Assembly (NCBI GenBank): GCA_001606155.1
Contig: LODT01000011.1
Location: forward strand, 637,018 to 701,017
Length of the DNA: 64,000 nt
Reading direction: 5' to 3'
From: Tieghemostelium lacteum
Lineage: Eukaryota > Evosea > Eumycetozoa > Dictyosteliales > Raperosteliaceae
The translations under genes and the position numbers were made by a program. Positions 1 through 64,000 of this stretch are shown in pieces (position 1 is the stretch's first letter; each line of letters opens with the position of its first letter). The notes beneath the pieces were generated by a model. The model was not told the DNA's origin and did no database searches. It was given only the letters and a program-made list of their open reading frames with translations.

Positions 1-2
1 CT

Positions 3-2042
3 CCAGAGAATGAACTCTACTGTACTATTGAAGATGAAATTATAACACAAATTGAGTCACTGATTGACTATGTCTGTCAGATACCTTATGGATCTCCAGA
101 ATCCGAACAACAATGTCAAGAGGTAATTGACAAATTCCAACAAATTATAGACTCCAAACCTGACAATATAGCACTTCTTACCTATGGCAGAAGAATGAAG
201 AGAATTCTAGAAGAGAAAAAGGCAACCTATGTGCAATACTCTACATATCAGTCAGCAGCACAGTCGAATAACAAGGGTAAGAAATGGTCAATGTGGGGTA
301 TCATTCCATTCATTAAATCTATAACACCCTCGCCTTTAAAAGACCAAGTTCATCCTAGTATACCATCACCAGTTTTGTCTCCACCTCCAACTGTAAAGTC
401 AAATAGTAGTGTTGGTATATCAGATTTTGAGATTCTCAAGCCAATTTCCAGAGGTGCTTTCGGAAGAGTTTATCTAGCTGCTAAAAAGAAGACTGGTGAT
501 CTCTATGCTATAAAGGTACTAAAGAAACTTGATACTATAAGAAAGAATATGGTCGAACATGTCTTTAATGAAAGAACTATTTTGGCACAGTTACAAAATA
601 GATTTGTTGTAAAATTATTTTATGCGTTTCAGTCCAGTCACAAGTTGTATCTGGTCATGGAATACCTTATTGGTGGTGATTGTTCATCACTTTTACGTGC
701 TCTAGACTGTTTTGATGAAGCTATGGCTAAACACTACATTGCAGAGACTGTCCTATGTCTAGAGTATCTTCATGCCAGTCAAGTTGTACATAGAGATTTG
801 AAACCTGATAACATGCTCATTGATGCTAAAGGTCATATCAAACTCACTGATTTTGGTCTATCCAAAATTGGTGTTATCAATGAAAATCAAAAAAATAGTA
901 ATAATAATAATAATAATCAACAAAATACCTCCATTTCAGGTGCAATTAATATTGATCAACCTGTTGAACACAGTTCTGGAAATCTATTGAATCAGTCTAT
1001 GGATAACAGTATGAATCTCTCTAATTCTCAAGCTAATATACTGTCACCTGTACCCACTAGAAAAGGTACATTAAAGAATTTCAAAAGACCTGTTAAAGTT
1101 GTTGGAACACCTGATTATCTGTCACCTGAGATTCTGTTAGGTATGGGTCATGGAAACCCTGTAGATTGGTGGGCACTGGGTATCATTCTCTATGAGTTTC
1201 TAACTGGGTCACCCCCATTTAATGATGATACTCCAGAACTCATTTTTCAACACATTCTCAATCGTGATAGGGAAATTGAGTGGCCTGAAGATTTAATATC
1301 ACCTAACGCTAAAGATCTCATTCTTAAACTCCTAAATCCAAATCCCAGTAAGAGACTCGGAACTAAAGGTGCATATGAAATTAAACAACATCCATTCTTT
1401 GAAGGTATCGATTGGGCTACTTTATTCGACCAAGACATGTCTGGAATATTCGTTCCTAAACCATCATCAGAAATTGATACTGACTATTTCTGGGATAGAC
1501 AATCATTGTACGATGATGATCTACATAATAGCGCTAAATTAGACTCCAATGAAATGAACTTAAATGACAGTGGTGCTATATTAAATAATTCAACTGTAGG
1601 TTTGTCAGGGTCACTTGACAATCATGTGTTACAAGACGATAGTGCACTCTCTGATATCTCTTCACATCAGTCACTTCAAAGTAGCTCTGCTCTATCTAGT
1701 GTTTCGAACACCAATTCAAATTCAGTTAGTACCAAATCACAAATTAACTCTAATAGTTCACATGGTGTTTCAAATGGTATTGTATCAAATTCTACAACCA
1801 ATGGTTCAACAAATCAACCTATAGACAGTACCAACAATAATAATATGAGCAACTCTCTTGTTTCTTCACAGTCTAGTAAAAGTTCAAATAAGAGTATTCC
1901 AATATCTAGAAGAAACAATCCTCTTAAAAATTCAGCTGACGATCTCAATGGTCAAAATACGGAGCCTTTTGGTAATTTTTCATTTACAAATTTTAATCAT
2001 CTCAAAGATATGAACACATTTTTAGCTCAAATAAATAAATAA
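3..2042 (+). CDS. AGC protein kinase, MAST/Greatwall/Rim15-like (5' end outside window)
   Basis: This is a serine/threonine kinase of the AGC group. The reading frame is open from base 3 with no stop, so the Met at 195 is probably internal and the gene begins to the left of the window. Numbering from that Met, the glycine loop (SRGAFGRVY) is near residues 85-93, the ATP lysine (YAIKVLKK) at 107, HRDLKPDN at 199-206 and DFGLS at 219-223. About 80 Asn/Ser-rich residues then separate DFG from GTPDYLSPE (304-312). A long insert inside the activation segment is typical of Greatwall, MAST and Rim15 kinases, so I infer that subgroup. The C-terminal 170 residues are Ser/Asn-rich low complexity. No introns are visible in this part. 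Family relatives act in growth and quiescence signalling. The substrate cannot be told from the sequence. Confidence 0.85.
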
Positions 2043-2658
2043 TTATTTATTATTTCTTTTTTACTTTTTTTTTCCTAAAAAAACAGACCTATGTATTATT
2101 ATAATGGTCTTATAAGAGGAGAGAATATATTGGACCCACCACAAATGATGTAATTTAGAATATTCAAAGAATGAGATTTTACTCATAGTATACAAAAATA
2201 AAAGTAATCCAGTTCATATCCATAATGAAGATCAATTGGTAATTTTACAATAATTTGTAATCCACAATAGAATAGATTACAAATGGAAAGTATCATATAT
2301 GTTGGTGGGGAGTAAAATATCTAAAAATAGGGTGATAATTTAAATTTTTATTTTTTTTTTATTAGACCCATTTCTAATTCAATTAATATCCTGTGATTAG
2401 AATTCATTTCAAGCAATATATATTCGATTCGGTTTTTTCAGGTAGATTAAACATTCACAAACAAAAATCTATTTTTTGATTATTTTTTTAAGAGACACAC
2501 AATATTATGACTTGGGATATTTATAAATAAATTAATTGTGTACATAACAGTTTTGAAAATAAAAAAAAAAAATAAAAAACAATTCTACAGAAAAAAGGTG
2601 AAGAAAGTGATATAGCATAAGATGATAATAAAAGAGATAAACAGAAAATATTTTTTAG
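2043..2658. other. Intergenic, nothing recognised
   Basis: A+T-rich spacer between the kinase stop and the first inferred exon of the next gene, both on the plus strand. It holds A and T homopolymer runs and must carry the kinase 3' end and the next promoter. No ORF, tRNA or repeat array was seen. Confidence 0.6.
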
Positions 2659-5600
2659 ATGAATTTGAATCGCTCTATAATAATTCTGTAGGTGTTTGTT
2701 ATTTTAAAAAAAAAAACAAATCTTTGCACTATGGCTGACATATGTCACAAAAATAAAAGAAATTTTACTAACAAAAATTGAAAAAATAATTATAGTATTA
2801 TAGTGGATTATTCAAAGAATTTAATCAGTTATTTCTAGAGAGTAAATTTAATTATAATAAATTAAAAAATACAATTATACCACTGTTTATTCAGACTTTA
2901 GAGGAGTGGATTGGACAAAAGAACCCAGATGATGTAGCACTTGACACTTTTTGTAAAAACTTGTTTGATAACAATGTAAAGATGGATTTTATGGATTACA
3001 GTAGTCTTTGGCAGTTTATGAAATGGTTGCAATCTAGTAACAGTTTATTGCGAAAGCTGGCAATACTATTGTACTCTCATTTTATTACACTAAAAAGGAA
3101 ATCACTGGTACACAGAAATCTAATTGATATGAAGTATATATTAAGTATCATTGTAAATGATGAAAATGAGTCAGTTCGTGAACTCTATCAAGACTATTTG
3201 GAGTCTTTTGGCGAACTTTCTAATCTACCTCTATCATTTCAATTGGAGATATATCCATTGATTTTAAATTCAAAGTTATTTGACAGTAAAAAAGAAATGA
3301 ATAGTAATATTACAAAGATTCCAAACCCTTTCAACCAAATGTATAGTTGTACAATAACATCAACACCAACATCATCTAGTACCTCTAGTAGTTCACTTCA
3401 GTTCTATATCAACCCTAGTAAAATTACATTTAAATCATTAATTACAGTTGATCTTATCATTGACTGTTTTATAAAACAATACGATCGTAATGAAAACTTC
3501 ACAATAGAATCGTTAATATTTATTTGTTATTTTGAAATATCACATAAATCTTCACTCTCTGAAAATCTTAAACAATCAATAATAACAATCTATAAAAAAA
3601 ATATAAATAATTTATTAAAATTTAATAATAATAATAGTAATAATAGCAATAATAATAACAATAACAACAGTAATAATAATAATAGAAATAGTAAAAATAA
3701 TATAAATAGTAGTAATATTTTTGATTATTTTATTAGTCTTCAAAATATAATTTACCAAGATACATTAAATTATAAGGATAATGAACTACTTTCATTCACA
3801 TTATCTTATTTCCTCACAACTAAAAATCAACCGAATCAACTAGTACAATTTATTGAAATTGTATCTCAACAATCTGATATTTTAATTAATTTAAAAAAAA
3901 TACAAATATTGGAGTGCGTATAATATATCCAATCTATTGATATGAAAATATTAACATTTAATAACTATCTATATAACATATAGGAATTTATTTAAAATAC
4001 TTAGAGTGTGTGGTGATTGCCAGATGAAGAGTAAGATTATACAAATATTTGAAAAACATTTTCAGATATTTGTTAGTGTTGGTGTAGAGTTTTCAAAACA
4101 GTTGATAAAGGTGATATTAAAGGATTGTGAAGTGATAAACTATTCACAAAATTACCAAAATCTTATTAAGATGTTAGTGGAGACATCTGATAATAGCCAT
4201 CTATTCAAGCCATTGGGTGTATTTAACAATTCAAATTATTTTGAAAAGCTATTTTCAAAGTTTGAATATTCAAACTCTGTGGGTCTATTGAATACACTAG
4301 TCACTTCTTTAAAAAACTGTACTGCCAAACAGTTGGAGGAACTTAACCAAAAGTATCATAATAGACTATATCAACTATTAATGAACCCAAAGAATCATAA
4401 ATCCATTCCATTACATAGATATAAACTCATTGATCCCCTAAAGTTTCTGTCTCTAAATGGAACTATAAAGAAGCTCTCTTTGGAGCCTGTTAGAAAAGAG
4501 ATATTCGATAACATTCAGGAATATAATATTCTAGAGATTTCAGGTCAGTTAATTAAATTCTCTAGTCTATTTATTCAGTCTGAAGAATATGTAGAAATTG
4601 CAATTGGTTATATACTAAAGTTTGATGAAATATACTCCAAACATGAGGTCTCACAGGAAAGACATGAAATATTGGTAGAGTTCCTTGCCCTGCTAATAGA
4701 GTTGATTAATCTTAAAGATAACCATCTTGTTAAAAAGTATCATAACCAATTGTTACCAATTCAACTAAAGTATCTACGACACCAAATTCTTTCAGGAGAT
4801 ACAAGTAATCTAGTGGTAGTCATCAACTATCTAATTATTCATAATGGTCATGAGCTAATTCTAAATAATATCTTTGATTTTCTATCCAAACTAGACAATC
4901 AGTTTTATTCCAGCCAACGATTCATTCTCAATCGATTAGACTATACACATGACATTTTATTGTCCTATTCTATAATATTTAAAAACTTTCCCTATCTCAT
5001 TCTGACTGTATATACCCCACATCAAGTTTTTCAAATGGTAGCTAAACTTTTAAATCGATTTGTATATTATTCATGCTACTACGAGACATTATTTAACAGC
5101 TCCTATATCCCCAAGATCTCTCCATACATCAGTGATATACTGAATTTCCTCATCTCAATCGACACTCAAGATAGTCATGAGTTCTATAAACTACTACCAC
5201 AGTTAATATTGGAGTATAACCACATCAAAAACCCAAGACACCAATACTTCTCTTTCTTTCTCTTTCTCCTCTATGATGCTCTACCACATATAAAGAACAG
5301 AGATTGTAAAGAATATTTAATGTCTCTATGTGTCAAAGAGTTTAAAACTCTAGTACCCTCATTTGATCCACTCTACCCATTGGTATCTAATCTAAAAACC
5401 CAAGAAAAACTCAAGGAAATTTTTTCCAACTCCCTCGACGACTCTATTAAATTGGATTCCAATTTAAAAATTCTACCACCAGTACCAATGTTACCAGATT
5501 TACTCTATCGAAAAATTGTCCTGCAATGTTTTCAAAACAATACAGAGAATACCTCTGGGCTAAAGAAAAAGAAAGCATTTCCTAGCAGTGAACTATTGTC

Positions 5601-6309
5601 ACTGTCTCTGGTGTCTTGGAAATTTCATTCCATAATGTCAGAAATGCTATGTAATATAGACAGTTGTAATATATCCATAAAAAATGATGTAGAAGATCTC
5701 AACTATTGCCGATATTCTCTTCTAAAGAAACCACCAGTTTATCTTAGATATACATCATTACCAAGATTCCGTTTCCAAAATATTGAACAAATTATAAATG
5801 GTGTTCAGACATTGGAGATTGATTGTATTCATGTACACAATGACCACAATATGATATTTTGTAATATCTTCCCACAACTAAAACATCTGATATGTTCTGG
5901 TACTTTCAAAACCAGATTACTAGAGAGAATATTCTATTCTAATCAGGGTTTAGAAACTTTTACTAAAAACTTTAGTAATGAAAAAACAAAATTCAACTCT
6001 ATGGAATTTCCAACAATCAATAACATTTATTCTAAATTGATAGAAACCCAATATCTCACTCTCCAAAAGATCATATTCAACATTCAAATTGATCTATCAA
6101 ACGACAAGAATCATCTATACTCCACTTTGAATTTTATTCAAAGAATTATAAATTCCTCTTCTAAAAATATTAATATTAATTTATCTTATTTTGTTTCAGT
6201 TTCTATTTTTAAAGGAACTATTCAAACTACCCAATACAATCTCACTATAGAAGATATTAATCAAACTATTAGCGATGAAATTGATAATTTAATAAAATTA
6301 AATTTATAA
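2659..6309 (+). CDS. Large hypothetical protein (three exons, about 1150 aa)
   Basis: I do not recognise this protein. The long open frames are 2796-3923 and 4006-6309. Neither starts with a usable ATG, so splicing is needed. The best model is exon 1 at 2659-2687 (MNLNRSIIIL), a 116-bp intron with donor GTAGGT and a TACTAAC branch site at 2766-2772, exon 2 at 2804-3913, a 70-bp intron (GTGCGT to ATAG) and exon 3 at 3984-6309. Phases agree at both junctions. The N-terminal third looks all-helical, as HEAT/ARM-like proteins do. An Asn-rich linker follows near 3620-3715. A stretch near the C-terminus (5490-5650) has the size and hydrophobic spacing of an F-box-like segment followed by leucine-rich sequence, but I could not confirm this. 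The donor at 3914 is non-standard, which is the weakest part of the model. Confidence 0.55.
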
Positions 6310-6495
6310 ATGGAATTGGTAAGTGGGCAATTTGGCGATTCTTGTGTTTATCTTTGAAAATTTTTGTTAAAGTTTCCTAATTTAGAAAGTTTTTTTTTAA
6401 AATGGTGTTATAAAAATAAATTTTTAAATCTAGATTTTTTTATTTTTTAGATTATCATTTCAATTTACAAACTTCGATAAACTTGTATATAAATA

Positions 6496-6996
6496 ATGAA
6501 TACCAATAATTCTTTTAATGTTGACCCAGTATCTGTAATATATACACAAACTACCTATACAGGAGCTCAAAATACACACAAAAGTGGTAAATTAAGAATA
6601 TTTCCAAGATTTTCAAGAAAGAAGGCAAAGCCAGCTCCAGCTGTGGTGCCATATAAAACAAAAGAAATGCCATCTGAATATGGAGGTGTAGTCTATCCTT
6701 TAAATTATCATAATGAAAAGATGTACCAACAACACCAAAACTCTCAAGTTATGTACCAAACACAACCAACAACTAATTCCTATCAAATTGAAAAATATTC
6801 AATGCCTTTTTCAAATGGTAACTGTGCCACTTCTCAAGTATATAATAGTGCTTGTGAATCTTCCGAATATATTTCGACTTCACATAATGGTATTGACCCC
6901 TCCCAAGTAGAAATTTTAAATTCAATTCAACAACAAAACAATTCTTACTATCAAGATAGTTCACAATATCAAAATTATAATTATTATAACCAATAA
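6496..6996 (+). CDS. Small Gln/Asn/Tyr-rich hypothetical protein
   Basis: A 166-aa single-exon frame starting at an ATG just after a T-rich stretch. The N-terminal half has a basic patch (KLRIFPRFSRKKAKPAP, about residues 33-49). The C-terminal half is rich in Gln, Asn, Ser and Tyr, ending in an NYNYYNQ-type tail. I see no signal peptide, membrane segment or catalytic motif and no family match. A low-complexity QNY tail is typical of dictyostelid prion-like or condensate-forming proteins, but that is inference. A TTTTTTAG just upstream of the ATG could be a splice acceptor, so a further 5' exon cannot be excluded. Confidence 0.6.
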   Translation: MNTNNSFNVDPVSVIYTQTTYTGAQNTHKSGKLRIFPRFSRKKAKPAPAVVPYKTKEMPSEYGGVVYPLNYHNEKMYQQHQNSQVMYQTQPTTNSYQIEKYSMPFSNGNCATSQVYNSACESSEYISTSHNGIDPSQVEILNSIQQQNNSYYQDSSQYQNYNYYNQ

Positions 6997-7297
6997 ATTT
7001 AAAATATATAATATAAATTATATTTAAATACTGTACATTTTAACTCAACTCAAATTACACATTCAAATATATATTAGGATTACCTTATTTTAATACATTG
7101 ATTTATTGTTTTTCTTTTTTTGTTTTTTTTTTTTGTTGAAGGTGAAAAGAACTCTTTTTCATATTATAGACTAATTAGGACCTAGATTTTTGTTTTTGAA
7201 AAGTTGTTGGTTGGTTGATGTTAGTGAATGTGAATGTGGAAAATGATGGTTGATTATTGATTATTTTTTTTTTTTTGTTGCTGTTGTTAAATTTAGT

Positions 7298-8666
7298 TTA
7301 GTCGTGTAATAATAATTGTTGAATGGCACCTGGGGTTTCTGGATCGTTTAAGTGAATTGTAGTAAATCTTAGGGCATTTAAAAGTCCAGGAGATGAGGAA
7401 GTGTTGGAAAACTTAAGAGTAATAATACAATTTTTAATAAAAATTGATGATTTCTTTACAAAGGCACCTTGTGGGTGAATATGATCGTATAAAATGATTG
7501 ATCCAACCATAGCTCTTAAGCAAAACATGTTAATTTCTTCAGATGCAAATCTAATATAGGTTATAAAAATGTTAGTATACTAATGAGGTAAATGTTTTAA
7601 TGTAACTAGATAATTACTTCTTTTTATCAACCATATCGTGACAAACATTTGCCATTGTTGCCAAAGCTGTAGTGACATTGTCTCTTGGAACAGTAGTATC
7701 CTAATGATGAAGATCTATATTAATACAAAGAGTAATAACTTTTAGGTGTATAGTAGATAACATACCAATGAAAGGAATTTTACAGTGGTTTCACTTAATA
7801 CTTTCATCATTGGAGTTGGATAAGCAAAGAACAATGACATTCTGTTTGCCAATTCATCACGAATTTTAATGTTGGCATCTTTTTTAGTCAACTTCATTCT
7901 ATTTAAAGTACGACGATAATATGAAAAATCATTTTGAATTGCTGGGTTAACCATCTAGAGTAAGAGAATAGAGAAGATATAATGTTTAGTATAAATGCTA
8001 TAGGATGTTTTTTTGTTTTTTACAAAATGGGTAGATATGACTTACTTTAGCATCATCAAATTTCAATACAAAATCAAAAATATCGGCTAATTGTTTAGCA
8101 AGAGCTTGTTGATTGGATAGAGATGATTTTGGATCATTCTTGCATAATGCAACCAAAAGTTTTGGGAAACAAGTTTCCAATTCCAATGAGAAATCATAAA
8201 AGAGTTGTAATTGATCAACTGCTGGTAATACAGCTTCCCATGCTGCATCTTCTGTCTCTGGACCTGGATTGGTAATGGCTCTTCTAATAAATTCATTACA
8301 ACCAGCATACTTTAACAAACTATTAATAATACCTGGACCTCTGTTTAATACATCTCCAACTGTTTTGTGAAGTTCTCTTTCATCTTCTGAAGGTTGTGCA
8401 TCTGTGATTTAAAAAAAATATTCATTAGTTTAATTTGATCCAATGTCATTTCATATGGTAAACACATAAACACAAATAAAAAAAAAATACAAGATATATA
8501 GATTTATAAATATAAAAAAAAAAAATCTAATAATAACCACGACTAAAACTAGGTTTTGAAGTGTTGCTTTTTGTCGGTGCTGTAGATTGGATAGTTTACT
8601 TTCAAAATCTATAAAAATTTGCTCAGCATGATCTGTTCCATTAATAAAACTTAATAATTGACCCAT
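7298..8666 (-). CDS. fam49: CYRI / FAM49 Rac1-binding protein (five exons)
   Basis: Homologue of CYRI (CYFIP-related Rac interactor, FAM49), which binds active Rac and restrains Scar/WAVE-driven actin assembly at the membrane. Coding exons on the minus strand are 8666-8600, 8401-8046, 7954-7766, 7700-7618 and 7550-7298, giving 315 aa, close to about 323 in human. All junctions are GT-AG and in phase. The first donor lies inside a longer open frame: cutting after FIDFE joins it to [15 protein letters not shown], matching the family. The protein begins MGQLLSF, so Gly2 is a myristoylation candidate. The DUF1394 core includes [14 protein letters not shown] with the Arg pair that contacts Rac, [11 protein letters not shown], and [17 protein letters not shown]. 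The intron at 7551-7617 carries TACTAAC. Identification is very secure. Confidence 0.93.
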
Positions 8667-9147
8667 CTTTTTGCTAGTAGTGTGATATAAATATTTATAT
8701 GGAGATTATGTGATTATACAATGGTGGTGAGTTTAATTTTTTTGGTTTTTTTGAAAATTGTAATATATATATATATAAATATAGATATCTGCTGCCTGTT
8801 GTTTTCTAAATTCTACAATTAATCCTCCCTTTTCTAAATAGGAAATTGATGTGTATCTATGTAAAAAATGAGAATAAAAAAAAGCTAAGGTAAAAAAAAA
8901 AAAAAAAATCAAAAAAATGGATTTTTTTTTTAAAATTTTTTGCTGTTAATATATTTAATTTTTGATTATTTATAAATAGAACTAAATTTTTAATTTTAAA
9001 TGATATCTATTATTAAATAATTGAAAGATATTCAAATAAATAACAATTATTTATTAAAATTGATATATTTAATTTTCGCGGTCTTTTTTTAAAAATTTAA
9101 AAAATAAATTTTTTGGGATACATTCACTGCTCACAAGATATGAAAAA
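8667..9147. other. Divergent intergenic region
   Basis: About 480 bp between the fam49 start (minus strand) and the next gene (plus strand), so it must hold both promoters. It contains a TATATATATATA tract near 8765 and long A and T runs at 8890-8935. No ORF or structured RNA was seen. Confidence 0.55.
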
Positions 9148-10902
9148 ATGAACCAACATCAAACACCAAATCAACAAAGTTATTCATTAAAATCTTCAAA
9201 TTCCGGTGTTATTGTAATTGGGTGTATTGATTTTCATAGAATACATATTGGTAAAAGAAGAGTAGTAAGATTTTCATGTATGTAAACTTTTTAGAAGATT
9301 AAAGATGTTAGATGTAATACTAATGTTATTTGGTATCAATTCAAAGTGGCAAACCTTAATAATAACAATAAGGAGATTGTAGTTAGAAATCTATATTTAC
9401 AACAACCTATTCAAGTTGAAAACAATAGTTTTAGACAAAACCATCATTCAGGGTCATCAATATCAAGTATAGGTAGTTTTGGTGGTATTTTTTCAATTGT
9501 TGGTAATATTCAGTTCCCCATTAGCATTGGAACCAATGAGGAATTTCAAAGTTTAATTTCATTTGTACCACCACACCCAGGAAGATTTACAGCACTCCTC
9601 ACTATTATTTTAGAGGGATATCCACAACCTAAACTTCAACAAATTTCAGTTAATGGTGAAGGTGAAATACCCTCATCACCAACACAAATTATCTATACCG
9701 ACAACCTACCAATCATTGTAGAAACTCCATTCAAAAAAGCATCATCATTTCAAAGTTTTGATTCTTATAATAGAGGTAGTAGTAGTAATTCAAGTAAATC
9801 ATCAAAAACCACAATTTCTACAAATTCATCAGATTCATGGTCATCTTTACCACCATTTCCGCTGTATTTTGATGAGGATATTGAAGATCAATCAGACAAC
9901 AATCAAAGTCAACAACAGCAGCAACCATCACAACATATGCACTATAAGAACAGTAATAAAATAGAAACAGTAACAATATCACCAGTACAAAATTCACATG
10001 AGAAAAAAGTTAGATGGAGTCCATTTGTTGCTGAAAAGAAATTTAATGATCAAGAAAGAATTAATGTAAATCAACAAAATCTAAAACCACATTTAATACA
10101 CGATGAAGATGATAGTGATGGTAATGAACAACAAGAACAACAAGAAGAGGAGAAAGAAGAAGAGGAAGAACAGGAAGAGTACCAACAAGATAGTAAACAT
10201 ACATTTAAAATCAAAGATAATTTAAATTATAATAATAATGATAGTAATAATATAAGTAATGGTACTTCTAGTAATTATTATTATAATAATCAAAATATTA
10301 CCAAATCGGATAAACAACAACAAGAAATATTAGTTAATAATTTTTCCTACAGTAATGATATTATAAATAGTAAATTTCAACAATTGGAAAAAAAATTATT
10401 TGATTTAACCAAAAGAGTAGAAGAACGATACCACTCTACAAATTCACAACCAACAGTAAATCAACATCATCATCAATATAAAATGTATAATAATAATCAT
10501 AAAAATCAACAATATAGTGGATATAAAGAATCACCTCCATTATATGGAGATAGTAATGAAAAGAAATCCAAACCTCAACCAACAATGGTACCAATAACAT
10601 CAACAACAGCACAAGTAATTTCAAAACCTACAACACCTATAAATAGTAAAAATATAAAACAACAACAATATGCTGTAAATATAACTCCAAATAATAGAGA
10701 ATATATACCTGGTTTTAATACAAAAGAGAATCTTGATTTACTGAGAGAGATGGAATCTAAAACACCAAGACCTAAACCAGAAACTCCTGCATCTTGGAAA
10801 GATTTTTTAAAAAAGGATCAAGGTATTGATGACTCTATAAATAATATCAATTTTAATAGATTTGATCAAACTCCATTTAAAAATCCAAAACAAGCCTATT
10901 AA
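9148..10902 (+). CDS. ASH-like (ASPM-SPD-2-Hydin) domain protein with Gln/Asn-rich region
   Basis: Two-exon gene. Exon 1 (9148-9277) starts at ATG and ends TTTTCAT. A 69-bp intron with donor GTATGT and branch-like TACTAAT at 9318-9324 ends at 9346, and exon 2 runs 9347-10902. The join gives IDFHRIHIGKRRVVRFSLAN, the start of an immunoglobulin-like ASH/MSP fold. The fold continues through NIQFPISIGTNEEF and FVPPHPGRFTALLTIIL and ends near GEGEIP. The rest is low complexity: Ser, Gln and a Glu/Gln block near 10120-10190. A short predicted helix (KFQQLEKKLFDLTKRVEERY) and a C-terminal PRPKPETPASWKDFLKK segment follow. ASH domains occur in centrosome and ciliary proteins, and amoebae of this group have centrosomes but no cilia, so a Cep192/SPD-2-like centrosomal role is possible. 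The CAAAG acceptor is unusual. Confidence 0.6.
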
Positions 10903-11054
10903 ATATCAAATAAAACGGTTATTTATTATACACACAACCAATCATTCTGGACATTGACTTCACAAATAACGTGATAGAATGAAAACAGAAAAAATATTTT
11001 TTTTTAATTTTTTTTTTTTTATTAGATAGATTGTATTTTTGAAGAAAGAGGAAA

Positions 11055-12292
11055 ATGATCAAAAACTTAAAAGCACCACTACAACAATTCTATAAATTTC
11101 ATGTAATTACTCGTATTAGATATTGAAAAGAAAATTTTTAGAAAATATGTATTAATTTAGAAAGAATATACAGAGATCATTCAGCACAGATACCTCATCA
11201 ATTACACATGCACCAAATCTATCAAATATCACACAGGGATCACGTACACAATTTACAGGTTTAGTAGCAACAGTTTTTGGAGCTACAGGATTTACAGGTA
11301 GATATTTAGTTCAACTTTTAGCCAGAACCGGTATTCAAGTAGTCATACCATACAGAGGTGAGGATGCCAGTTTCCGTGATCTTAAGGTTCTAGGTGAACT
11401 TGGTCAAATCATTCCAATGAGATATGATATCAGAAACGACGATTCAATTGAGAGAGCAGTAAGTCATTCGAATATAGTCATTAATTTAGTCTCTAGACAA
11501 TATGAAACTCGTAATTTTACTTTTGACGATATCAATATAAAAGCTGCTTCTAAAATTGCACAAATCTCAAAAAATAATGCAGAGAAGTTTGTTCATGTCT
11601 CTGCATTGAACGCTAGTGAAAACTCTGAATCTCAATGGTCAAAAACTAAGGCTATTGGTGAGAAATTGGTTCGTGAAATCAATCCAAATTGTACAGTAAT
11701 TAGACCAGGTTTGATCTTTGGTGATGAGGATAGACTCATTAATAAGTGGTCTAAAATTACTCAATTTTGGCCATTCATTCCCCGTTATAATCAAGATTTA
11801 AAGTTCCAACCATTACATGTATGTTTTTTAAGAGAAAAAAAAAAAAGTTGATTTTACATGTATTAACCCCCAGAGAACTACAATGAATATATATAGTGTT
11901 TTGATTTAGCAAGTGCAATTTTAGCAGTATTAGAATTACCAAATACCAATGGTAAGGTTTATGAATTGGGTGGTAATGAAATCTTTACATGGAAAGAATT
12001 CCAAGATTTAATTATTGAGGGTACAGCTCAAACTGATAAACTCAATATTCCAGTATCATTAGACTTTATGAAACCAGTTTCACAAGCTATTGAATTGTTA
12101 TCTCGTGACCCACCATTCATTAAAGACGAATTAGAATATCTCAATCAAGATCTATTAGTTAACACTGGTGCATTAACTCTCAGTGATCTTAATGTTAAAC
12201 CAACTCCAATTCAAGAGAAATTAATTAGACTTTCTAGAATGTACAGACCTGGTAAATTCTTTAATGCCATTGCCAATCCACAAAATAAATAA
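11055..12292 (+). CDS. ndufa9: NADH dehydrogenase (complex I) 39-kDa subunit NDUFA9
   Basis: Accessory subunit of mitochondrial complex I, related to short-chain dehydrogenases with an atypical NAD(P)H-binding Rossmann fold. Exons 11055-11102, 11174-11818 and 11897-12292 encode 362 aa; donors are GTAATT and GTATGT. The N-terminus (MIKNLKAPLQQFYKFHRSFS) is basic and hydroxylated, as expected for a mitochondrial targeting peptide. The dinucleotide motif VFGATGFTGRYLVQLLA lies at about residues 45-61. Further family marks are NLVSRQYETRNF, FVHVSALNAS, SKTKAIGEKLVRE and TVIRPGLIFGDEDR. Length and motif order fit NDUFA9 (about 370 aa). Only the splice sites are inferred. Confidence 0.92.
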
Positions 12293-12512
12293 AAAACAGA
12301 ATATCACTATTCCCATCCCTTCAGACTCAAAAATATCAAAAAACCAAGAGATTCAGCCCTAATAGTAGTATACCTAAAATAAAATTTCATGTTCTATAAT
12401 TTATAATAAATCATCATTTGTATATATGGTTTGTGGTCTGTGTGAATTTGTACAATGTGGTTGAGGTCTATCGTCATTTTTATTCCTCATTCCTTTCCTA
12501 TTTACTATATCT

Positions 12513-13022
12513 CTAATCTAAAGTTGGTGATTTCTTTGTGGAAGCTTTATCTTTTTGTTGTTGTAATTTTGACATTCTTTCGGCTTCATGTTGCATATAG
12601 TTTGTTAGGAAACGAACAGCACTATTGATTATAAAGTATATTAGAATGTAGTTCATTTAGATAAACTATTTGAAAATGTTAACATAACATACTCAGTCTT
12701 TTGTTCTTCTATTTTCTTTGGGTCTACTTCAAATTTATTTTTTCTAAAACTTAATCCAATTTGATATTGTAGATTTTTTGTATATCCATTCTATATATAT
12801 TTGAATGTTAAATATGTTAATTACTGTTATCTATTAAAGTATGGTATGTGATGATATATATCATACAAATGATCCAATATATTTTGCTAATCTTATACAA
12901 TCTCTATATATCTTTGGTAGTTAATTAATATTACAATCATCCTTAGGAGTATATATCAATTCAAATTAACATACTTGAATTGTACTTTTTTTAATTCCTG
13001 GATTATTTAATGCACTTGCCAT
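12513..13022 (-). CDS. Small 84-aa conserved-looking protein (three exons)
   Basis: A gene too fragmented for simple ORF calling. Minus-strand exons are 13022-12975, 12790-12693 and 12621-12513. Introns of 184 and 71 bp both have GTATGT donors and TAG acceptors, and the phases (0 and 2) agree. The 84-aa product begins MASALNNPGIKKSTIQ, continues with GLSFRKNKFEVDPKKIEEQ and a helix with AVRFLTNYMQHEAERM, and ends in a Lys-rich tail. It is charged, largely helical, and has no membrane segment. It looks like a small conserved eukaryotic protein, possibly a mitochondrial or assembly factor, but I cannot name the family. The consistent splice sites and a non-repetitive product make a real gene likely. 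Confidence 0.72.
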
Positions 13023-13565
13023 TCTTCTATGAAAAAATAACGAAAAAAAAATTTTATCTGTATTATTCAAACTACTAAAGATATTTCACAATTATTTTAT
13101 TCAGACTAGATGTTATGTGGACTAGAATTATAGCCTTGCTCTTCAGAAATCAATATTTGAACAAATCAAACTCAAAATATAAATGAATAGTTATATTCAA
13201 TGTCGATATAGTTCGTGCTCTTTAAACATAAAAGAGATATGAATAAATAAAATCGCTAGGTTAGTAATTTGAAAATCAAATTTGATACTAGGATATGATT
13301 TTTCATGTTTCTTTAATGGTGAAAAGATTTAAAAAAATAGATTTAACGGCTCTAAAAATAATCTTTAATTAATTTCCATTTGATTTTTTGTAAAGATAAA
13401 AATTTTCAATGAATGGCAAAAAATCTAATATTCAAACATGTTTGTGTAGGTGATTTGAAAAAAATGTGGATATCCATAAGAATTTTCACAAACTCTCACC
13501 CCCATCAATTGTTTTCCATTCAATTATATAAAATAAATAATTGTTAAAAGGAACTTTATTAGAAT
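13023..13565. other. Divergent intergenic region
   Basis: Spacer of about 540 bp between the small minus-strand gene and the PDE12-like plus-strand gene. It contains a short palindrome AAACATGTTT near 13434-13443. No ORF or RNA gene was recognised. Confidence 0.5.
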
Positions 13566-15056
13566 ATGGAAAAAATTATTATATTTCCACCTATACCTGT
13601 TGTGCATGTACCTATTACTCTATTCAATTCCAATAAACAGGCAATAGATTCAAAATATATTCTAGAGTGTAACTGGTTTATCGACGATGAAATTGTACAG
13701 TCTTTTAATGACAATGTAGATCACCATATTGGCACACAACTAAAGAGAACTTCATCTACATCATTATTGTCATTGGTAACTTCTATTGACCAACCTAAGA
13801 CACTTACCTATATACCAACACTTAAAGATGCCAATAAGACTCTAAAAGTTACTTGTAAATTCAAATCAAAAATTTTAAATTTAATTCCAGATACTTCAAT
13901 ATTTCAGTATGAACATAAAGTACTCTCCAGTAAATCCAATTCACAAAGAGAGATATACTATCTAGACAATAGTTTAAATCATCCAAATAACAATACAATC
14001 AATAATAATAACTTTAGTAGTAGTAAGAGTAATCTAGGTGCAAGTTTACAAAATTATAGAGTTATTCAATATAATATTCTAGCTGATGGTTATGTCAGTA
14101 AATTTATATTTCCATATTGTGAGCCCTATGCACTGTTTTATCAGTACTATAGAAAATATCTAATTGGAAAACAGATATTACAGTACAACCCTGATATCAT
14201 TGGACTACAGGAAGTTGAAGATTCCTATGTTGATTTATTTAAAGAGATGGAAGAATGTGGGTACGTAAGATCACCTCCATTTTCAAATTGTACAGGACTA
14301 CCAATAACACCAGGAGCAGCCCAAGAAGGTTGTGTCATTTTCTATAGATCATCGAGATTTCAAGTGATTTCTCATCTGTTGATTAGATATCAAACTATAA
14401 ATGCACAGACATGTTCTGTACCTAACAGTATTTTGACATTAGAGCAATATCAACTACTTCTTCAAGAACCAATTTTCAAACCTATTCTGGAAAAAGTTAT
14501 GCCATTCACAGATCACCACACTAAACATGTACTATTACTCTTACAGGATAAACAAACTCAAAGAATATTTGTAGCTGCCTCTATACATAATTATTGGGGT
14601 TCCATTTCCAAGATGGAATTTAACTATCAATTCCAATGTCTACAAATTGTAATTCTCTCCATGATTTTGGAGAATTTTCTAAGGTCTAATCAATTGCCTT
14701 TAGATACTGGTGTGGTGTTATGTGGTGATTTTAATGCTGGTCCTGAAAGTGAATCTTATAAATTCCTAAGTAAAGGTTTCTTTAGTGACACTGCAAAGAT
14801 TACAATACCATTCCAAAGTCCATTTATTTTCAAGAGTATCTATTCACAGTTACCTTATGGTGAACCAAGATTTACAACCTATACAAAATCATTTCAAGGT
14901 AATATCGATCAGATATTTATAAATAATTCTTTTCAAACTCATTCCATTTTGGATATATCCGATAGATCACTTTATAATGAATTTGGTTATTTACCATCCA
15001 TTGTTTTGGGTTCTGATCATATTCTACTACTATCTGATATTGAATTAAAAAAATAA
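13566..15056 (+). CDS. pde12: PDE12/Angel/CCR4-type exonuclease-endonuclease-phosphatase
   Basis: A 496-aa single-exon protein of the EEP nuclease superfamily. The closest pattern is 2',5'-phosphodiesterase 12, a mitochondrial poly(A) and 2-5A exonuclease. The N-terminal 160 residues match the beta-rich N-terminal domain of PDE12-like proteins and end in an Asn/Ser linker. The catalytic domain starts at RVIQYNILADGY (Asn170) and includes FPYCEPYAL, IIGLQEVE (metal-binding Glu216), GCVIFYR, CGDFNAGPES and the terminal SDHILLLSDIEL, so the catalytic Asn, Glu, Asp and His are all present. The N-terminus is not an obvious mitochondrial presequence, so location is uncertain. A CCR4-like deadenylase is the alternative, but the YPYC-type segment favours PDE12. 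Confidence 0.82.
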   Translation: MEKIIIFPPIPVVHVPITLFNSNKQAIDSKYILECNWFIDDEIVQSFNDNVDHHIGTQLKRTSSTSLLSLVTSIDQPKTLTYIPTLKDANKTLKVTCKFKSKILNLIPDTSIFQYEHKVLSSKSNSQREIYYLDNSLNHPNNNTINNNNFSSSKSNLGASLQNYRVIQYNILADGYVSKFIFPYCEPYALFYQYYRKYLIGKQILQYNPDIIGLQEVEDSYVDLFKEMEECGYVRSPPFSNCTGLPITPGAAQEGCVIFYRSSRFQVISHLLIRYQTINAQTCSVPNSILTLEQYQLLLQEPIFKPILEKVMPFTDHHTKHVLLLLQDKQTQRIFVAASIHNYWGSISKMEFNYQFQCLQIVILSMILENFLRSNQLPLDTGVVLCGDFNAGPESESYKFLSKGFFSDTAKITIPFQSPFIFKSIYSQLPYGEPRFTTYTKSFQGNIDQIFINNSFQTHSILDISDRSLYNEFGYLPSIVLGSDHILLLSDIELKK

Positions 15057-15608
15057 AATAATTATTTTTTTTTGTTTCACTGTAATTTATAACTTGTTTT
15101 ATTTTTCCTTATCAATATTGATCATTATATGTTTAATCAGAGAAAACAGTTTGTTATCACCAAAAAGGAACTTTTTTCAAATTGTAATTATGTGAAAAAA
15201 AAAAAAGTTGGTTGGTGGTGTGATGGTTTGAGAGGTTTAAAAAAAAAACAAATTGTGTGTTGAGTGAGGCGTTAAGATTAAAAACTAATTTTGGAACAAT
15301 TTGGGTTGATTTGTTGATGAAAACTATGAAACTAAAGAGTGGTGAAGGCGTATATAAAATATATAAAGGGGTGATTTTTGGAGTGAAAGAGGAAACGGAT
15401 TTTGAGGAGGGGGTTTGGGGGTTGATTAGTGAGAGGAGAGATAGAAAGTAATAACCAATCTAAACGTGATGAAATAAGTATAGTATAAATATAAATATTA
15501 CGAGTTGGGTTGGGTTGGGTTGATTAGTGGGTGGTTGCAATATTTGAGGAGAGGTGGCGAATTGGTTATTACTAATTAAACAATAAATCTATCCCTACAC
15601 TGATCCGT
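15057..15608. other. Convergent intergenic region, plus strand G-rich
   Basis: About 550 bp between two converging genes. Positions 15210-15440 are unusually G-rich on the plus strand, and four GGG runs lie at 15507-15531. In the sense of the minus-strand neighbour this is a C-rich 3' flank with repeated CAACCC units. The 64-codon frame at 15257-15451 starts with TTG-like context and is not a credible gene. Confidence 0.6.
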
Positions 15609-16376
15609 TTAAGAATCAGAAACAGAGATAGTTGGAGTTATATTGAGCAGTCTACGTAAATCAAATGTGATGCTTTGCAAGTCCACTTGGCTAATGGTCT
15701 CGGATGGTTCGTCATCGTCGTCAAAGTTTGGAATTGGCAATGAACTTGGGGAGGGAGAGTTGTTAAAAGCTCCACCAGCCCAGCATGGTGGTGCAGAGTT
15801 GGTAGGTGAGGAAACTTTTTTATTGGGTGAGTTTCGCGATGGTGGGGTATTGAATTTTCCTTTAACTGGGGTAGAGTTTTCTGAGGTGAAAGAAGATTCT
15901 TTTTGAAGAAAAGCTGGAGTCAACAACAATTCAATGGGCTCAAGAATTTTCAATTGTGGCTCTTTCTTTGGTGTTTTAGTTATATTATTATTACTAGAGT
16001 TTTGCTTATCGTTGGTTTCATGTTGTTTTTGCTGTTCAAATTGGTTAACAGTAGGTGGAAGTTTCTTTCTCTGTGGAGAATTCTTTTGGTAATGAATATT
16101 TGGCTTTTTCAGTTTGAGATTATCCTGTTCTGAGCCTGGCATTATAAAGTAACCACCAGCAAACTCACCAACATCAGATTTGGCCACGACCGCATCTTGG
16201 AAAGTGGTAGCTTTCTTATTCCCGTTATTATTATTGCTACTATTGTTGCTGTTATTATTATTATTATTCATATTGTTATTATTCATATTTTGGTTATGTT
16301 TTTTATAAACCTTTTTGTTGGTGTTGCTATTGTTATTTTCGGTAAAATTCATTTTGTTATTGTGGTTGTTGTTCAA
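15609..16376 (-). CDS. PNRC/Edc1-like candidate mRNA-decapping enhancer
   Basis: A 255-aa Asn-rich protein on the minus strand, single exon. Most is low complexity: poly-Asn at 1-60, then Lys/Pro/Ser-rich. Around residues 195-220 it carries CWAGGAFNNSPSPSSLPIPNF. Split as [Y/W]AGxxF, a short spacer, then SPxPSxLPxPxF, this is the short linear motif shared by vertebrate PNRC1/2 and fungal Edc1/Edc2, where it binds the Dcp1 EVH1 domain and activates the Dcp2 decapping enzyme. A Trp stands in place of the usual Tyr. The C-terminal helix-like QSITFDLRRLLNI may be a second docking motif. The function is inferred from the motif alone. Such proteins are typically disordered, as here. Confidence 0.68.
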   Translation of the reverse strand: MNNNHNNKMNFTENNNSNTNKKVYKKHNQNMNNNNMNNNNNNSNNSSNNNNGNKKATTFQDAVVAKSDVGEFAGGYFIMPGSEQDNLKLKKPNIHYQKNSPQRKKLPPTVNQFEQQKQHETNDKQNSSNNNITKTPKKEPQLKILEPIELLLTPAFLQKESSFTSENSTPVKGKFNTPPSRNSPNKKVSSPTNSAPPCWAGGAFNNSPSPSSLPIPNFDDDDEPSETISQVDLQSITFDLRRLLNITPTISVSDS

Positions 16377-17766
16377 TGTATGTTGATTAAAATATATACA
16401 AGTTGTTTTGTTGATTGTGTTGATTGTTGTTGAGTTTTTTTAAAATTACAAAATATATCCTCTAAAAAAAAAATTGGGATTACTTTGTGATAATATATTA
16501 TATATCTATATAGATATTAAAATTTTGTGATTTGATTAAATGAAATAAAATGTTGAGTTGAATTGAGTGATTATATTTTCCTCTTTGCTTCTGACATGTG
16601 CCTTCTGTAATTTTTCTATTAAATTAAAATTTCAAAAAAACTAATATCGATAAAAAAAAAAAAATTTTTTTTAATTTGTTAGGAGTCTGTATTGTTAATT
16701 TTTATAAATTAAAGATAATGTGCGAATAAAGATTAAATGGTTCCTTATATCCTCTGTGTGTGATGATTTATATATAAATAATAATATATTACTCATATCT
16801 CAATCTTTTGTAAATTGAGATATTTTTATAAATATTCCAAAATGTGTCTTTATAGTGGAATGTGTGTTTTAGTGTTTCTTAATAGAAATTGAGTTTTTGA
16901 TTTTAATTTTCTATAGAAACTCAAATCTTATAGATAAAAAGTGTTTCCAAGTAACAAATTTTATAGGTGCGGTTTAATATAGTTGTAATTACCTACTTGT
17001 AAAATTTAATTTGAAATGTAGGAGGTATATGTACAACGTAAGACTACTATGGTTATTATTAAGTATGTCTTTGTTTTTTTTTTGTTTTTTTTTGGTTGAT
17101 ATAAAACCTGTTAGGTTATTATTATTTCTATGTGTGTGAATATAAAGTTAAATAATAAAATAAAAATAAAAAAAAAAAAAAAAATTTTTTAATTTTTTAA
17201 ATTTTCAAAAGATTTTGAGGTTGATAACAATAATTGAACTATTTTAATTTAACACCATGAAATGCCAATTTCAACTTACCTTTAATAAAAATGTTAAACA
17301 CTTAATATAGAATTTCAATGAAAAATAAATTTTATTATATTATATACAAATAAAATATAAAATTTTATTTATTTTTTATTTATTTTACAAAGTTAGTTTA
17401 AGGGGACAAAGGACTTGATTTTGGGATATCGTCTAATTTTTGATTTTTTAAAATAACAAAGAAAAAAAAATATAAATAAATATATTGTAAATTATTATAT
17501 TATTATATTATTTGTTTATTACTAATAGATTTTATTTTAAAAGATTAGATATTTAGCACCAAACACACTAGTGCTTAATCATATCATATGTTTATAGTCT
17601 ATTCGGAAAATACAAATAATCATTATTCTCTTTTTTTTTTAATTTTTTTTTTTTTTAAATTTTTTCAAATATCACATCATATCTTTTTTTTTACCATTTA
17701 ATTAGATATTAGTATCACATCATATCTACATTGTTTTGAAATCAAAACAATAACAAAGATGAAATA
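16377..17766. other. Long divergent intergenic region
   Basis: About 1.4 kb between two divergent genes. It is very A+T rich with A/T homopolymer blocks (for example 16655-16672, 17168-17200 and 17635-17660). A perfect 10-bp inverted repeat with a 9-nt loop lies at 16795-16823. The size suggests a larger regulatory region than elsewhere in the window. No exon or RNA gene was recognised. Confidence 0.55.
16795..16823. repeat. Perfect inverted repeat (hairpin)
   Basis: ATATCTCAAT at 16795-16804 is the exact reverse complement of ATTGAGATAT at 16814-16823, separated by nine bases. It lies in the divergent intergenic region, so it may be a regulatory palindrome, or chance in A+T-rich DNA. Confidence 0.5.
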
Positions 17767-19848
17767 ATGAAAGTAAAAAATATAAAGAATATATTAACAG
17801 AGAAAGTTAAAAAAAAGCAAAAGACAGGTGAACCCACACTACAACAATCCGTTAATAGTGAACACACAACTAATAGCGGTGTCATCAACAATCCCCACAC
17901 ACCCAACACAGATGACTCGTCACTTTACAATAAGTTTACTAATTTAACAACAACAACTACCACCAACTCTTCTCCTCACCATAAGAACAAAGAAAGTAAA
18001 CTTAAAACTAAAAAAAACAAAAAAGAAAAAAAGCAGAAGAGTTTAGATTATATTGATAAGTTTTATAGTGACATACCGAAGGATCAACATTATCCTACAC
18101 ATCATAAAGACTCACCTTCCTATCAACAAGCACAATCGGATAACAACACAACCATGACCAATATCAGCAGTAGTAACAAAAACCATTCTACAACCAACAG
18201 AACAACAGAGACTTCAACGGCATCAACTTCCACAAAGAATTTAGATTCTTCATTTTCAAGTACCAACTATTCAGATTTTAGTTATTCCTCGGTTATAGAG
18301 AGTCGAGATAACACACCTCATATGGACTCTCGTAGTAACAATAACCCTAACAATAACAACCATTTTGACGATGACACTAATGAATGGGACACATCTGAAG
18401 AGGATTTTGACGAAGACTACGATGAGGAATACGATGGTGAGGAACAGAGTGAACAAGATGAAAAAAGACAAGTAAGATCTCCTTTAAATCTCTACTCCTA
18501 TCTCAGCGATAAGGCTTTGAAAACTGTTGAAACTAAGATTCAACTGAGTGAACAAACACACGGACCTAATGTATTCCCACTAGATGAGACACTAGTTGGT
18601 ATAAAAATTGTAGATCTCAATGGAAATCGTATAGAATTTGCCTCTTTATGGGACAATAGAAGAATAGTTTTGGCAGTTTTTAGAAGATTTGGTTGTCTAG
18701 TTTGTAGATTACAGGCACTGGAGTTATCTTCACTAAAATCTAGATTTGACCAAATGGGTATCACTCTTATAGGTATAGGTTTTGATCCAGATGGTTTAGA
18801 TGAGTTTATAGAAGGTAAATTCTTTGCCGGTGAGATCTATATAGATAAAGCAAGAGCAGTACATAGAGCACTGTCTCTCAAGAGATTAGGGTTCTGGGAT
18901 AGTGCTGTAGGATTCACAGATCCTCGTTTACTAGCCTACAGAAAAAAGGCAAAAGAAATTGGAATGCCTTCCAATTTCAAAGGTGACGGTCTACAACTAG
19001 GTGCCACTATTGTACTTGGACCCAAACCACAATCGGCTCACTATGATTTTAGACAAAGAAGTTTTACTGATCTTTTTGATATCAATTTGATCTTACAAGC
19101 TTGTAAAACACCTTATCCTGATGGTTTTGATCCATATAATAAATTCAATATATCAGCAATTGTACAAAGTAAACAGCAACAATCAAAGATAACTAATAAT
19201 AATATATTGCCACCACCAATTTTCATTCCAAATGCTACAGAATTACATTTTTCAACACCTACAAATAACACATCAGATAAAAATCAAAAAAATGTTGATC
19301 CATTGGGTCAATTGCAAATCTCACAATATTCACCAATTTCTACAACCATTTCTACAACTACAAATACAACTACAACTACAACTACAACTACATCTTCATT
19401 GTCAAGATCGGCACCTGATTTAAAACATGCACTTTCACAGAGTCTCTCACCTTCCACCTCACCAAAATACAATACATTTACATTTGATTCATTTTACAAT
19501 GAATACTCGGAACTGGATCAGAATACTGATATTACAAATAGCACAACTACAACAACCACAACAGCAACAAACACAATTAACTCAACTAACAATAATATAT
19601 TTGACCAAAAAACAGAAGATATTGAAGACGAAATTTCATTAAGAATCATAAAGAGACCATATGGTAAAGCAAACAAAAAACAATATCAAGCACTTTCTAC
19701 CATTGACTTTTATGATAATATTAAATTTGAATCAATTGTACAACAAGATAGCCAACCAACTTTGATTCCATCTTCTACTTATTTGACCTCAACAAATTCA
19801 ATCATGAAAATTGAACTTGAAAAGAATATAATATATAACCCTTATTAA
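17767..19848 (+). CDS. Peroxiredoxin-like-2 (PRXL2/FAM213, AhpC-TSA-like) domain protein with long disordered arms
   Basis: A 693-aa single-exon protein. Residues 1-235 are low complexity (Lys-rich start, Thr/Ser/Asn, then an Asp/Glu block). A thioredoxin-fold domain follows at about 265-450: IKIVDLNGNRIEFASLW, then RRIVLAVFRRFGCLVCRLQA with a CxxC-type redox site, then LIGIGFDPDGLDEF, FAGEIYIDKARAVHRAL and LGATIVLGP. This is the AhpC/TSA-2 pattern of PRXL2A/PRXL2B (prostamide/prostaglandin F synthase-like) proteins, which are usually 200-230 aa. The rest is Thr/Ser/Asn-rich again. Redox activity is inferred from the fold and the two Cys. Its physiological substrate is unknown. The long acidic and Thr-rich arms are unusual for this family. 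Confidence 0.8.
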   Translation: MKVKNIKNILTEKVKKKQKTGEPTLQQSVNSEHTTNSGVINNPHTPNTDDSSLYNKFTNLTTTTTTNSSPHHKNKESKLKTKKNKKEKKQKSLDYIDKFYSDIPKDQHYPTHHKDSPSYQQAQSDNNTTMTNISSSNKNHSTTNRTTETSTASTSTKNLDSSFSSTNYSDFSYSSVIESRDNTPHMDSRSNNNPNNNNHFDDDTNEWDTSEEDFDEDYDEEYDGEEQSEQDEKRQVRSPLNLYSYLSDKALKTVETKIQLSEQTHGPNVFPLDETLVGIKIVDLNGNRIEFASLWDNRRIVLAVFRRFGCLVCRLQALELSSLKSRFDQMGITLIGIGFDPDGLDEFIEGKFFAGEIYIDKARAVHRALSLKRLGFWDSAVGFTDPRLLAYRKKAKEIGMPSNFKGDGLQLGATIVLGPKPQSAHYDFRQRSFTDLFDINLILQACKTPYPDGFDPYNKFNISAIVQSKQQQSKITNNNILPPPIFIPNATELHFSTPTNNTSDKNQKNVDPLGQLQISQYSPISTTISTTTNTTTTTTTTTSSLSRSAPDLKHALSQSLSPSTSPKYNTFTFDSFYNEYSELDQNTDITNSTTTTTTTATNTINSTNNNIFDQKTEDIEDEISLRIIKRPYGKANKKQYQALSTIDFYDNIKFESIVQQDSQPTLIPSSTYLTSTNSIMKIELEKNIIYNPY

Positions 19849-20033
19849 ATTGGTGTGTAAATAAATCAAAATAAAAAAACCTTTTTTGTAAATAATTTTA
19901 AGAAAACTTAATGTTAGATATTTGTTATTTAATTAATCAAACTAATTATTTGTTTTTTTATTTTATTTGAATATGAAAATAAAAGAATAGGAGGGGAGAT
20001 ATTATAACATTTAAATTTAGTATTGTTTTTTTC

Positions 20034-21684
20034 TTAGATATCACGTAATGCTTGCCAAACTGCAGAATTACATTTGAAACCAGATCCAAATGCTAATTGC
20101 CATACTTTTTCACCACCTTTGACATGATGTTGTTTTTCGATAAAGTTCAATTCATACCAAATGGAAGAAGATGAGGTATTACCATATCTATAGAGAGTGG
20201 CTCTGGATGGTTCAACATCGTATTCAGATAATTTGAAATTCTCTTCAAGACCATCAATTACAGCACGACCACCAGCATGAATACAGTAATGTTGGAAAGC
20301 CTTTTTGAAATCTGGAACATAGGAAGGATATTTGGGGTTAATCATACGTCTGTAACATAGATTAACAAAGAATCTGAATTGTTCTGACCATGGTAATACC
20401 ATAGGTCCTAGGATGGTAAGGTTGGTCTTTAGAGCATCACCTACAACTGACATCAATTCTTTTCCATTTGCCAAACGTACACCTCTGTTACCTTCAGAAT
20501 CTTCCATTTGATACACAGCATTGTAGGATTTATCCAAATGTGATTTAGTTACACGAACTGAACTTACTAATCTATATTTACCGGTCCAGTAGTATTTTGG
20601 TTTGTTACTTAACATGATAGCAGCACCACCCATACGGAATAGTGTGTTACTAACCAACATTGATCTTTCATTACCTTTATACCAATTTTGAGTGATATTT
20701 TCAGTACTCAATACAACTGCAATTGAATTCTTGTGTACTTGTAGTAATTGTTTAGCTAAATCTATAGAAATGACACCAGCTGAACATCCCATACCTGATA
20801 GATTATAACTTAAAACATCATGTCTCATTTTATATTTATTCATCATCTAAATAGAATATATATAAATGTTAGTAAAAGTGTATATATATATATAATATAG
20901 GGAGATAGAGATAACATACCATAGCAGCTAATGATGGAGTTGGATTGAACAAACTACAATTTACAATTAGAATATCAATATCAGTTGGTTTGAGTTTAGT
21001 TTTGGCAAATAGTGCATCTAGACAACCAGAGAGAACTTGGTCAGCTTCTTCTCTGGCGGATTGAATTGACATGTCTGGTTTCTCTAATGTGATACCACTT
21101 GGGAAATAAGTTTCATTACCCAAACCAGTTCTGTAGATAACTTTGGATTGGAATTCAACAGATTCTTCTTTGAACCATCCTACACGTTTAGTGTGTTCCA
21201 TAAAGAAATCATGTGTGATTTTATTTGAATCGGGTGGTTGAAAAACTGAGAAATCTACCAGATAGACTGGACGTGATTTCTTTGACATGAATACTGATAT
21301 TACCAATTGAATCAGTAGTACAGTTAGCAATGATAGACCTAACATTATATAAATAAATGTTGGATCTTCTTTCTCTTTGAATTCCTTTACCATCATTTGT
21401 TGGAATTTGTCATAGACTCCAACCAAAACTGAGAAGTTATTGTAAACATAGACAATATTAAATATGATAATGGGTATAACAGAGAGAATTACTGTACGGA
21501 ATGTATTGTTTCTCCATATGGAATATCCTGTTCTAACTTCAGTTAAATCAGCTTCTCTCTCTGGATAATAATATGATTTAACTTCGTCTGTTTCATATAG
21601 TGGTGGTCTTGTAGAGGTGGTAGTAGTACTGGTTGTAGTTTTTTGTTCTCCTTTTGGAGTCGTGGATGTAGTATTACTTGACAT
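20034..21684 (-). CDS. 3-ketoacyl-CoA synthase, plant FAE1/KCS type (two exons)
   Basis: Condensing enzyme for very-long-chain fatty acid elongation in the ER. Exon 1 is 21684-20920 and exon 2 is 20846-20034. The donor is GTATGT and the intron has TACTAAC (20874-20868). The 525-aa length fits plant KCS (about 490-530). After a disordered start there are two membrane segments (about residues 63-85 and 105-130), then the FAE1/CUT1/RppA domain. Active-site marks are [17 protein letters not shown] (Cys near 276), [16 protein letters not shown] (His) and [13 protein letters not shown] (Asn), together with [14 protein letters not shown] before the intron. All catalytic residues are present. Animals and fungi elongate with ELO enzymes, so this plant-like family is notable in an amoeba. 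The start is divergent from malate synthase. Confidence 0.9.
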
Positions 21685-21979
21685 TTTAATTTTTTTTAAT
21701 TAAATAAATAATTAAAAAAAAAGATATGATATAAAAAAAAAAACAAATTAACAGATCGATTTGAATTATAATTCTCTACCTTTCTCTTTATAAAAAATAA
21801 TTAAAATTTTAAAAAAAATGGTTGTTTCGACCTAAGAAATTTCAAATATGACAATAAACGAAAAAAATATCTCAAATTGTTTTTTTATAACGTGAGCTGA
21901 ACTGGCAAAATAAAAAATTAATTAAAATTATGGCTCAATGTCATTTTTTAAAAAAAAAAAATCTTATATATAACTTCCG

Positions 21980-23584
21980 ATGGTTGATAAAATAAGAATT
22001 TTAAATGAAACTAGAAATCAGTTAATTACTAAAGAGTCTTTAGATTTTATAGTTCAATTACATAAAAGATTTAATCAAAAGAGATTGGAATTACTAAAAG
22101 AGAGAATTGTAATTCAGTCAAAGATCAATAGTAATGCATTCAAGTTAGAGAGAGATGCAAAGTCATTTGAAATTCGTAATGATTCTAGTTGGAGAGTTGG
22201 TGAGATACCAGAACTCTTGAGGAATAGAAAAGTTGATATTGTATGTCTTGATGTTGCAAACAAGAAGACTTTAATAGAATGTTTGAAGTCAGGTGCCAAT
22301 GGAATTCAAGTGGATTTTGATGATGGATATTCACCAAGTTGGTCAAATAATCTACAGTCTCAATTGAATCTCTATGAGATTGTACATGATGGTAAATATA
22401 GTGGAAAAGAGTGTCCATTGTTACTGATGAGACCTAGATCTTTGAATTTAGATGAATTTCATCTACTGGTAAATGGACAATCTTTGTCTGGTGCTTTCTT
22501 TGATTTGGGATTGTACCTGTTCTGGAATGGAAAGACTCTACTGGAACAGAAAAGAGGACCATTTTTCTATCTACCAAAACTTGAAAATTATCAAGAGGCT
22601 TTATTGTATAGAGATATTCTTGCATTTTGTGAAGACTATTTGAAATTTCCAAGTGGTTCAATTAAGGTTATTGTATTGATTGAGAATATACTAGCAAGTT
22701 ATCAAATGGAAGAGATGATTTATGCACTAAAGGATAATATAGTGGCTTTGAACACAGGTAGATGGGATTACATATTTTCGTTTGTAAAGAAGTTCTCGGC
22801 ATCTTCAGAATATATTTTACCTGCCAAATCATCATTGGGATTGGATCAACCATTTCTGGAGAGTTATTATAGATTGGTAGTATCAATATCACATAAAAGG
22901 GGATGTTTGGCAACTGGTGGAATGTCACCTCAGTATCCTTCCAATGGAAGATTAGAACTCACTGAGAAGGAGAAACTTACTGTTTACAATGGTAAGAAAA
23001 CAGAGGCACTCATGGGATTTGACGGTGCATTAGTTGCACATGCATCTGCAGTTGAGCAATGTAGAAAGGCATTTGATTCTGTCATTGGTCAACAATTGGA
23101 TAATTCACAGTGTCAAGGTGTAAAACAGTCAAAGATAACCTATGGTTTCGACCCAGTACTCAATCAAAAGTATTTCAATATGCTATCTATTGCACCTAAA
23201 GGTTTTCCAGTTTGTGAAAACGATGTTAAAGATTGTGTCTATGCATTATACAAATACATTTATTATTGGATACAAGGTAAAGGTGCTGTGGAGATGAATG
23301 GTATCATTGAAGATCTAGCATCTATTGAAATCAATAGAGCACTCCTTTGGAAATGGTTGAGTGAATCAGTTATACTCAAAGAAGGTATTCCATTTACATT
23401 TAAATGCCTTCTAATTCATTTTCAAAATTTAGAAAAGGAATTCAATCCACTAAATATTAACCACCAACAAATTCAATTCCTCATTGAATTATTTTTAACC
23501 TCTCGTGATTTTATTGATTTTATGCCAACTGTACTTTATCCAATCCTCTGTCAAAACTCAATAAAATTAACATCATCGCTCTAA
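21980..23584 (+). CDS. Malate synthase (glyoxylate cycle)
   Basis: Condenses glyoxylate and acetyl-CoA to malate, allowing growth on or mobilisation of fat. The 534-aa length is that of the A isoform, and the whole domain is present in one exon. Family marks are KRFNQKRLELLKER, WRVGEIPELLRNRKVDI, SGANGIQVDFDD, LLLMRPRSLNLDE (active-site Arg151) and VIVLIENILASYQMEEMIYA. The signature KDNIVALNTGRWDYIF at 251-266 departs from consensus with Asn for His and Ala for Gly. MGFDGALVAHASAV and the catalytic-Asp region IEDLASIEINRALLWKWL are also present. It ends in Ser-Ser-Leu, a weak type-1 peroxisome signal, so a peroxisomal site is plausible. Confidence 0.93.
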   Translation: MVDKIRILNETRNQLITKESLDFIVQLHKRFNQKRLELLKERIVIQSKINSNAFKLERDAKSFEIRNDSSWRVGEIPELLRNRKVDIVCLDVANKKTLIECLKSGANGIQVDFDDGYSPSWSNNLQSQLNLYEIVHDGKYSGKECPLLLMRPRSLNLDEFHLLVNGQSLSGAFFDLGLYLFWNGKTLLEQKRGPFFYLPKLENYQEALLYRDILAFCEDYLKFPSGSIKVIVLIENILASYQMEEMIYALKDNIVALNTGRWDYIFSFVKKFSASSEYILPAKSSLGLDQPFLESYYRLVVSISHKRGCLATGGMSPQYPSNGRLELTEKEKLTVYNGKKTEALMGFDGALVAHASAVEQCRKAFDSVIGQQLDNSQCQGVKQSKITYGFDPVLNQKYFNMLSIAPKGFPVCENDVKDCVYALYKYIYYWIQGKGAVEMNGIIEDLASIEINRALLWKWLSESVILKEGIPFTFKCLLIHFQNLEKEFNPLNINHQQIQFLIELFLTSRDFIDFMPTVLYPILCQNSIKLTSSL

Positions 23585-23849
23585 TACTAAAAATATATAT
23601 TTCACCCACCACACCCAAATTTTTTCAAAAAAAAAAAAAACCGAGTGTGATCTACATCACTATTACGACAAAATCATTTTTTGATTTTTTTATTTTCCCC
23701 ATTTCTTTCAGATATATGCAAATTTTGGATTTGATCAAATAATTTGTATATCCTATAACAATAATAATTTATAAATAGATATCTAATTTTTGTTGTTGTT
23801 GTTTTTAGTCTATTTGTAAATTGCAAATAGAATTAAAAGTTTTAAAAAG

Positions 23850-25487
23850 ATGTGGAAGGCAGCAAGAACACCATTATTTTTAATAAATAATGGTGGTGTT
23901 AATCCTTCAACTGGTGCACTTGTTCCCAATCTATCTATTAATGATAGATTGAATAGTCCCAACACAAAATTAAAGCCTATAAACAACAAACAGATATTAA
24001 AAGGAGCCAGCGATAATATAACAAAATTGGCTGTATCTAATAAGGATGTAAATCACATGACTCAATTATTGACAAAATCTGGTATTTCCATTTCATCTTA
24101 TAATAATACTAAACAGTCAACTACAACTACAACTCAAAATTCACCTTCTACCACAACTAATACAAATAGTTTAAGTTCAACTACACTTAAACAATCACCA
24201 AGTTTAAATAACCTAGTTGGACTTGACACAACAGCAGTAGCATCACCAACTTCAACAACCAATATTATAAATACACTACAATCATCTATTGATATATCTA
24301 CATTTACAGAGAGTTGTGCAACTCAAACTCTTTCTAGTAGTCAAGAGTTAACAACAGCTACCAGTACATCATGTAGTAGTTCTTCTGGACCTTCAATGTC
24401 ATTGATAGAAGACAGTAGATCAAGATACATTAGTAGATTCCAAAATGATTTTCAAACTCTATCTACACTGGGTAAAGGTGGTTTTGGAATAGTTTTTAAA
24501 GTTGTAAATAAATACGATGAAATGGAATATGCAGTAAAAAGAATTATTGTAAATAAAGAGTCACCTAGGGAACTCGAAGAAGTAAAAACAATGGCAAGAC
24601 TAAATCACCCAAATATCGTTAGATACTATAACTCATGGATAGAACCACTCAACCAAATTGATCACTATGGTGAATTAAAATCATTCCAGAACCAAATTAA
24701 TATGAATGACGAAGATGATGAAGACTTCACCAACAGCAGTGGTAAAAGTTTAACCAAATCATCAAATAACTCTACCAACCAATATATAACATTTAATCAA
24801 CAATTTCAACAACATCACAATCAAACATCAACACCTAATAATAATAATATTTATTCATTGTATATCCAAATGGAATTTTGTAAATATGGAACATTAAAAA
24901 CACTTTTAAATCAATACGCACTCAATAATGGTAGTGGCAATAACAATCTATCAAATATTGCATTTACCAGAGAGATTATAAAACAACTGTTAGTTGGTAT
25001 AAAGTATATACATTCACAGGGATTTGTTCACAGAGATCTAACACCTGACAATATATTCATTTGTGAGTCACCATTGAATATAAAAATTGGTGATTTTGGT
25101 CTGTCGACTAGTGTGGAATCTCTCAATGCCGAATTGGCAAATTCCAATCGTAAACGAAAAGGTTTAGGTACCTATTTGTACAGCAGCGTTGAACAGGAAA
25201 AAGGTGATTTTTATAACCAAAAAACTGATCTTTACAGTGCAGGTGTCATCTTTTTCGAATTGCTTTTCCAATTCAAAACCATTATGGAACGAACTAAATT
25301 ATTATCCAGTCTCAAACAGACAGGTTCAATCAAACAAACCTGTATGTCTTTTTATAAGAAATTTCAAAACGAATCAAAATTTATCGACTATTTGATTCAG
25401 CCTTTCCAATATAGACCTTATTCCGACCAAATTCAAATTGAAAGTGATAATTTCATTGAATTATTAATTCAAAGAGAGAATTTATAA
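23850..25487 (+). CDS. eIF2alpha-kinase-like (GCN2/PEK family) protein kinase
   Basis: A 545-aa single-exon kinase. Residues 1-195 are Ser/Thr/Asn-rich. The kinase domain has LGKGGFGIVFKVVNK (207-221), AVKRI (Lys230) and LNHPNIVRYYNSWIEP, then an insert of about 75 Asn/Ser/acidic residues before YIQMEFCKYGTLKTLL. The insert and the HPNIVRYYxSW motif are diagnostic of eIF2alpha kinases, which in dictyostelids (Ifk proteins) couple starvation to translation. The catalytic loop is HRDLTPDN (394-401), with Thr where Lys is usual. DFG is intact (415-417), and the APE-type motif reads LYSSVEQ, with Val for Pro. The catalytic Asp remains, so activity is possible. The histidyl-tRNA-synthetase-like part of GCN2 is absent. 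Confidence 0.82.
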   Translation: MWKAARTPLFLINNGGVNPSTGALVPNLSINDRLNSPNTKLKPINNKQILKGASDNITKLAVSNKDVNHMTQLLTKSGISISSYNNTKQSTTTTTQNSPSTTTNTNSLSSTTLKQSPSLNNLVGLDTTAVASPTSTTNIINTLQSSIDISTFTESCATQTLSSSQELTTATSTSCSSSSGPSMSLIEDSRSRYISRFQNDFQTLSTLGKGGFGIVFKVVNKYDEMEYAVKRIIVNKESPRELEEVKTMARLNHPNIVRYYNSWIEPLNQIDHYGELKSFQNQINMNDEDDEDFTNSSGKSLTKSSNNSTNQYITFNQQFQQHHNQTSTPNNNNIYSLYIQMEFCKYGTLKTLLNQYALNNGSGNNNLSNIAFTREIIKQLLVGIKYIHSQGFVHRDLTPDNIFICESPLNIKIGDFGLSTSVESLNAELANSNRKRKGLGTYLYSSVEQEKGDFYNQKTDLYSAGVIFFELLFQFKTIMERTKLLSSLKQTGSIKQTCMSFYKKFQNESKFIDYLIQPFQYRPYSDQIQIESDNFIELLIQRENL

Positions 25488-25612
25488 ATAAAGATTTAAT
25501 AATTATTATTTATTTAACCAAAAAAACCTGTTATTTAAATATTTAGTAGATTGTACATATTTAATATTTTAAATTAAATTATTATTATTATATTATATTA
25601 GTATATTATTAT

Positions 25613-28532
25613 TTAATCATCAGAAGAATAATCAGAATCTTCAGAATGTTCTTCATCTGAATATCCATCATCATTTTCATAATCAACATCTTCAGCTTTA
25701 AATGGAGTTTCTTCATCATCATCAGCATCAAGACCATTTTTGAATTTTTTAGTCATATCATCTGTTGATACAAATACTGGTTTTTCTTGTGAAAGAATTT
25801 CATCATCACTATCAGATTTTGATTTGTTTGTGGTTGTAGTAGTGGTGGTGGTAGTTTTAGCAGGAGGTGTAACTTCTCTAGCTTGTGGTCCTTTATCATT
25901 AGCAAAAACAAAAGTTGCAATATCTTTACAAGCTTTTGCTAATTTTTTATCAAGTGATTCTAGTTTCTCCATTTCATGGAAATGTTTCCATTTGGAGAGT
26001 TCATTGATACTGATGGCATCTCTTTTGTGTTTTGGAACTCTGTTGGATGGTGCACATTTACAACTGAGCATATCGTGTGTATCACAAATAGTATCTTCCT
26101 TTAGAGTAAAAATATCTTTAAGATCTCTAGTTTCAAATGCTGGTGAATTATTAGAGTCACCTTCAACGACACTAGTTGACAATGCAACCTTTGTCAATTG
26201 TCTCTGATAGATTTTCTCTTCTATTGTGCCAGTTGTCAATAGACGATATATTGAAACTACTTTTTTCTGACCTTCTCTCCAGACTCTTGCCATTGCTTGT
26301 GCATCATTAGCTGGATTCCAATCAGAATCAAAAAGAATTAAATGATTGCCTCCAATAAGATTCAAACCAACACCACCTGCTCTGGAACTGAGAAGGAAGA
26401 CAAACTCTGGTCTAGTTGGATCATTAAAGATATCAACATTCTTTTGTCTACTTTCTTGTTTAAGTGAACCATCTAACTGAAGGAACTCATATTTTCTAGT
26501 TCTGCACATGACTGCAAGAACCTCAAGAGTTTGAGTGTAATTAGATACAATTACAACACGATCTTTAGAAGTTGCACGTATTTCACTTAGTAATCTATCT
26601 ACAAATAAAAGTTTACTAGAGTATTGTGGTTGGAATATTTTGGGATTCCATTCTTTAGGGAAGAGACTGAGAGTGGATTGATTGAGTTCAGTTGGATTCT
26701 CTTTATCAGGTAGATAAACTAACTCTACACAATTTGAAAGTTTTTTAAGTGTAGTTATAAGAGGTAGGGCACCAGATGTCGATGCAAATGAACCTTCCTT
26801 TACACTGTGTATAAGATGTTTATAGATACTAGTTTGAAGCGGAGTAAGTTTACAAACAACGATGTACTCAATCTTTGGTGGTAGATATTGAGTGTTGATT
26901 ACTGCAGTTCTACGAAGAATGAATTGTGATGTCAAACGAGTCAACTCCAATGATCTTTCTTTACCCAATCTCTTTTCTTCGTCCGATGCTTCAGGGTTTC
27001 TGCTAGAAACAATAGGAGTATCATAAACATGTTTAAAAGTTGTAACATTTTTCAAAACACCTGGATTTACAAAATCAACCATTGCATAAAACTCTGTAAG
27101 ATCATTCTGAATTGGTGTACCTGAGAGAATAACTCTTCTGGTAGTTGGAATACTTGCAACTGCTTTGGTTGTCTTAATCTCTGCATTCTTCAGTCTGTGA
27201 CCTTCATCACAAACTACCAATCCAATAGTTGGAATCTTACAAATCTCATCACAATAGATTCTCAATTGGTCATAAGAGATTACTAACACATCAGCTTTAC
27301 CAAACTGCAATTCTGAGAGCTTAGCTCTACCCAATTTTGTAGAACTACCTATTGCAACGGGTATAATACCATCACCAAGCCACTTTTTCAATTCTTTACA
27401 CCAATTACCAACTAAGGAAGTTGGTGCTACAATTACTGCTTTTCTAGCTGCTGGTTCACCAGAAGGCGACTGTTTGAGAAGTGTCCATAAAATAGTAATA
27501 GCCTGAATAGTCTTTCCCAAACCCATATCATCTGCCAATATACAACCATTTCCTTTAAATCCACCTTTTAATCCCATTAGACAATCAAACATAAACTGAA
27601 CTCCTTCTTTCTGATGAGGACGAAGTTTCTTTGCCAAAAGTGGGTCAATGACACATGCAATCTTCTCATTACTTGTATCAATAGGTTGATACAAAACAAT
27701 TGCATCTTTGGCATAAGGTGAATGCAATGGTTTTGTAAGTTTTTTTTGTTTTTCCAGTCCTTTATAAGGAACTATAAAACCTTTAGGTCTACGTGCTGCT
27801 GCCAATATATATGTTGCCTTCTTTTCTTGTTTCTCTTTTTTCTTCTTTGCTATAATCTCATCAGTCTTTAGGAATATACTACCGTTCTTATATTCCTCTT
27901 CATTGACTTGAATAATCAATTTTACCCATTTATTACCAATATTCATTGAAAAGTCCTCATTAAAATATACTTCCTTCTTTTTAATCAATACTTTTTGACC
28001 TTCCTCAGGATCATTTTCACCCATTCTAGTTAAACCTGTTTTACCAATTTGTTTACCTTCTAAATTAAATATAATTGCATTTTCATAAGAAACTTCTAAA
28101 ATTGCTATATTCCCAAAAATTATAGATATTAATATCAATATTGAGTGCAATAAATTCTAAATCTATTTACATACCAGTTCCTTCTTCACCAACTTTTTGA
28201 GTATTTTTATATTTAATCAAGAAATACATAAATGGTGAAGTTGAATTCATAAATACATTCTTTCCTTTTTTAGTTTCTTCTTTTCCGCCACCTTCAGTTG
28301 TACCATTTTCACTATTATTTTCAGATTTTTCTTCTTCTGATAAAAGAGCATCTTCTACTTTTTTATTAATTTGATATAGTTGTAAATGATTGATAACTGG
28401 TTCCGCAACTTTCTTCTTTCTACCAGGACCTTTTGGTGCAGGTATAGATTCAGCTACTACACCAAGCTCAGGTAAATCTAATTTAACTTTTTTTTGTTCA
28501 TATTTAAATGATGGTGTTAAGGATCTTTTCAT
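25613..28532 (-). CDS. rad54b: RAD54B/Rdh54-like SNF2 DNA translocase (two exons)
   Basis: ATP-driven dsDNA translocase of homologous recombination. Exon 1 is 28532-28175, with donor GTATGT; exon 2 is 28104-25613. The product is 949 aa. The N-terminal basic region is followed by a small domain split by the intron: FLIKYKNTQKVGEEGTAILEV, then NAIIFNLEGKQIGKTG, matching the DUF2439-like module of RAD54B. ATPase motifs include ADDMGLGKTIQ (I), VVCDEGHRLKN (II), LSGTPIQNDLTEFYAM (III), SSRAGGVGLNLIGGNHLILF (V) and ARVWREGQKK (VI). The FVNPGVL and SRNPEASDEEK segments also match RAD54B. The usual CNHP motif is changed to SNCVEL. The C-terminus is acidic. Enzyme residues look intact. Confidence 0.88.
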
Positions 28533-28783
28533 ATTAGTTTGTTGTTATTTTTGAGTACTACTCAAAAAATTGAAAAAAGACAAAAACTTCATTTTTTTTT
28601 AAAATTTCTAAGAAAAAATTATTGTCACTGAGAAATCACAACCAAGTTACCTAATTTTATCTTTTTATATTATATATTTATACCTTTGTCCCCTTTTTCA
28701 TAGGTAAAATCTATCAATTTGGGAAATTTTCAGATATTTTTGATTTTTTCTTATTTAGTTTCCACAATCAATTACTTATAAAA

Positions 28784-30451
28784 ATGGATAGTATTCAAGT
28801 TTCAGATAAAGAATATGAGGAATTAACACCAGCTCTATCAGAAGAATCTTTTCAACATCTATTGGGGCAAATTGATATAATTTCACAGTCTTTAACATCA
28901 AATAATAATAACAATAATAATGTATTTACTCATCATCCAGAATTTATTCAAAATGGTATAATGAGAGATTACCAAATTGAAGGATTGAATTGGTTGATTA
29001 AAATGAATGAATGTGGTATCAATGGTATTTTGGCTGATGAGTTAGGATTAGGGAAGACTCTGCAGATAATATCATTGTTGGCATATTTAAATGAGTGTAA
29101 AGGTATAAAAGGACCACATTTAATTATTGTTCCTTTATCTACTGTTCATAATTGGTTAAAAGAATTGAATAAATGGTACCTAAAAGCAAGGGTCATTAAA
29201 TATCAAGGTGACAAAACCACAAGAGATTCGCTTAAAAAGGAAATACAATTGGGTCAATTTGATATATGTTTAACAACCTATGAATGTTCAATTCAAGATG
29301 CATCATTTCTCATTAGAGTACCATGGGTCTACATGATCCTTGGCGAAGGTTTTCCTATTAACAATTTAAACTCAAAACGTACAAAAGCTCTAATGTCATA
29401 TAAATCACAATTTAGACTCTTAAGTAGTGGATCACCTTTAATGGTATGTATATATCATCTCATTAATTTATGTATACATTTATTAACCCTAAAATGATTA
29501 AAAAAGAATGATTTACAAGAAGCATTGGCACTTTGTTATTTCTTGATACCAAATATATGTACATCATCAGAGGAATTTAATGAATGGTTTGGTACTAAAG
29601 ATAATGAAAATCAACATGAGATGGTTGAGAAATTACATAAAGTAATGAAACCATTTATAATGAGAAGGTTAAAGTCTCAAATTGAGAAATCTATACCACC
29701 CAAGAATACAACAGTTTTACATGCAGATTTAACACTTATGCAATCAGAATTGTATAAAAATCTATTAGCAAAATATAAAGAATTGTTTCCTAATGGTTTA
29801 TCAAGTCAGAATGGTTCAGATCAAAACTTTATTAACCTGTGTATGCAATTGAGAAAAGTTTGTAATCACCCATATCTATTTGGTGTGGAACCTGAGCCAA
29901 AAATCAATGGTGAACATTTGATTACAAATTCTGGAAAGATGATGGTTCTAGATAACCTTTTAAGAGCACTAAAAGAACAAGATAGAAAGGTACTAATATT
30001 TACACAAATGTCCAAAATGATGGAGATCATTGACAGATATATGAAATTTAGAAATTATAAATCTCACAAATTGGATGGTTCTACTGATTTTCATAGTAGA
30101 GAGGCAATGGTAAAATCTTTTAATGAAGAGAGTTCGGATTATTTTGCATTTGTTCTAACAACTAGGGCTGGTGGTCTAGGTCTTAGATTTGAGAATACCA
30201 ACACTGTTATCTTTTATGACTCGGATTGGAATCCAATATTGGATTTAATGGCAGAGGATAGAGTCCATTATATAGGCCAAACATTACCAGTTCATATCTA
30301 TCGTCTAACATGTAAACATACTATCGAAGAAATTATCCTGCAAAGATCAGAATTAAAATCACAAATACCAATGAATGTAAATGAAGTACTCTCACCTACC
30401 AATGAAGATTTAGAAAAGATTCTAAAAATCTCAGAAATACATTTAAATTAA
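28784..30451 (+). CDS. Degenerate ISWI/CHD-like SNF2 protein, probable pseudo-ATPase
   Basis: Two exons, 28784-29443 and 29507-30451 (63-bp intron, donor GTATGT), 534 aa. The SNF2 fold is complete, with IMRDYQIEGLNWLIKM, ADELGLGKTLQ (motif I, Lys91), VPLSTVHNWLKELNKW, FIMRRLKSQIEKSIPPK, QLRKVCNHPYLF, GKMMVLDNLL and LTTRAGGLGLRFENT. This resembles ISWI most closely. The acidic motif II (DEAH) reads GEGF at 187-190, motif III reads SSGSPLM rather than TGTPLQN, and motif VI reads VHYIGQ, replacing the arginine of AHRIGQ near residue 475. ATP hydrolysis should be lost although the P-loop survives. It also lacks the HAND-SANT-SLIDE part of ISWI (about 1000 aa). It is an open gene, not an obvious pseudogene. 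Confidence 0.8.
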
Positions 30452-30605
30452 ATTAATATAATTAATTACTGAATTTTATTTTACCAGAAATTTCCATATT
30501 TTTTTATCTTGCGATATTCATTTTTAAAATTTAAATTTTTGCATTTGCAACACACAATCAAATCTAATATAAGATATTTTTTAAAATAACAATCTGTAAT
30601 TAATT

Positions 30606-32255
30606 ATGGTAGTAGAAGAATCTGAAAGTTTTTATAAAGAGTTTAGTGAAAAGATATTAGAGAAACGTAAATCTAAAGCCAAAGTTATATTCTTTTGTTT
30701 AGTTGGAAGTCACTCTTTTAATTTAAATGTTGAAACTAGTGATAAGGATTACTTTGGTGTGTTTTTAGCTGATATTGAAGATGTATTATCAGGTAACATG
30801 AATACAATGGTAATGGATGATCACGATCCTGATTATGTATTATTCGAAGCAGAGAGATTTTGTGAACTTTTATATAAAGGTAATCCAAAGTTGGTAGAAC
30901 CACTATTTGTAAATCATTATTGTTATACTGCTCCAGAATGGTTGGAGATCTATAGACAGAGACAAAAGTTCATTAGTCAATCGGTGTGTTATCATTATAT
31001 TAGTTATTCAAAATCACAGTTGGGTGACGCTAGAAAAGCTGATACTTCAGAGAACTCAAATCTAAATAGTAACCATTCACAATTTAAGAAATTATATCAC
31101 ACTATTCGTCTGTTGGAGGAAACTAAACGAATGTTGAAAGGACAAGAACCATTGGTGTTCTTGCAAGGTGATATCAGAGAGAAGATTATGAATATACGTA
31201 TGGGTAGATGTGATTTCAATGAAACTCTAAAAGAGATTGATCAACTGTTTATCGAGACTGAAAGTACATTAGCAACTGTAAAAGAAACTAATTCTCTACC
31301 AAGATCATGTAATATACAGTTACTTAGCAGTTGGTTAGTAAATATTAGATTAAATCACATTAAATCTCTTGATCAAACTGATTTATTCTCTGAAGATCAA
31401 TTGGTATTAAAAAATGAAAATAAGTTAGACATTGTAAGCAAGTGTGAACAATTGATGAAAAATTATAGTATAGATGGTAAATTACTGTTCTTGTCTGAGT
31501 CTGGAAGTAAACTACACGGACTGAGATCAGAAAACAAATCAAATGATTGGATTGGTGTATATGTTTCAAAGACTAGTCAATATGTATCATTATATCCTGA
31601 TCCTAATAGAGTGGATCTAAATACAATTAGAGATGTAACCAAATCAAAATTGGAAGTTACAGTAGACCAATCAACACTTCAAAGAGATACCTATGTCAAT
31701 GGTATTCAATTATTTGAGATTTCTTATTTCTTATCGCTTTTAGCTAGTGGTAATCACAGAGCTGTTGAAGTTGTATTACCATTACCAAACAATAGTAATA
31801 TAGTACAATTACAAAGTGAAGCTTGGAAATCATTAATGTCACTCAATGGTCAATATCTTCAAACTAACCTTATTCATCATTGTTGGGGTGTATCCCAAGG
31901 ACAATTGGCAAAATCCAAGGCAATGGTTGACAAGGATTTCCAACAATCTAGAATTAACCTATCTCATGCTTGGAGACTTGTCAACAGATCTGAACAAGTC
32001 CTAGACCACAATCAATACTCACTAGTACCAAATGAAAATGAGTTCCAACAAATTCTCAATATTAGAGATTCTGACAGTATGTCTAAAGAACAATTTACCA
32101 TTTTACAAAAACAATGTGCTGATCAAATTCAGTCAGTCTCCAACAAACTCTCCAAACTCTCTATTTCCAGTGTAAAAGAAAAGAAACTCTCTGAACAATC
32201 TCTAAAACAACTCTACAAAACTTGGTTAATTAAATTAAGAAAATCTTATCTTTAA
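30606..32255 (+). CDS. Two-domain RlaP/YcgL-like nucleotidyltransferase
   Basis: A 549-aa single-exon protein with two copies of a polymerase-beta-type nucleotidyltransferase fold of the RlaP family (PF10127, predicted RNA-repair nucleotidyltransferases). Copy 1 has CLVGSHSFNLNVETSDKDYF with the Gly-Ser and metal-binding Asp46/Asp48, then YVLFEAERFCELLYKGNP and a helical YISYSKSQLGDARK segment. Copy 2 starts near residue 300 with FLSESGSKLHGLRS and SNDWIGVYV, and later ISYFLSLLASGNHRAVEVV. Its first acidic ligand is replaced by Ser, so it looks catalytically impaired. Tandem duplication with one live and one decayed copy is inferred. The substrate is unknown. Confidence 0.75.
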   Translation: MVVEESESFYKEFSEKILEKRKSKAKVIFFCLVGSHSFNLNVETSDKDYFGVFLADIEDVLSGNMNTMVMDDHDPDYVLFEAERFCELLYKGNPKLVEPLFVNHYCYTAPEWLEIYRQRQKFISQSVCYHYISYSKSQLGDARKADTSENSNLNSNHSQFKKLYHTIRLLEETKRMLKGQEPLVFLQGDIREKIMNIRMGRCDFNETLKEIDQLFIETESTLATVKETNSLPRSCNIQLLSSWLVNIRLNHIKSLDQTDLFSEDQLVLKNENKLDIVSKCEQLMKNYSIDGKLLFLSESGSKLHGLRSENKSNDWIGVYVSKTSQYVSLYPDPNRVDLNTIRDVTKSKLEVTVDQSTLQRDTYVNGIQLFEISYFLSLLASGNHRAVEVVLPLPNNSNIVQLQSEAWKSLMSLNGQYLQTNLIHHCWGVSQGQLAKSKAMVDKDFQQSRINLSHAWRLVNRSEQVLDHNQYSLVPNENEFQQILNIRDSDSMSKEQFTILQKQCADQIQSVSNKLSKLSISSVKEKKLSEQSLKQLYKTWLIKLRKSYL

Positions 32256-32525
32256 ATACCAAAAATATGTAAATAAATAGAAACAATATTAAACAAATTA
32301 AACAGTACACATTAATGATATTGTATTTTTTTTTATAATCTATATTATTTTGTATTTATTTTAATTAAAAAAAAAAAAGGTTAACTGGTTGTTTGAAGAC
32401 CAGGTAATCAAAAAAAAAAAAATAAATATAAAATTAATAGATATCGATATAATTTAAAATATAGAGGAATTATTAGTATTATTTACAGGAGGAAATTTAT
32501 TTGTGGTAGAGTAAATTTAGTTAGT

Positions 32526-33172
32526 CTAGTTATAGTTTTCACTGCTGTAGTTGTTGTTGTTGTTGTTGTCACTGCTGTAGTTGTTGTTGTCGCTGCTGTA
32601 GTTGTTATTATTGTAGTCGTTGTAATAACAGTTATTGTAATTGTACCAGTTGTCAAAATAAGAGGCTTGTAATAAACAGGCCAATGTAATGATGGTTGCA
32701 ATCATAGTTAATGCATACATGATGGTACTGATAATACCCAAAACTCTGGCAGATTTATTTGGAGAACGACCAAACTAATATTACAAATAATAAATTATAT
32801 TAATTAGTATTTTAATTAATTAAAAATTAAATAAATAATACATACGGCTGGACCACAGATCCATAACAATGGTACAAAGAAACCTAGAATAAAGAAGATG
32901 GTGGCATGAGTTGGGTTATCAAAGAAAGAACATTTTTTACCACAAGCTGGTTCACCTCCTGCAATAATGTATTGTGGTTGTGGTTGGTAGTAACCTTGTG
33001 GTTGTTGTTGTGGTACATAGACATATTGTGGTTGGTATTGTGGGGGTTGTTGTTGTGGTTGTTGTTGTTGTTGTTGTGGTACATAAACATATTGAATGTT
33101 TGGTTGTTGTGGTTGAATTGGTTGTTGACCAATTAATGGTTGACTTTCTTCATTTTTTGATTCGTATGCCAT
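32526..33172 (-). CDS. Pro/Gln-rich small membrane protein (two exons)
   Basis: Exon 1 is 33172-32846 (donor GTATGT) and exon 2 is 32774-32526. The product is 191 aa. Residues 1-70 are a repeated Tyr-Val-Pro-Gln/Pro-Gln-rich cytoplasmic-type tail. A Cys-containing linker (ACGKKCSFFDNPTHAT) precedes a first membrane segment (IFFILGFFVPLLWICGPAV). The loop FGRSPNKSARV leads to a second segment (IMYALTMIATIITLACLLQ), then a repetitive Asn/Tyr/Ser tail. The Q/P tail plus membrane hairpin is a known kind of dictyostelid protein, but I do not recognise a named family. Confidence 0.68.
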
Positions 33173-33818
33173 GGTTATATTTAAAGGGTTAATTATTGAT
33201 GTAAAATTGGAAATTGATTATACAAAAAAAAAAAAAATTTGTAGTGAAATAGAAAGAGTTTCTTTATTTTTTGAGAAGATTCTTTAATGCGCCAGGTGTC
33301 ATCTTTTAAAATTTTTTTTCTAAGCAAAAAGCAAATTCCTCCGACTTTATATATTTTATTACTCAAATGATTAACTCATTTTTTAATTCTTTTATTTATT
33401 CACCCCTATCCTATGTAAAATTTTAAAATATTTTGGTTCTGTGAATGGATTTGAATTAATTTAAAAAAAACCCCAAACTAAAAAGGGTTATCTCTTTAGA
33501 TTTAAACCAATTAATCAATAAACACTCAGGGTGATTTTATTGAAATTCAATATTTTAACACTAATATTGCCAGTCGCTATTGATTATTAATAACATTTGT
33601 TAATCTTTTTGTTAGGAGTGATCATTCAAATAAATTCACTAACCTAGAGTAAAAACTGAAAACAGAGTGGTTTTTTAAAAGGATAAAAATAACTTTAGTT
33701 CTATATCATATTCATCTTTCTATAAACAAAAATATGTTTAAAATTTAAAAAACTATTTATATAAATAATTTTATTTTTTCACTTGTATTCATCATACAAA
33801 CTATTATCAAAAACAACA
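33173..33818. other. Divergent intergenic region
   Basis: About 645 bp between the membrane protein (minus) and the P450 gene (plus). It is A+T rich with T tracts. No ORF, tRNA or array was seen. Confidence 0.5.
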
Positions 33819-35348
33819 ATGAATATAATATATTTATTAATATTTGTATTTATAATTTATTTATTTAAATCATTTGTAAGTGCAATGAATTATCTTTTTA
33901 CAATTTTGATAAATATCTGTTATTAATAAATATATATATAAATTTAGATTGAAAAAAACAAAAAATATGATAATTTAAAAGCACCATTAGCTTTACCAAT
34001 TATAGGCCATTTACATTTATTGGGTGGTGAACCTATACATTTAGCATTGATGAAAATGATACCTACCTATGGAAATAATTTCAAGTTGTGGGTTGGAGAT
34101 CATCTAACACTATTTGTATCAGAACCTGAAATGCTTCGTGAAATATTTGTAAAGAATTTTAATAATTTTGTGAATAGACATCGAACACCAGTTATGCAAT
34201 GGGCTTCCAGTGGCTTTATAGGGTTAACTGGTGGTGATCACGAATACTGGATTGAAAACAAGAATTTGGTGGTATCTTCATTTTCTAATCAAAAAATTAG
34301 AAAAATCACACACATTATCGAGAGTCAAGTTCAAAAGTTTGTTGATGTACTTGGTGAGTATGCAGATCAGTCAATGGAACTCAATCCAAGACAATTATGT
34401 CAAAAGTATACATTGAATGTTATTTTCAATTATATATATTCCAAAGAGTTACCCTATGATGAAGATTTACATACCGGAACTTCTAAACTACATAAACTTT
34501 TAAAGGCGATGGACGATTGTTTTGTTATTAGTGGTTCTTTGTCAGTAGCTGATATGTTTCATTTTTTGGCACCTTTTAGATTGGCTTATCTCTATTATTG
34601 GAGAAATGAAGAAACTATATTAAAGAACTATATTAAAGAGATCTATGAAGATCATTTGAATACAATCGATAGAGAGAATCCAAGAGATTTAATGGATAGC
34701 TTTATATGTCAATTGGATATCACTAAACCAGATCAAGTCAATAGAATATTGGTATTGGGAATGGAATTGATGGCTGTTGGAAGTGAGACTACGAGTTCAA
34801 CAATGGAATGGTTTATATTACTCATGGCAAATCACCCTGAAATTCAAGAGAAGATCTATGCTGAATTAAAATCAGTTCAAGATTCTCAACCTGGTGGGCT
34901 GTGTATTGCCAATCGTTCTCAAACACCCTATCTAAATGCAGCCATTAAAGAATGTCAAAGATACAAACCAACAGGTCCATTTAATATTCCTAGAACTACC
35001 AAGGAGGATATTCAAATAAATGATCTATTCATTCCAAAAGGTACTCAAATACTCCATTTCCACTATGCAATGATGTACAATGAACAGAATTTTATGAGCC
35101 CTACCGAATTCATTCCAGAGAGATTCATCAATGACAATCACTCCCATGTATTCCATCCATTCTCTCTAGGTAGTAGAAATTGTATTGGACAAAGTCTTGC
35201 AACTGATGAAATCTATTTGGTATTGGTTAAGTTACTACATTCCTATAAAATCATGTTACCTGATGGTATTTCAAAATTAGATGAAACTGAACAACCTGGA
35301 ATGACATTCAAACCAAAAGAATTCAACATTAAAATTGTATCTAGATGA
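33819..35348 (+). CDS. Cytochrome P450
   Basis: A 485-aa haem monooxygenase. Exon 1 (33819-33875, donor GTAAGT) encodes the N-terminal membrane anchor (MNIIYLLIFVFIIYLFKSF). Exon 2 (33948-35348) encodes the rest, starting with the hinge ALPIIGHLHLLGGEP. Key motifs are the I-helix GSETTSS, the K-helix ECQR, the PERF region EFIPERF and the haem-binding FSLGSRNCIGQS with the axial Cys. All essential residues are present. Dictyostelids have many P450s of families such as CYP508 and this resembles them in length and architecture, but I did not assign a family. The substrate is unknown. A perfect 16-bp palindrome lies 70 bp after the stop. Confidence 0.93.
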
Positions 35349-35416
35349 TAATTTAAAAAACTTTTGTTTTGCTTAATAAAGTACTTAAAATGCGTTCAAC
35401 TGACTGTTCAACAAAT

Positions 35417-35432
35417 ACACATCTAGATGTGT
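35417..35432. repeat. 16-bp perfect palindrome
   Basis: ACACATCTAGATGTGT reads the same on both strands. It lies in the 3' flank of the P450 gene and before the next gene, 228 bp upstream of its ATG. It could be a factor-binding site or a hairpin in the 3' UTR. Confidence 0.55.
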
Positions 35433-35659
35433 TTTTAATATCTTTTCACATGTTGTAATGAACAACAGTTGATAATAAATAGATATTATTCACTTTTTTG
35501 GAGTTTGACCCGAATCATTTTGAAAAGTTTTTTTTTATAACGGAAAAGTGCAACGGGGTTTGGACAACTTTGAAAAACACATATTTATTTCGGTACAACC
35601 CAATTTACATTATTTAAAAAAAAAAATAATTTTTTTTTCTCTTAAACACCTATCCCAAA

Positions 35660-36199
35660 ATGATCAAATTATCAACTATTTATAAATTTTTATGTATTAT
35701 ACTAGTTTTACAATGTAGCAAAGCCTATGTATTACAACAATATAAAGATATGGTATATTGGCAGACAATGGCAGAGAGTCAATTTGCACAGACTCTATTT
35801 TTTACTTTTGAAAACGATGAAATTGCTTACTTTAGATTCACCAATGACGACAATTCAACCTCTACTGTAGTTACAAACTTAGATCTTTATATTGACTCTA
35901 AAGGTCAAGCTGAGAAATGTGAAGTTTACCTCTCATTTGATGGTTTGGCAAATAAAAACGATCATAAGATTTCTGGTTTATCAACTCCATTTAATTTCAC
36001 AGCTTGTTATCAAGATATGGTGTATATGACCATTCAAATGGAGAACCCATTATTCAGTGGCGATATTCAAATTACTATAACACCTGTAACCAATAGCACT
36101 AAATGTGTCTATAAAGATGTTAGTTCTACTTCCACTTTATCAATTAACATGATTTTCACTTTTATTCTTGGTTTTATAGTAATACTATTTAACTTTTAA
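35660..36199 (+). CDS. Secreted or GPI-anchored surface protein
   Basis: A 179-aa single-exon protein. It has a signal peptide (hydrophobic IYKFLCIILVLQCSKAY, cleavage near residue 22) and a hydrophobic C-terminus (MIFTFILGFIVILFNF) with short Ser/Thr residues before it, the pattern of a GPI-anchored protein. The ectodomain of about 130 residues is beta-rich with a few Cys (EKCEVYL, TACYQDM, STKCVYKD), with no recognised family. Function unknown; surface location is well supported by the two hydrophobic ends. Confidence 0.72.
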   Translation: MIKLSTIYKFLCIILVLQCSKAYVLQQYKDMVYWQTMAESQFAQTLFFTFENDEIAYFRFTNDDNSTSTVVTNLDLYIDSKGQAEKCEVYLSFDGLANKNDHKISGLSTPFNFTACYQDMVYMTIQMENPLFSGDIQITITPVTNSTKCVYKDVSSTSTLSINMIFTFILGFIVILFNF

Positions 36200-36676
36200 A
36201 ATAAATGTAATATCTCTAAATTAAACCGCCAAAAACAAAAAAAATAATCTATTTTTAAATTTATTTGTATTATCTCTTATTATTCAGAATTTTATAAAGG
36301 AACAAATAAAGAAACTCCATTTCTTCCAACAGTATATTTATAAGAATAATTTAATCAATATAATAATTTAAAGAATAGTGGTACATGTGTGTATTTAAAA
36401 AAAATAAAAAATTACTATTAAATGTAGTTTCCCTATTTTTGTAATTTTAATTATTTATTTTATTTGGGTAATATAATTGAATATAAGGCTAGTTAAATTG
36501 TTACCTATGAAATTTTGGCAATGTAATCCACAATTAAATGTGTGAATAAAGAATACACTTTTAAAATTTTTTACAACAACACACATGTACATTAAATATA
36601 TATTACAACTACTACTATATTACTATAAATTTATATTTTATAATGTTTTTCTTTTATAATTCATTACAACTTTGAA
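36200..36676. other. Intergenic, nothing recognised
   Basis: A+T-rich spacer between two plus-strand genes. No ORF, repeat or RNA gene was seen. Confidence 0.5.
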
Positions 36677-38747
36677 ATGAAAGATTTAGTTTTAATTAGA
36701 TTATTAATACTCACAGTTTTTATATCTACAATTTATAGTTTTCCAACTTCAATTTCACAGCTTAATAGTACTAACAGTGTAGCTATTAGATCTCCATATT
36801 CTGGTTATGTTGAAGGTGAATGTGATATAAATGGTGATGGTAATCAAGTAAGTTTTAATTTAACCATATTAATATTAATTTAAATACTAATTATAAAATA
36901 TATAGGATATAATTGTTATAACTCGTAATGGATATGTAGTATTATTTGGAAATGTAACTAGATATAGTAAGAAAACTAGACCAATTGAATTGGATGTAAA
37001 TGGTATAAATGGTTTTAAATTTGAATTTTTACAACCTGAGAGATACCCCATTTGTGGTGATTTTAATAATGATGGTTATGATGATATTGTGCTAACTAAT
37101 TCATTGCCTGCTGCTGGAAGAATCTATGTTATCTATGGTAGTAGTGGTCCTTTTAATGCCACCATGGTGATTGATGGAAACAATGGTTTTATAATTGAAG
37201 GTGAACCACATCAAGCACTTGGTATTACCAAAGCAATTTGTGATGTAAATGGTGATGGTGTAAAGGATTTTGTGTTTGGTTCAAAAACTTCATTTTACGA
37301 TGGTGTTGAAATGTCACAAATTTCACACAAGAAATCCTATGTACTATTTGGATTGAAAAATGGTGAAAAATATCCAACAGATTCCAAAGGTGAATTTAAC
37401 AAGACTTCCATTGAAGATGGAAATATTGGTTTTTATATGGACACACAATCTCTCATGCTCTATTGTGGTGACATTAATAATGATGGTTATGATGATATAT
37501 TATTCCTGAACCCAACTTGTCAAATAATGTTTGGTAGACCTAGTTTCCCTGCATTTTATTCACCCAGTTATAATGGATCTGATGGATTTTTGATATCTAA
37601 TGTATCCAATTCCATTCAAAGATATAGATTAGCGAGTTTTGGTGATTTTAATGGTGATGGATTGACTGATATGGCAGTATCGAATGCTAATCAAAGTGCA
37701 TTGGAAGTTTATGTAATATTTGGTCAACGTTCAGGATATAAATGGCATTCCACATTTAACCCAACAATTAGAGATGATTCTAAAGTTGTTGCATTTGTTA
37801 AAGGTTCTGGAACATATGTTTCTCATGAATGTGATTCTGTAATTCTAAGTGACGTGAATGGAGATGGTTTAGATGATTTACAATGTGTATCGGTTAGTGA
37901 TAGATTAGTATGGGCAGTCTATGGTACAACTATTCCCTTAGCACCAGTTGTAAGACTCTCTGATAGATCATCACCTTTGGATAACCAATGCACTGGATTT
38001 AGATTTAGAGAAGTTGATGGTTTAGAAATTGCATCTTCTGATTTTAACAATGATGGCATTCAAGATATGCTCGTTGCAAAAGGTGACATAATCTATGGAG
38101 TCTATGGTGAAAGAAATAGAGTAGTTGCTAATTTACAACTAAAATCAACATCAATACCATTTAATCAAAGTGGTATATACCATTTCTTGCAGAATAACTA
38201 TCAACCATTGACTACCAGTAAATGTCAAGTACAAAGTCTTCGTATTAGACTAGAGAATCTCCCTGAAAAAGGTGATTCTTTGGAATTTATTCCACCAATA
38301 TCCTCAAGAATTAAAGTTACAAGAGCATCATCAACAGATATTACACTTCATAATATGGATCATTCAATAGACTTTTTGAATCATCTTTCAAGTATTTCAT
38401 TTACAACTCGACGAACAAAATCAATTGCTACTATATCACTATATTCTAGAGGTACTATTAATTCAACTATTGATATTCATTCTTATTACAAAACACCTTG
38501 CATATGTCATTCTAATAGTACTTGTGTTGGTAACTACCAATGTATACCTAAAGGTGTACCCTACCAAAACCAAGACTGTAGAACTTATGGATGTTCTTTT
38601 GGTTTTGAATGTAATAATACAAAATGTCAATTTAAATCTGAATGCTATTCATGTGATGATCTAACTTGTGAAGGAAATGAAAAATGTGCAATGCTCGTTA
38701 GCTATGGTTCACGTTGTCAATTATTTCCATTTTGTGTAACAATTTAG
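36677..38747 (+). CDS. Integrin-alpha-like FG-GAP beta-propeller surface protein (two exons)
   Basis: Exons 36677-36847 and 36906-38747 (donor GTAAGT, acceptor ATAG) encode about 670 aa. A signal peptide (LIRLLILTVFISTIYS) is followed by about seven repeats of the DxNxDGxxD type, for example CDINGDGNQDIIV, GDFNNDGYDDIVL, CDVNGDGVKDFVF, GDINNDGYDDILF, GDFNGDGLTDMAV and SDVNGDGLDDLQ. The FG-GAP/VCBS repeats bind calcium and form a propeller like that of integrin alpha subunits. The first repeat is split exactly by the intron. The last 120 residues contain many Cys (CICHSNSTCVG to LFPFC) and several N-glycosylation sites. There is no membrane segment at the end, so it is secreted or held by partners. 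An adhesion role is inferred. Confidence 0.82.
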
Positions 38748-38799
38748 ATGAATTACAAATTTTTTTAATAATAAAAATAAAAAACTACAAATCAATTTT

Positions 38800-40395
38800 A
38801 TGTATAAAAAAAAACGAATGACGACTGAAGAGGATTCACTAAAAAATTATGGAATTGAGCCATGGTTAATAAAAAATCTACATGATATTTCAATTAGTTC
38901 ACTGTTTACAGTTCAGAAAGAAATTATACCATTTATTAGTAAAACGGAAGGACATGATATTTGTGTTTGTGCACCTACTGGGTCTGGTAAAACATTATCC
39001 TATGCAATACCTTTAGTACAAAAGATTGTAAATAGAGTAATTAGAAGATTAAAGATTTTAGTTGTAGTACCTACACATGATTTGGTATCACAAGTTGAAA
39101 AGACATTTAAATCCATTATAAAACATACTGATTTGGTGGTCGAGTATCTTGGTATTAGACCATTTCACATTGAACAGAAATTATTAGTTAGACAATATCA
39201 GTTTGGCGACCATTCCAAAATGGAATCACTTGTAGATATTTTAGTTTCAACACCAGGTCGTTTAGTAGATCACATTAATGAAACCAAAGGTTTCACACTA
39301 GAATTTCTAAATTATTTAGTTATAGATGAAGCTGATAGACTATTAAGACAATCTTTTCAAGATTGGTTAGAAATTTTAATGGATTCTGCAAATAGTAATA
39401 ATAATATGGATATAGAAAATAATAATAATTTAGGTACAAATATAAATAATATAACAGTAAAGGAACAAGGTAATATTCAAATTCAAGAGATTAATGTAAA
39501 GTTAATTGATTCAACACCAGGTAATCATTTGAGTCAGAGTCAATGTAAATTAGTTAAAATTCTATTATCAGCAACAATGACCTATAACCCAACTAAAATT
39601 TCACTATTACAATTACATGCACCATTATTCTTTACCACCAGTAAAATTAAAGAAATTAAATATAAAATGCCAGAAACACTAAAGGAATCCTATATAATAT
39701 CATCAACTTCTGAACAGAGACCATTGGTACTGCTAAATATTTTAAAGAATACTATAAGTACTGATGATAGCACTAGTAAAAAGAAAATTATATGTTTTAC
39801 AAAATCTCTGGAAACAACTCATCGTTTGAATTTATTATTAAAATTCATTCAAAATGTTGATGGGTTGAAATTTGTTTCCGAAGAATATTCATCTGTTCAA
39901 AGTCAATCAGAGAGATCAGCTCTATTGAGCAGATTCCGAAATGGTGAAATTGATATTTTAATTTGTTCAGATATCATGTCAAGAGGTATGGATATACAGG
40001 ATATTGATGTGGTTATCAACTATAATGCACCCCCAAATATCACATTATATGTCCATAGAGTAGGTAGAACTGCAAGAGCTGGTAAAGATGGTAGTTCTTA
40101 TACCATAGTTGAGAAACAAGAACTCAAACACTACCTATTCACAATGAAAAAAGCTGAAAGATCTCATTCTATTCATAAACTAAAATGGAAATTTGAAGAC
40201 TATAAACCATATGAAGTGCAGTATAAAAATGCACTCTATCAAATGAGATTGATTTTCAATAAGAGAAAGACTATAGATGAACCATCTAATGACACTTCAA
40301 CCACTATTCAATCATCAATGGAATCCGATTCAAGACTCTATGAAAATCTATTAGAAGTTTCAAAAAAGAAAGCAAAAGCAAATTTTAATTGTTAA
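38800..40395 (+). CDS. ddx51: DEAD-box RNA helicase DDX51/Dbp6
   Basis: ATP-dependent RNA helicase of large-subunit ribosome biogenesis in the nucleolus. The 531-aa single-exon frame has all motifs: Q-motif region YGIEPWLIKNL, I APTGSGKTLSYAIPLVQ, Ia VVVPTHDL, Ib STPGRLVDH, II VIDEADRLL, III LLSATMTYNP, IV IICFTKSLETT, V SDIMSRGMDI and VI HRVGRTARAG. The sequence pattern around IPF and SYAIPLVQ fits DDX51/Dbp6 rather than other DEAD-box groups. The N-terminal tail of this protein is short here. An Asn-rich insert sits between motifs II and III. The start is uncertain between 38800 and the Met at 38818. Confidence 0.85.
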   Translation: MYKKKRMTTEEDSLKNYGIEPWLIKNLHDISISSLFTVQKEIIPFISKTEGHDICVCAPTGSGKTLSYAIPLVQKIVNRVIRRLKILVVVPTHDLVSQVEKTFKSIIKHTDLVVEYLGIRPFHIEQKLLVRQYQFGDHSKMESLVDILVSTPGRLVDHINETKGFTLEFLNYLVIDEADRLLRQSFQDWLEILMDSANSNNNMDIENNNNLGTNINNITVKEQGNIQIQEINVKLIDSTPGNHLSQSQCKLVKILLSATMTYNPTKISLLQLHAPLFFTTSKIKEIKYKMPETLKESYIISSTSEQRPLVLLNILKNTISTDDSTSKKKIICFTKSLETTHRLNLLLKFIQNVDGLKFVSEEYSSVQSQSERSALLSRFRNGEIDILICSDIMSRGMDIQDIDVVINYNAPPNITLYVHRVGRTARAGKDGSSYTIVEKQELKHYLFTMKKAERSHSIHKLKWKFEDYKPYEVQYKNALYQMRLIFNKRKTIDEPSNDTSTTIQSSMESDSRLYENLLEVSKKKAKANFNC

Positions 40396-40430
40396 AAATA
40401 ATAAATTAAAGTTTTTTTTGGAATAGTTAA

Positions 40431-41684
40431 CTATTTATTACAATAGGGCGAACCGTCTTTCCATGTTATAGTACCTTGACATGATTGACAATTTATACCT
40501 GAGAAATTATTTAGACATTGACATATTCCAGGTGAACCTGGTATTGCAAAACATTGTCCAAATGGAGCATTACAATCAGAATTTTCAAAACAATTTAGTG
40601 GCATTTGGTTTTGATGTGAAATTGGAATACAATATGGTGATCCTAAATTCCATATTATTGTATTATTTCCAGAGAATACTGAACATTCTAAACATGTTTC
40701 ACCACTAAAACCATCAGAACATTGACAATCTCCTATTTCTTTATTCCCATCGTACAATATTTGTGGAATACTTGCGACTGTTAAAGATAGTTTATAAATT
40801 GAATTTTTTCGTAGATAATATATAGAGTTATCATAATATATAAAATCATTAATTTTATCATCTATTGATAGAATTATAGTTCCACTATTTTGTCCACCTG
40901 ATAATGGATAACCAATTATAGAATTTTGCTGTCTATTTAAATAAAATATAGTATCAGTTGATAATTGTAAATCACCTTGTATTACAAATGATTCAGAAAC
41001 TAGTATTGATAATTGTGATCTCGAACAGTTTTGACAATTTTTATCACCAATATATATAGTGTTATTCATTCGAATATAGAGATTATTTTGATTGAATTTT
41101 ACTTTAGTTTCCCAATCCATTCCTCGGTATAGAATAGCAGATCTTTTTATAGATTGTGTTGGTGAAATTGGAATACTATCCAACCTTATGATATTTAAAT
41201 CAACCGATCCAAAAGTTTGTTGATTTTCTTCATCAAATTGTAAATCCTTTGGTTGAATATTACCTAACTGGAATCCAATAGTTGAATCTTCATTATTATA
41301 ATAACTGATAACTGGTCCTCCATGTAATAGTTCATTTGTATTTAAATAAATTGTACCTGAAATTGGTAAATACCTATAAAGACTGGTAATTGACATCATT
41401 GGATTTTCACCAAATATTGAATAATGGTATTTTACAAATCCACCATTCGTAGGGATGGAAAGTAGTTTTGGAAATTTATCATTTGAATATTTTGCCAAAA
41501 ACATTATTCGACCATTTACATAATCTAATTCTATAGAATCTAGAATATTGATTGATTTTTTACATTGTGACAATGGAGAGTTGCCACATTGAAAAGAATC
41601 TTGACAACTATTAACAATATTTACAATTACTATAAATATTAAAAAAACTAATATTCTATTATTCAATTTTAACTTTTTCGTCAT
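40431..41684 (-). CDS. Secreted protein with C-terminal EGF-like Cys-rich modules
   Basis: A 417-aa single-exon protein. The signal peptide (ILVFLIFIVIVNIVNS) is followed by CQDSFQCGNSPLSQC. The next 270 residues consist of repeated short beta-type segments (FLAKYSNDKFPKLLSIP, YYDNSIYYLRKNSIYK), consistent with a propeller-like fold. The C-terminus has at least two EGF-like modules (GDCQCSDGFSGETCLEC and GICQCLNNFSGINCQSC) with a repeated GSPYC element. No membrane segment follows, so it is probably secreted. The family is not recognised. Confidence 0.7.
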   Translation of the reverse strand: MTKKLKLNNRILVFLIFIVIVNIVNSCQDSFQCGNSPLSQCKKSINILDSIELDYVNGRIMFLAKYSNDKFPKLLSIPTNGGFVKYHYSIFGENPMMSITSLYRYLPISGTIYLNTNELLHGGPVISYYNNEDSTIGFQLGNIQPKDLQFDEENQQTFGSVDLNIIRLDSIPISPTQSIKRSAILYRGMDWETKVKFNQNNLYIRMNNTIYIGDKNCQNCSRSQLSILVSESFVIQGDLQLSTDTIFYLNRQQNSIIGYPLSGGQNSGTIILSIDDKINDFIYYDNSIYYLRKNSIYKLSLTVASIPQILYDGNKEIGDCQCSDGFSGETCLECSVFSGNNTIIWNLGSPYCIPISHQNQMPLNCFENSDCNAPFGQCFAIPGSPGICQCLNNFSGINCQSCQGTITWKDGSPYCNK

Positions 41685-42178
41685 TGCTTTTTAAAAAAAA
41701 AAGATAGATAAAATACAATGACATATATAGTATAAAAAAAATAAAGCAATCGTGGGTGAGTGTAAATTAAAAAATTGTGTAGAAAAACAATGAAAATATT
41801 GTAAGATATATATTTAATATAATTGTATAAAAATATAGATGATTATTGTAATTATACGTTTTTTTAATATCAAAATATAAAATTTATATTGAATTTATAT
41901 AAACACACCAAATCAAAGTATGATAAAAGATGAAAAGATATTTTATGATAGGGCAGGTTAAAGAATTGGGGGGGTATTATTTATTTTGGGTTATTACAAT
42001 ATATAGTAGTAAAAGTGTTTATGATACAAGTGACAAAGCAGTGAAAAGATGAGGAAAGTGGGGTAGATTTTAATGGGAGAGTTGAAGTGTGTGGGGTGGG
42101 AGAGATTTAAAAAAAAAATTATATATATTCATATGATGAATATTCTTATTTGTCCATCATCAAAATAATTGATTAATT
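41685..42178. other. Intergenic, plus strand G-rich near 42040-42110
   Basis: About 490 bp between two minus-strand genes. A seven-G run lies at about 41969-41975, and GGGGTAGATTTT and GTGTGGGGTGGGAG blocks follow at 42058-42105. In the sense of the IPT/TIG gene this 3' flank is C-rich, as noted elsewhere in the window. No gene was seen. Confidence 0.5.
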
Positions 42179-45100
42179 TTAAAATAATAAAATTAAACAA
42201 CCAATAACAGTGATAAATAGCAATATTAGATTGAATTGGTGTGTTATGGGGGAATCGGAAATTACATTGCTTTGAGTTGTTGAATCCATAGCTCCAGTTG
42301 TAGAAGTGGATGATGTTGGATTACCATTGGTTGTTTGAGTACCTGAACCACCATCTGGTATAGAAGATGTCTGACCAGTGTCAACAGTGTTGTCAGTAGT
42401 TCCTGGATTATTTGTAGTTGTACTGGTACCACCTGTCAATGGAATTGTAAGTTTATTGGTAGCTATAGTGTTAACGGATACCCTGATATCAAATGAAGTT
42501 CCGCTTATAGCAGGTAAATCAAATACCAATACAACTTGACTGAATAAATCAAATGTTAGAGATAAATCTTCAAAACCTGTTCCTTTGTCGATTTGGACTA
42601 TAGTATTAGTAGAAATTACACCAAATCTAGATCCATAGAGAGTTAAAGTACCACCATTGTTTGCCAAAGCTCCAGAGTAGGTGAGTAATGTTGGTGCGTA
42701 TTTAACAGTACTGGTAGCTATAGCCATATTTAGATCTTTCATTGATTTACCTGTGATTTGGAAATGGTTGTTAAATAGACCATAGTATGACAATGCCAAT
42801 CCTTGTGTGTATCCAAGACCGAATGGAATGACAATAGTACATGTAAATTCAGCAGTTTTCAAATCCACTGTATTATTAGTTAAAGTGCATGGAAATTCTT
42901 CATTTTTGAAGCCAACAGCACCTAGATAGACTGATGGTGGTCTGGTAATTAGAATACCAGATTCATTATCAGAAGCTGTTATGACAGCTGTTAGAGTTCT
43001 ATCTTCTTGAGTTCCAGTGACATCAATGACAACGGAAGAGATATCAGGTGTTACTACAAATGTTTGTACAACAGGTCCTGTAGTATCAGGAGTCATAGCG
43101 CAAGTAGTTTGAATTGTTGGATTGGTAGCTAACTTCACAAGAGGATCAAGACCAGTATTGGTATTGAAATCGTAAGTTTCAGTATGGAAACCTGATGTAT
43201 CATAAAGTGATAAGTAACTAATTTGGTAGGTTTGACTAATGCAATTTGTAGTTAATGGAAGATCGAGTTTATAAGCACCTTGGAATTTAGTACCTGTACC
43301 TGAACTTGGTGTTATGGTGTATGAGTATCCAACGGGGTCTACATCACTAGTGATACGGATAGTACCTTTACTAAGACCATTTAGAGAATCTTGAATGGTA
43401 ACAGTGAATGATATGACAGTGTCATTAGTTACAGTAACCTGAGCTGATGAAACTTGTATATCAGATACCAAAGGTCCAATTTGATCGGCATTTTGAGATA
43501 TAGCTCTCAATTGAGAACTGGCACCTACAATATTGTAAATTTGAGAATTGGTAAAGTTATGTGGAGCAATATAGATACTATAGTCAATAGGACCAGTGAA
43601 TAAACGTGCTGGTACTGTGAATTTAATGGTGAATTTACCTGCTGAAAAGGTACTGTAGAATGAAGGATTCCATGAACCTCCACCATAGAAATAGGGTTGG
43701 AATATCAATGTACTTGTTGGATCTTGACCTGCGAAACTAATGTACAGTTCATTTTCAACATTACCATTTGAGACATCAACTTGAGTGGATTTAAATGAAA
43801 ATTGTGTGATATCAGCAGCTTTGGTGATGGTATGGTACCCTTGTAGGTATAAAGGGAATTGTGGAATTAGTGGATCCAAATCAGCATTTTTATAAGCAGA
43901 TACAAAGTAGTTACCAACGTTATTTGCATTGTCAATAACACGAACACTCATTGAAACCACACCTAGGTAATTGATAACTTTTTGATAGGTTCCATCTAGA
44001 TAGGTACCTAATACCAAGTCACCTAGTTGAACTTGTACACTTTGTTTGGTGTCACTGCTGACTTCGTCGGAGAATTGTAAGATTATCTGTGAGATACCTG
44101 AGAGGTTATCAGAAATGGATAAAGTGATGATAGCATTCTCACCAGATAATGGAGTGAATTCAACATTGCTTAGAACAGGTGCTGTTTGGTCTGCAGTTGC
44201 AGGTGTGAATGTGAATTGACATGATGCAGATTGATCCTTGTATTGGTACATTACTAATGAAAGTGAAGTCTTTTGATTTTGACTGGCAAATGTTGAAATG
44301 GAATAAGTATGTGATACACCATTACCTGATGAGACACCATATGGAAATGGTGCATTTAAAGTTCTGATGAGTGATGTTAAACCTATGAGATAGAGTCTAG
44401 TATTGGTATTGGAAATTCCAAATTGAGGGAACTTGGCATCTGTTGTGCATAACGGAGTTCCAAATGCAGGTCTATTTGGAAATACTATAGAAAGACTATC
44501 AATTTGTGTAGAACTATTGGTAGCACCATTGAATCCGTATAATTGATATAATGGATTCTTTGCAAACATTTGACCTAGATATTGAACTGATGTAGTTGGA
44601 GATCCACCAATTGGTACTGGTGAGTTCATTATAATAGCACCAGATGACTGTACACTTAGTTTAATGAAATGCTTAGAAGATGCTGGTGTATCAACCGAAT
44701 AGAATGCATTTAAAACTGGTTTTTGAAATGTTGGTGAAGCTGTATTTGGATATAATTGAAGATTTGCAATGGCTGGTGAATTTAGTTGATATGTAGATCC
44801 CAAGAAGGAAGATGTTGATAGAACAGTTTCTGTACTATTATAGTCAACAAGAGTGAGTTTTAAAGGTGCACTAGTAAAATTGGATTGTAGGTTATAAGGA
44901 ACTGTATATAGTCTACTATCTGGAATCAAACGTGTTACACCACATGTAAATGGTGTATCACAATAGGTATCCAGGAACTTAATACCCAGTGGATAATTGG
45001 AAATTTCAAAATCAAATGAATTACTGTCCGGTAGATTACCTCCACTATAGTATAGATTGGATCTGGCTATGGTTATAGGACTTGGTTGTGCAACACATGT

Positions 45101-45466
45101 ATAGTCAATAGTCACAAATTGTGTTGCTGATTGTTGTGTAGTTACTGTAACTGTAATTGTACCACTGCCCAAGTTGGTTGTAGCAGTGATTCTGTACGTC
45201 TTTGTAGTACCTTGAGTAAAGGATACTACTCCACTTGGAATTCCTGATAATCCAGTACCTACAACTGTTGGTACATTTAATGTATCACCAGTATCAGGTT
45301 CCATTTTAATATAATAAGTTTTGGTACAGGTATTTGGTGTTGCATAAAAGTTATTGACATAGGAGAACTTTGTCAACTGTGTCAATGTTGGTGCTGCACA
45401 ATACACTGTTGAATAAATAAACAGTAATATTACAAATAAATTTAAATAAATACTTTGGATTTTCAT
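42179..45466 (-). CDS. Large IPT/TIG-domain surface protein, probably GPI-anchored
   Basis: The open frame continues to 45568, but the signal peptide starts at the internal Met encoded at 45466 (MKIQSIYLNLFVILLFIYST), so I chose that start; the product is then about 1095 aa. The ectodomain has repeated beta-sandwich segments. Near residue 960, TLLTYSGALANNGGTLTLYG followed by SRFGVI matches the IPT/TIG fold. Then comes a Thr/Ser/Asn/Gly-rich stalk and a hydrophobic end (LILLFITVIGCLILLF) without a basic tail, typical of a GPI anchor. Dictyostelids have many such IPT/TIG proteins (Tgr family and relatives) in cell-cell recognition. The specific role is unknown. Confidence 0.75.
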   Translation of the reverse strand: MKIQSIYLNLFVILLFIYSTVYCAAPTLTQLTKFSYVNNFYATPNTCTKTYYIKMEPDTGDTLNVPTVVGTGLSGIPSGVVSFTQGTTKTYRITATTNLGSGTITVTVTTQQSATQFVTIDYTCVAQPSPITIARSNLYYSGGNLPDSNSFDFEISNYPLGIKFLDTYCDTPFTCGVTRLIPDSRLYTVPYNLQSNFTSAPLKLTLVDYNSTETVLSTSSFLGSTYQLNSPAIANLQLYPNTASPTFQKPVLNAFYSVDTPASSKHFIKLSVQSSGAIIMNSPVPIGGSPTTSVQYLGQMFAKNPLYQLYGFNGATNSSTQIDSLSIVFPNRPAFGTPLCTTDAKFPQFGISNTNTRLYLIGLTSLIRTLNAPFPYGVSSGNGVSHTYSISTFASQNQKTSLSLVMYQYKDQSASCQFTFTPATADQTAPVLSNVEFTPLSGENAIITLSISDNLSGISQIILQFSDEVSSDTKQSVQVQLGDLVLGTYLDGTYQKVINYLGVVSMSVRVIDNANNVGNYFVSAYKNADLDPLIPQFPLYLQGYHTITKAADITQFSFKSTQVDVSNGNVENELYISFAGQDPTSTLIFQPYFYGGGSWNPSFYSTFSAGKFTIKFTVPARLFTGPIDYSIYIAPHNFTNSQIYNIVGASSQLRAISQNADQIGPLVSDIQVSSAQVTVTNDTVISFTVTIQDSLNGLSKGTIRITSDVDPVGYSYTITPSSGTGTKFQGAYKLDLPLTTNCISQTYQISYLSLYDTSGFHTETYDFNTNTGLDPLVKLATNPTIQTTCAMTPDTTGPVVQTFVVTPDISSVVIDVTGTQEDRTLTAVITASDNESGILITRPPSVYLGAVGFKNEEFPCTLTNNTVDLKTAEFTCTIVIPFGLGYTQGLALSYYGLFNNHFQITGKSMKDLNMAIATSTVKYAPTLLTYSGALANNGGTLTLYGSRFGVISTNTIVQIDKGTGFEDLSLTFDLFSQVVLVFDLPAISGTSFDIRVSVNTIATNKLTIPLTGGTSTTTNNPGTTDNTVDTGQTSSIPDGGSGTQTTNGNPTSSTSTTGAMDSTTQSNVISDSPITHQFNLILLFITVIGCLILLF

Positions 45467-45674
45467 AATTTTATAAATCCGAAATAATATTATAATTATT
45501 TGTTTTTTTGTTTTGAGAATTGGAGTGAATGATATAGATTTGATCAAAAAAATTTGAAAAAAACCCACCGAATGTTTTTCGCATTTTTATTTGAAAATTT
45601 TATGAGATCATTTAAATTTTATTTTGGTGTAGACGACAACCCCCCTTTTTAGATTTAGATTTATAAAATATCTA

Positions 45675-46568
45675 ATGAGGTCATTTCAAATACTTAGAGA
45701 TCAATTTCAAAAGTATATAGGAAAGAATGCAATTGATAGTCTGAGTAATGAAATTTTAAAGAATAAAGAAAAAGCAATGCCAATGGTATTGATATCAGGA
45801 AACCAATTTACAGGTAAATCTACAATGGCAAAGAACCTTTCTTCATATTACCAAGGAGGTGGTTTCTATTCTGTTGGTCAAATGTTTAGAGAATTGGCAC
45901 AGACATTAGGTATTAGTGTTGGTGAACAATCTAGATTATTGAGGATCATTCAAGAAGGTAAATTACATGAACAATCTGATGCATTAAAGAAACTACAAGG
46001 AAAGAGAGTGGATATTGAATTGGATTATCGTACTTGTCAATTGATATCAGGTCATAATTGGATACCTGAACAGAAATATATAGTTATAGAAGGTAGACAA
46101 CCTGCCATTATGGGTACTTTTGTAGAAGGTCTAGGTAAAAAAGATCTCTATAGAATCTATCTAAAATGCAGTGCCAAAGAACAAGCTTTAAGATTTATTC
46201 AGAGAGAAATTGGTGAATCTGAATTTAAAATTGCACAAGAACATCTTTCAAAATTGAAAAATGTTAATACTATAGATGGTAATAGTAATGAAGAAGAGAA
46301 TATTGGTAGTTTTTTAAATGAAATTTCAAAATTACCTCTAGAGAACATTAATGATATTGTATCAAAATTCATTGAAAATCAAAATAGAGATCAAGATGAT
46401 AGAAAGAGATATAATGATTTATATCATTTAGATTATGAAGATATGTCATATTATGACTTGATAATTGATACTAGTTCAGATAGTTCAACGGTAAACTTTC
46501 AAAAACTAATTAGGTGGTTGGAGGTGTATAATCAATTTCCCTCCACTTTTAAATTAAATAAAAAATGA
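45675..46568 (+). CDS. Cytidylate-kinase-like P-loop protein
   Basis: A 297-aa single-exon protein. The Walker A motif is LISGNQFTGKSTMA, followed by GGFYSVGQMFRELAQTLGIS, like the start of cytidylate kinases. YIVIEGRQPAIMGTF resembles the DGRDIG motif, and the Arg/Lys-rich helix EQALRFIQREIGE fits the lid region. It thus looks like a CMP-kinase family relative. Insertions, a C-terminal extension (NRDQDDRKRYNDLYHLDYED) and changes in the DGRDIG motif make the substrate uncertain. Other P-loop kinases remain possible. Confidence 0.6.
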   Translation: MRSFQILRDQFQKYIGKNAIDSLSNEILKNKEKAMPMVLISGNQFTGKSTMAKNLSSYYQGGGFYSVGQMFRELAQTLGISVGEQSRLLRIIQEGKLHEQSDALKKLQGKRVDIELDYRTCQLISGHNWIPEQKYIVIEGRQPAIMGTFVEGLGKKDLYRIYLKCSAKEQALRFIQREIGESEFKIAQEHLSKLKNVNTIDGNSNEEENIGSFLNEISKLPLENINDIVSKFIENQNRDQDDRKRYNDLYHLDYEDMSYYDLIIDTSSDSSTVNFQKLIRWLEVYNQFPSTFKLNKK

Positions 46569-46688
46569 CAACAGAATCCGCCCATTTTTGAAAAATTTCA
46601 ATTTTTTTTTGACATTGTTATTTGTATCGTTTACAGAACAAGTCTGCAAGTTTGATCTGAAACTGGAATATATATCTTCAAAACGACA

Positions 46689-48303
46689 ATGATTACAGAT
46701 GGTGATAACGAAAATATAAAAAGTAATGACTATCAAAATGTAATAACTGAGGATATAATTGAAGTATCAGAACCTTATGATATCTATTCAACAGATAAAC
46801 CATCTGTAGAAGTATTTGAAGAAAATAATAATTTAAATTCTACAACAACTACTACTACTACTACGACAACAACAACAACAACTGAAACCGATAATACAAA
46901 CACCAATATAAATAATAATAATATTAATAATAATATTAATAATGATAATAATAGTAGTGAAAGAAAAAGGTCACATCATAAAAGTGTACCAAAGAAAAAA
47001 CCAGAAAAGAAAGGTCCACCAACACTATTTGATTTTTATAATGCATTGGAAGATCAAATTGGAGTCAGTGGTAAACTTAAAATGTATCAAAAAGAGTTGT
47101 ATGAAAATGAAAAAGTAAAAGAACCTGATATTTTAGATAACTGTAGGGAGTTAATTTATAATCGTCGTAGAGAAAGAAAAGTACCAGATTTGTTTATAAA
47201 TATGATTACTCCAAAAAAGTTTACAAAACCAGTATCAACAGTTAAATCTCCAATTCTCACTAGATCCGGATCTAAGAATTCTTCACAAAGTGGAGATGAA
47301 GATAATGAACAGTCATCAGATCATAATAATATATTGAAAAAGTATCGATACAATCCCTATGGAATCAAACAAGAAATGATTCAACAAAAAAAAAACAATA
47401 GTAAAGAGAAAAAAAAGATTGATGTTGGTACTAAAGATACTCAAAATGAACCTCCAAAAAAACACGAGGTTTCTGATGAGAATAACGATGAGGATATGGA
47501 TATCAGTGACAGTGACAGTGATGAAGAAGAAACTCAACCAGAAGAAGAAGAAAAATCGGAAGAGTTTTATTCATTGGACTCTGATTCTAGTACTCTAGAA
47601 AAAGAAAATAGTCAAGTGGATGATATGTCTGTAAATCCAGAGATTAAAGTAAAATCCAAACATAAAGTTAAAGATAAAGAAAAGGAATGGAAAAAGCATA
47701 TAAGAAACTGTCATCACTATAATTGTCCAGTAATGATCACTCAAGGTAATGCCAGAAGACATGAACGCAATTTAAATATTCATCATCCTTGGAATCCATC
47801 TTGTAAAGGTTGTGTAGAAAATCAAAAATATTTTTTATCACAATACAAGAATGCTCAAACTAAACAAGATATATTTTTATTTGAAGCATTAAATCATAAA
47901 ATTAATATTAATAATAATAACAATAATAATGAAAATAATAATAATGTTTTGTCAAATGATATCGATTATTTACATAGTGATCAAATATCATCTGCAAACA
48001 AAAATACAATAGATATTAGTGACTCTGAGTCCAAGAATAATCCATCACCTATAGATATGGATGCTGAACCAAATTCTCCAGAACCAATTTTTGAATTTAA
48101 TTCACCAACACAATCTAATAATAGTAATAGTAATAGTAATAGTAATAGTAATAGTAATAGTAATAGTAATAGTAATAGTAATAGTAGTAGTAGTGAAAGT
48201 AGTAGCGAAAGTAGTAATAGTAGTAGAAGTAGTAATAGTAGTAGATCATCTGAAAGTCCTAAAATTCAAAATAATTATAATAATAATGTTATAAAGAGTG
48301 ATG

Positions 48304-48352
<49 letters not shown>

Positions 48353-49633
48353 GGAAGGTGTACATAGAGACTTAGATTCTTTTTAATTGTTTTTTTGGGT
48401 ATCTTAAGTTGGATTCATTTGGTAGTGTTCCAAATATTAATTTATTGAAACAGAATGAAATCTTAAAGGATATTGGTTCCATTCAATATAATGAACTATG
48501 TAGAGATCAATTTTCTCAGAGATACTCTGCTGGATCACTCCCAGTTTTAATTATAGGTTTACCTGAATCTTGGCAACAGTTTAAATCATCTTGGAACTTT
48601 CAAGTACTAGAGTACTATCTATCCAATGATTTATCTGTTTTTTATAGCGAAGATAATAATAATAATAATAATAATAATTTAATAATTTTAAAAGAAAGTA
48701 TAGGTCAAATGTCAGAATTTAGTAAATTTATTCAATCTAGTCAGTCATTAAAATACAGTTTAAAAATTAATTGGGTAATACCAAATAATTTTGAAAAACC
48801 AGCATTCTATAATACGGATAACTATTTCCATAATTTGGAAACATTACAATCCAAAGTTCCAACATCTAGTAATATTATTGATCCACAACAAGGTGACATG
48901 TGCCACAATTTACACAATTATATTTATATTGGTAATAGGGGTAATACAGTGACGCTTCATCGTATCTATTATGATATGACTGTTAGTAATCTTAGTGGTC
49001 TCATTAGAATAGTTTTATTTCCACCAAATTTCGTACATTCCTCTCAAAAACAATACTTTTTAGAACCACCCTCCCAAGAGAATCTGTCTTTTATCAATGA
49101 ACATAATGGTAGAATGGTTTATATATCACAACATGAGACTCTATTTATACCAATTGGTTATTCCTATCAATTAACAATTTTACAAAATCGTTTGTATTCT
49201 TTCTTCTACAAGCCCTATTATCATTTATATTTATAATATTAATAATAATAATTTTCATTTCTTAGATTCATTAATGGCATTCAATCAATATTTAAGCTAT
49301 CAAAATTTAAATTTGTACACAGATATATTTCAAAGTAATAAGAGAATGGTTTATGATTGTATGAAAATAATTTTGGATGATTTTGTAGAGAGAAGTAGTA
49401 GAGTTACTGAACAGAGAGAACAATTAAGATCTAGTTTAGTACCCATTTTGTCAAATAATCTCAATAATATAAATATGATTAGAAAGATGATTGATGAAGG
49501 TTACTCTCTAATATCAGTTTTTGAAAAAGTTCGAGATAACAATGCCTATTTTAAATCAAAATCCATTCAAGGTCGATTTCAAAATCTCAAAAATATTATT
49601 AAAGATTTATTAATTTATACAATAAATCTCTAA
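46689..49633 (+). CDS. JmjC-fold protein with N-terminal Asn-rich and Cys/His region, iron ligands changed (model incomplete)
   Basis: Segments 46689-48359, 48409-49236 and 49266-49633 appear to belong to one gene. The middle segment has no usable ATG, so it is joined through a 49-bp intron at 48360-48408. The N-terminal part has Thr and Asn repeats, and HIRNCHHYNCPV with HHPWNPSCKGC forms a possible zinc-binding cluster. The middle is a JmjC cupin: LPVLIIGLPESWQQFKSSW, then TLHRIYYDM, RIVLFPP and LFIPIGYSYQLTI. The HxD iron pair reads H-R-I and the distal His position reads Tyr, so it is probably inactive. The last segment (49266-49633) starts at a good acceptor, but the donor is unclear. 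A donor at 49190 keeps phase but removes the strand LYSFFYKP that fits the fold. A separate last gene is possible. Confidence 0.55.
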
Positions 49634-49692
49634 AAGAATAAATCTTATTTCAATGTGATTGGAAATTAAATAATATATTAGTTTTTTTTTGT

Positions 49693-50893
49693 TTATCCTC
49701 GATCTTTTATTAGTTGAATTTGACTTTGATTAATTAGAAGTGATTTTGAATTTTTAAATAATCTTGGTGATTTGTTTGATTTAAATAGTTGGAAGATATA
49801 GTCACGTACCTCTATTCTTCTTGGTACTGAAAAGAGAATTAATGCATTCCCCAGCCAAATACCAATGGTATTGTAGTAAAATATACCCTTCAGTGGGTAA
49901 TAGTAGAATGATATTACAGTTAGAGTGTCAGTTATTCCAAATACAGTACTACCAAGTACACCCAACCAAATCAATTGTCTAGATGCTGAATATCCTGGAT
50001 AACTTAATGGCAATGATCTCCACATTAATGTAGCCTCTATGAATGCATATATTACCACCAGAGACAATTCTGTTGAATTGAATGGATCATGATAATCTCC
50101 ACTACTACTCTCTTGACTACTGGCAATCACAGTAGTTATAATTGTCTGATTAGATGGTTTAATTATTATTGGTGCAATTTGTTTAGAAAACACCATCAAA
50201 AGTACCATTGTAGCAGCATAAGTGTAAAAAGGAATACTATGAAACAATCTAAGTTTCACTTTTTTCCCTACACCTATAATGAAAGCTATAACGTAGAACA
50301 ATCTAGAAAGTAGATAAAATATGATTGAAAATATATGAAATACCTGATCAAATAGTGCACCATTAGATGAATTACTCAGCGAGAATTCAAATGATATAAT
50401 TAGATCACCAATGATATTGAGAAACAGTGCTAATGCTACAAATAGTGAGAATTTTAATGTTTTGTGGTTATTTATCGCATAAAATGGTATAATGATGATA
50501 AGTGGTAACAAAACCAGAGGTCGTATGATTAAAAAATAGATAGTATATAATTTTTGACCTATCTAAAAACCTATAAAATAGGAAATATAGTGTTGAAAGT
50601 AATAAAAATACAAATACCAGCAGTATTACTAATAATCCTCTAAATTTGGTTAGAGGACGTGATATCTCTTTACTGTTATGGTCCATCGAGTTACTAGTGT
50701 TTTTCTTTTTCTTTAATATCGGTATGGATTCATTAAATGGTCCAATATCAGATACCAATATAATTTCACTTTGAAAACTTTCTCTTAAAGGTGGTGAACT
50801 ACTAATATCACCATCATTTATATTATCATTATTATTATTATTGTCTTCTGTATTATATATTGATGAAGATGATGATGAATGTAGATCATTCAT
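49693..50893 (-). CDS. TMEM86/YhhN-family membrane protein (two exons)
   Basis: Multi-pass membrane protein. The family includes lysoplasmalogenases, which hydrolyse the vinyl-ether bond of lysoplasmalogens in the ER. Exon 2 is 50562-49693. Exon 1 is 50893-50630 with donor GTAATA, or to 50618 with donor GTATTT. Splicing joins a disordered cytosolic N-terminus to IGQKLYTIYFLIIRPL, so the protein is about 377 aa. Family features include NIIGDLIISFEF (conserved Asp), HIFSIIFYLLSRLFYVIAF, VFGITDTLTVISFYY and IGIWLGNALILFSVPRR. The catalytic Asp positions are kept, so hydrolase activity is possible. The unspliced frame would continue into a hydrophobic run, which could mislead a predictor. Confidence 0.7.
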
Positions 50894-51201
50894 TATAATT
50901 GTCTATCATTTAACTTGTTTCAAACCTGGGTTGTGAATAATTAAAATTTTAAAAAAAAAAAAAAAAATCTTTCATATCAAAATGCAGCGAATCAACCTGG
51001 GTTTTCAAGTAAATTTTACTATTTTTAGGTTTTTGAGAGATTTTGCAGAAGTGGAAAGATTCTAATACTAGTAGTACCTAAATCAACTTGAAATTTAAAA
51101 AAAAATTCTGATCATGAACTTCTTTATTTTATTCAAAATTTTATTTATTTTTCAACGTTCAATTTATATTGGTTATGCATTATATTTAATCAAATGAAAT
51201 T
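50894..51201. other. Intergenic, nothing recognised
   Basis: About 310 bp between two minus-strand genes, A+T rich with an A run near 50950-50966. It serves as promoter of the TMEM86-like gene and 3' flank of the ankyrin-KH gene. Confidence 0.5.
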
Positions 51202-52182
51202 TCATTTATTTGTATCTTTAGGTTTTTGATTATTAGTATCATTCTGAACTTTTTTATTATTACTATTATTATTATTATTATTATCTTTTTTTGGTGGTTT
51301 TGGGGCCAAAATCTTTTCATTTATATATTTCATAACTTCAGTAATTGCTTCATTTGTACCTTGTATAGTAATATTAGTTTCCAATGAAGTGGAGGGTGGA
51401 ATTGTAATTTTAACATTATATTCTTGACGAAGATGGTTGATAGTTTTACCACCAGCACCAATAATCAATTTATGTTTATCCTTTGGTATCGAAGTGAGAT
51501 ATTGAAAATTTGGTTGAGCTGCCTCATCTGGAGACTCTTCCATTTGACTCTCATCATATTCTTCCTGTTCCGATCTATCCATAATGGAATAGAGTATTTT
51601 TTCCTTTGCATTTTCAACGTCACATAAACGTCCAGTAATTTTAATTCTATTGTCTTTTGATTTGATATCGGGTATCTGAATCATGGTATTGGTAGACTCT
51701 CTAATCTCTCTAAGATTAGCACCACCCTTTCCAACGATTCTTCCAACTTTAGACTTGTCAATAGATACATAGATACTAGTAGATTTGTCACCTTGTAGCA
51801 TTTCCTTGCATTTAGTATGAACTGATATCTGTTCTGGAATGAGACCGTGTTGATTCTTAATCAAAGGATCAGCACCATTAGTCATCAATAGCTTTATCAT
51901 ATTAATCTGAGTGACAAAATCCTTTATAGTTGCAGCCTTGTGAAGTGGTGTCGATTGGGATGAATTGTTTACAATATTGACTTTAGCTTTCAGTTTGGTC
52001 AGCAGATACTCCACAATATCTAATCTACCTTGATTAACACATCCATGTAAAATAGAATCTCCAAACTCATCTAATTGATCAATAACATTGTTTTCTGTTT
52101 CTAAATACTTTTTTGTGAGGTTTTTAAATTCTACTAAATTTCCTAATTCACCATGATATTTAATCAAAGATAATTCATCCAT
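51202..52182 (-). CDS. Ankyrin-repeat and double KH-domain RNA-binding protein
   Basis: A 326-aa single-exon protein. Two or three ankyrin repeats are visible in the first 125 residues (DSILHGCVNQGRLDIVEYLL, STPLHKAATIKDFVTQINMI, NGADPLIKNQHGLIP). Two KH domains follow: IYVSIDKSKVGRIVGKGGAN (GKGG loop) near 140-200 and KHKLIIGAGGKTINHLRQEY (GAGG loop) near 235-295. They bind single-stranded RNA through the GxxG loops. The tail is Asn/Lys-rich. Ankyrin plus KH is also the arrangement of ANKHD1/Mask proteins, but this one is much smaller. Role in RNA regulation is inferred; the target RNA is unknown. Confidence 0.87.
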   Translation of the reverse strand: MDELSLIKYHGELGNLVEFKNLTKKYLETENNVIDQLDEFGDSILHGCVNQGRLDIVEYLLTKLKAKVNIVNNSSQSTPLHKAATIKDFVTQINMIKLLMTNGADPLIKNQHGLIPEQISVHTKCKEMLQGDKSTSIYVSIDKSKVGRIVGKGGANLREIRESTNTMIQIPDIKSKDNRIKITGRLCDVENAKEKILYSIMDRSEQEEYDESQMEESPDEAAQPNFQYLTSIPKDKHKLIIGAGGKTINHLRQEYNVKITIPPSTSLETNITIQGTNEAITEVMKYINEKILAPKPPKKDNNNNNNSNNKKVQNDTNNQKPKDTNK

Positions 52183-52630
52183 TAAAACAATTAAAAATAA
52201 TAATAATAATAATAATAATTAAAGAAAAAAAATGATTTGAGAAATAAATAAACTTTTAAAAAAAATATTTATAGAGAATGGGGATTGAGTGATTGAGAAA
52301 GGCGGTAAAAGGAAAAAATCAAAAATAAAATTTTTTTTTTTTTTTTTCATTTATCGTTTTCAACAAATCATATCAAGAGTAGAGTCTACCCTCTCTTTTT
52401 TATAAAATTTTTTGAAATACTTTAAACACACCACTCACACCTATATATAACATATATATCACTGAACTGTTTTTTTTGATTATATTACAAGTAGTGACTT
52501 TTACCACCAAATAAATAGCCACACCAATATTTAATATATTTTTTTTTTATATATATTTGTAAATAATACCCCCAAAAACAAAACACAACACAGATTTCTT
52601 TTAAAAAAGTAGAGGAATAAAACAAGAAAA
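52183..52630. other. Divergent promoter region
   Basis: About 450 bp between the ankyrin-KH gene (minus) and RPB6 (plus). It starts with an AAT repeat tract at 52199-52219 and has a T run at 52331-52347. Both promoters must lie here. No ORF was seen. Confidence 0.5.
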
Positions 52631-53102
52631 ATGGCAGATGATGAAGGATATGGAGGTGATGACGGTGGTGGAGATGAATATGAGCCACAAGATGACTTTA
52701 TTGAAGAGGATGTTCAAGAAAACTATACAGAAATTGTAGAAAACTCAGGACCAGATTCTGGTGAAAAAGGTAAAATACCTAATCATCTAAGAAAAACTAC
52801 AAGATATATGACAAAATACGAAAGAGCAAGATTATTAGGAACAAGAGCTTTACAAATTTCAATGAATGCTCCTATTATGGTTGAATTAGAAGGTGAAACT
52901 GATCCATTACAAATTGCATGGAAAGAGTTAAGAGCAAAGAAAATACCTTTAATTATTAGAAGGTAAGAAAATATATAAATATATATTAAATATTAAACTC
53001 TTGAATATCCTAACTTTTAAAATATCATTTAATCTATATAGATTCTTACCAAATGGTTGTTATGAAGATTGGTCAGTTGATGAACTTACAATTGTTCAAT
53101 AA
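52631..53102 (+). CDS. rpb6: RNA polymerase I/II/III shared subunit RPB6 (two exons)
   Basis: Common subunit of all three nuclear RNA polymerases (POLR2F). Exon 1 (52631-52962, donor GTAAGA) and exon 2 (53042-53102) encode 130 aa. The N-terminus is acidic and Gly-rich ([14 protein letters not shown]). The core includes [40 protein letters not shown] and [19 protein letters not shown], ending DWSVDEL. All are RPB6 signatures, and the length is normal. The intron splits the arginine pair at IIRR. Confidence 0.95.
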
Positions 53103-53173
53103 AAAAATCAAAATCAAAAAAAAAAATATATAATATTATAATACAAAATAGGGGAATGGAATAATTTATAGGT

Positions 53174-53880
53174 TCATATATGAAATTTTAGAATTTTTAA
53201 AGAATTATTGGTGTGATTTAGTTGAAATTTAAAAGTAAATTGTTTGGAGATTTCAACAATTTTGTCAATTGGGAATTGATTATTTTCATTGACATTGTAG
53301 GTGATTAGAAAGTAACAGTGATGATTGATGAATTGATGACGTTGAAATTGTATCAATGAGGATACGGTTGAAAATAATTCTAAAAGATATTCAATAGAAC
53401 AGTAGAGAATAGGTTCAGTCATTATGATAATATCTATAGGTTGTGAGAGACTATTGAGAAACAATGGTAGATTTTCAACCCCCAATTTAAGTCTAAGTAA
53501 TTGACTAGATTGTGTAAAATCATTTAAAATGATATTTTCTTGAATATGGCTATCTAACAATGCTGAATCTGTACTGAATACCACTTGCTGTACATTTAAT
53601 TGACTTAGGCAATATAATCCTAAAATTCCACTACAACCACTATTCATATCCAATACTCTCTTTCCTTTTAAATCTTGACCACCCAAATACTCTCCTAAAT
53701 TCTTTAAATTCTCTAAATCACTTTGATCACCTGAATATTTTAATTTACTTGAAAGAAATTCTATATTTTCATATTTAAACCTTATTTAAACAATTTATGA
53801 GATTTAATTTCATTTTATATATTTAAATTTTGAACATACTCTAAATTTGAATTATAAAGATTACTTAGAGAAATTCTCAT
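53174..53880 (-). CDS. METTL18/methyltransferase-16-like protein (two exons, divergent)
   Basis: Exon 1 is 53880-53840 and exon 2 is 53780-53174. The 59-bp intron has GTATGT and an AAG acceptor, which alone keeps the phase. The product is 215 aa. The N-terminal LYNSNLEFKYENIEFLSSKL and LGEYLGGQDLKGKRVLDM match the entry of METTL18 and other methyltransferase-16 proteins. The SAM-binding motif I, usually DLGCGSG, reads DMNSGCSG, so cofactor binding may be weakened. Later strands (VVFSTDSALLDSHIQENI and IDIIIMTEPILYCSIEYLL) fit the Rossmann fold. The protein is shorter than METTL18. An active enzyme is uncertain. Confidence 0.68.
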
Positions 53881-54039
53881 TTTGAAATTTCCTAATTTTG
53901 TGAAAATTAAAGACTTTGATCCACAAGTAACTAAATTTTTAAACTTAAATTTTAACTTATAATTAAAAATTTTTTTTTTGAAACACATTTTAGTTTTATA
54001 ATCTTTCAGATATTTTTTTAAATATATTTATATTATATA

Positions 54040-55121
54040 ATGTTATATGACCCATTAGGTATAAATAATACAAGTGGTAATTCACTATCTAGTGGCGGGA
54101 ATAATAGTAAATTTTTAGATAAACTTGAAGTAGTTATTTCAGCAATAGTTAGAGGAATTGGACCTCTTTTTGTAGGATTTGCAGTAGTGTTAATAGGTTG
54201 TATAGCCTATGTTCATTTTACAGTTTTATTACCAACACTTAAAAACCGATACTATCAAGAATATGAATATACCGACTCTTCAACTATAGAATTCCTTAAT
54301 CTTCTTTTTCACTATACACTATCAACAGTACTTTTATTTAATATTGCATTTAACTATATTCAAACTATAATAACTCCACCTGGATCACCACCAAAAGACA
54401 ATGAATACTCTACACAAGAATTACAATATTTCAAATCCATAACCACTATAAAAAGATCCGAAACATGGAATAAATTCTGTGTAACTTGTAGATTACCAAA
54501 ATTAGAACGTGCACATCATTGTCAATTATGTCAATCTTGTGTATTAAGAATGGATCATCATTGCCGTATGTATATTAAAAAAAACACTACTACCTCTTTA
54601 TATTTACAATAACTAATTTGAATAAAAAAAAAAAACAAACTATTATAGCATGGGTAAATAATTGTGTTGGATTAAATAATCATAGATATTTTATATTATT
54701 TTTATCATATTTATGGATATCTTGTATATATGTTTGTTATTTATCATTTCCACATGTTTTTAGAACTAAATCATTTATACCATTTACAACATTAATGTCA
54801 TTTGTGTTGACATTAACTATATCAATTGCATTGGGTGGTTTATTATTTTGGCAATTGTATTTGATATTATCAAATCAAACTACAATTGAATTTCTTCACA
54901 ATAGAACTCAAATTAAAAGAGCAAAAGATAAAGGTGAAATTTATAAGAATCCTTATAACAGAGGTTTTAAAGGTAACTTTTATGAATTCTTTAGAACTAA
55001 TCATTGGTATTTATTTGCAATGCCAATATTATCCTCAAGAAATAATTTTATAAAGAAATTTGATATTACTGAAACTCCAATGTTAGTAAATAATAATAAT
55101 AATAATGATGATACAGTTTAA
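54040..55121 (+). CDS. DHHC-type palmitoyltransferase (two exons)
   Basis: S-acyltransferase that attaches fatty acid to Cys of membrane proteins. Exon 1 (54040-54565) ends inside the DHHC motif with donor GTATGT, and exon 2 (54649-55121) begins with the matching phase. The 332-aa product has four membrane segments (about residues 35-60, 90-112, 190-215 and 230-260). The Cys-rich domain reads CVTCRLPKLERAHHCQLCQS and [20 protein letters not shown], with complete zinc-binding Cys/His and DHHC. A TTxE-like motif (NQTTIEFL) follows the last membrane segment. It ends with a short Asn-rich tail. The substrate is unknown. Confidence 0.93.
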
Positions 55122-55177
55122 ATAAAAATATGTATTTTTAGAAATATATATATATTTTTATAAAAAAATGAAAGAAA

Positions 55178-56410
55178 TTATTTAATTTTATTTACAAGAG
55201 TAAAACATTTAATTTTTAAAACATCACATAGGGTATTAATGACAACAGATACAAAATGAAAATAAGAGATTACAACCAAAAGGAAATATAAAATTACAAA
55301 AATATTTTCAGAGAGATAATGTGGGAATAAGAATGATCTTAGAGGTTGATAACTAAAGATTAATGGTGCTAGTAATACTTGAAAATTTTCTAGAGATGAT
55401 TGACATATTCTACTTAGAATGAGACGACATGTAATGAAAGAGAATAGGAATCCAAAGAGTGTTAAGAAAGGATGTGGAATTTGTTCAAGAAGATTTGGTG
55501 ATTCTAAAGACCAATGTAAAATGGAATAGAATAGAATACAAACTGGTAAGACTTGATTGATACATAACCACAGTGGTTTATTACCACTTTTGATAACTCC
55601 ATGAATATTAGCAATGATTGCTAAAGTACCTGAGAGGACCATAATGGCAACAACCCATTGATTTAATTGCAATTCATAACCCAGAATGGAGAGTTTAGTT
55701 AACCAAAATGAAGGTCCATAGATTGCAGTTAAAAGATGGCCTATAATCATTGAATATTGTGATTCAGTTGGACCTGCATAACCTAAACTCATAATATCAG
55801 TATGATATTGTTCCCATTGTGCAAAATAGAATGCAAACATGATTGCAAACAATGCAAATACAGTGATATTATTAATACCCATTTGTAAACTACTGAGAAA
55901 AGTTTGAACTACAAAATATGTAGTTAAACTATCACAACCATGATCAAATAATTCACCTAAACCTGAACTTGAATTGGTTCTTCTAGCTTGTTTACCATCT
56001 AATGCATCAAATAACTGATATAACCATACACATATTGCTTGTACTACAAATAACCAACTAGGTATAATTTCACCTTTATCTGCAATCATATTTGGTAAAT
56101 AATATAAATTCAATACATAACCCAATATAATAAAAAAGAACCCAACTAATGTTACTAAATTTGGTCTATAATCAAGAAATGTTAAAATTCTCGCTCTCTA
56201 GAATACAAAGTCAAACAGATTATTTTCAATTTAATTTAATACTTACGCCATATTTAAAGGTAACCAATTTACAGCTTTTCTCCAAAATGGTTGTAATATA
56301 TAATTTGCAATAAATGAATTATCACATCCTATATATTTATATTTTAAAATATTATGTTTTGCTTCTTCAGATACATAATTTGGAAATATAAATTTAAATA
56401 TTGATTTCAT
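55178..56410 (-). CDS. Choline/ethanolamine phosphotransferase (CDP-alcohol type, two exons)
   Basis: Final step of the Kennedy pathway: transfers phosphocholine or phosphoethanolamine from CDP to diacylglycerol in the ER or Golgi. Exon 1 is 56410-56247 (donor GTAAGT) and exon 2 is 56165-55178, total 383 aa. Splicing at the second TATAG gives WLPLNMAPNLVTLVGF, the usual entry sequence. The CDP-alcohol motif is DGKQARRTNSSSGLGELFDH followed by GCD, with DG, AR, G, D and D all in place. About eight membrane segments follow. The length matches CEPT/EPT (about 390-415). Choline versus ethanolamine cannot be decided. Confidence 0.93.
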
Positions 56411-56631
56411 TTTGAAATTCTAGAAAAATGAGTGTTTGTTGTAATAAAAAAGTGATAAAAAAAAATTGTGATATTTTTATATAAATTAATTTTTGGATTT
56501 TATTATTTTTAAATTCATTGAATCAATTGTGTAATGAAAAAAATTGAAACTTTAAGTTTTTTTTTAAAATAGTTTACAAAAATGGAATAGTATGATTTAT
56601 TTGTGTTTTGAGTTATCGGTGGCGGAATGAT

Positions 56632-58281
56632 TTAAATATCATCATCAGATCTATTTAAATCAATTGATTTTGGATCAGATTTTGAACCAGAAATTTTCTT
56701 TTTGATTGAATTTAAAAATAAAGATATAGATTTTGTTTTTGAACTACAATGTTTAGTAATGTAAGATTTAACAGCGGAATTTTTGTGTTCCTTTGCCAAT
56801 TCTATAGCCTTGTGCATTTCGTGCATTTCTTGAGATTGATTTTGACTAAAGAGTTTACAATGTTTCATTAGGAATTTAATGACATCCAAATCAGAACAAA
56901 TGATTGCATTATAGAGTGAATTGATTGTGAATTTCAGGTCTCTACCGTAGAGGAATCTGACAATTTCCAAGTTACCAGCTTGTTGACAACAGTTTACAGT
57001 AATGATACTTTCATCCCTTTTCAGATAGACTAGATACTTGTCAATTAGAATTTTGGTAATTTCCAAACTCTTGTTTGCTTTGAAAAAGTCTAACAAGGTT
57101 TTATAGGAGAAGGCAAAATATTTGGTATCGTACAATAGACGTTCTTTTAGTAGTGTAGGATGATTGTTATTTACAATTCCACTAAATGTCGTCTGATGGT
57201 ATTTAACTGATCTTATACCCAATTCCTTATAGATTACTGGTACATATTGAAATATTAAATTGGATAATTTATGATTTCTAAATACCTTATAGAAATTATC
57301 TTCATATTTTTCTTGATTTATATTGGAACTATTTGGTATCATTTCCATAATACCGTGTACAATTTTTAAACTACCAGAACTTATAGATTGTGTTAATGGA
57401 TTAGGTTGATGTAAATTTAATGAAGATTTTGTTTTTTTTGTTGTTATTGATGAAGATGATGATAAAGAAGAAGATGAAGAAGATGGTAAATTGGTATTAC
57501 TATGATAATCAAATACCTCGTCAGGTAACAATGATTCCAAAATTGCAAAAAATGTAGATTTAAATGTAATATTTTCATCTTCTTGAATCATTGAACTTGA
57601 TAGATTCAATTTGTTATTTGGATAATTATAAGTGGATTCAAAAATTTCAAAACCATTATTGGAAGCGTACTCTTTAATCTCTGAAAAATCTACATTATGT
57701 TCAGCTGGATTTGATATTAATTTAATCTTTAGTGTATTGGAAAATCTATTAATTTCTTGTACTAAATACTGTATATCTTGAAGTGAACCTTTTACACCTT
57801 TACTTGGATCAAAAACTATAAATGCTAATATTGCATTTTTGTAAACTTGTCCTTTTTTCCATCTTTCATCATTATGATCATTCTAAATATTAATTATATA
57901 AATATTTTGAAAAATTTTTAAAATTAAACTGTTGAGGAAAATTACATACAATTCTAACTTTAATTTCTGATTGATTCCAAATTTTTACATCAATATTATA
58001 CTATAAAAAAAAAAAAGTTTTTGTATTAAAAATATGAATTATTTACCGATAGTGAACTTTTAATATTTACAAATGTAGATGATAAATAATCTTCGATTTT
58101 TGGATTTTTATTTCTCTAATTACAAAAAAAAAAAAAAAACAGAATATTAATATGATTGGCCTTTAATTTATGATGATAAAAATATCAACAAAAAAATTTT
58201 TTTGTGAAGTAATATTACCATTAATTTTCTAATCAATGCAGATTTGGAATCATCGCCTAGTACTATAATTTCAATTTTCAT
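56632..58281 (-). CDS. Pseudo-GTPase plus ankyrin-like protein (four exons)
   Basis: Minus-strand exons are 58281-58219, 58115-58047, 58000-57950 and 57882-56632; introns are 67 to 103 bp and GT-AG, and phases are all zero. The product is 477 aa. The first 165 residues follow a Ras/Rab fold: MKIEIIVLGDDSKSALIRKL in place of the GxxxxGK[ST] P-loop, DVKIWNQSE in place of WDTAGQ, an NAILAFIVFDPSKGVKGSL strand-helix, and LISNPAEHN in place of NKxD. All nucleotide-binding motifs are degenerate, so it should not work as a GTPase. After a Ser-rich linker the C-terminal part has ankyrin-like units (ESIITVNCCQQAGNLEIVRF, SLYNAIICSDLDVIKFLMKH). Function is unknown. Confidence 0.72.
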
Positions 58282-59272
58282 TTTTTTTTAAATGTTTTAA
58301 TTGGTATTGTAAAATTTTTTTTGTTTTTTTATAAAGTAATCGGGGGAAAATATTATTTATATATTACATGTAATAAAAGAATGTAGGGAATAGTAAAATA
58401 TTAAAAGAAAATGAGATAAAAAAAATTTAAAATAAAAGCTGTTAAAAAAAAATTTTTGAATTCAAACAATTTAAAAAAAAAAAATTCTATAAAAGAATTC
58501 ATTGTGATATTTTGTGATTTGATTTGCGGTTCAAAGTCTGATAAATGTGGGATTTGTAACTGATGGCAAAGATCAAACAACTATATGTGATCACTTATTG
58601 TGATAAATTTAAAAAACTATTTTTTAATATTTAGATTCAATTAATTGTAAAAAATCTCAATCTAACTAACTATTTCAAGTCAATTAGTGTTCATGACTAT
58701 TAATTAACCAATCACTTTTAAAATAAATTGCAAAAATGACAATTCATAGAATTTCAAGGTCCTTAAATTTTAATTGAATTTGAAATTTTTTTTAAATTCA
58801 TTGATTTCGATTAGTTTTTATTAAAATTTTGGATCAACTAAAAAAAAACCGAAAACAATTTAAGTGTATTTCAACACCATATGAGTCCATTGTTTAACCA
58901 ATATTGCTAATATTATATAATGAATTCATCAACTTGAAAAAAATAAGTTTAACTGCAATTGTGAACTTATTACGGTTTTAAATTTTCCTAAAATTTTAAT
59001 TGATGAAATATCATATATATGAATTTCTTTTAAAATTTAGCTAAATTTTAGGGACTTTACAATTTTTCATTGTTTTTTACAATTCAAACAATACAATTCA
59101 AAGATTTTAAAATATTAGAAAAAAAAGATTTCAATTAATTGAACTAATTAAGTTAAAATATTACCTCCTACCAGCATAAAATCTTTATCAAAATTTTTTT
59201 TTTATAATTTTTTGTTGATTATCATGTCGATTCATTACTTTAAATAGAAAACTTAAGTTTAAATGTTTTTTT
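58282..59272. other. Long intergenic region, nothing recognised
   Basis: About 990 bp between two minus-strand genes. It is extremely A+T rich, with homopolymer runs near 58470-58485 and 59198-59206. No long ORF, tRNA or tandem repeat was found. Confidence 0.55.
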
Positions 59273-60730
59273 TTATTCTTGTGGATTAGGTACAATTAAA
59301 TCTTGAATATCATTATCTTGTTGAAGAATTTCAACATTATCTTCAATTTCGGAAAGTTTAGGAATTTGAGAATCAGATAATTGAGAATCAGATAGGTCAT
59401 CTCTAGAGATATCCATTTGAATTTTACCCTTTTCAGGTGGTAATAATATCCATAATAGAATAATACAAACCAAACCAATACCACCAAATACCCAAAACAT
59501 TGTTGATCTACCAAGATATTTAACAGCTGAAAGAAATAAAAAACTTAATAACAAATTGAATAACCATTGTAGAGCATTGATGATGGGTGCACCAATATTT
59601 TTTACATCATCATCTAAAATTTCATTAATTACAAACCAAAATAGAGTACCAATAGAGAATTCAAAAGCAGCAATAAATAGAAATAGTGCAATAATACTTA
59701 ACCAACCTTGAACTTTACCAGATAATGCTACAAAGAATATAGCAATTAGAAAATTACAAATTGTCATTACAATGGATCCTGTAAATAATAGTATTCTACG
59801 ACCAACAACATCAACAGTATACATTGCACCAAGAGTAGTTAAAACATTCCAAAATTGTAAAATACAACTACAAGTTATAGGACCATAAGTACCTGTAAAT
59901 CCTGCAAATTCAAAAATTACAGAACTAAAATAGATGAATGCATTTATACCAGTTAGTTGAGAAAATACAGCTAAAACCACACCTGTGAACATTGGTTTTC
60001 TATTCTTTTTCATTCTTAATAATTCTAAACCTTTTGGTTTTTTAAATATTCTTCTTTTCTTTATCATATTATTATTATTATTAATATCCTCATCATTATT
60101 ATTTGCATTTACTGTTAAAACTTTGGTTTGTTTTTTCAAAACTTGTTGTTGTAAAAATATTGGTGATTCTTTAACAATTAAAGCAAAAGGTAACATTATA
60201 ATACCAGGAGCAGCACCAGCACCAAACATCCATCTCCAATTATGATCAGCTTTCAATAAAATTACACCCATCACATTTCCCATTAATAAACCAATTGTAA
60301 TAAATACCTGAAAAACACTACCATATTTACCTCTTTTTTCAATTGGTATAACCTCAGCAACCATTAATGGACATACACTTGAAGATGCACCAACACCTAA
60401 ACCAAGAATAATTCTAACACAGCATACCACAGCAATTGGTGGTATTGCAGCAATACCAATACCACCAACAATAGTAGTTATAGCAGTTAAAATTAAAATT
60501 GGTTTTCTACCCCAAATATTTGCCAAAAGACCACCACTAACTGAACCAATTAAAGCACCTAATAATACACTACAAACTACTAAACCTTGTTGTACTGTAT
60601 TCATATCATATTCTTTTGCAATATGCGGCAGTGCACCAGTTATTACACCAGTATTATATCCAAATATAAATCCACCTAATGCACTTAATATTACAACTAT
60701 CTCTTTACTTTTACCAAATTTATTAAACAT
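59273..60730 (-). CDS. MFS sugar transporter (GLUT/SP family)
   Basis: A 485-aa single-exon protein with 12 membrane segments. Sugar-porter signatures are present: FIFGYNTGVITGALPHI (helix 1), WGRKPILIL, RIILGLGVGASSSVCPLMVA with EVIPIEKRGKYG, PESPIF-like KESPIFLQQ, QLTGINAFIYFSSVIF (helix 7), VDVVGRRIL, and PPEKGK at the end of helix 12. Two blocks depart slightly from consensus, WFVINEILDD in helix 10 and the loop after helix 6, which has an Asn-rich insert. Facilitative or proton-coupled hexose uptake is inferred. The substrate is not known. The C-terminus is Asp/Ser-rich. Confidence 0.9.
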   Translation of the reverse strand: MFNKFGKSKEIVVILSALGGFIFGYNTGVITGALPHIAKEYDMNTVQQGLVVCSVLLGALIGSVSGGLLANIWGRKPILILTAITTIVGGIGIAAIPPIAVVCCVRIILGLGVGASSSVCPLMVAEVIPIEKRGKYGSVFQVFITIGLLMGNVMGVILLKADHNWRWMFGAGAAPGIIMLPFALIVKESPIFLQQQVLKKQTKVLTVNANNNDEDINNNNNMIKKRRIFKKPKGLELLRMKKNRKPMFTGVVLAVFSQLTGINAFIYFSSVIFEFAGFTGTYGPITCSCILQFWNVLTTLGAMYTVDVVGRRILLFTGSIVMTICNFLIAIFFVALSGKVQGWLSIIALFLFIAAFEFSIGTLFWFVINEILDDDVKNIGAPIINALQWLFNLLLSFLFLSAVKYLGRSTMFWVFGGIGLVCIILLWILLPPEKGKIQMDISRDDLSDSQLSDSQIPKLSEIEDNVEILQQDNDIQDLIVPNPQE

Positions 60731-61208
60731 CCTCTCTCCTTTATTTATAAATTTTTAAAAATTATTTGAATATAAATTTAAAATAGAAATTTGAAATTTC
60801 CATTTTTCTTGATTTAGATAAAAAACCCACATTTTTATAAAAAATAAAAATAATTTTAATATCATTTAAGATTAAATAGAATTATTTAAAATTATTATAT
60901 TAAATATTATTTTGATTCTTTAGAAAAATTTTGATTGGGTAAATAGTGAATTTAAATATCCAGAGGTTTAAATAATAATTTATATATATTATTTTTACAA
61001 ATGAAATTTTATAATTTTGTCTTTTATAATAAATTTTTAAATTCAATTTACTATATAGATATAATGTTTCTACTTTATTAAATATTAATATCTTTTTAAA
61101 TTAATAAAAAATATTATTATATTGTTGAAATATCTTTTTTTTTTTGTTTATTTTTTTTTGTAAAATTTGAAATTCATATATTCAATCACTGTAAATAGAA
61201 AAGGGAAA
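60731..61208. other. Divergent promoter region
   Basis: About 480 bp between the sugar transporter (minus) and the phosphoglycerate mutase (plus). It is over 85% A+T by eye, with T runs at 61134-61160. No ORF was seen. Confidence 0.5.
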
Positions 61209-62594
61209 ATGAAAGAAATTAAAAATAAAATGATATTTATAATGATTGACGGATTAGCAGATGTATCATTACCAAAATATTCAAGAAAAACACCATTGGA
61301 GATTGCAAAAATACCAATAATGGATGCAATGGCAGCAACAGGAATTAATGGATCAATGGATCCAGTAGAACCAGGATTAGCATGTGGTAGTGATACAGCA
61401 CATCTTTCAATATTTGGATATGATCCAAGGATATATTATCGTGGTAGAGGTGCATTTGAATCTATGGGTGCAGGATTAGATATGAAACCAGGTGATATTG
61501 CATTCAAATCCAATTTTGCAACTTTGAATACTGATAGTGGAATTGTAATTAGTAGAAGAGCTGATAGAAATTTTGAAGAACTTGGTCCTATACTTTGTGA
61601 TTATTTAACTGGTATCAAATTACCCTCCTTTCCCCAATATCAAATCGATGTTAAATATGCAACTGAACATCGTTGTGGTATTAGAGTTAGAGGTCCAAAT
61701 CTTACAGATTCTATTAGTGGTACTGATCCTCTAACTGATAATTTACCATTATTAAAATCTAAACCTTTAAATGATGATTTTAATTCCATAAATACAGCTG
61801 CAGTTGTAAATGAACTTTCAGTTGAAATTCAAAAAGCATTAGAAAATCATCCAGTTAATATAGATAGAAGAAAGAAATTATTGTCACCCGCCAATGTAGT
61901 TTTATTACGTGGTTGTGGTGTTATAGTTGAAGCACCAACTTTTTTTGAAAAATATGCTTTACGTGCATTTATGATTGCACCAACCTGTATTATTGCTGGT
62001 CTTGGTATGTCTATTGATATTAAAGTGGTAGAGGCACCTGGTGCAACTGGTGACTATCATACCAATTTTCATTCAAAAGCCACTACACTTTTGGAAAATA
62101 TTCAAAAGGATGATTTTGATTTTGGTTTCTTACATGTTAAAGCGGTTGATGATGCTGGTCATGATAAAAATGATCAATTAAAAATTGATTTTCTTGAAAA
62201 AATTGATCAAATGTTAGATTTTATAATTAATCAATTATCAAATTTATCAAAGTTAAATGTAATTATTAATAATTATAAATCCAATTTTTATAAGTTTAAA
62301 CTAATTTTTTATATTTTTTAGATTTCAATATGTTTAACAGGTGATCATTCAACACCAGTTATGACAGGTGATCATAGTTGTGAACCTGTACCATTTACAA
62401 TTTCTAAACCAAAATTGATTTCAAAATATCTTTTAAATAATAATAATATTGACAGTTTAAGAAACGACTTTTCATTAATTGATAATGTAACAAGTTTCTC
62501 TGAAATTAATTGTTCTAAAGGTTCATTAGGCAGATTTAATGGTGGTCAAGTAATGAATATAATCCAACAATATATGAATAAACAATATTGTTAA
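61209..62594 (+). CDS. apgM: Archaeal-type 2,3-bisphosphoglycerate-independent phosphoglycerate mutase (two exons)
   Basis: Interconverts 3- and 2-phosphoglycerate. Exon 1 (61209-62258, from the first ATG rather than the upstream TTG at 61167) and exon 2 (62322-62594) encode 440 aa. The donor is GTAATT and the branch-like region is CTAAT. Motifs are MIFIMIDGLAD (metal Asp), GLACGSDTAHLSIFGYDP, RGRGAFESMGAG, FATLNTDSGIVISRRADR, IIAGLGMSIDIKVVEAPGAT, HVKAVDDAGHDKN and CLTGDHSTPV. This is the aPGM type of the alkaline-phosphatase superfamily, with metal-binding residues intact. It differs from the cofactor-dependent enzyme of animals. Confidence 0.92.
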
Positions 62595-62837
62595 ATTTAT
62601 TATCGATCCTAAAAAAATGAATGCATTCTTGGTTAAAAATAGACAAGGGTCAAAAATAATAAGTTTGAAAAGTGATTAATTATTTTATTTTGTTTTTATA
62701 ATGCTAGATATTTAAAATATAGAATAATCTAAGAATATAGAATATTCTAGAATCATATGATTTAATGGGATGCTATACTATTGTAGATACAACTTTCTTA
62801 ACTATAATTTAAGATATAAAAATGAACTAACAGATAT

Positions 62838-63244
62838 GTAAGAGATACAGTATTAATAGTTACGCTAAAAGGTCTTAAGATGATAGTCATCCATTCCTGA
62901 CTACCCTTTATGTATACTTTATACTAATCTATATTGTACTCTTGTAACTTGGTAAGGAACATTTGTAAGAGATACAGTATTAACAGTTACGCTAAAAGGT
63001 CTTAAGATGATAGTCATCCATTCCTGACTACCTTTTATGTATACTTTATACTAATCTATACTGTACTCTTGTGTAACTTGGTAAGGAGCATTCTTACACA
63101 TTCTTACATTATGTAAAGTACTAAGTATTAACAGTTACGCTAAAAGGTCTTAAGATGATAGTCATCCATTCCTGACTACCTTTTATGTATACTTTATACT
63201 AATCTATATTGTACTCTTGTAACTTGGTAAGGAGCATTCTTACA
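62838..63244 (+). repeat. Three tandem copies of a ~127-148 bp repeat
   Basis: Units lie at 62838-62964, 62965-63112 and 63113-63244. A core of about 100 bp is nearly identical in all three; it starts at TAACAGTTACGCTAAAAG, continues TCATCCATTCCTGACTACC, and ends CTTGTAACTTGGTAAGGA. Unit 2 carries extra short ATTCTTACA repeats. The core is less A+T rich than flanks. The last unit is followed by an A run (63248-63256) and ends 55 bp before tRNA-Leu. Flanking DNA has no matching long ORF. This could be an element remnant, a satellite or a repeated regulatory or RNA unit. Confidence 0.9.
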
Positions 63245-63299
63245 ATTAAAAAAAAATTTTGGCTAAATAGGTTAACCAAATTGTTGGACTTCATCCTTA

Positions 63300-63380
63300 G
63301 CGTCGATAGTGAAGCGGTCAAACACGTGGCACTCAAGTTGCTATCCTTCGGGTTCGGGGGTTCGAATCCCCCTTGGCGCA
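63300..63380 (+). tRNA. tRNA-Leu (CAA)
   Basis: An 81-nt tRNA without intron. The acceptor stem GCGTCGA (63300-63306) pairs with TTGGCGC (63373-63379), with discriminator A at 63380. The D arm GTG...CAC follows. The anticodon stem TGGCA/TGCTA encloses loop CTCAAGT, giving anticodon CAA for Leu codon TTG. A long variable arm (type II) and T arm GGGGG-TTCGAAT-CCCCC follow. The internal B box GGTTCGAATCC is intact. A T run follows at 63384-63392 as a pol III terminator. Confidence 0.95.
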
Positions 63381-63696
63381 GATATTTTTTTTTTCCCTCC
63401 CCTGAACCCTCTGAATTTTTGGTGTTTTGCTCCTGGAATGCCCAGTTATGTATTTATATGGTAAAAATACGAAATACAAAAATTTGGTTTATTCTGTCGT
63501 AAAAATCAAAAATATCCAAAAAATCTTTTTTGTAACCTTTGGAGTGAATCTATTTTTTTTTAAATAAGCCACCAAACTAAATTTCTTTGCTCCACTGTGG
63601 CTCTCAAACACAAATATAATTAATTTGAAATCACCTATATATTTTTTATTTAATATTTTTAATATAAATTTTTTTGTATCATATTATATTTTCTTA
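63381..63696. other. Intergenic, downstream of tRNA
   Basis: About 315 bp. It begins with a T run that can terminate the tRNA transcript, then C/T-rich sequence to 63440 and A+T-rich DNA. No other gene was recognised. It is the promoter of the following small gene. Confidence 0.5.
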
Positions 63697-63930
63697 ATGA
63701 ATAGTAGTTATAATGAGAGTTTGGTAAATTCACAGCAAGTGAATGATAGGATTACTGATGGAGATACAGCACAAGAGACGAATGAATTTGAAGAAATTGA
63801 AGCTGGGTTACTTTTGTCCAGTCTCTCACAAATAGCTGATATTAGAGAATCTATAGTGGTGAATGAGCTGATAAACAGAGAGGAGATTATTGACACAGAA
63901 GTTATAAGACAGGCTGAGAGTAGTATGTAG
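63697..63930 (+). CDS. Small acidic hypothetical protein
   Basis: A 77-aa frame from the ATG at 63697; the longer open frame upstream is A+T-rich non-coding sequence. The product is rich in Glu, Asp, Ser and Ile (ETNEFEEIEAGLLLSSLSQI, then ADIRESIVVNELIN). It has no signal or membrane segment and I do not recognise it. The last codons before the stop contain GTATGTAG, a possible donor, so more exons may lie outside the window, and the terminal part shown may not be the real end. Confidence 0.5.
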   Translation: MNSSYNESLVNSQQVNDRITDGDTAQETNEFEEIEAGLLLSSLSQIADIRESIVVNELINREEIIDTEVIRQAESSM

Positions 63931-64000
63931 CAATAATAATAATAATAATAATAGTAATAGTAATGATGAATTGTTAGCACCAGGCAATGTTGTATGAAGA

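Follow-up and report, generated by a model that had tools for sequence, protein, structure and literature searches.

The locus and its surroundings

We describe here a gene from the dictyostelid Tieghemostelium lacteum whose predicted product carries a motif of the PNRC/Edc1 type, together with the putative Dcp1 and Dcp2 partners encoded in the same genome. The gene lies in the window, by which we mean the whole stretch of 64,000 nucleotides analysed (contig LODT01000011.1, positions 637,018 to 701,017 of the forward strand). The host assembly comprises 23.33 Mb in 43 contigs, with AT-rich spacers and Asn-rich proteins. Coordinates of the features are collected in Table 1.

The open reading frame, taken from the ORF list of the window, runs on the minus strand from an ATG at 16352, in the context ACAAAATG, to a stop at 15609, and is enclosed in a stop-to-stop open frame of 276 aa. 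The initial annotation had placed the extent of the gene at 15609..16376; the reading frame is real, but 16376 corresponds to an in-frame TTG 8 codons upstream of the ATG. The GC content of the gene is 36%, compared with 31% and 19% in its two flanks.

Table 1. The PNRC/Edc1-type gene, its segments and the second Dcp2-like gene of the genome (positions in the window, except for the last row)
Feature	Position	Strand	Basis
PNRC/Edc1-type protein gene, 247 aa, mostly disordered (predicted), Asn-rich	15609..16352	minus	single exon; ORF and PF15365 match
FAGGYF, aa 64-69, aromatic-AGxxF hexamer without Dcp1-binding half	16146..16163	minus	pattern position
PNRC motif, aa 191-210, WAGGAF (Dcp2-activating half) and SPSPSSLPIP (Dcp1-binding half)	15723..15782	minus	PF15365 positions 1-20, 35.7 bits
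C-terminal tail, aa 211-247, including LRRLL (aa 232-236) within DLQSITFDLRRLLNI	15612..15722	minus	resemblance to presumed PNRC2 end
Second Dcp2-like gene	L004:400-1840, C7	minus	PF05026

The convergent neighbour on the plus strand (13566-15056) encodes a protein of the endonuclease/exonuclease/phosphatase family, for which 2',5'-phosphodiesterase 12 is the closest protein in the PDB, followed by CCR4-NOT subunit 6 and Nocturnin. An enzyme of RNA-decay type may adjoin the PNRC/Edc1-type gene, perhaps by coincidence. The two convergent genes are separated by a spacer with a short GGGTT-like repeat run at 15500-15530 (plus strand, ttgggttgggttgggttg), which matched no Rfam family at the gathering threshold. 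Further plus-strand genes in the window encode a 693-aa protein with an AhpC/TSA_2 antioxidant-type domain and, by eye, long low-complexity stretches (17767-19848); a protein with two stretches of PF10127 (RlaP), by description a DNA polymerase beta family of an RNA-repair pathway (30606-32255); and a 2,3-bisphosphoglycerate-independent phosphoglycerate mutase with a PF10143 match (61209-62321). Phosphoglycerate mutases of the PF10143 type are mainly archaeal.

The PNRC motif and the remainder of the protein

At aa 191-210 the predicted protein reads WAGGAFNNSPSPSSLPIPNF, arranged as WAGGAF-NN-SPSPSSLPIP, with the two halves in tandem and in register. A Pfam scan of the protein aligned 20/20 profile positions of PF15365 (PNRC motif) with an E value of 7.6e-9, the curated whole-protein cut-off of this family being 21 bits. 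The order first read from the letters, a YAGxxF-type motif followed by one of the SPxxxLPxP type, is present. The initial annotation had also expected the protein to escape ordinary homology search, which it does not: because PF15365 matches all 20 positions above its cut-off, the motif is within reach of an ordinary Pfam scan. Besides PF15365, no Pfam family exceeded its cut-off in the 247-aa protein. Genome-wide (six-frame translation, 23 Mb), PF15365 gave one candidate and one reported match (E = 9.2e-8), at C9:652740-652799, which is the same place. Among 200,000 composition shuffles of the protein, the full pattern [YWF]AGxxFxx[SP]PxxxxLPxP was found in 0, the activating half singly in 119 and the Dcp1-binding half singly in 312.

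In a phmmer search of the PDB, peptides of S. pombe Edc1 ranked first and second, at non-significant E values of 0.17 and 0.65. S. pombe Edc1 (C18G6.09c; YAGPTFTHSPAASNLPIPTF) aligned across 20/20 residues, including LPIP and the final Phe, in a comparison that rests on PDB peptides of up to 41 residues. Scored as short peptides against PF15365, the motifs of the amoeba protein and of S. pombe Edc1 reached 38.0 and 38.3 bits, respectively, so that by sequence the former is an ordinary family member. The first motif residue is Tyr in the characterised members compared (S. pombe Edc1, K. lactis Edc1 and human PNRC2), and its replacement by Trp in the amoeba, already pointed out in the initial annotation, is confirmed. 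Swapping this residue gave 39.2 bits with Tyr, 36.9 with Phe and 34.1 with Ala (aligned at positions 2-20 only); Trp instead of Tyr lowers the profile score by just 1.2 bits, a mild departure for the family. The PNRC/Edc1 type proposed for the protein is backed by the Pfam match, by the S. pombe Edc1 peptide alignment (weak alone) and by the Dcp1 and Dcp2 docking residues described below, with activation as a prediction. By its motif, the protein is a PF15365 (Edc1/PNRC) family member in an amoeba.

With human PNRC2 the protein shares an aromatic-AGxxF hexamer followed by [SP]PSPSxLPxP (PNRC2 letters from 4b6h_C and 5kq1_C); a C-terminal LxxLL stretch about 20 residues past the motif may be shared as well. 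It differs from human PNRC2 and PNRC1 in the Trp for Tyr, an Asn-rich N-terminal half, the second hexamer FAGGYF and an acidic DDDD immediately after the motif. S. cerevisiae Edc2, compared by its published description, is a decapping activator like Edc1 but is without the YAG half (PMC8984151), whereas the amoeba protein has WAG.

The protein contains 43 Asn, 28 Ser and 22 Pro and ends in ...SAPPCWAGGAFNNSPSPSSLPIPNFDDDDEPSETISQVDLQSITFDLRRLLNITPTISVSDS. Within its tail, DLQSITFDLRRLLNI aligns ungapped over 15 residues with what we take to be the end of human PNRC2 (DKEIMTFQLKTLLKV), with a score of 32 that 16/5000 tail shuffles reach; PDB rows verify these PNRC2 letters as far as ...SFNP, and the final 18 are presumed. 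With the presumed PNRC1 tail, the observed score was reached in 2144/5000 shuffles, which gives no support. In its letters, the tail resembles the presumed PNRC2 end and not clearly that of PNRC1. The LxxLL pattern is common in shuffles (7,080/200,000 of the whole protein; 506/100,000 in the last 37 residues, rest shuffled) and is therefore, alone, suggestive only. A four-residue helix is placed at aa 232-235 in a low-confidence single-sequence model. A search for nuclear receptors with PF00104 was silent in the genome and silent in the control genomes too, a silence that is no proof of absence. Nuclear receptors are known as a family of the animal lineage and would not be expected in this host; a reading of LRRLL as a nuclear-receptor box in this organism was set aside on that ground, not on the PF00104 result. 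If the resemblance holds, its occurrence in an amoeba would place the LxxLL tail before any role as a nuclear-receptor box. Early studies of human PNRC described receptors bound via the proline-rich motif, unlike the coactivators that use LxxLL (PMC1939705).

Outside the motif, the protein had been called disordered, and the single-sequence AlphaFold model agrees, with a mean pLDDT of 50.8, 0 residues at 90 or above and 7/247 between 70 and 90; these values are suggestive of disorder and no proof of it. As to the fold of the protein, the model is uninformative.

Relatives were sought with the 67-residue C-terminal piece as a protein query, which returned 179 pattern stretches with 0 confirmed relatives in the genome contig collection and 15 pattern stretches with 0 confirmed relatives in the viral contig collection. 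A degenerate DNA motif pattern returned 8 stretches in viral contigs, of which 0/8 were accepted as relatives: 5/8 have a stop at the first position, where the pattern permitted TAG, and the frames of the other 3/8 are un-PNRC-like by eye.

Dcp1, Dcp2 and other decay factors of the genome

Dcp1 is encoded in the genome (L001:1021-1863, minus strand; PF06058, 132.9 bits); against the C-terminal domain PF16741 the protein scored 13.0 bits, below the cut-off of 27. In an alignment to 4b6h_A, its residues Tyr35, Phe37, Trp44 and Trp106 correspond to Tyr36, Phe38, Trp45 and Trp108 of human Dcp1a (4/4 identical), which presumably line the peptide-binding cleft. The passage of PMC5861098 on this point speaks of a 'conserved aromatic cleft' of Dcp1 without listing residues.

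Two Dcp2-type places were found with PF05026. The canonical Dcp2 (L003) is 555 aa long, with one inferred 72-base intron, and scores 241 bits against S. pombe Dcp2 (266-residue core as query), with 118/229 aligned residues identical. Its Arg131, Phe134, Trp141, Asp145 and Tyr190 correspond to S. pombe Arg33, Phe36, Trp43, Asp47 and Tyr92, while S. pombe Ile96 is replaced by Val194, a conservative change, yet at one of two essential positions. Three of the four Edc1-contact positions (Arg33, Phe36, Tyr92 and Ile96) are identical. As described in PMC5861098, the Tyr of Edc1 is in cation-pi contact with the arginine at the S. pombe Arg33 position and its Ala packs on the hinge Ile96; the substitutions R33A and I96G block activation, whereas mutations of Phe36 and Tyr92 have very little effect. 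The docking residues kept in both partners support the PNRC/Edc1-type assignment.

The product of the second Dcp2-like gene has 395 aa, with two inferred introns, and scores 125.9 bits against S. pombe Dcp2 (first 266 residues as query; 81/220 identical). Both cap-binding residues, the Trp at S. pombe position 43 and the Asp at 47, are conserved in it, as are the Nudix glutamates at positions 143, 146 and 147. At S. pombe Arg33, Phe36, Tyr92 and Tyr220 it has Asp45, Met48, Phe110 and Ala232, position 220 falling in a gappy region of the alignment, and of Arg33, Phe36, Tyr92 and Ile96 it retains Ile96 only. This enzyme is predicted from its sequence not to be activated by the PNRC/Edc1-type protein; the presence of both genes suggests a system whose two Dcp2 forms differ at the activator contact.

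Other decay factors include PAT1 (L017, 34.4 bits), an EST1/SMG-type candidate (L018, 28.6 bits with neighbours, cut-off 22) and an EDC4-like WD40 candidate (L013, 35.6 bits with neighbours, cut-off 29.5), which is tentative because the family also matched in one prokaryote control as well as at another place in the genome (L015, 31.5 bits with neighbours). One FDF-domain protein was found (L016, 33.5 bits with neighbours, cut-off 26.1); it is LSM14-like by eye, and EDC3 was therefore not identified in the genome.

Proposed function and origin

The protein is very probably a dictyostelid decapping activator of the PNRC/Edc1 family, which would clamp Dcp1-Dcp2 in the active state. Its disordered chain would display the 20-residue double motif, of which the proline-rich SPSPSSLPIP would dock into the aromatic cleft of the Dcp1 EVH1 domain and the preceding WAGGAF would thread between Dcp1 and both Dcp2 domains. 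There the motif Trp would stack on the conserved Arg131 of Dcp2 (S. pombe Arg33), the Ala would pack on the hinge Val194, and the Phe would fill a pocket between Dcp1 and Dcp2. Dcp2 would be braced in its catalytically active conformation, leading to quicker removal of the cap. For the amoeba protein itself, we infer binding, activation and the choice of target mRNAs. In the human system, a PNRC2 motif peptide equals full-length PNRC2 in stimulating DCP2 with DCP1, PNRC2 depends on DCP1, and a proline-rich peptide without YAG is impaired (PMC13103063).

The Trp is the main doubt on activation because mutation of the corresponding Tyr in PNRC2 abolishes kcat activation (PMC5861098). The protein might bind Dcp1 without activating, its proline-rich half bringing it or a cargo to the decapping complex and the Trp weakening the Dcp2-activating half; non-stimulatory factors with such proline-rich motifs are known (PMC13103063). 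We consider this unlikely: the activating half retains its AG and F, in register, and Trp, which costs little in the family profile, could give the same cation-pi contact to the partner Arg, which is retained. Less likely again, the proline-rich segment may be the ligand of a different protein with an EVH1, SH3 or WW domain, such as VASP or WASP. The motif region of human PNRC was originally described as SH3-binding (PMC1939705), but LPxP is the Edc1 motif that binds the Dcp1 EVH1 domain (PMC8984151), and the amoeba protein matches the whole 20-residue motif, of which the activating half would be superfluous for an SH3 or VASP ligand. That a low-complexity protein rich in Asn, Ser and Pro resembles the family by chance, a reading that the biased composition and predicted disorder would favour, is hardly credible against the empty count for the full motif in shuffles, the sole PF15365 match reported in 23 Mb and the E value of that match in the protein.

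With the protein read as a decapping activator, the origin of the family can be considered. A review describes PNRC1/2 as homologues of Edc1/2 in mammals (PMC8984151). A 2018 survey of proteins of mRNA metabolism, in its introduction, restricts Edc1 and Edc2 to yeast (PMC5862402), and a 2026 reconstitution paper refers to PNRC2 as vertebrate-specific and to no known metazoan orthologues of Edc1/2 (PMC13103063). No report of an amoebozoan PNRC/Edc1 member was found in the open-licence PMC literature; protein databases may list some under PF15365. Because the slime-mould protein carries the PNRC2/Edc1 double motif, the decapping switch probably predates the split of amoebae from animals plus fungi. 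The amoebozoan motif and the matching Dcp1 and Dcp2 residues argue against independent inventions and for one old mechanism, of which yeast Edc1 and human PNRC2 are both remnants. A wider proposal, tentative and as a whole rather doubtful, would make PNRC and Edc1 one ancient family, present before amoebozoans diverged from animals and fungi, with a C-terminal LxxLL helix that predates nuclear receptors and first served RNA decay; the activator would address the canonical Dcp2 alone, the second Dcp2 would be insensitive to activation of the Edc1 type, and decapping would follow two routes under separate control.

The second hexamer, FAGGYF, was spotted post hoc, and the pattern [YWF]AGxx[FYW] occurs in 86/200,000 shuffles of the remaining protein. 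In the profile scan this stretch had no Pfam match, including to PF15365. FAGGYF may be an extra segment that touches Dcp2, or else chance. Its surroundings (GEFAGGYFIMPGSEQDNLKLKKPN) are poorer in Asn than the adjacent stretches.
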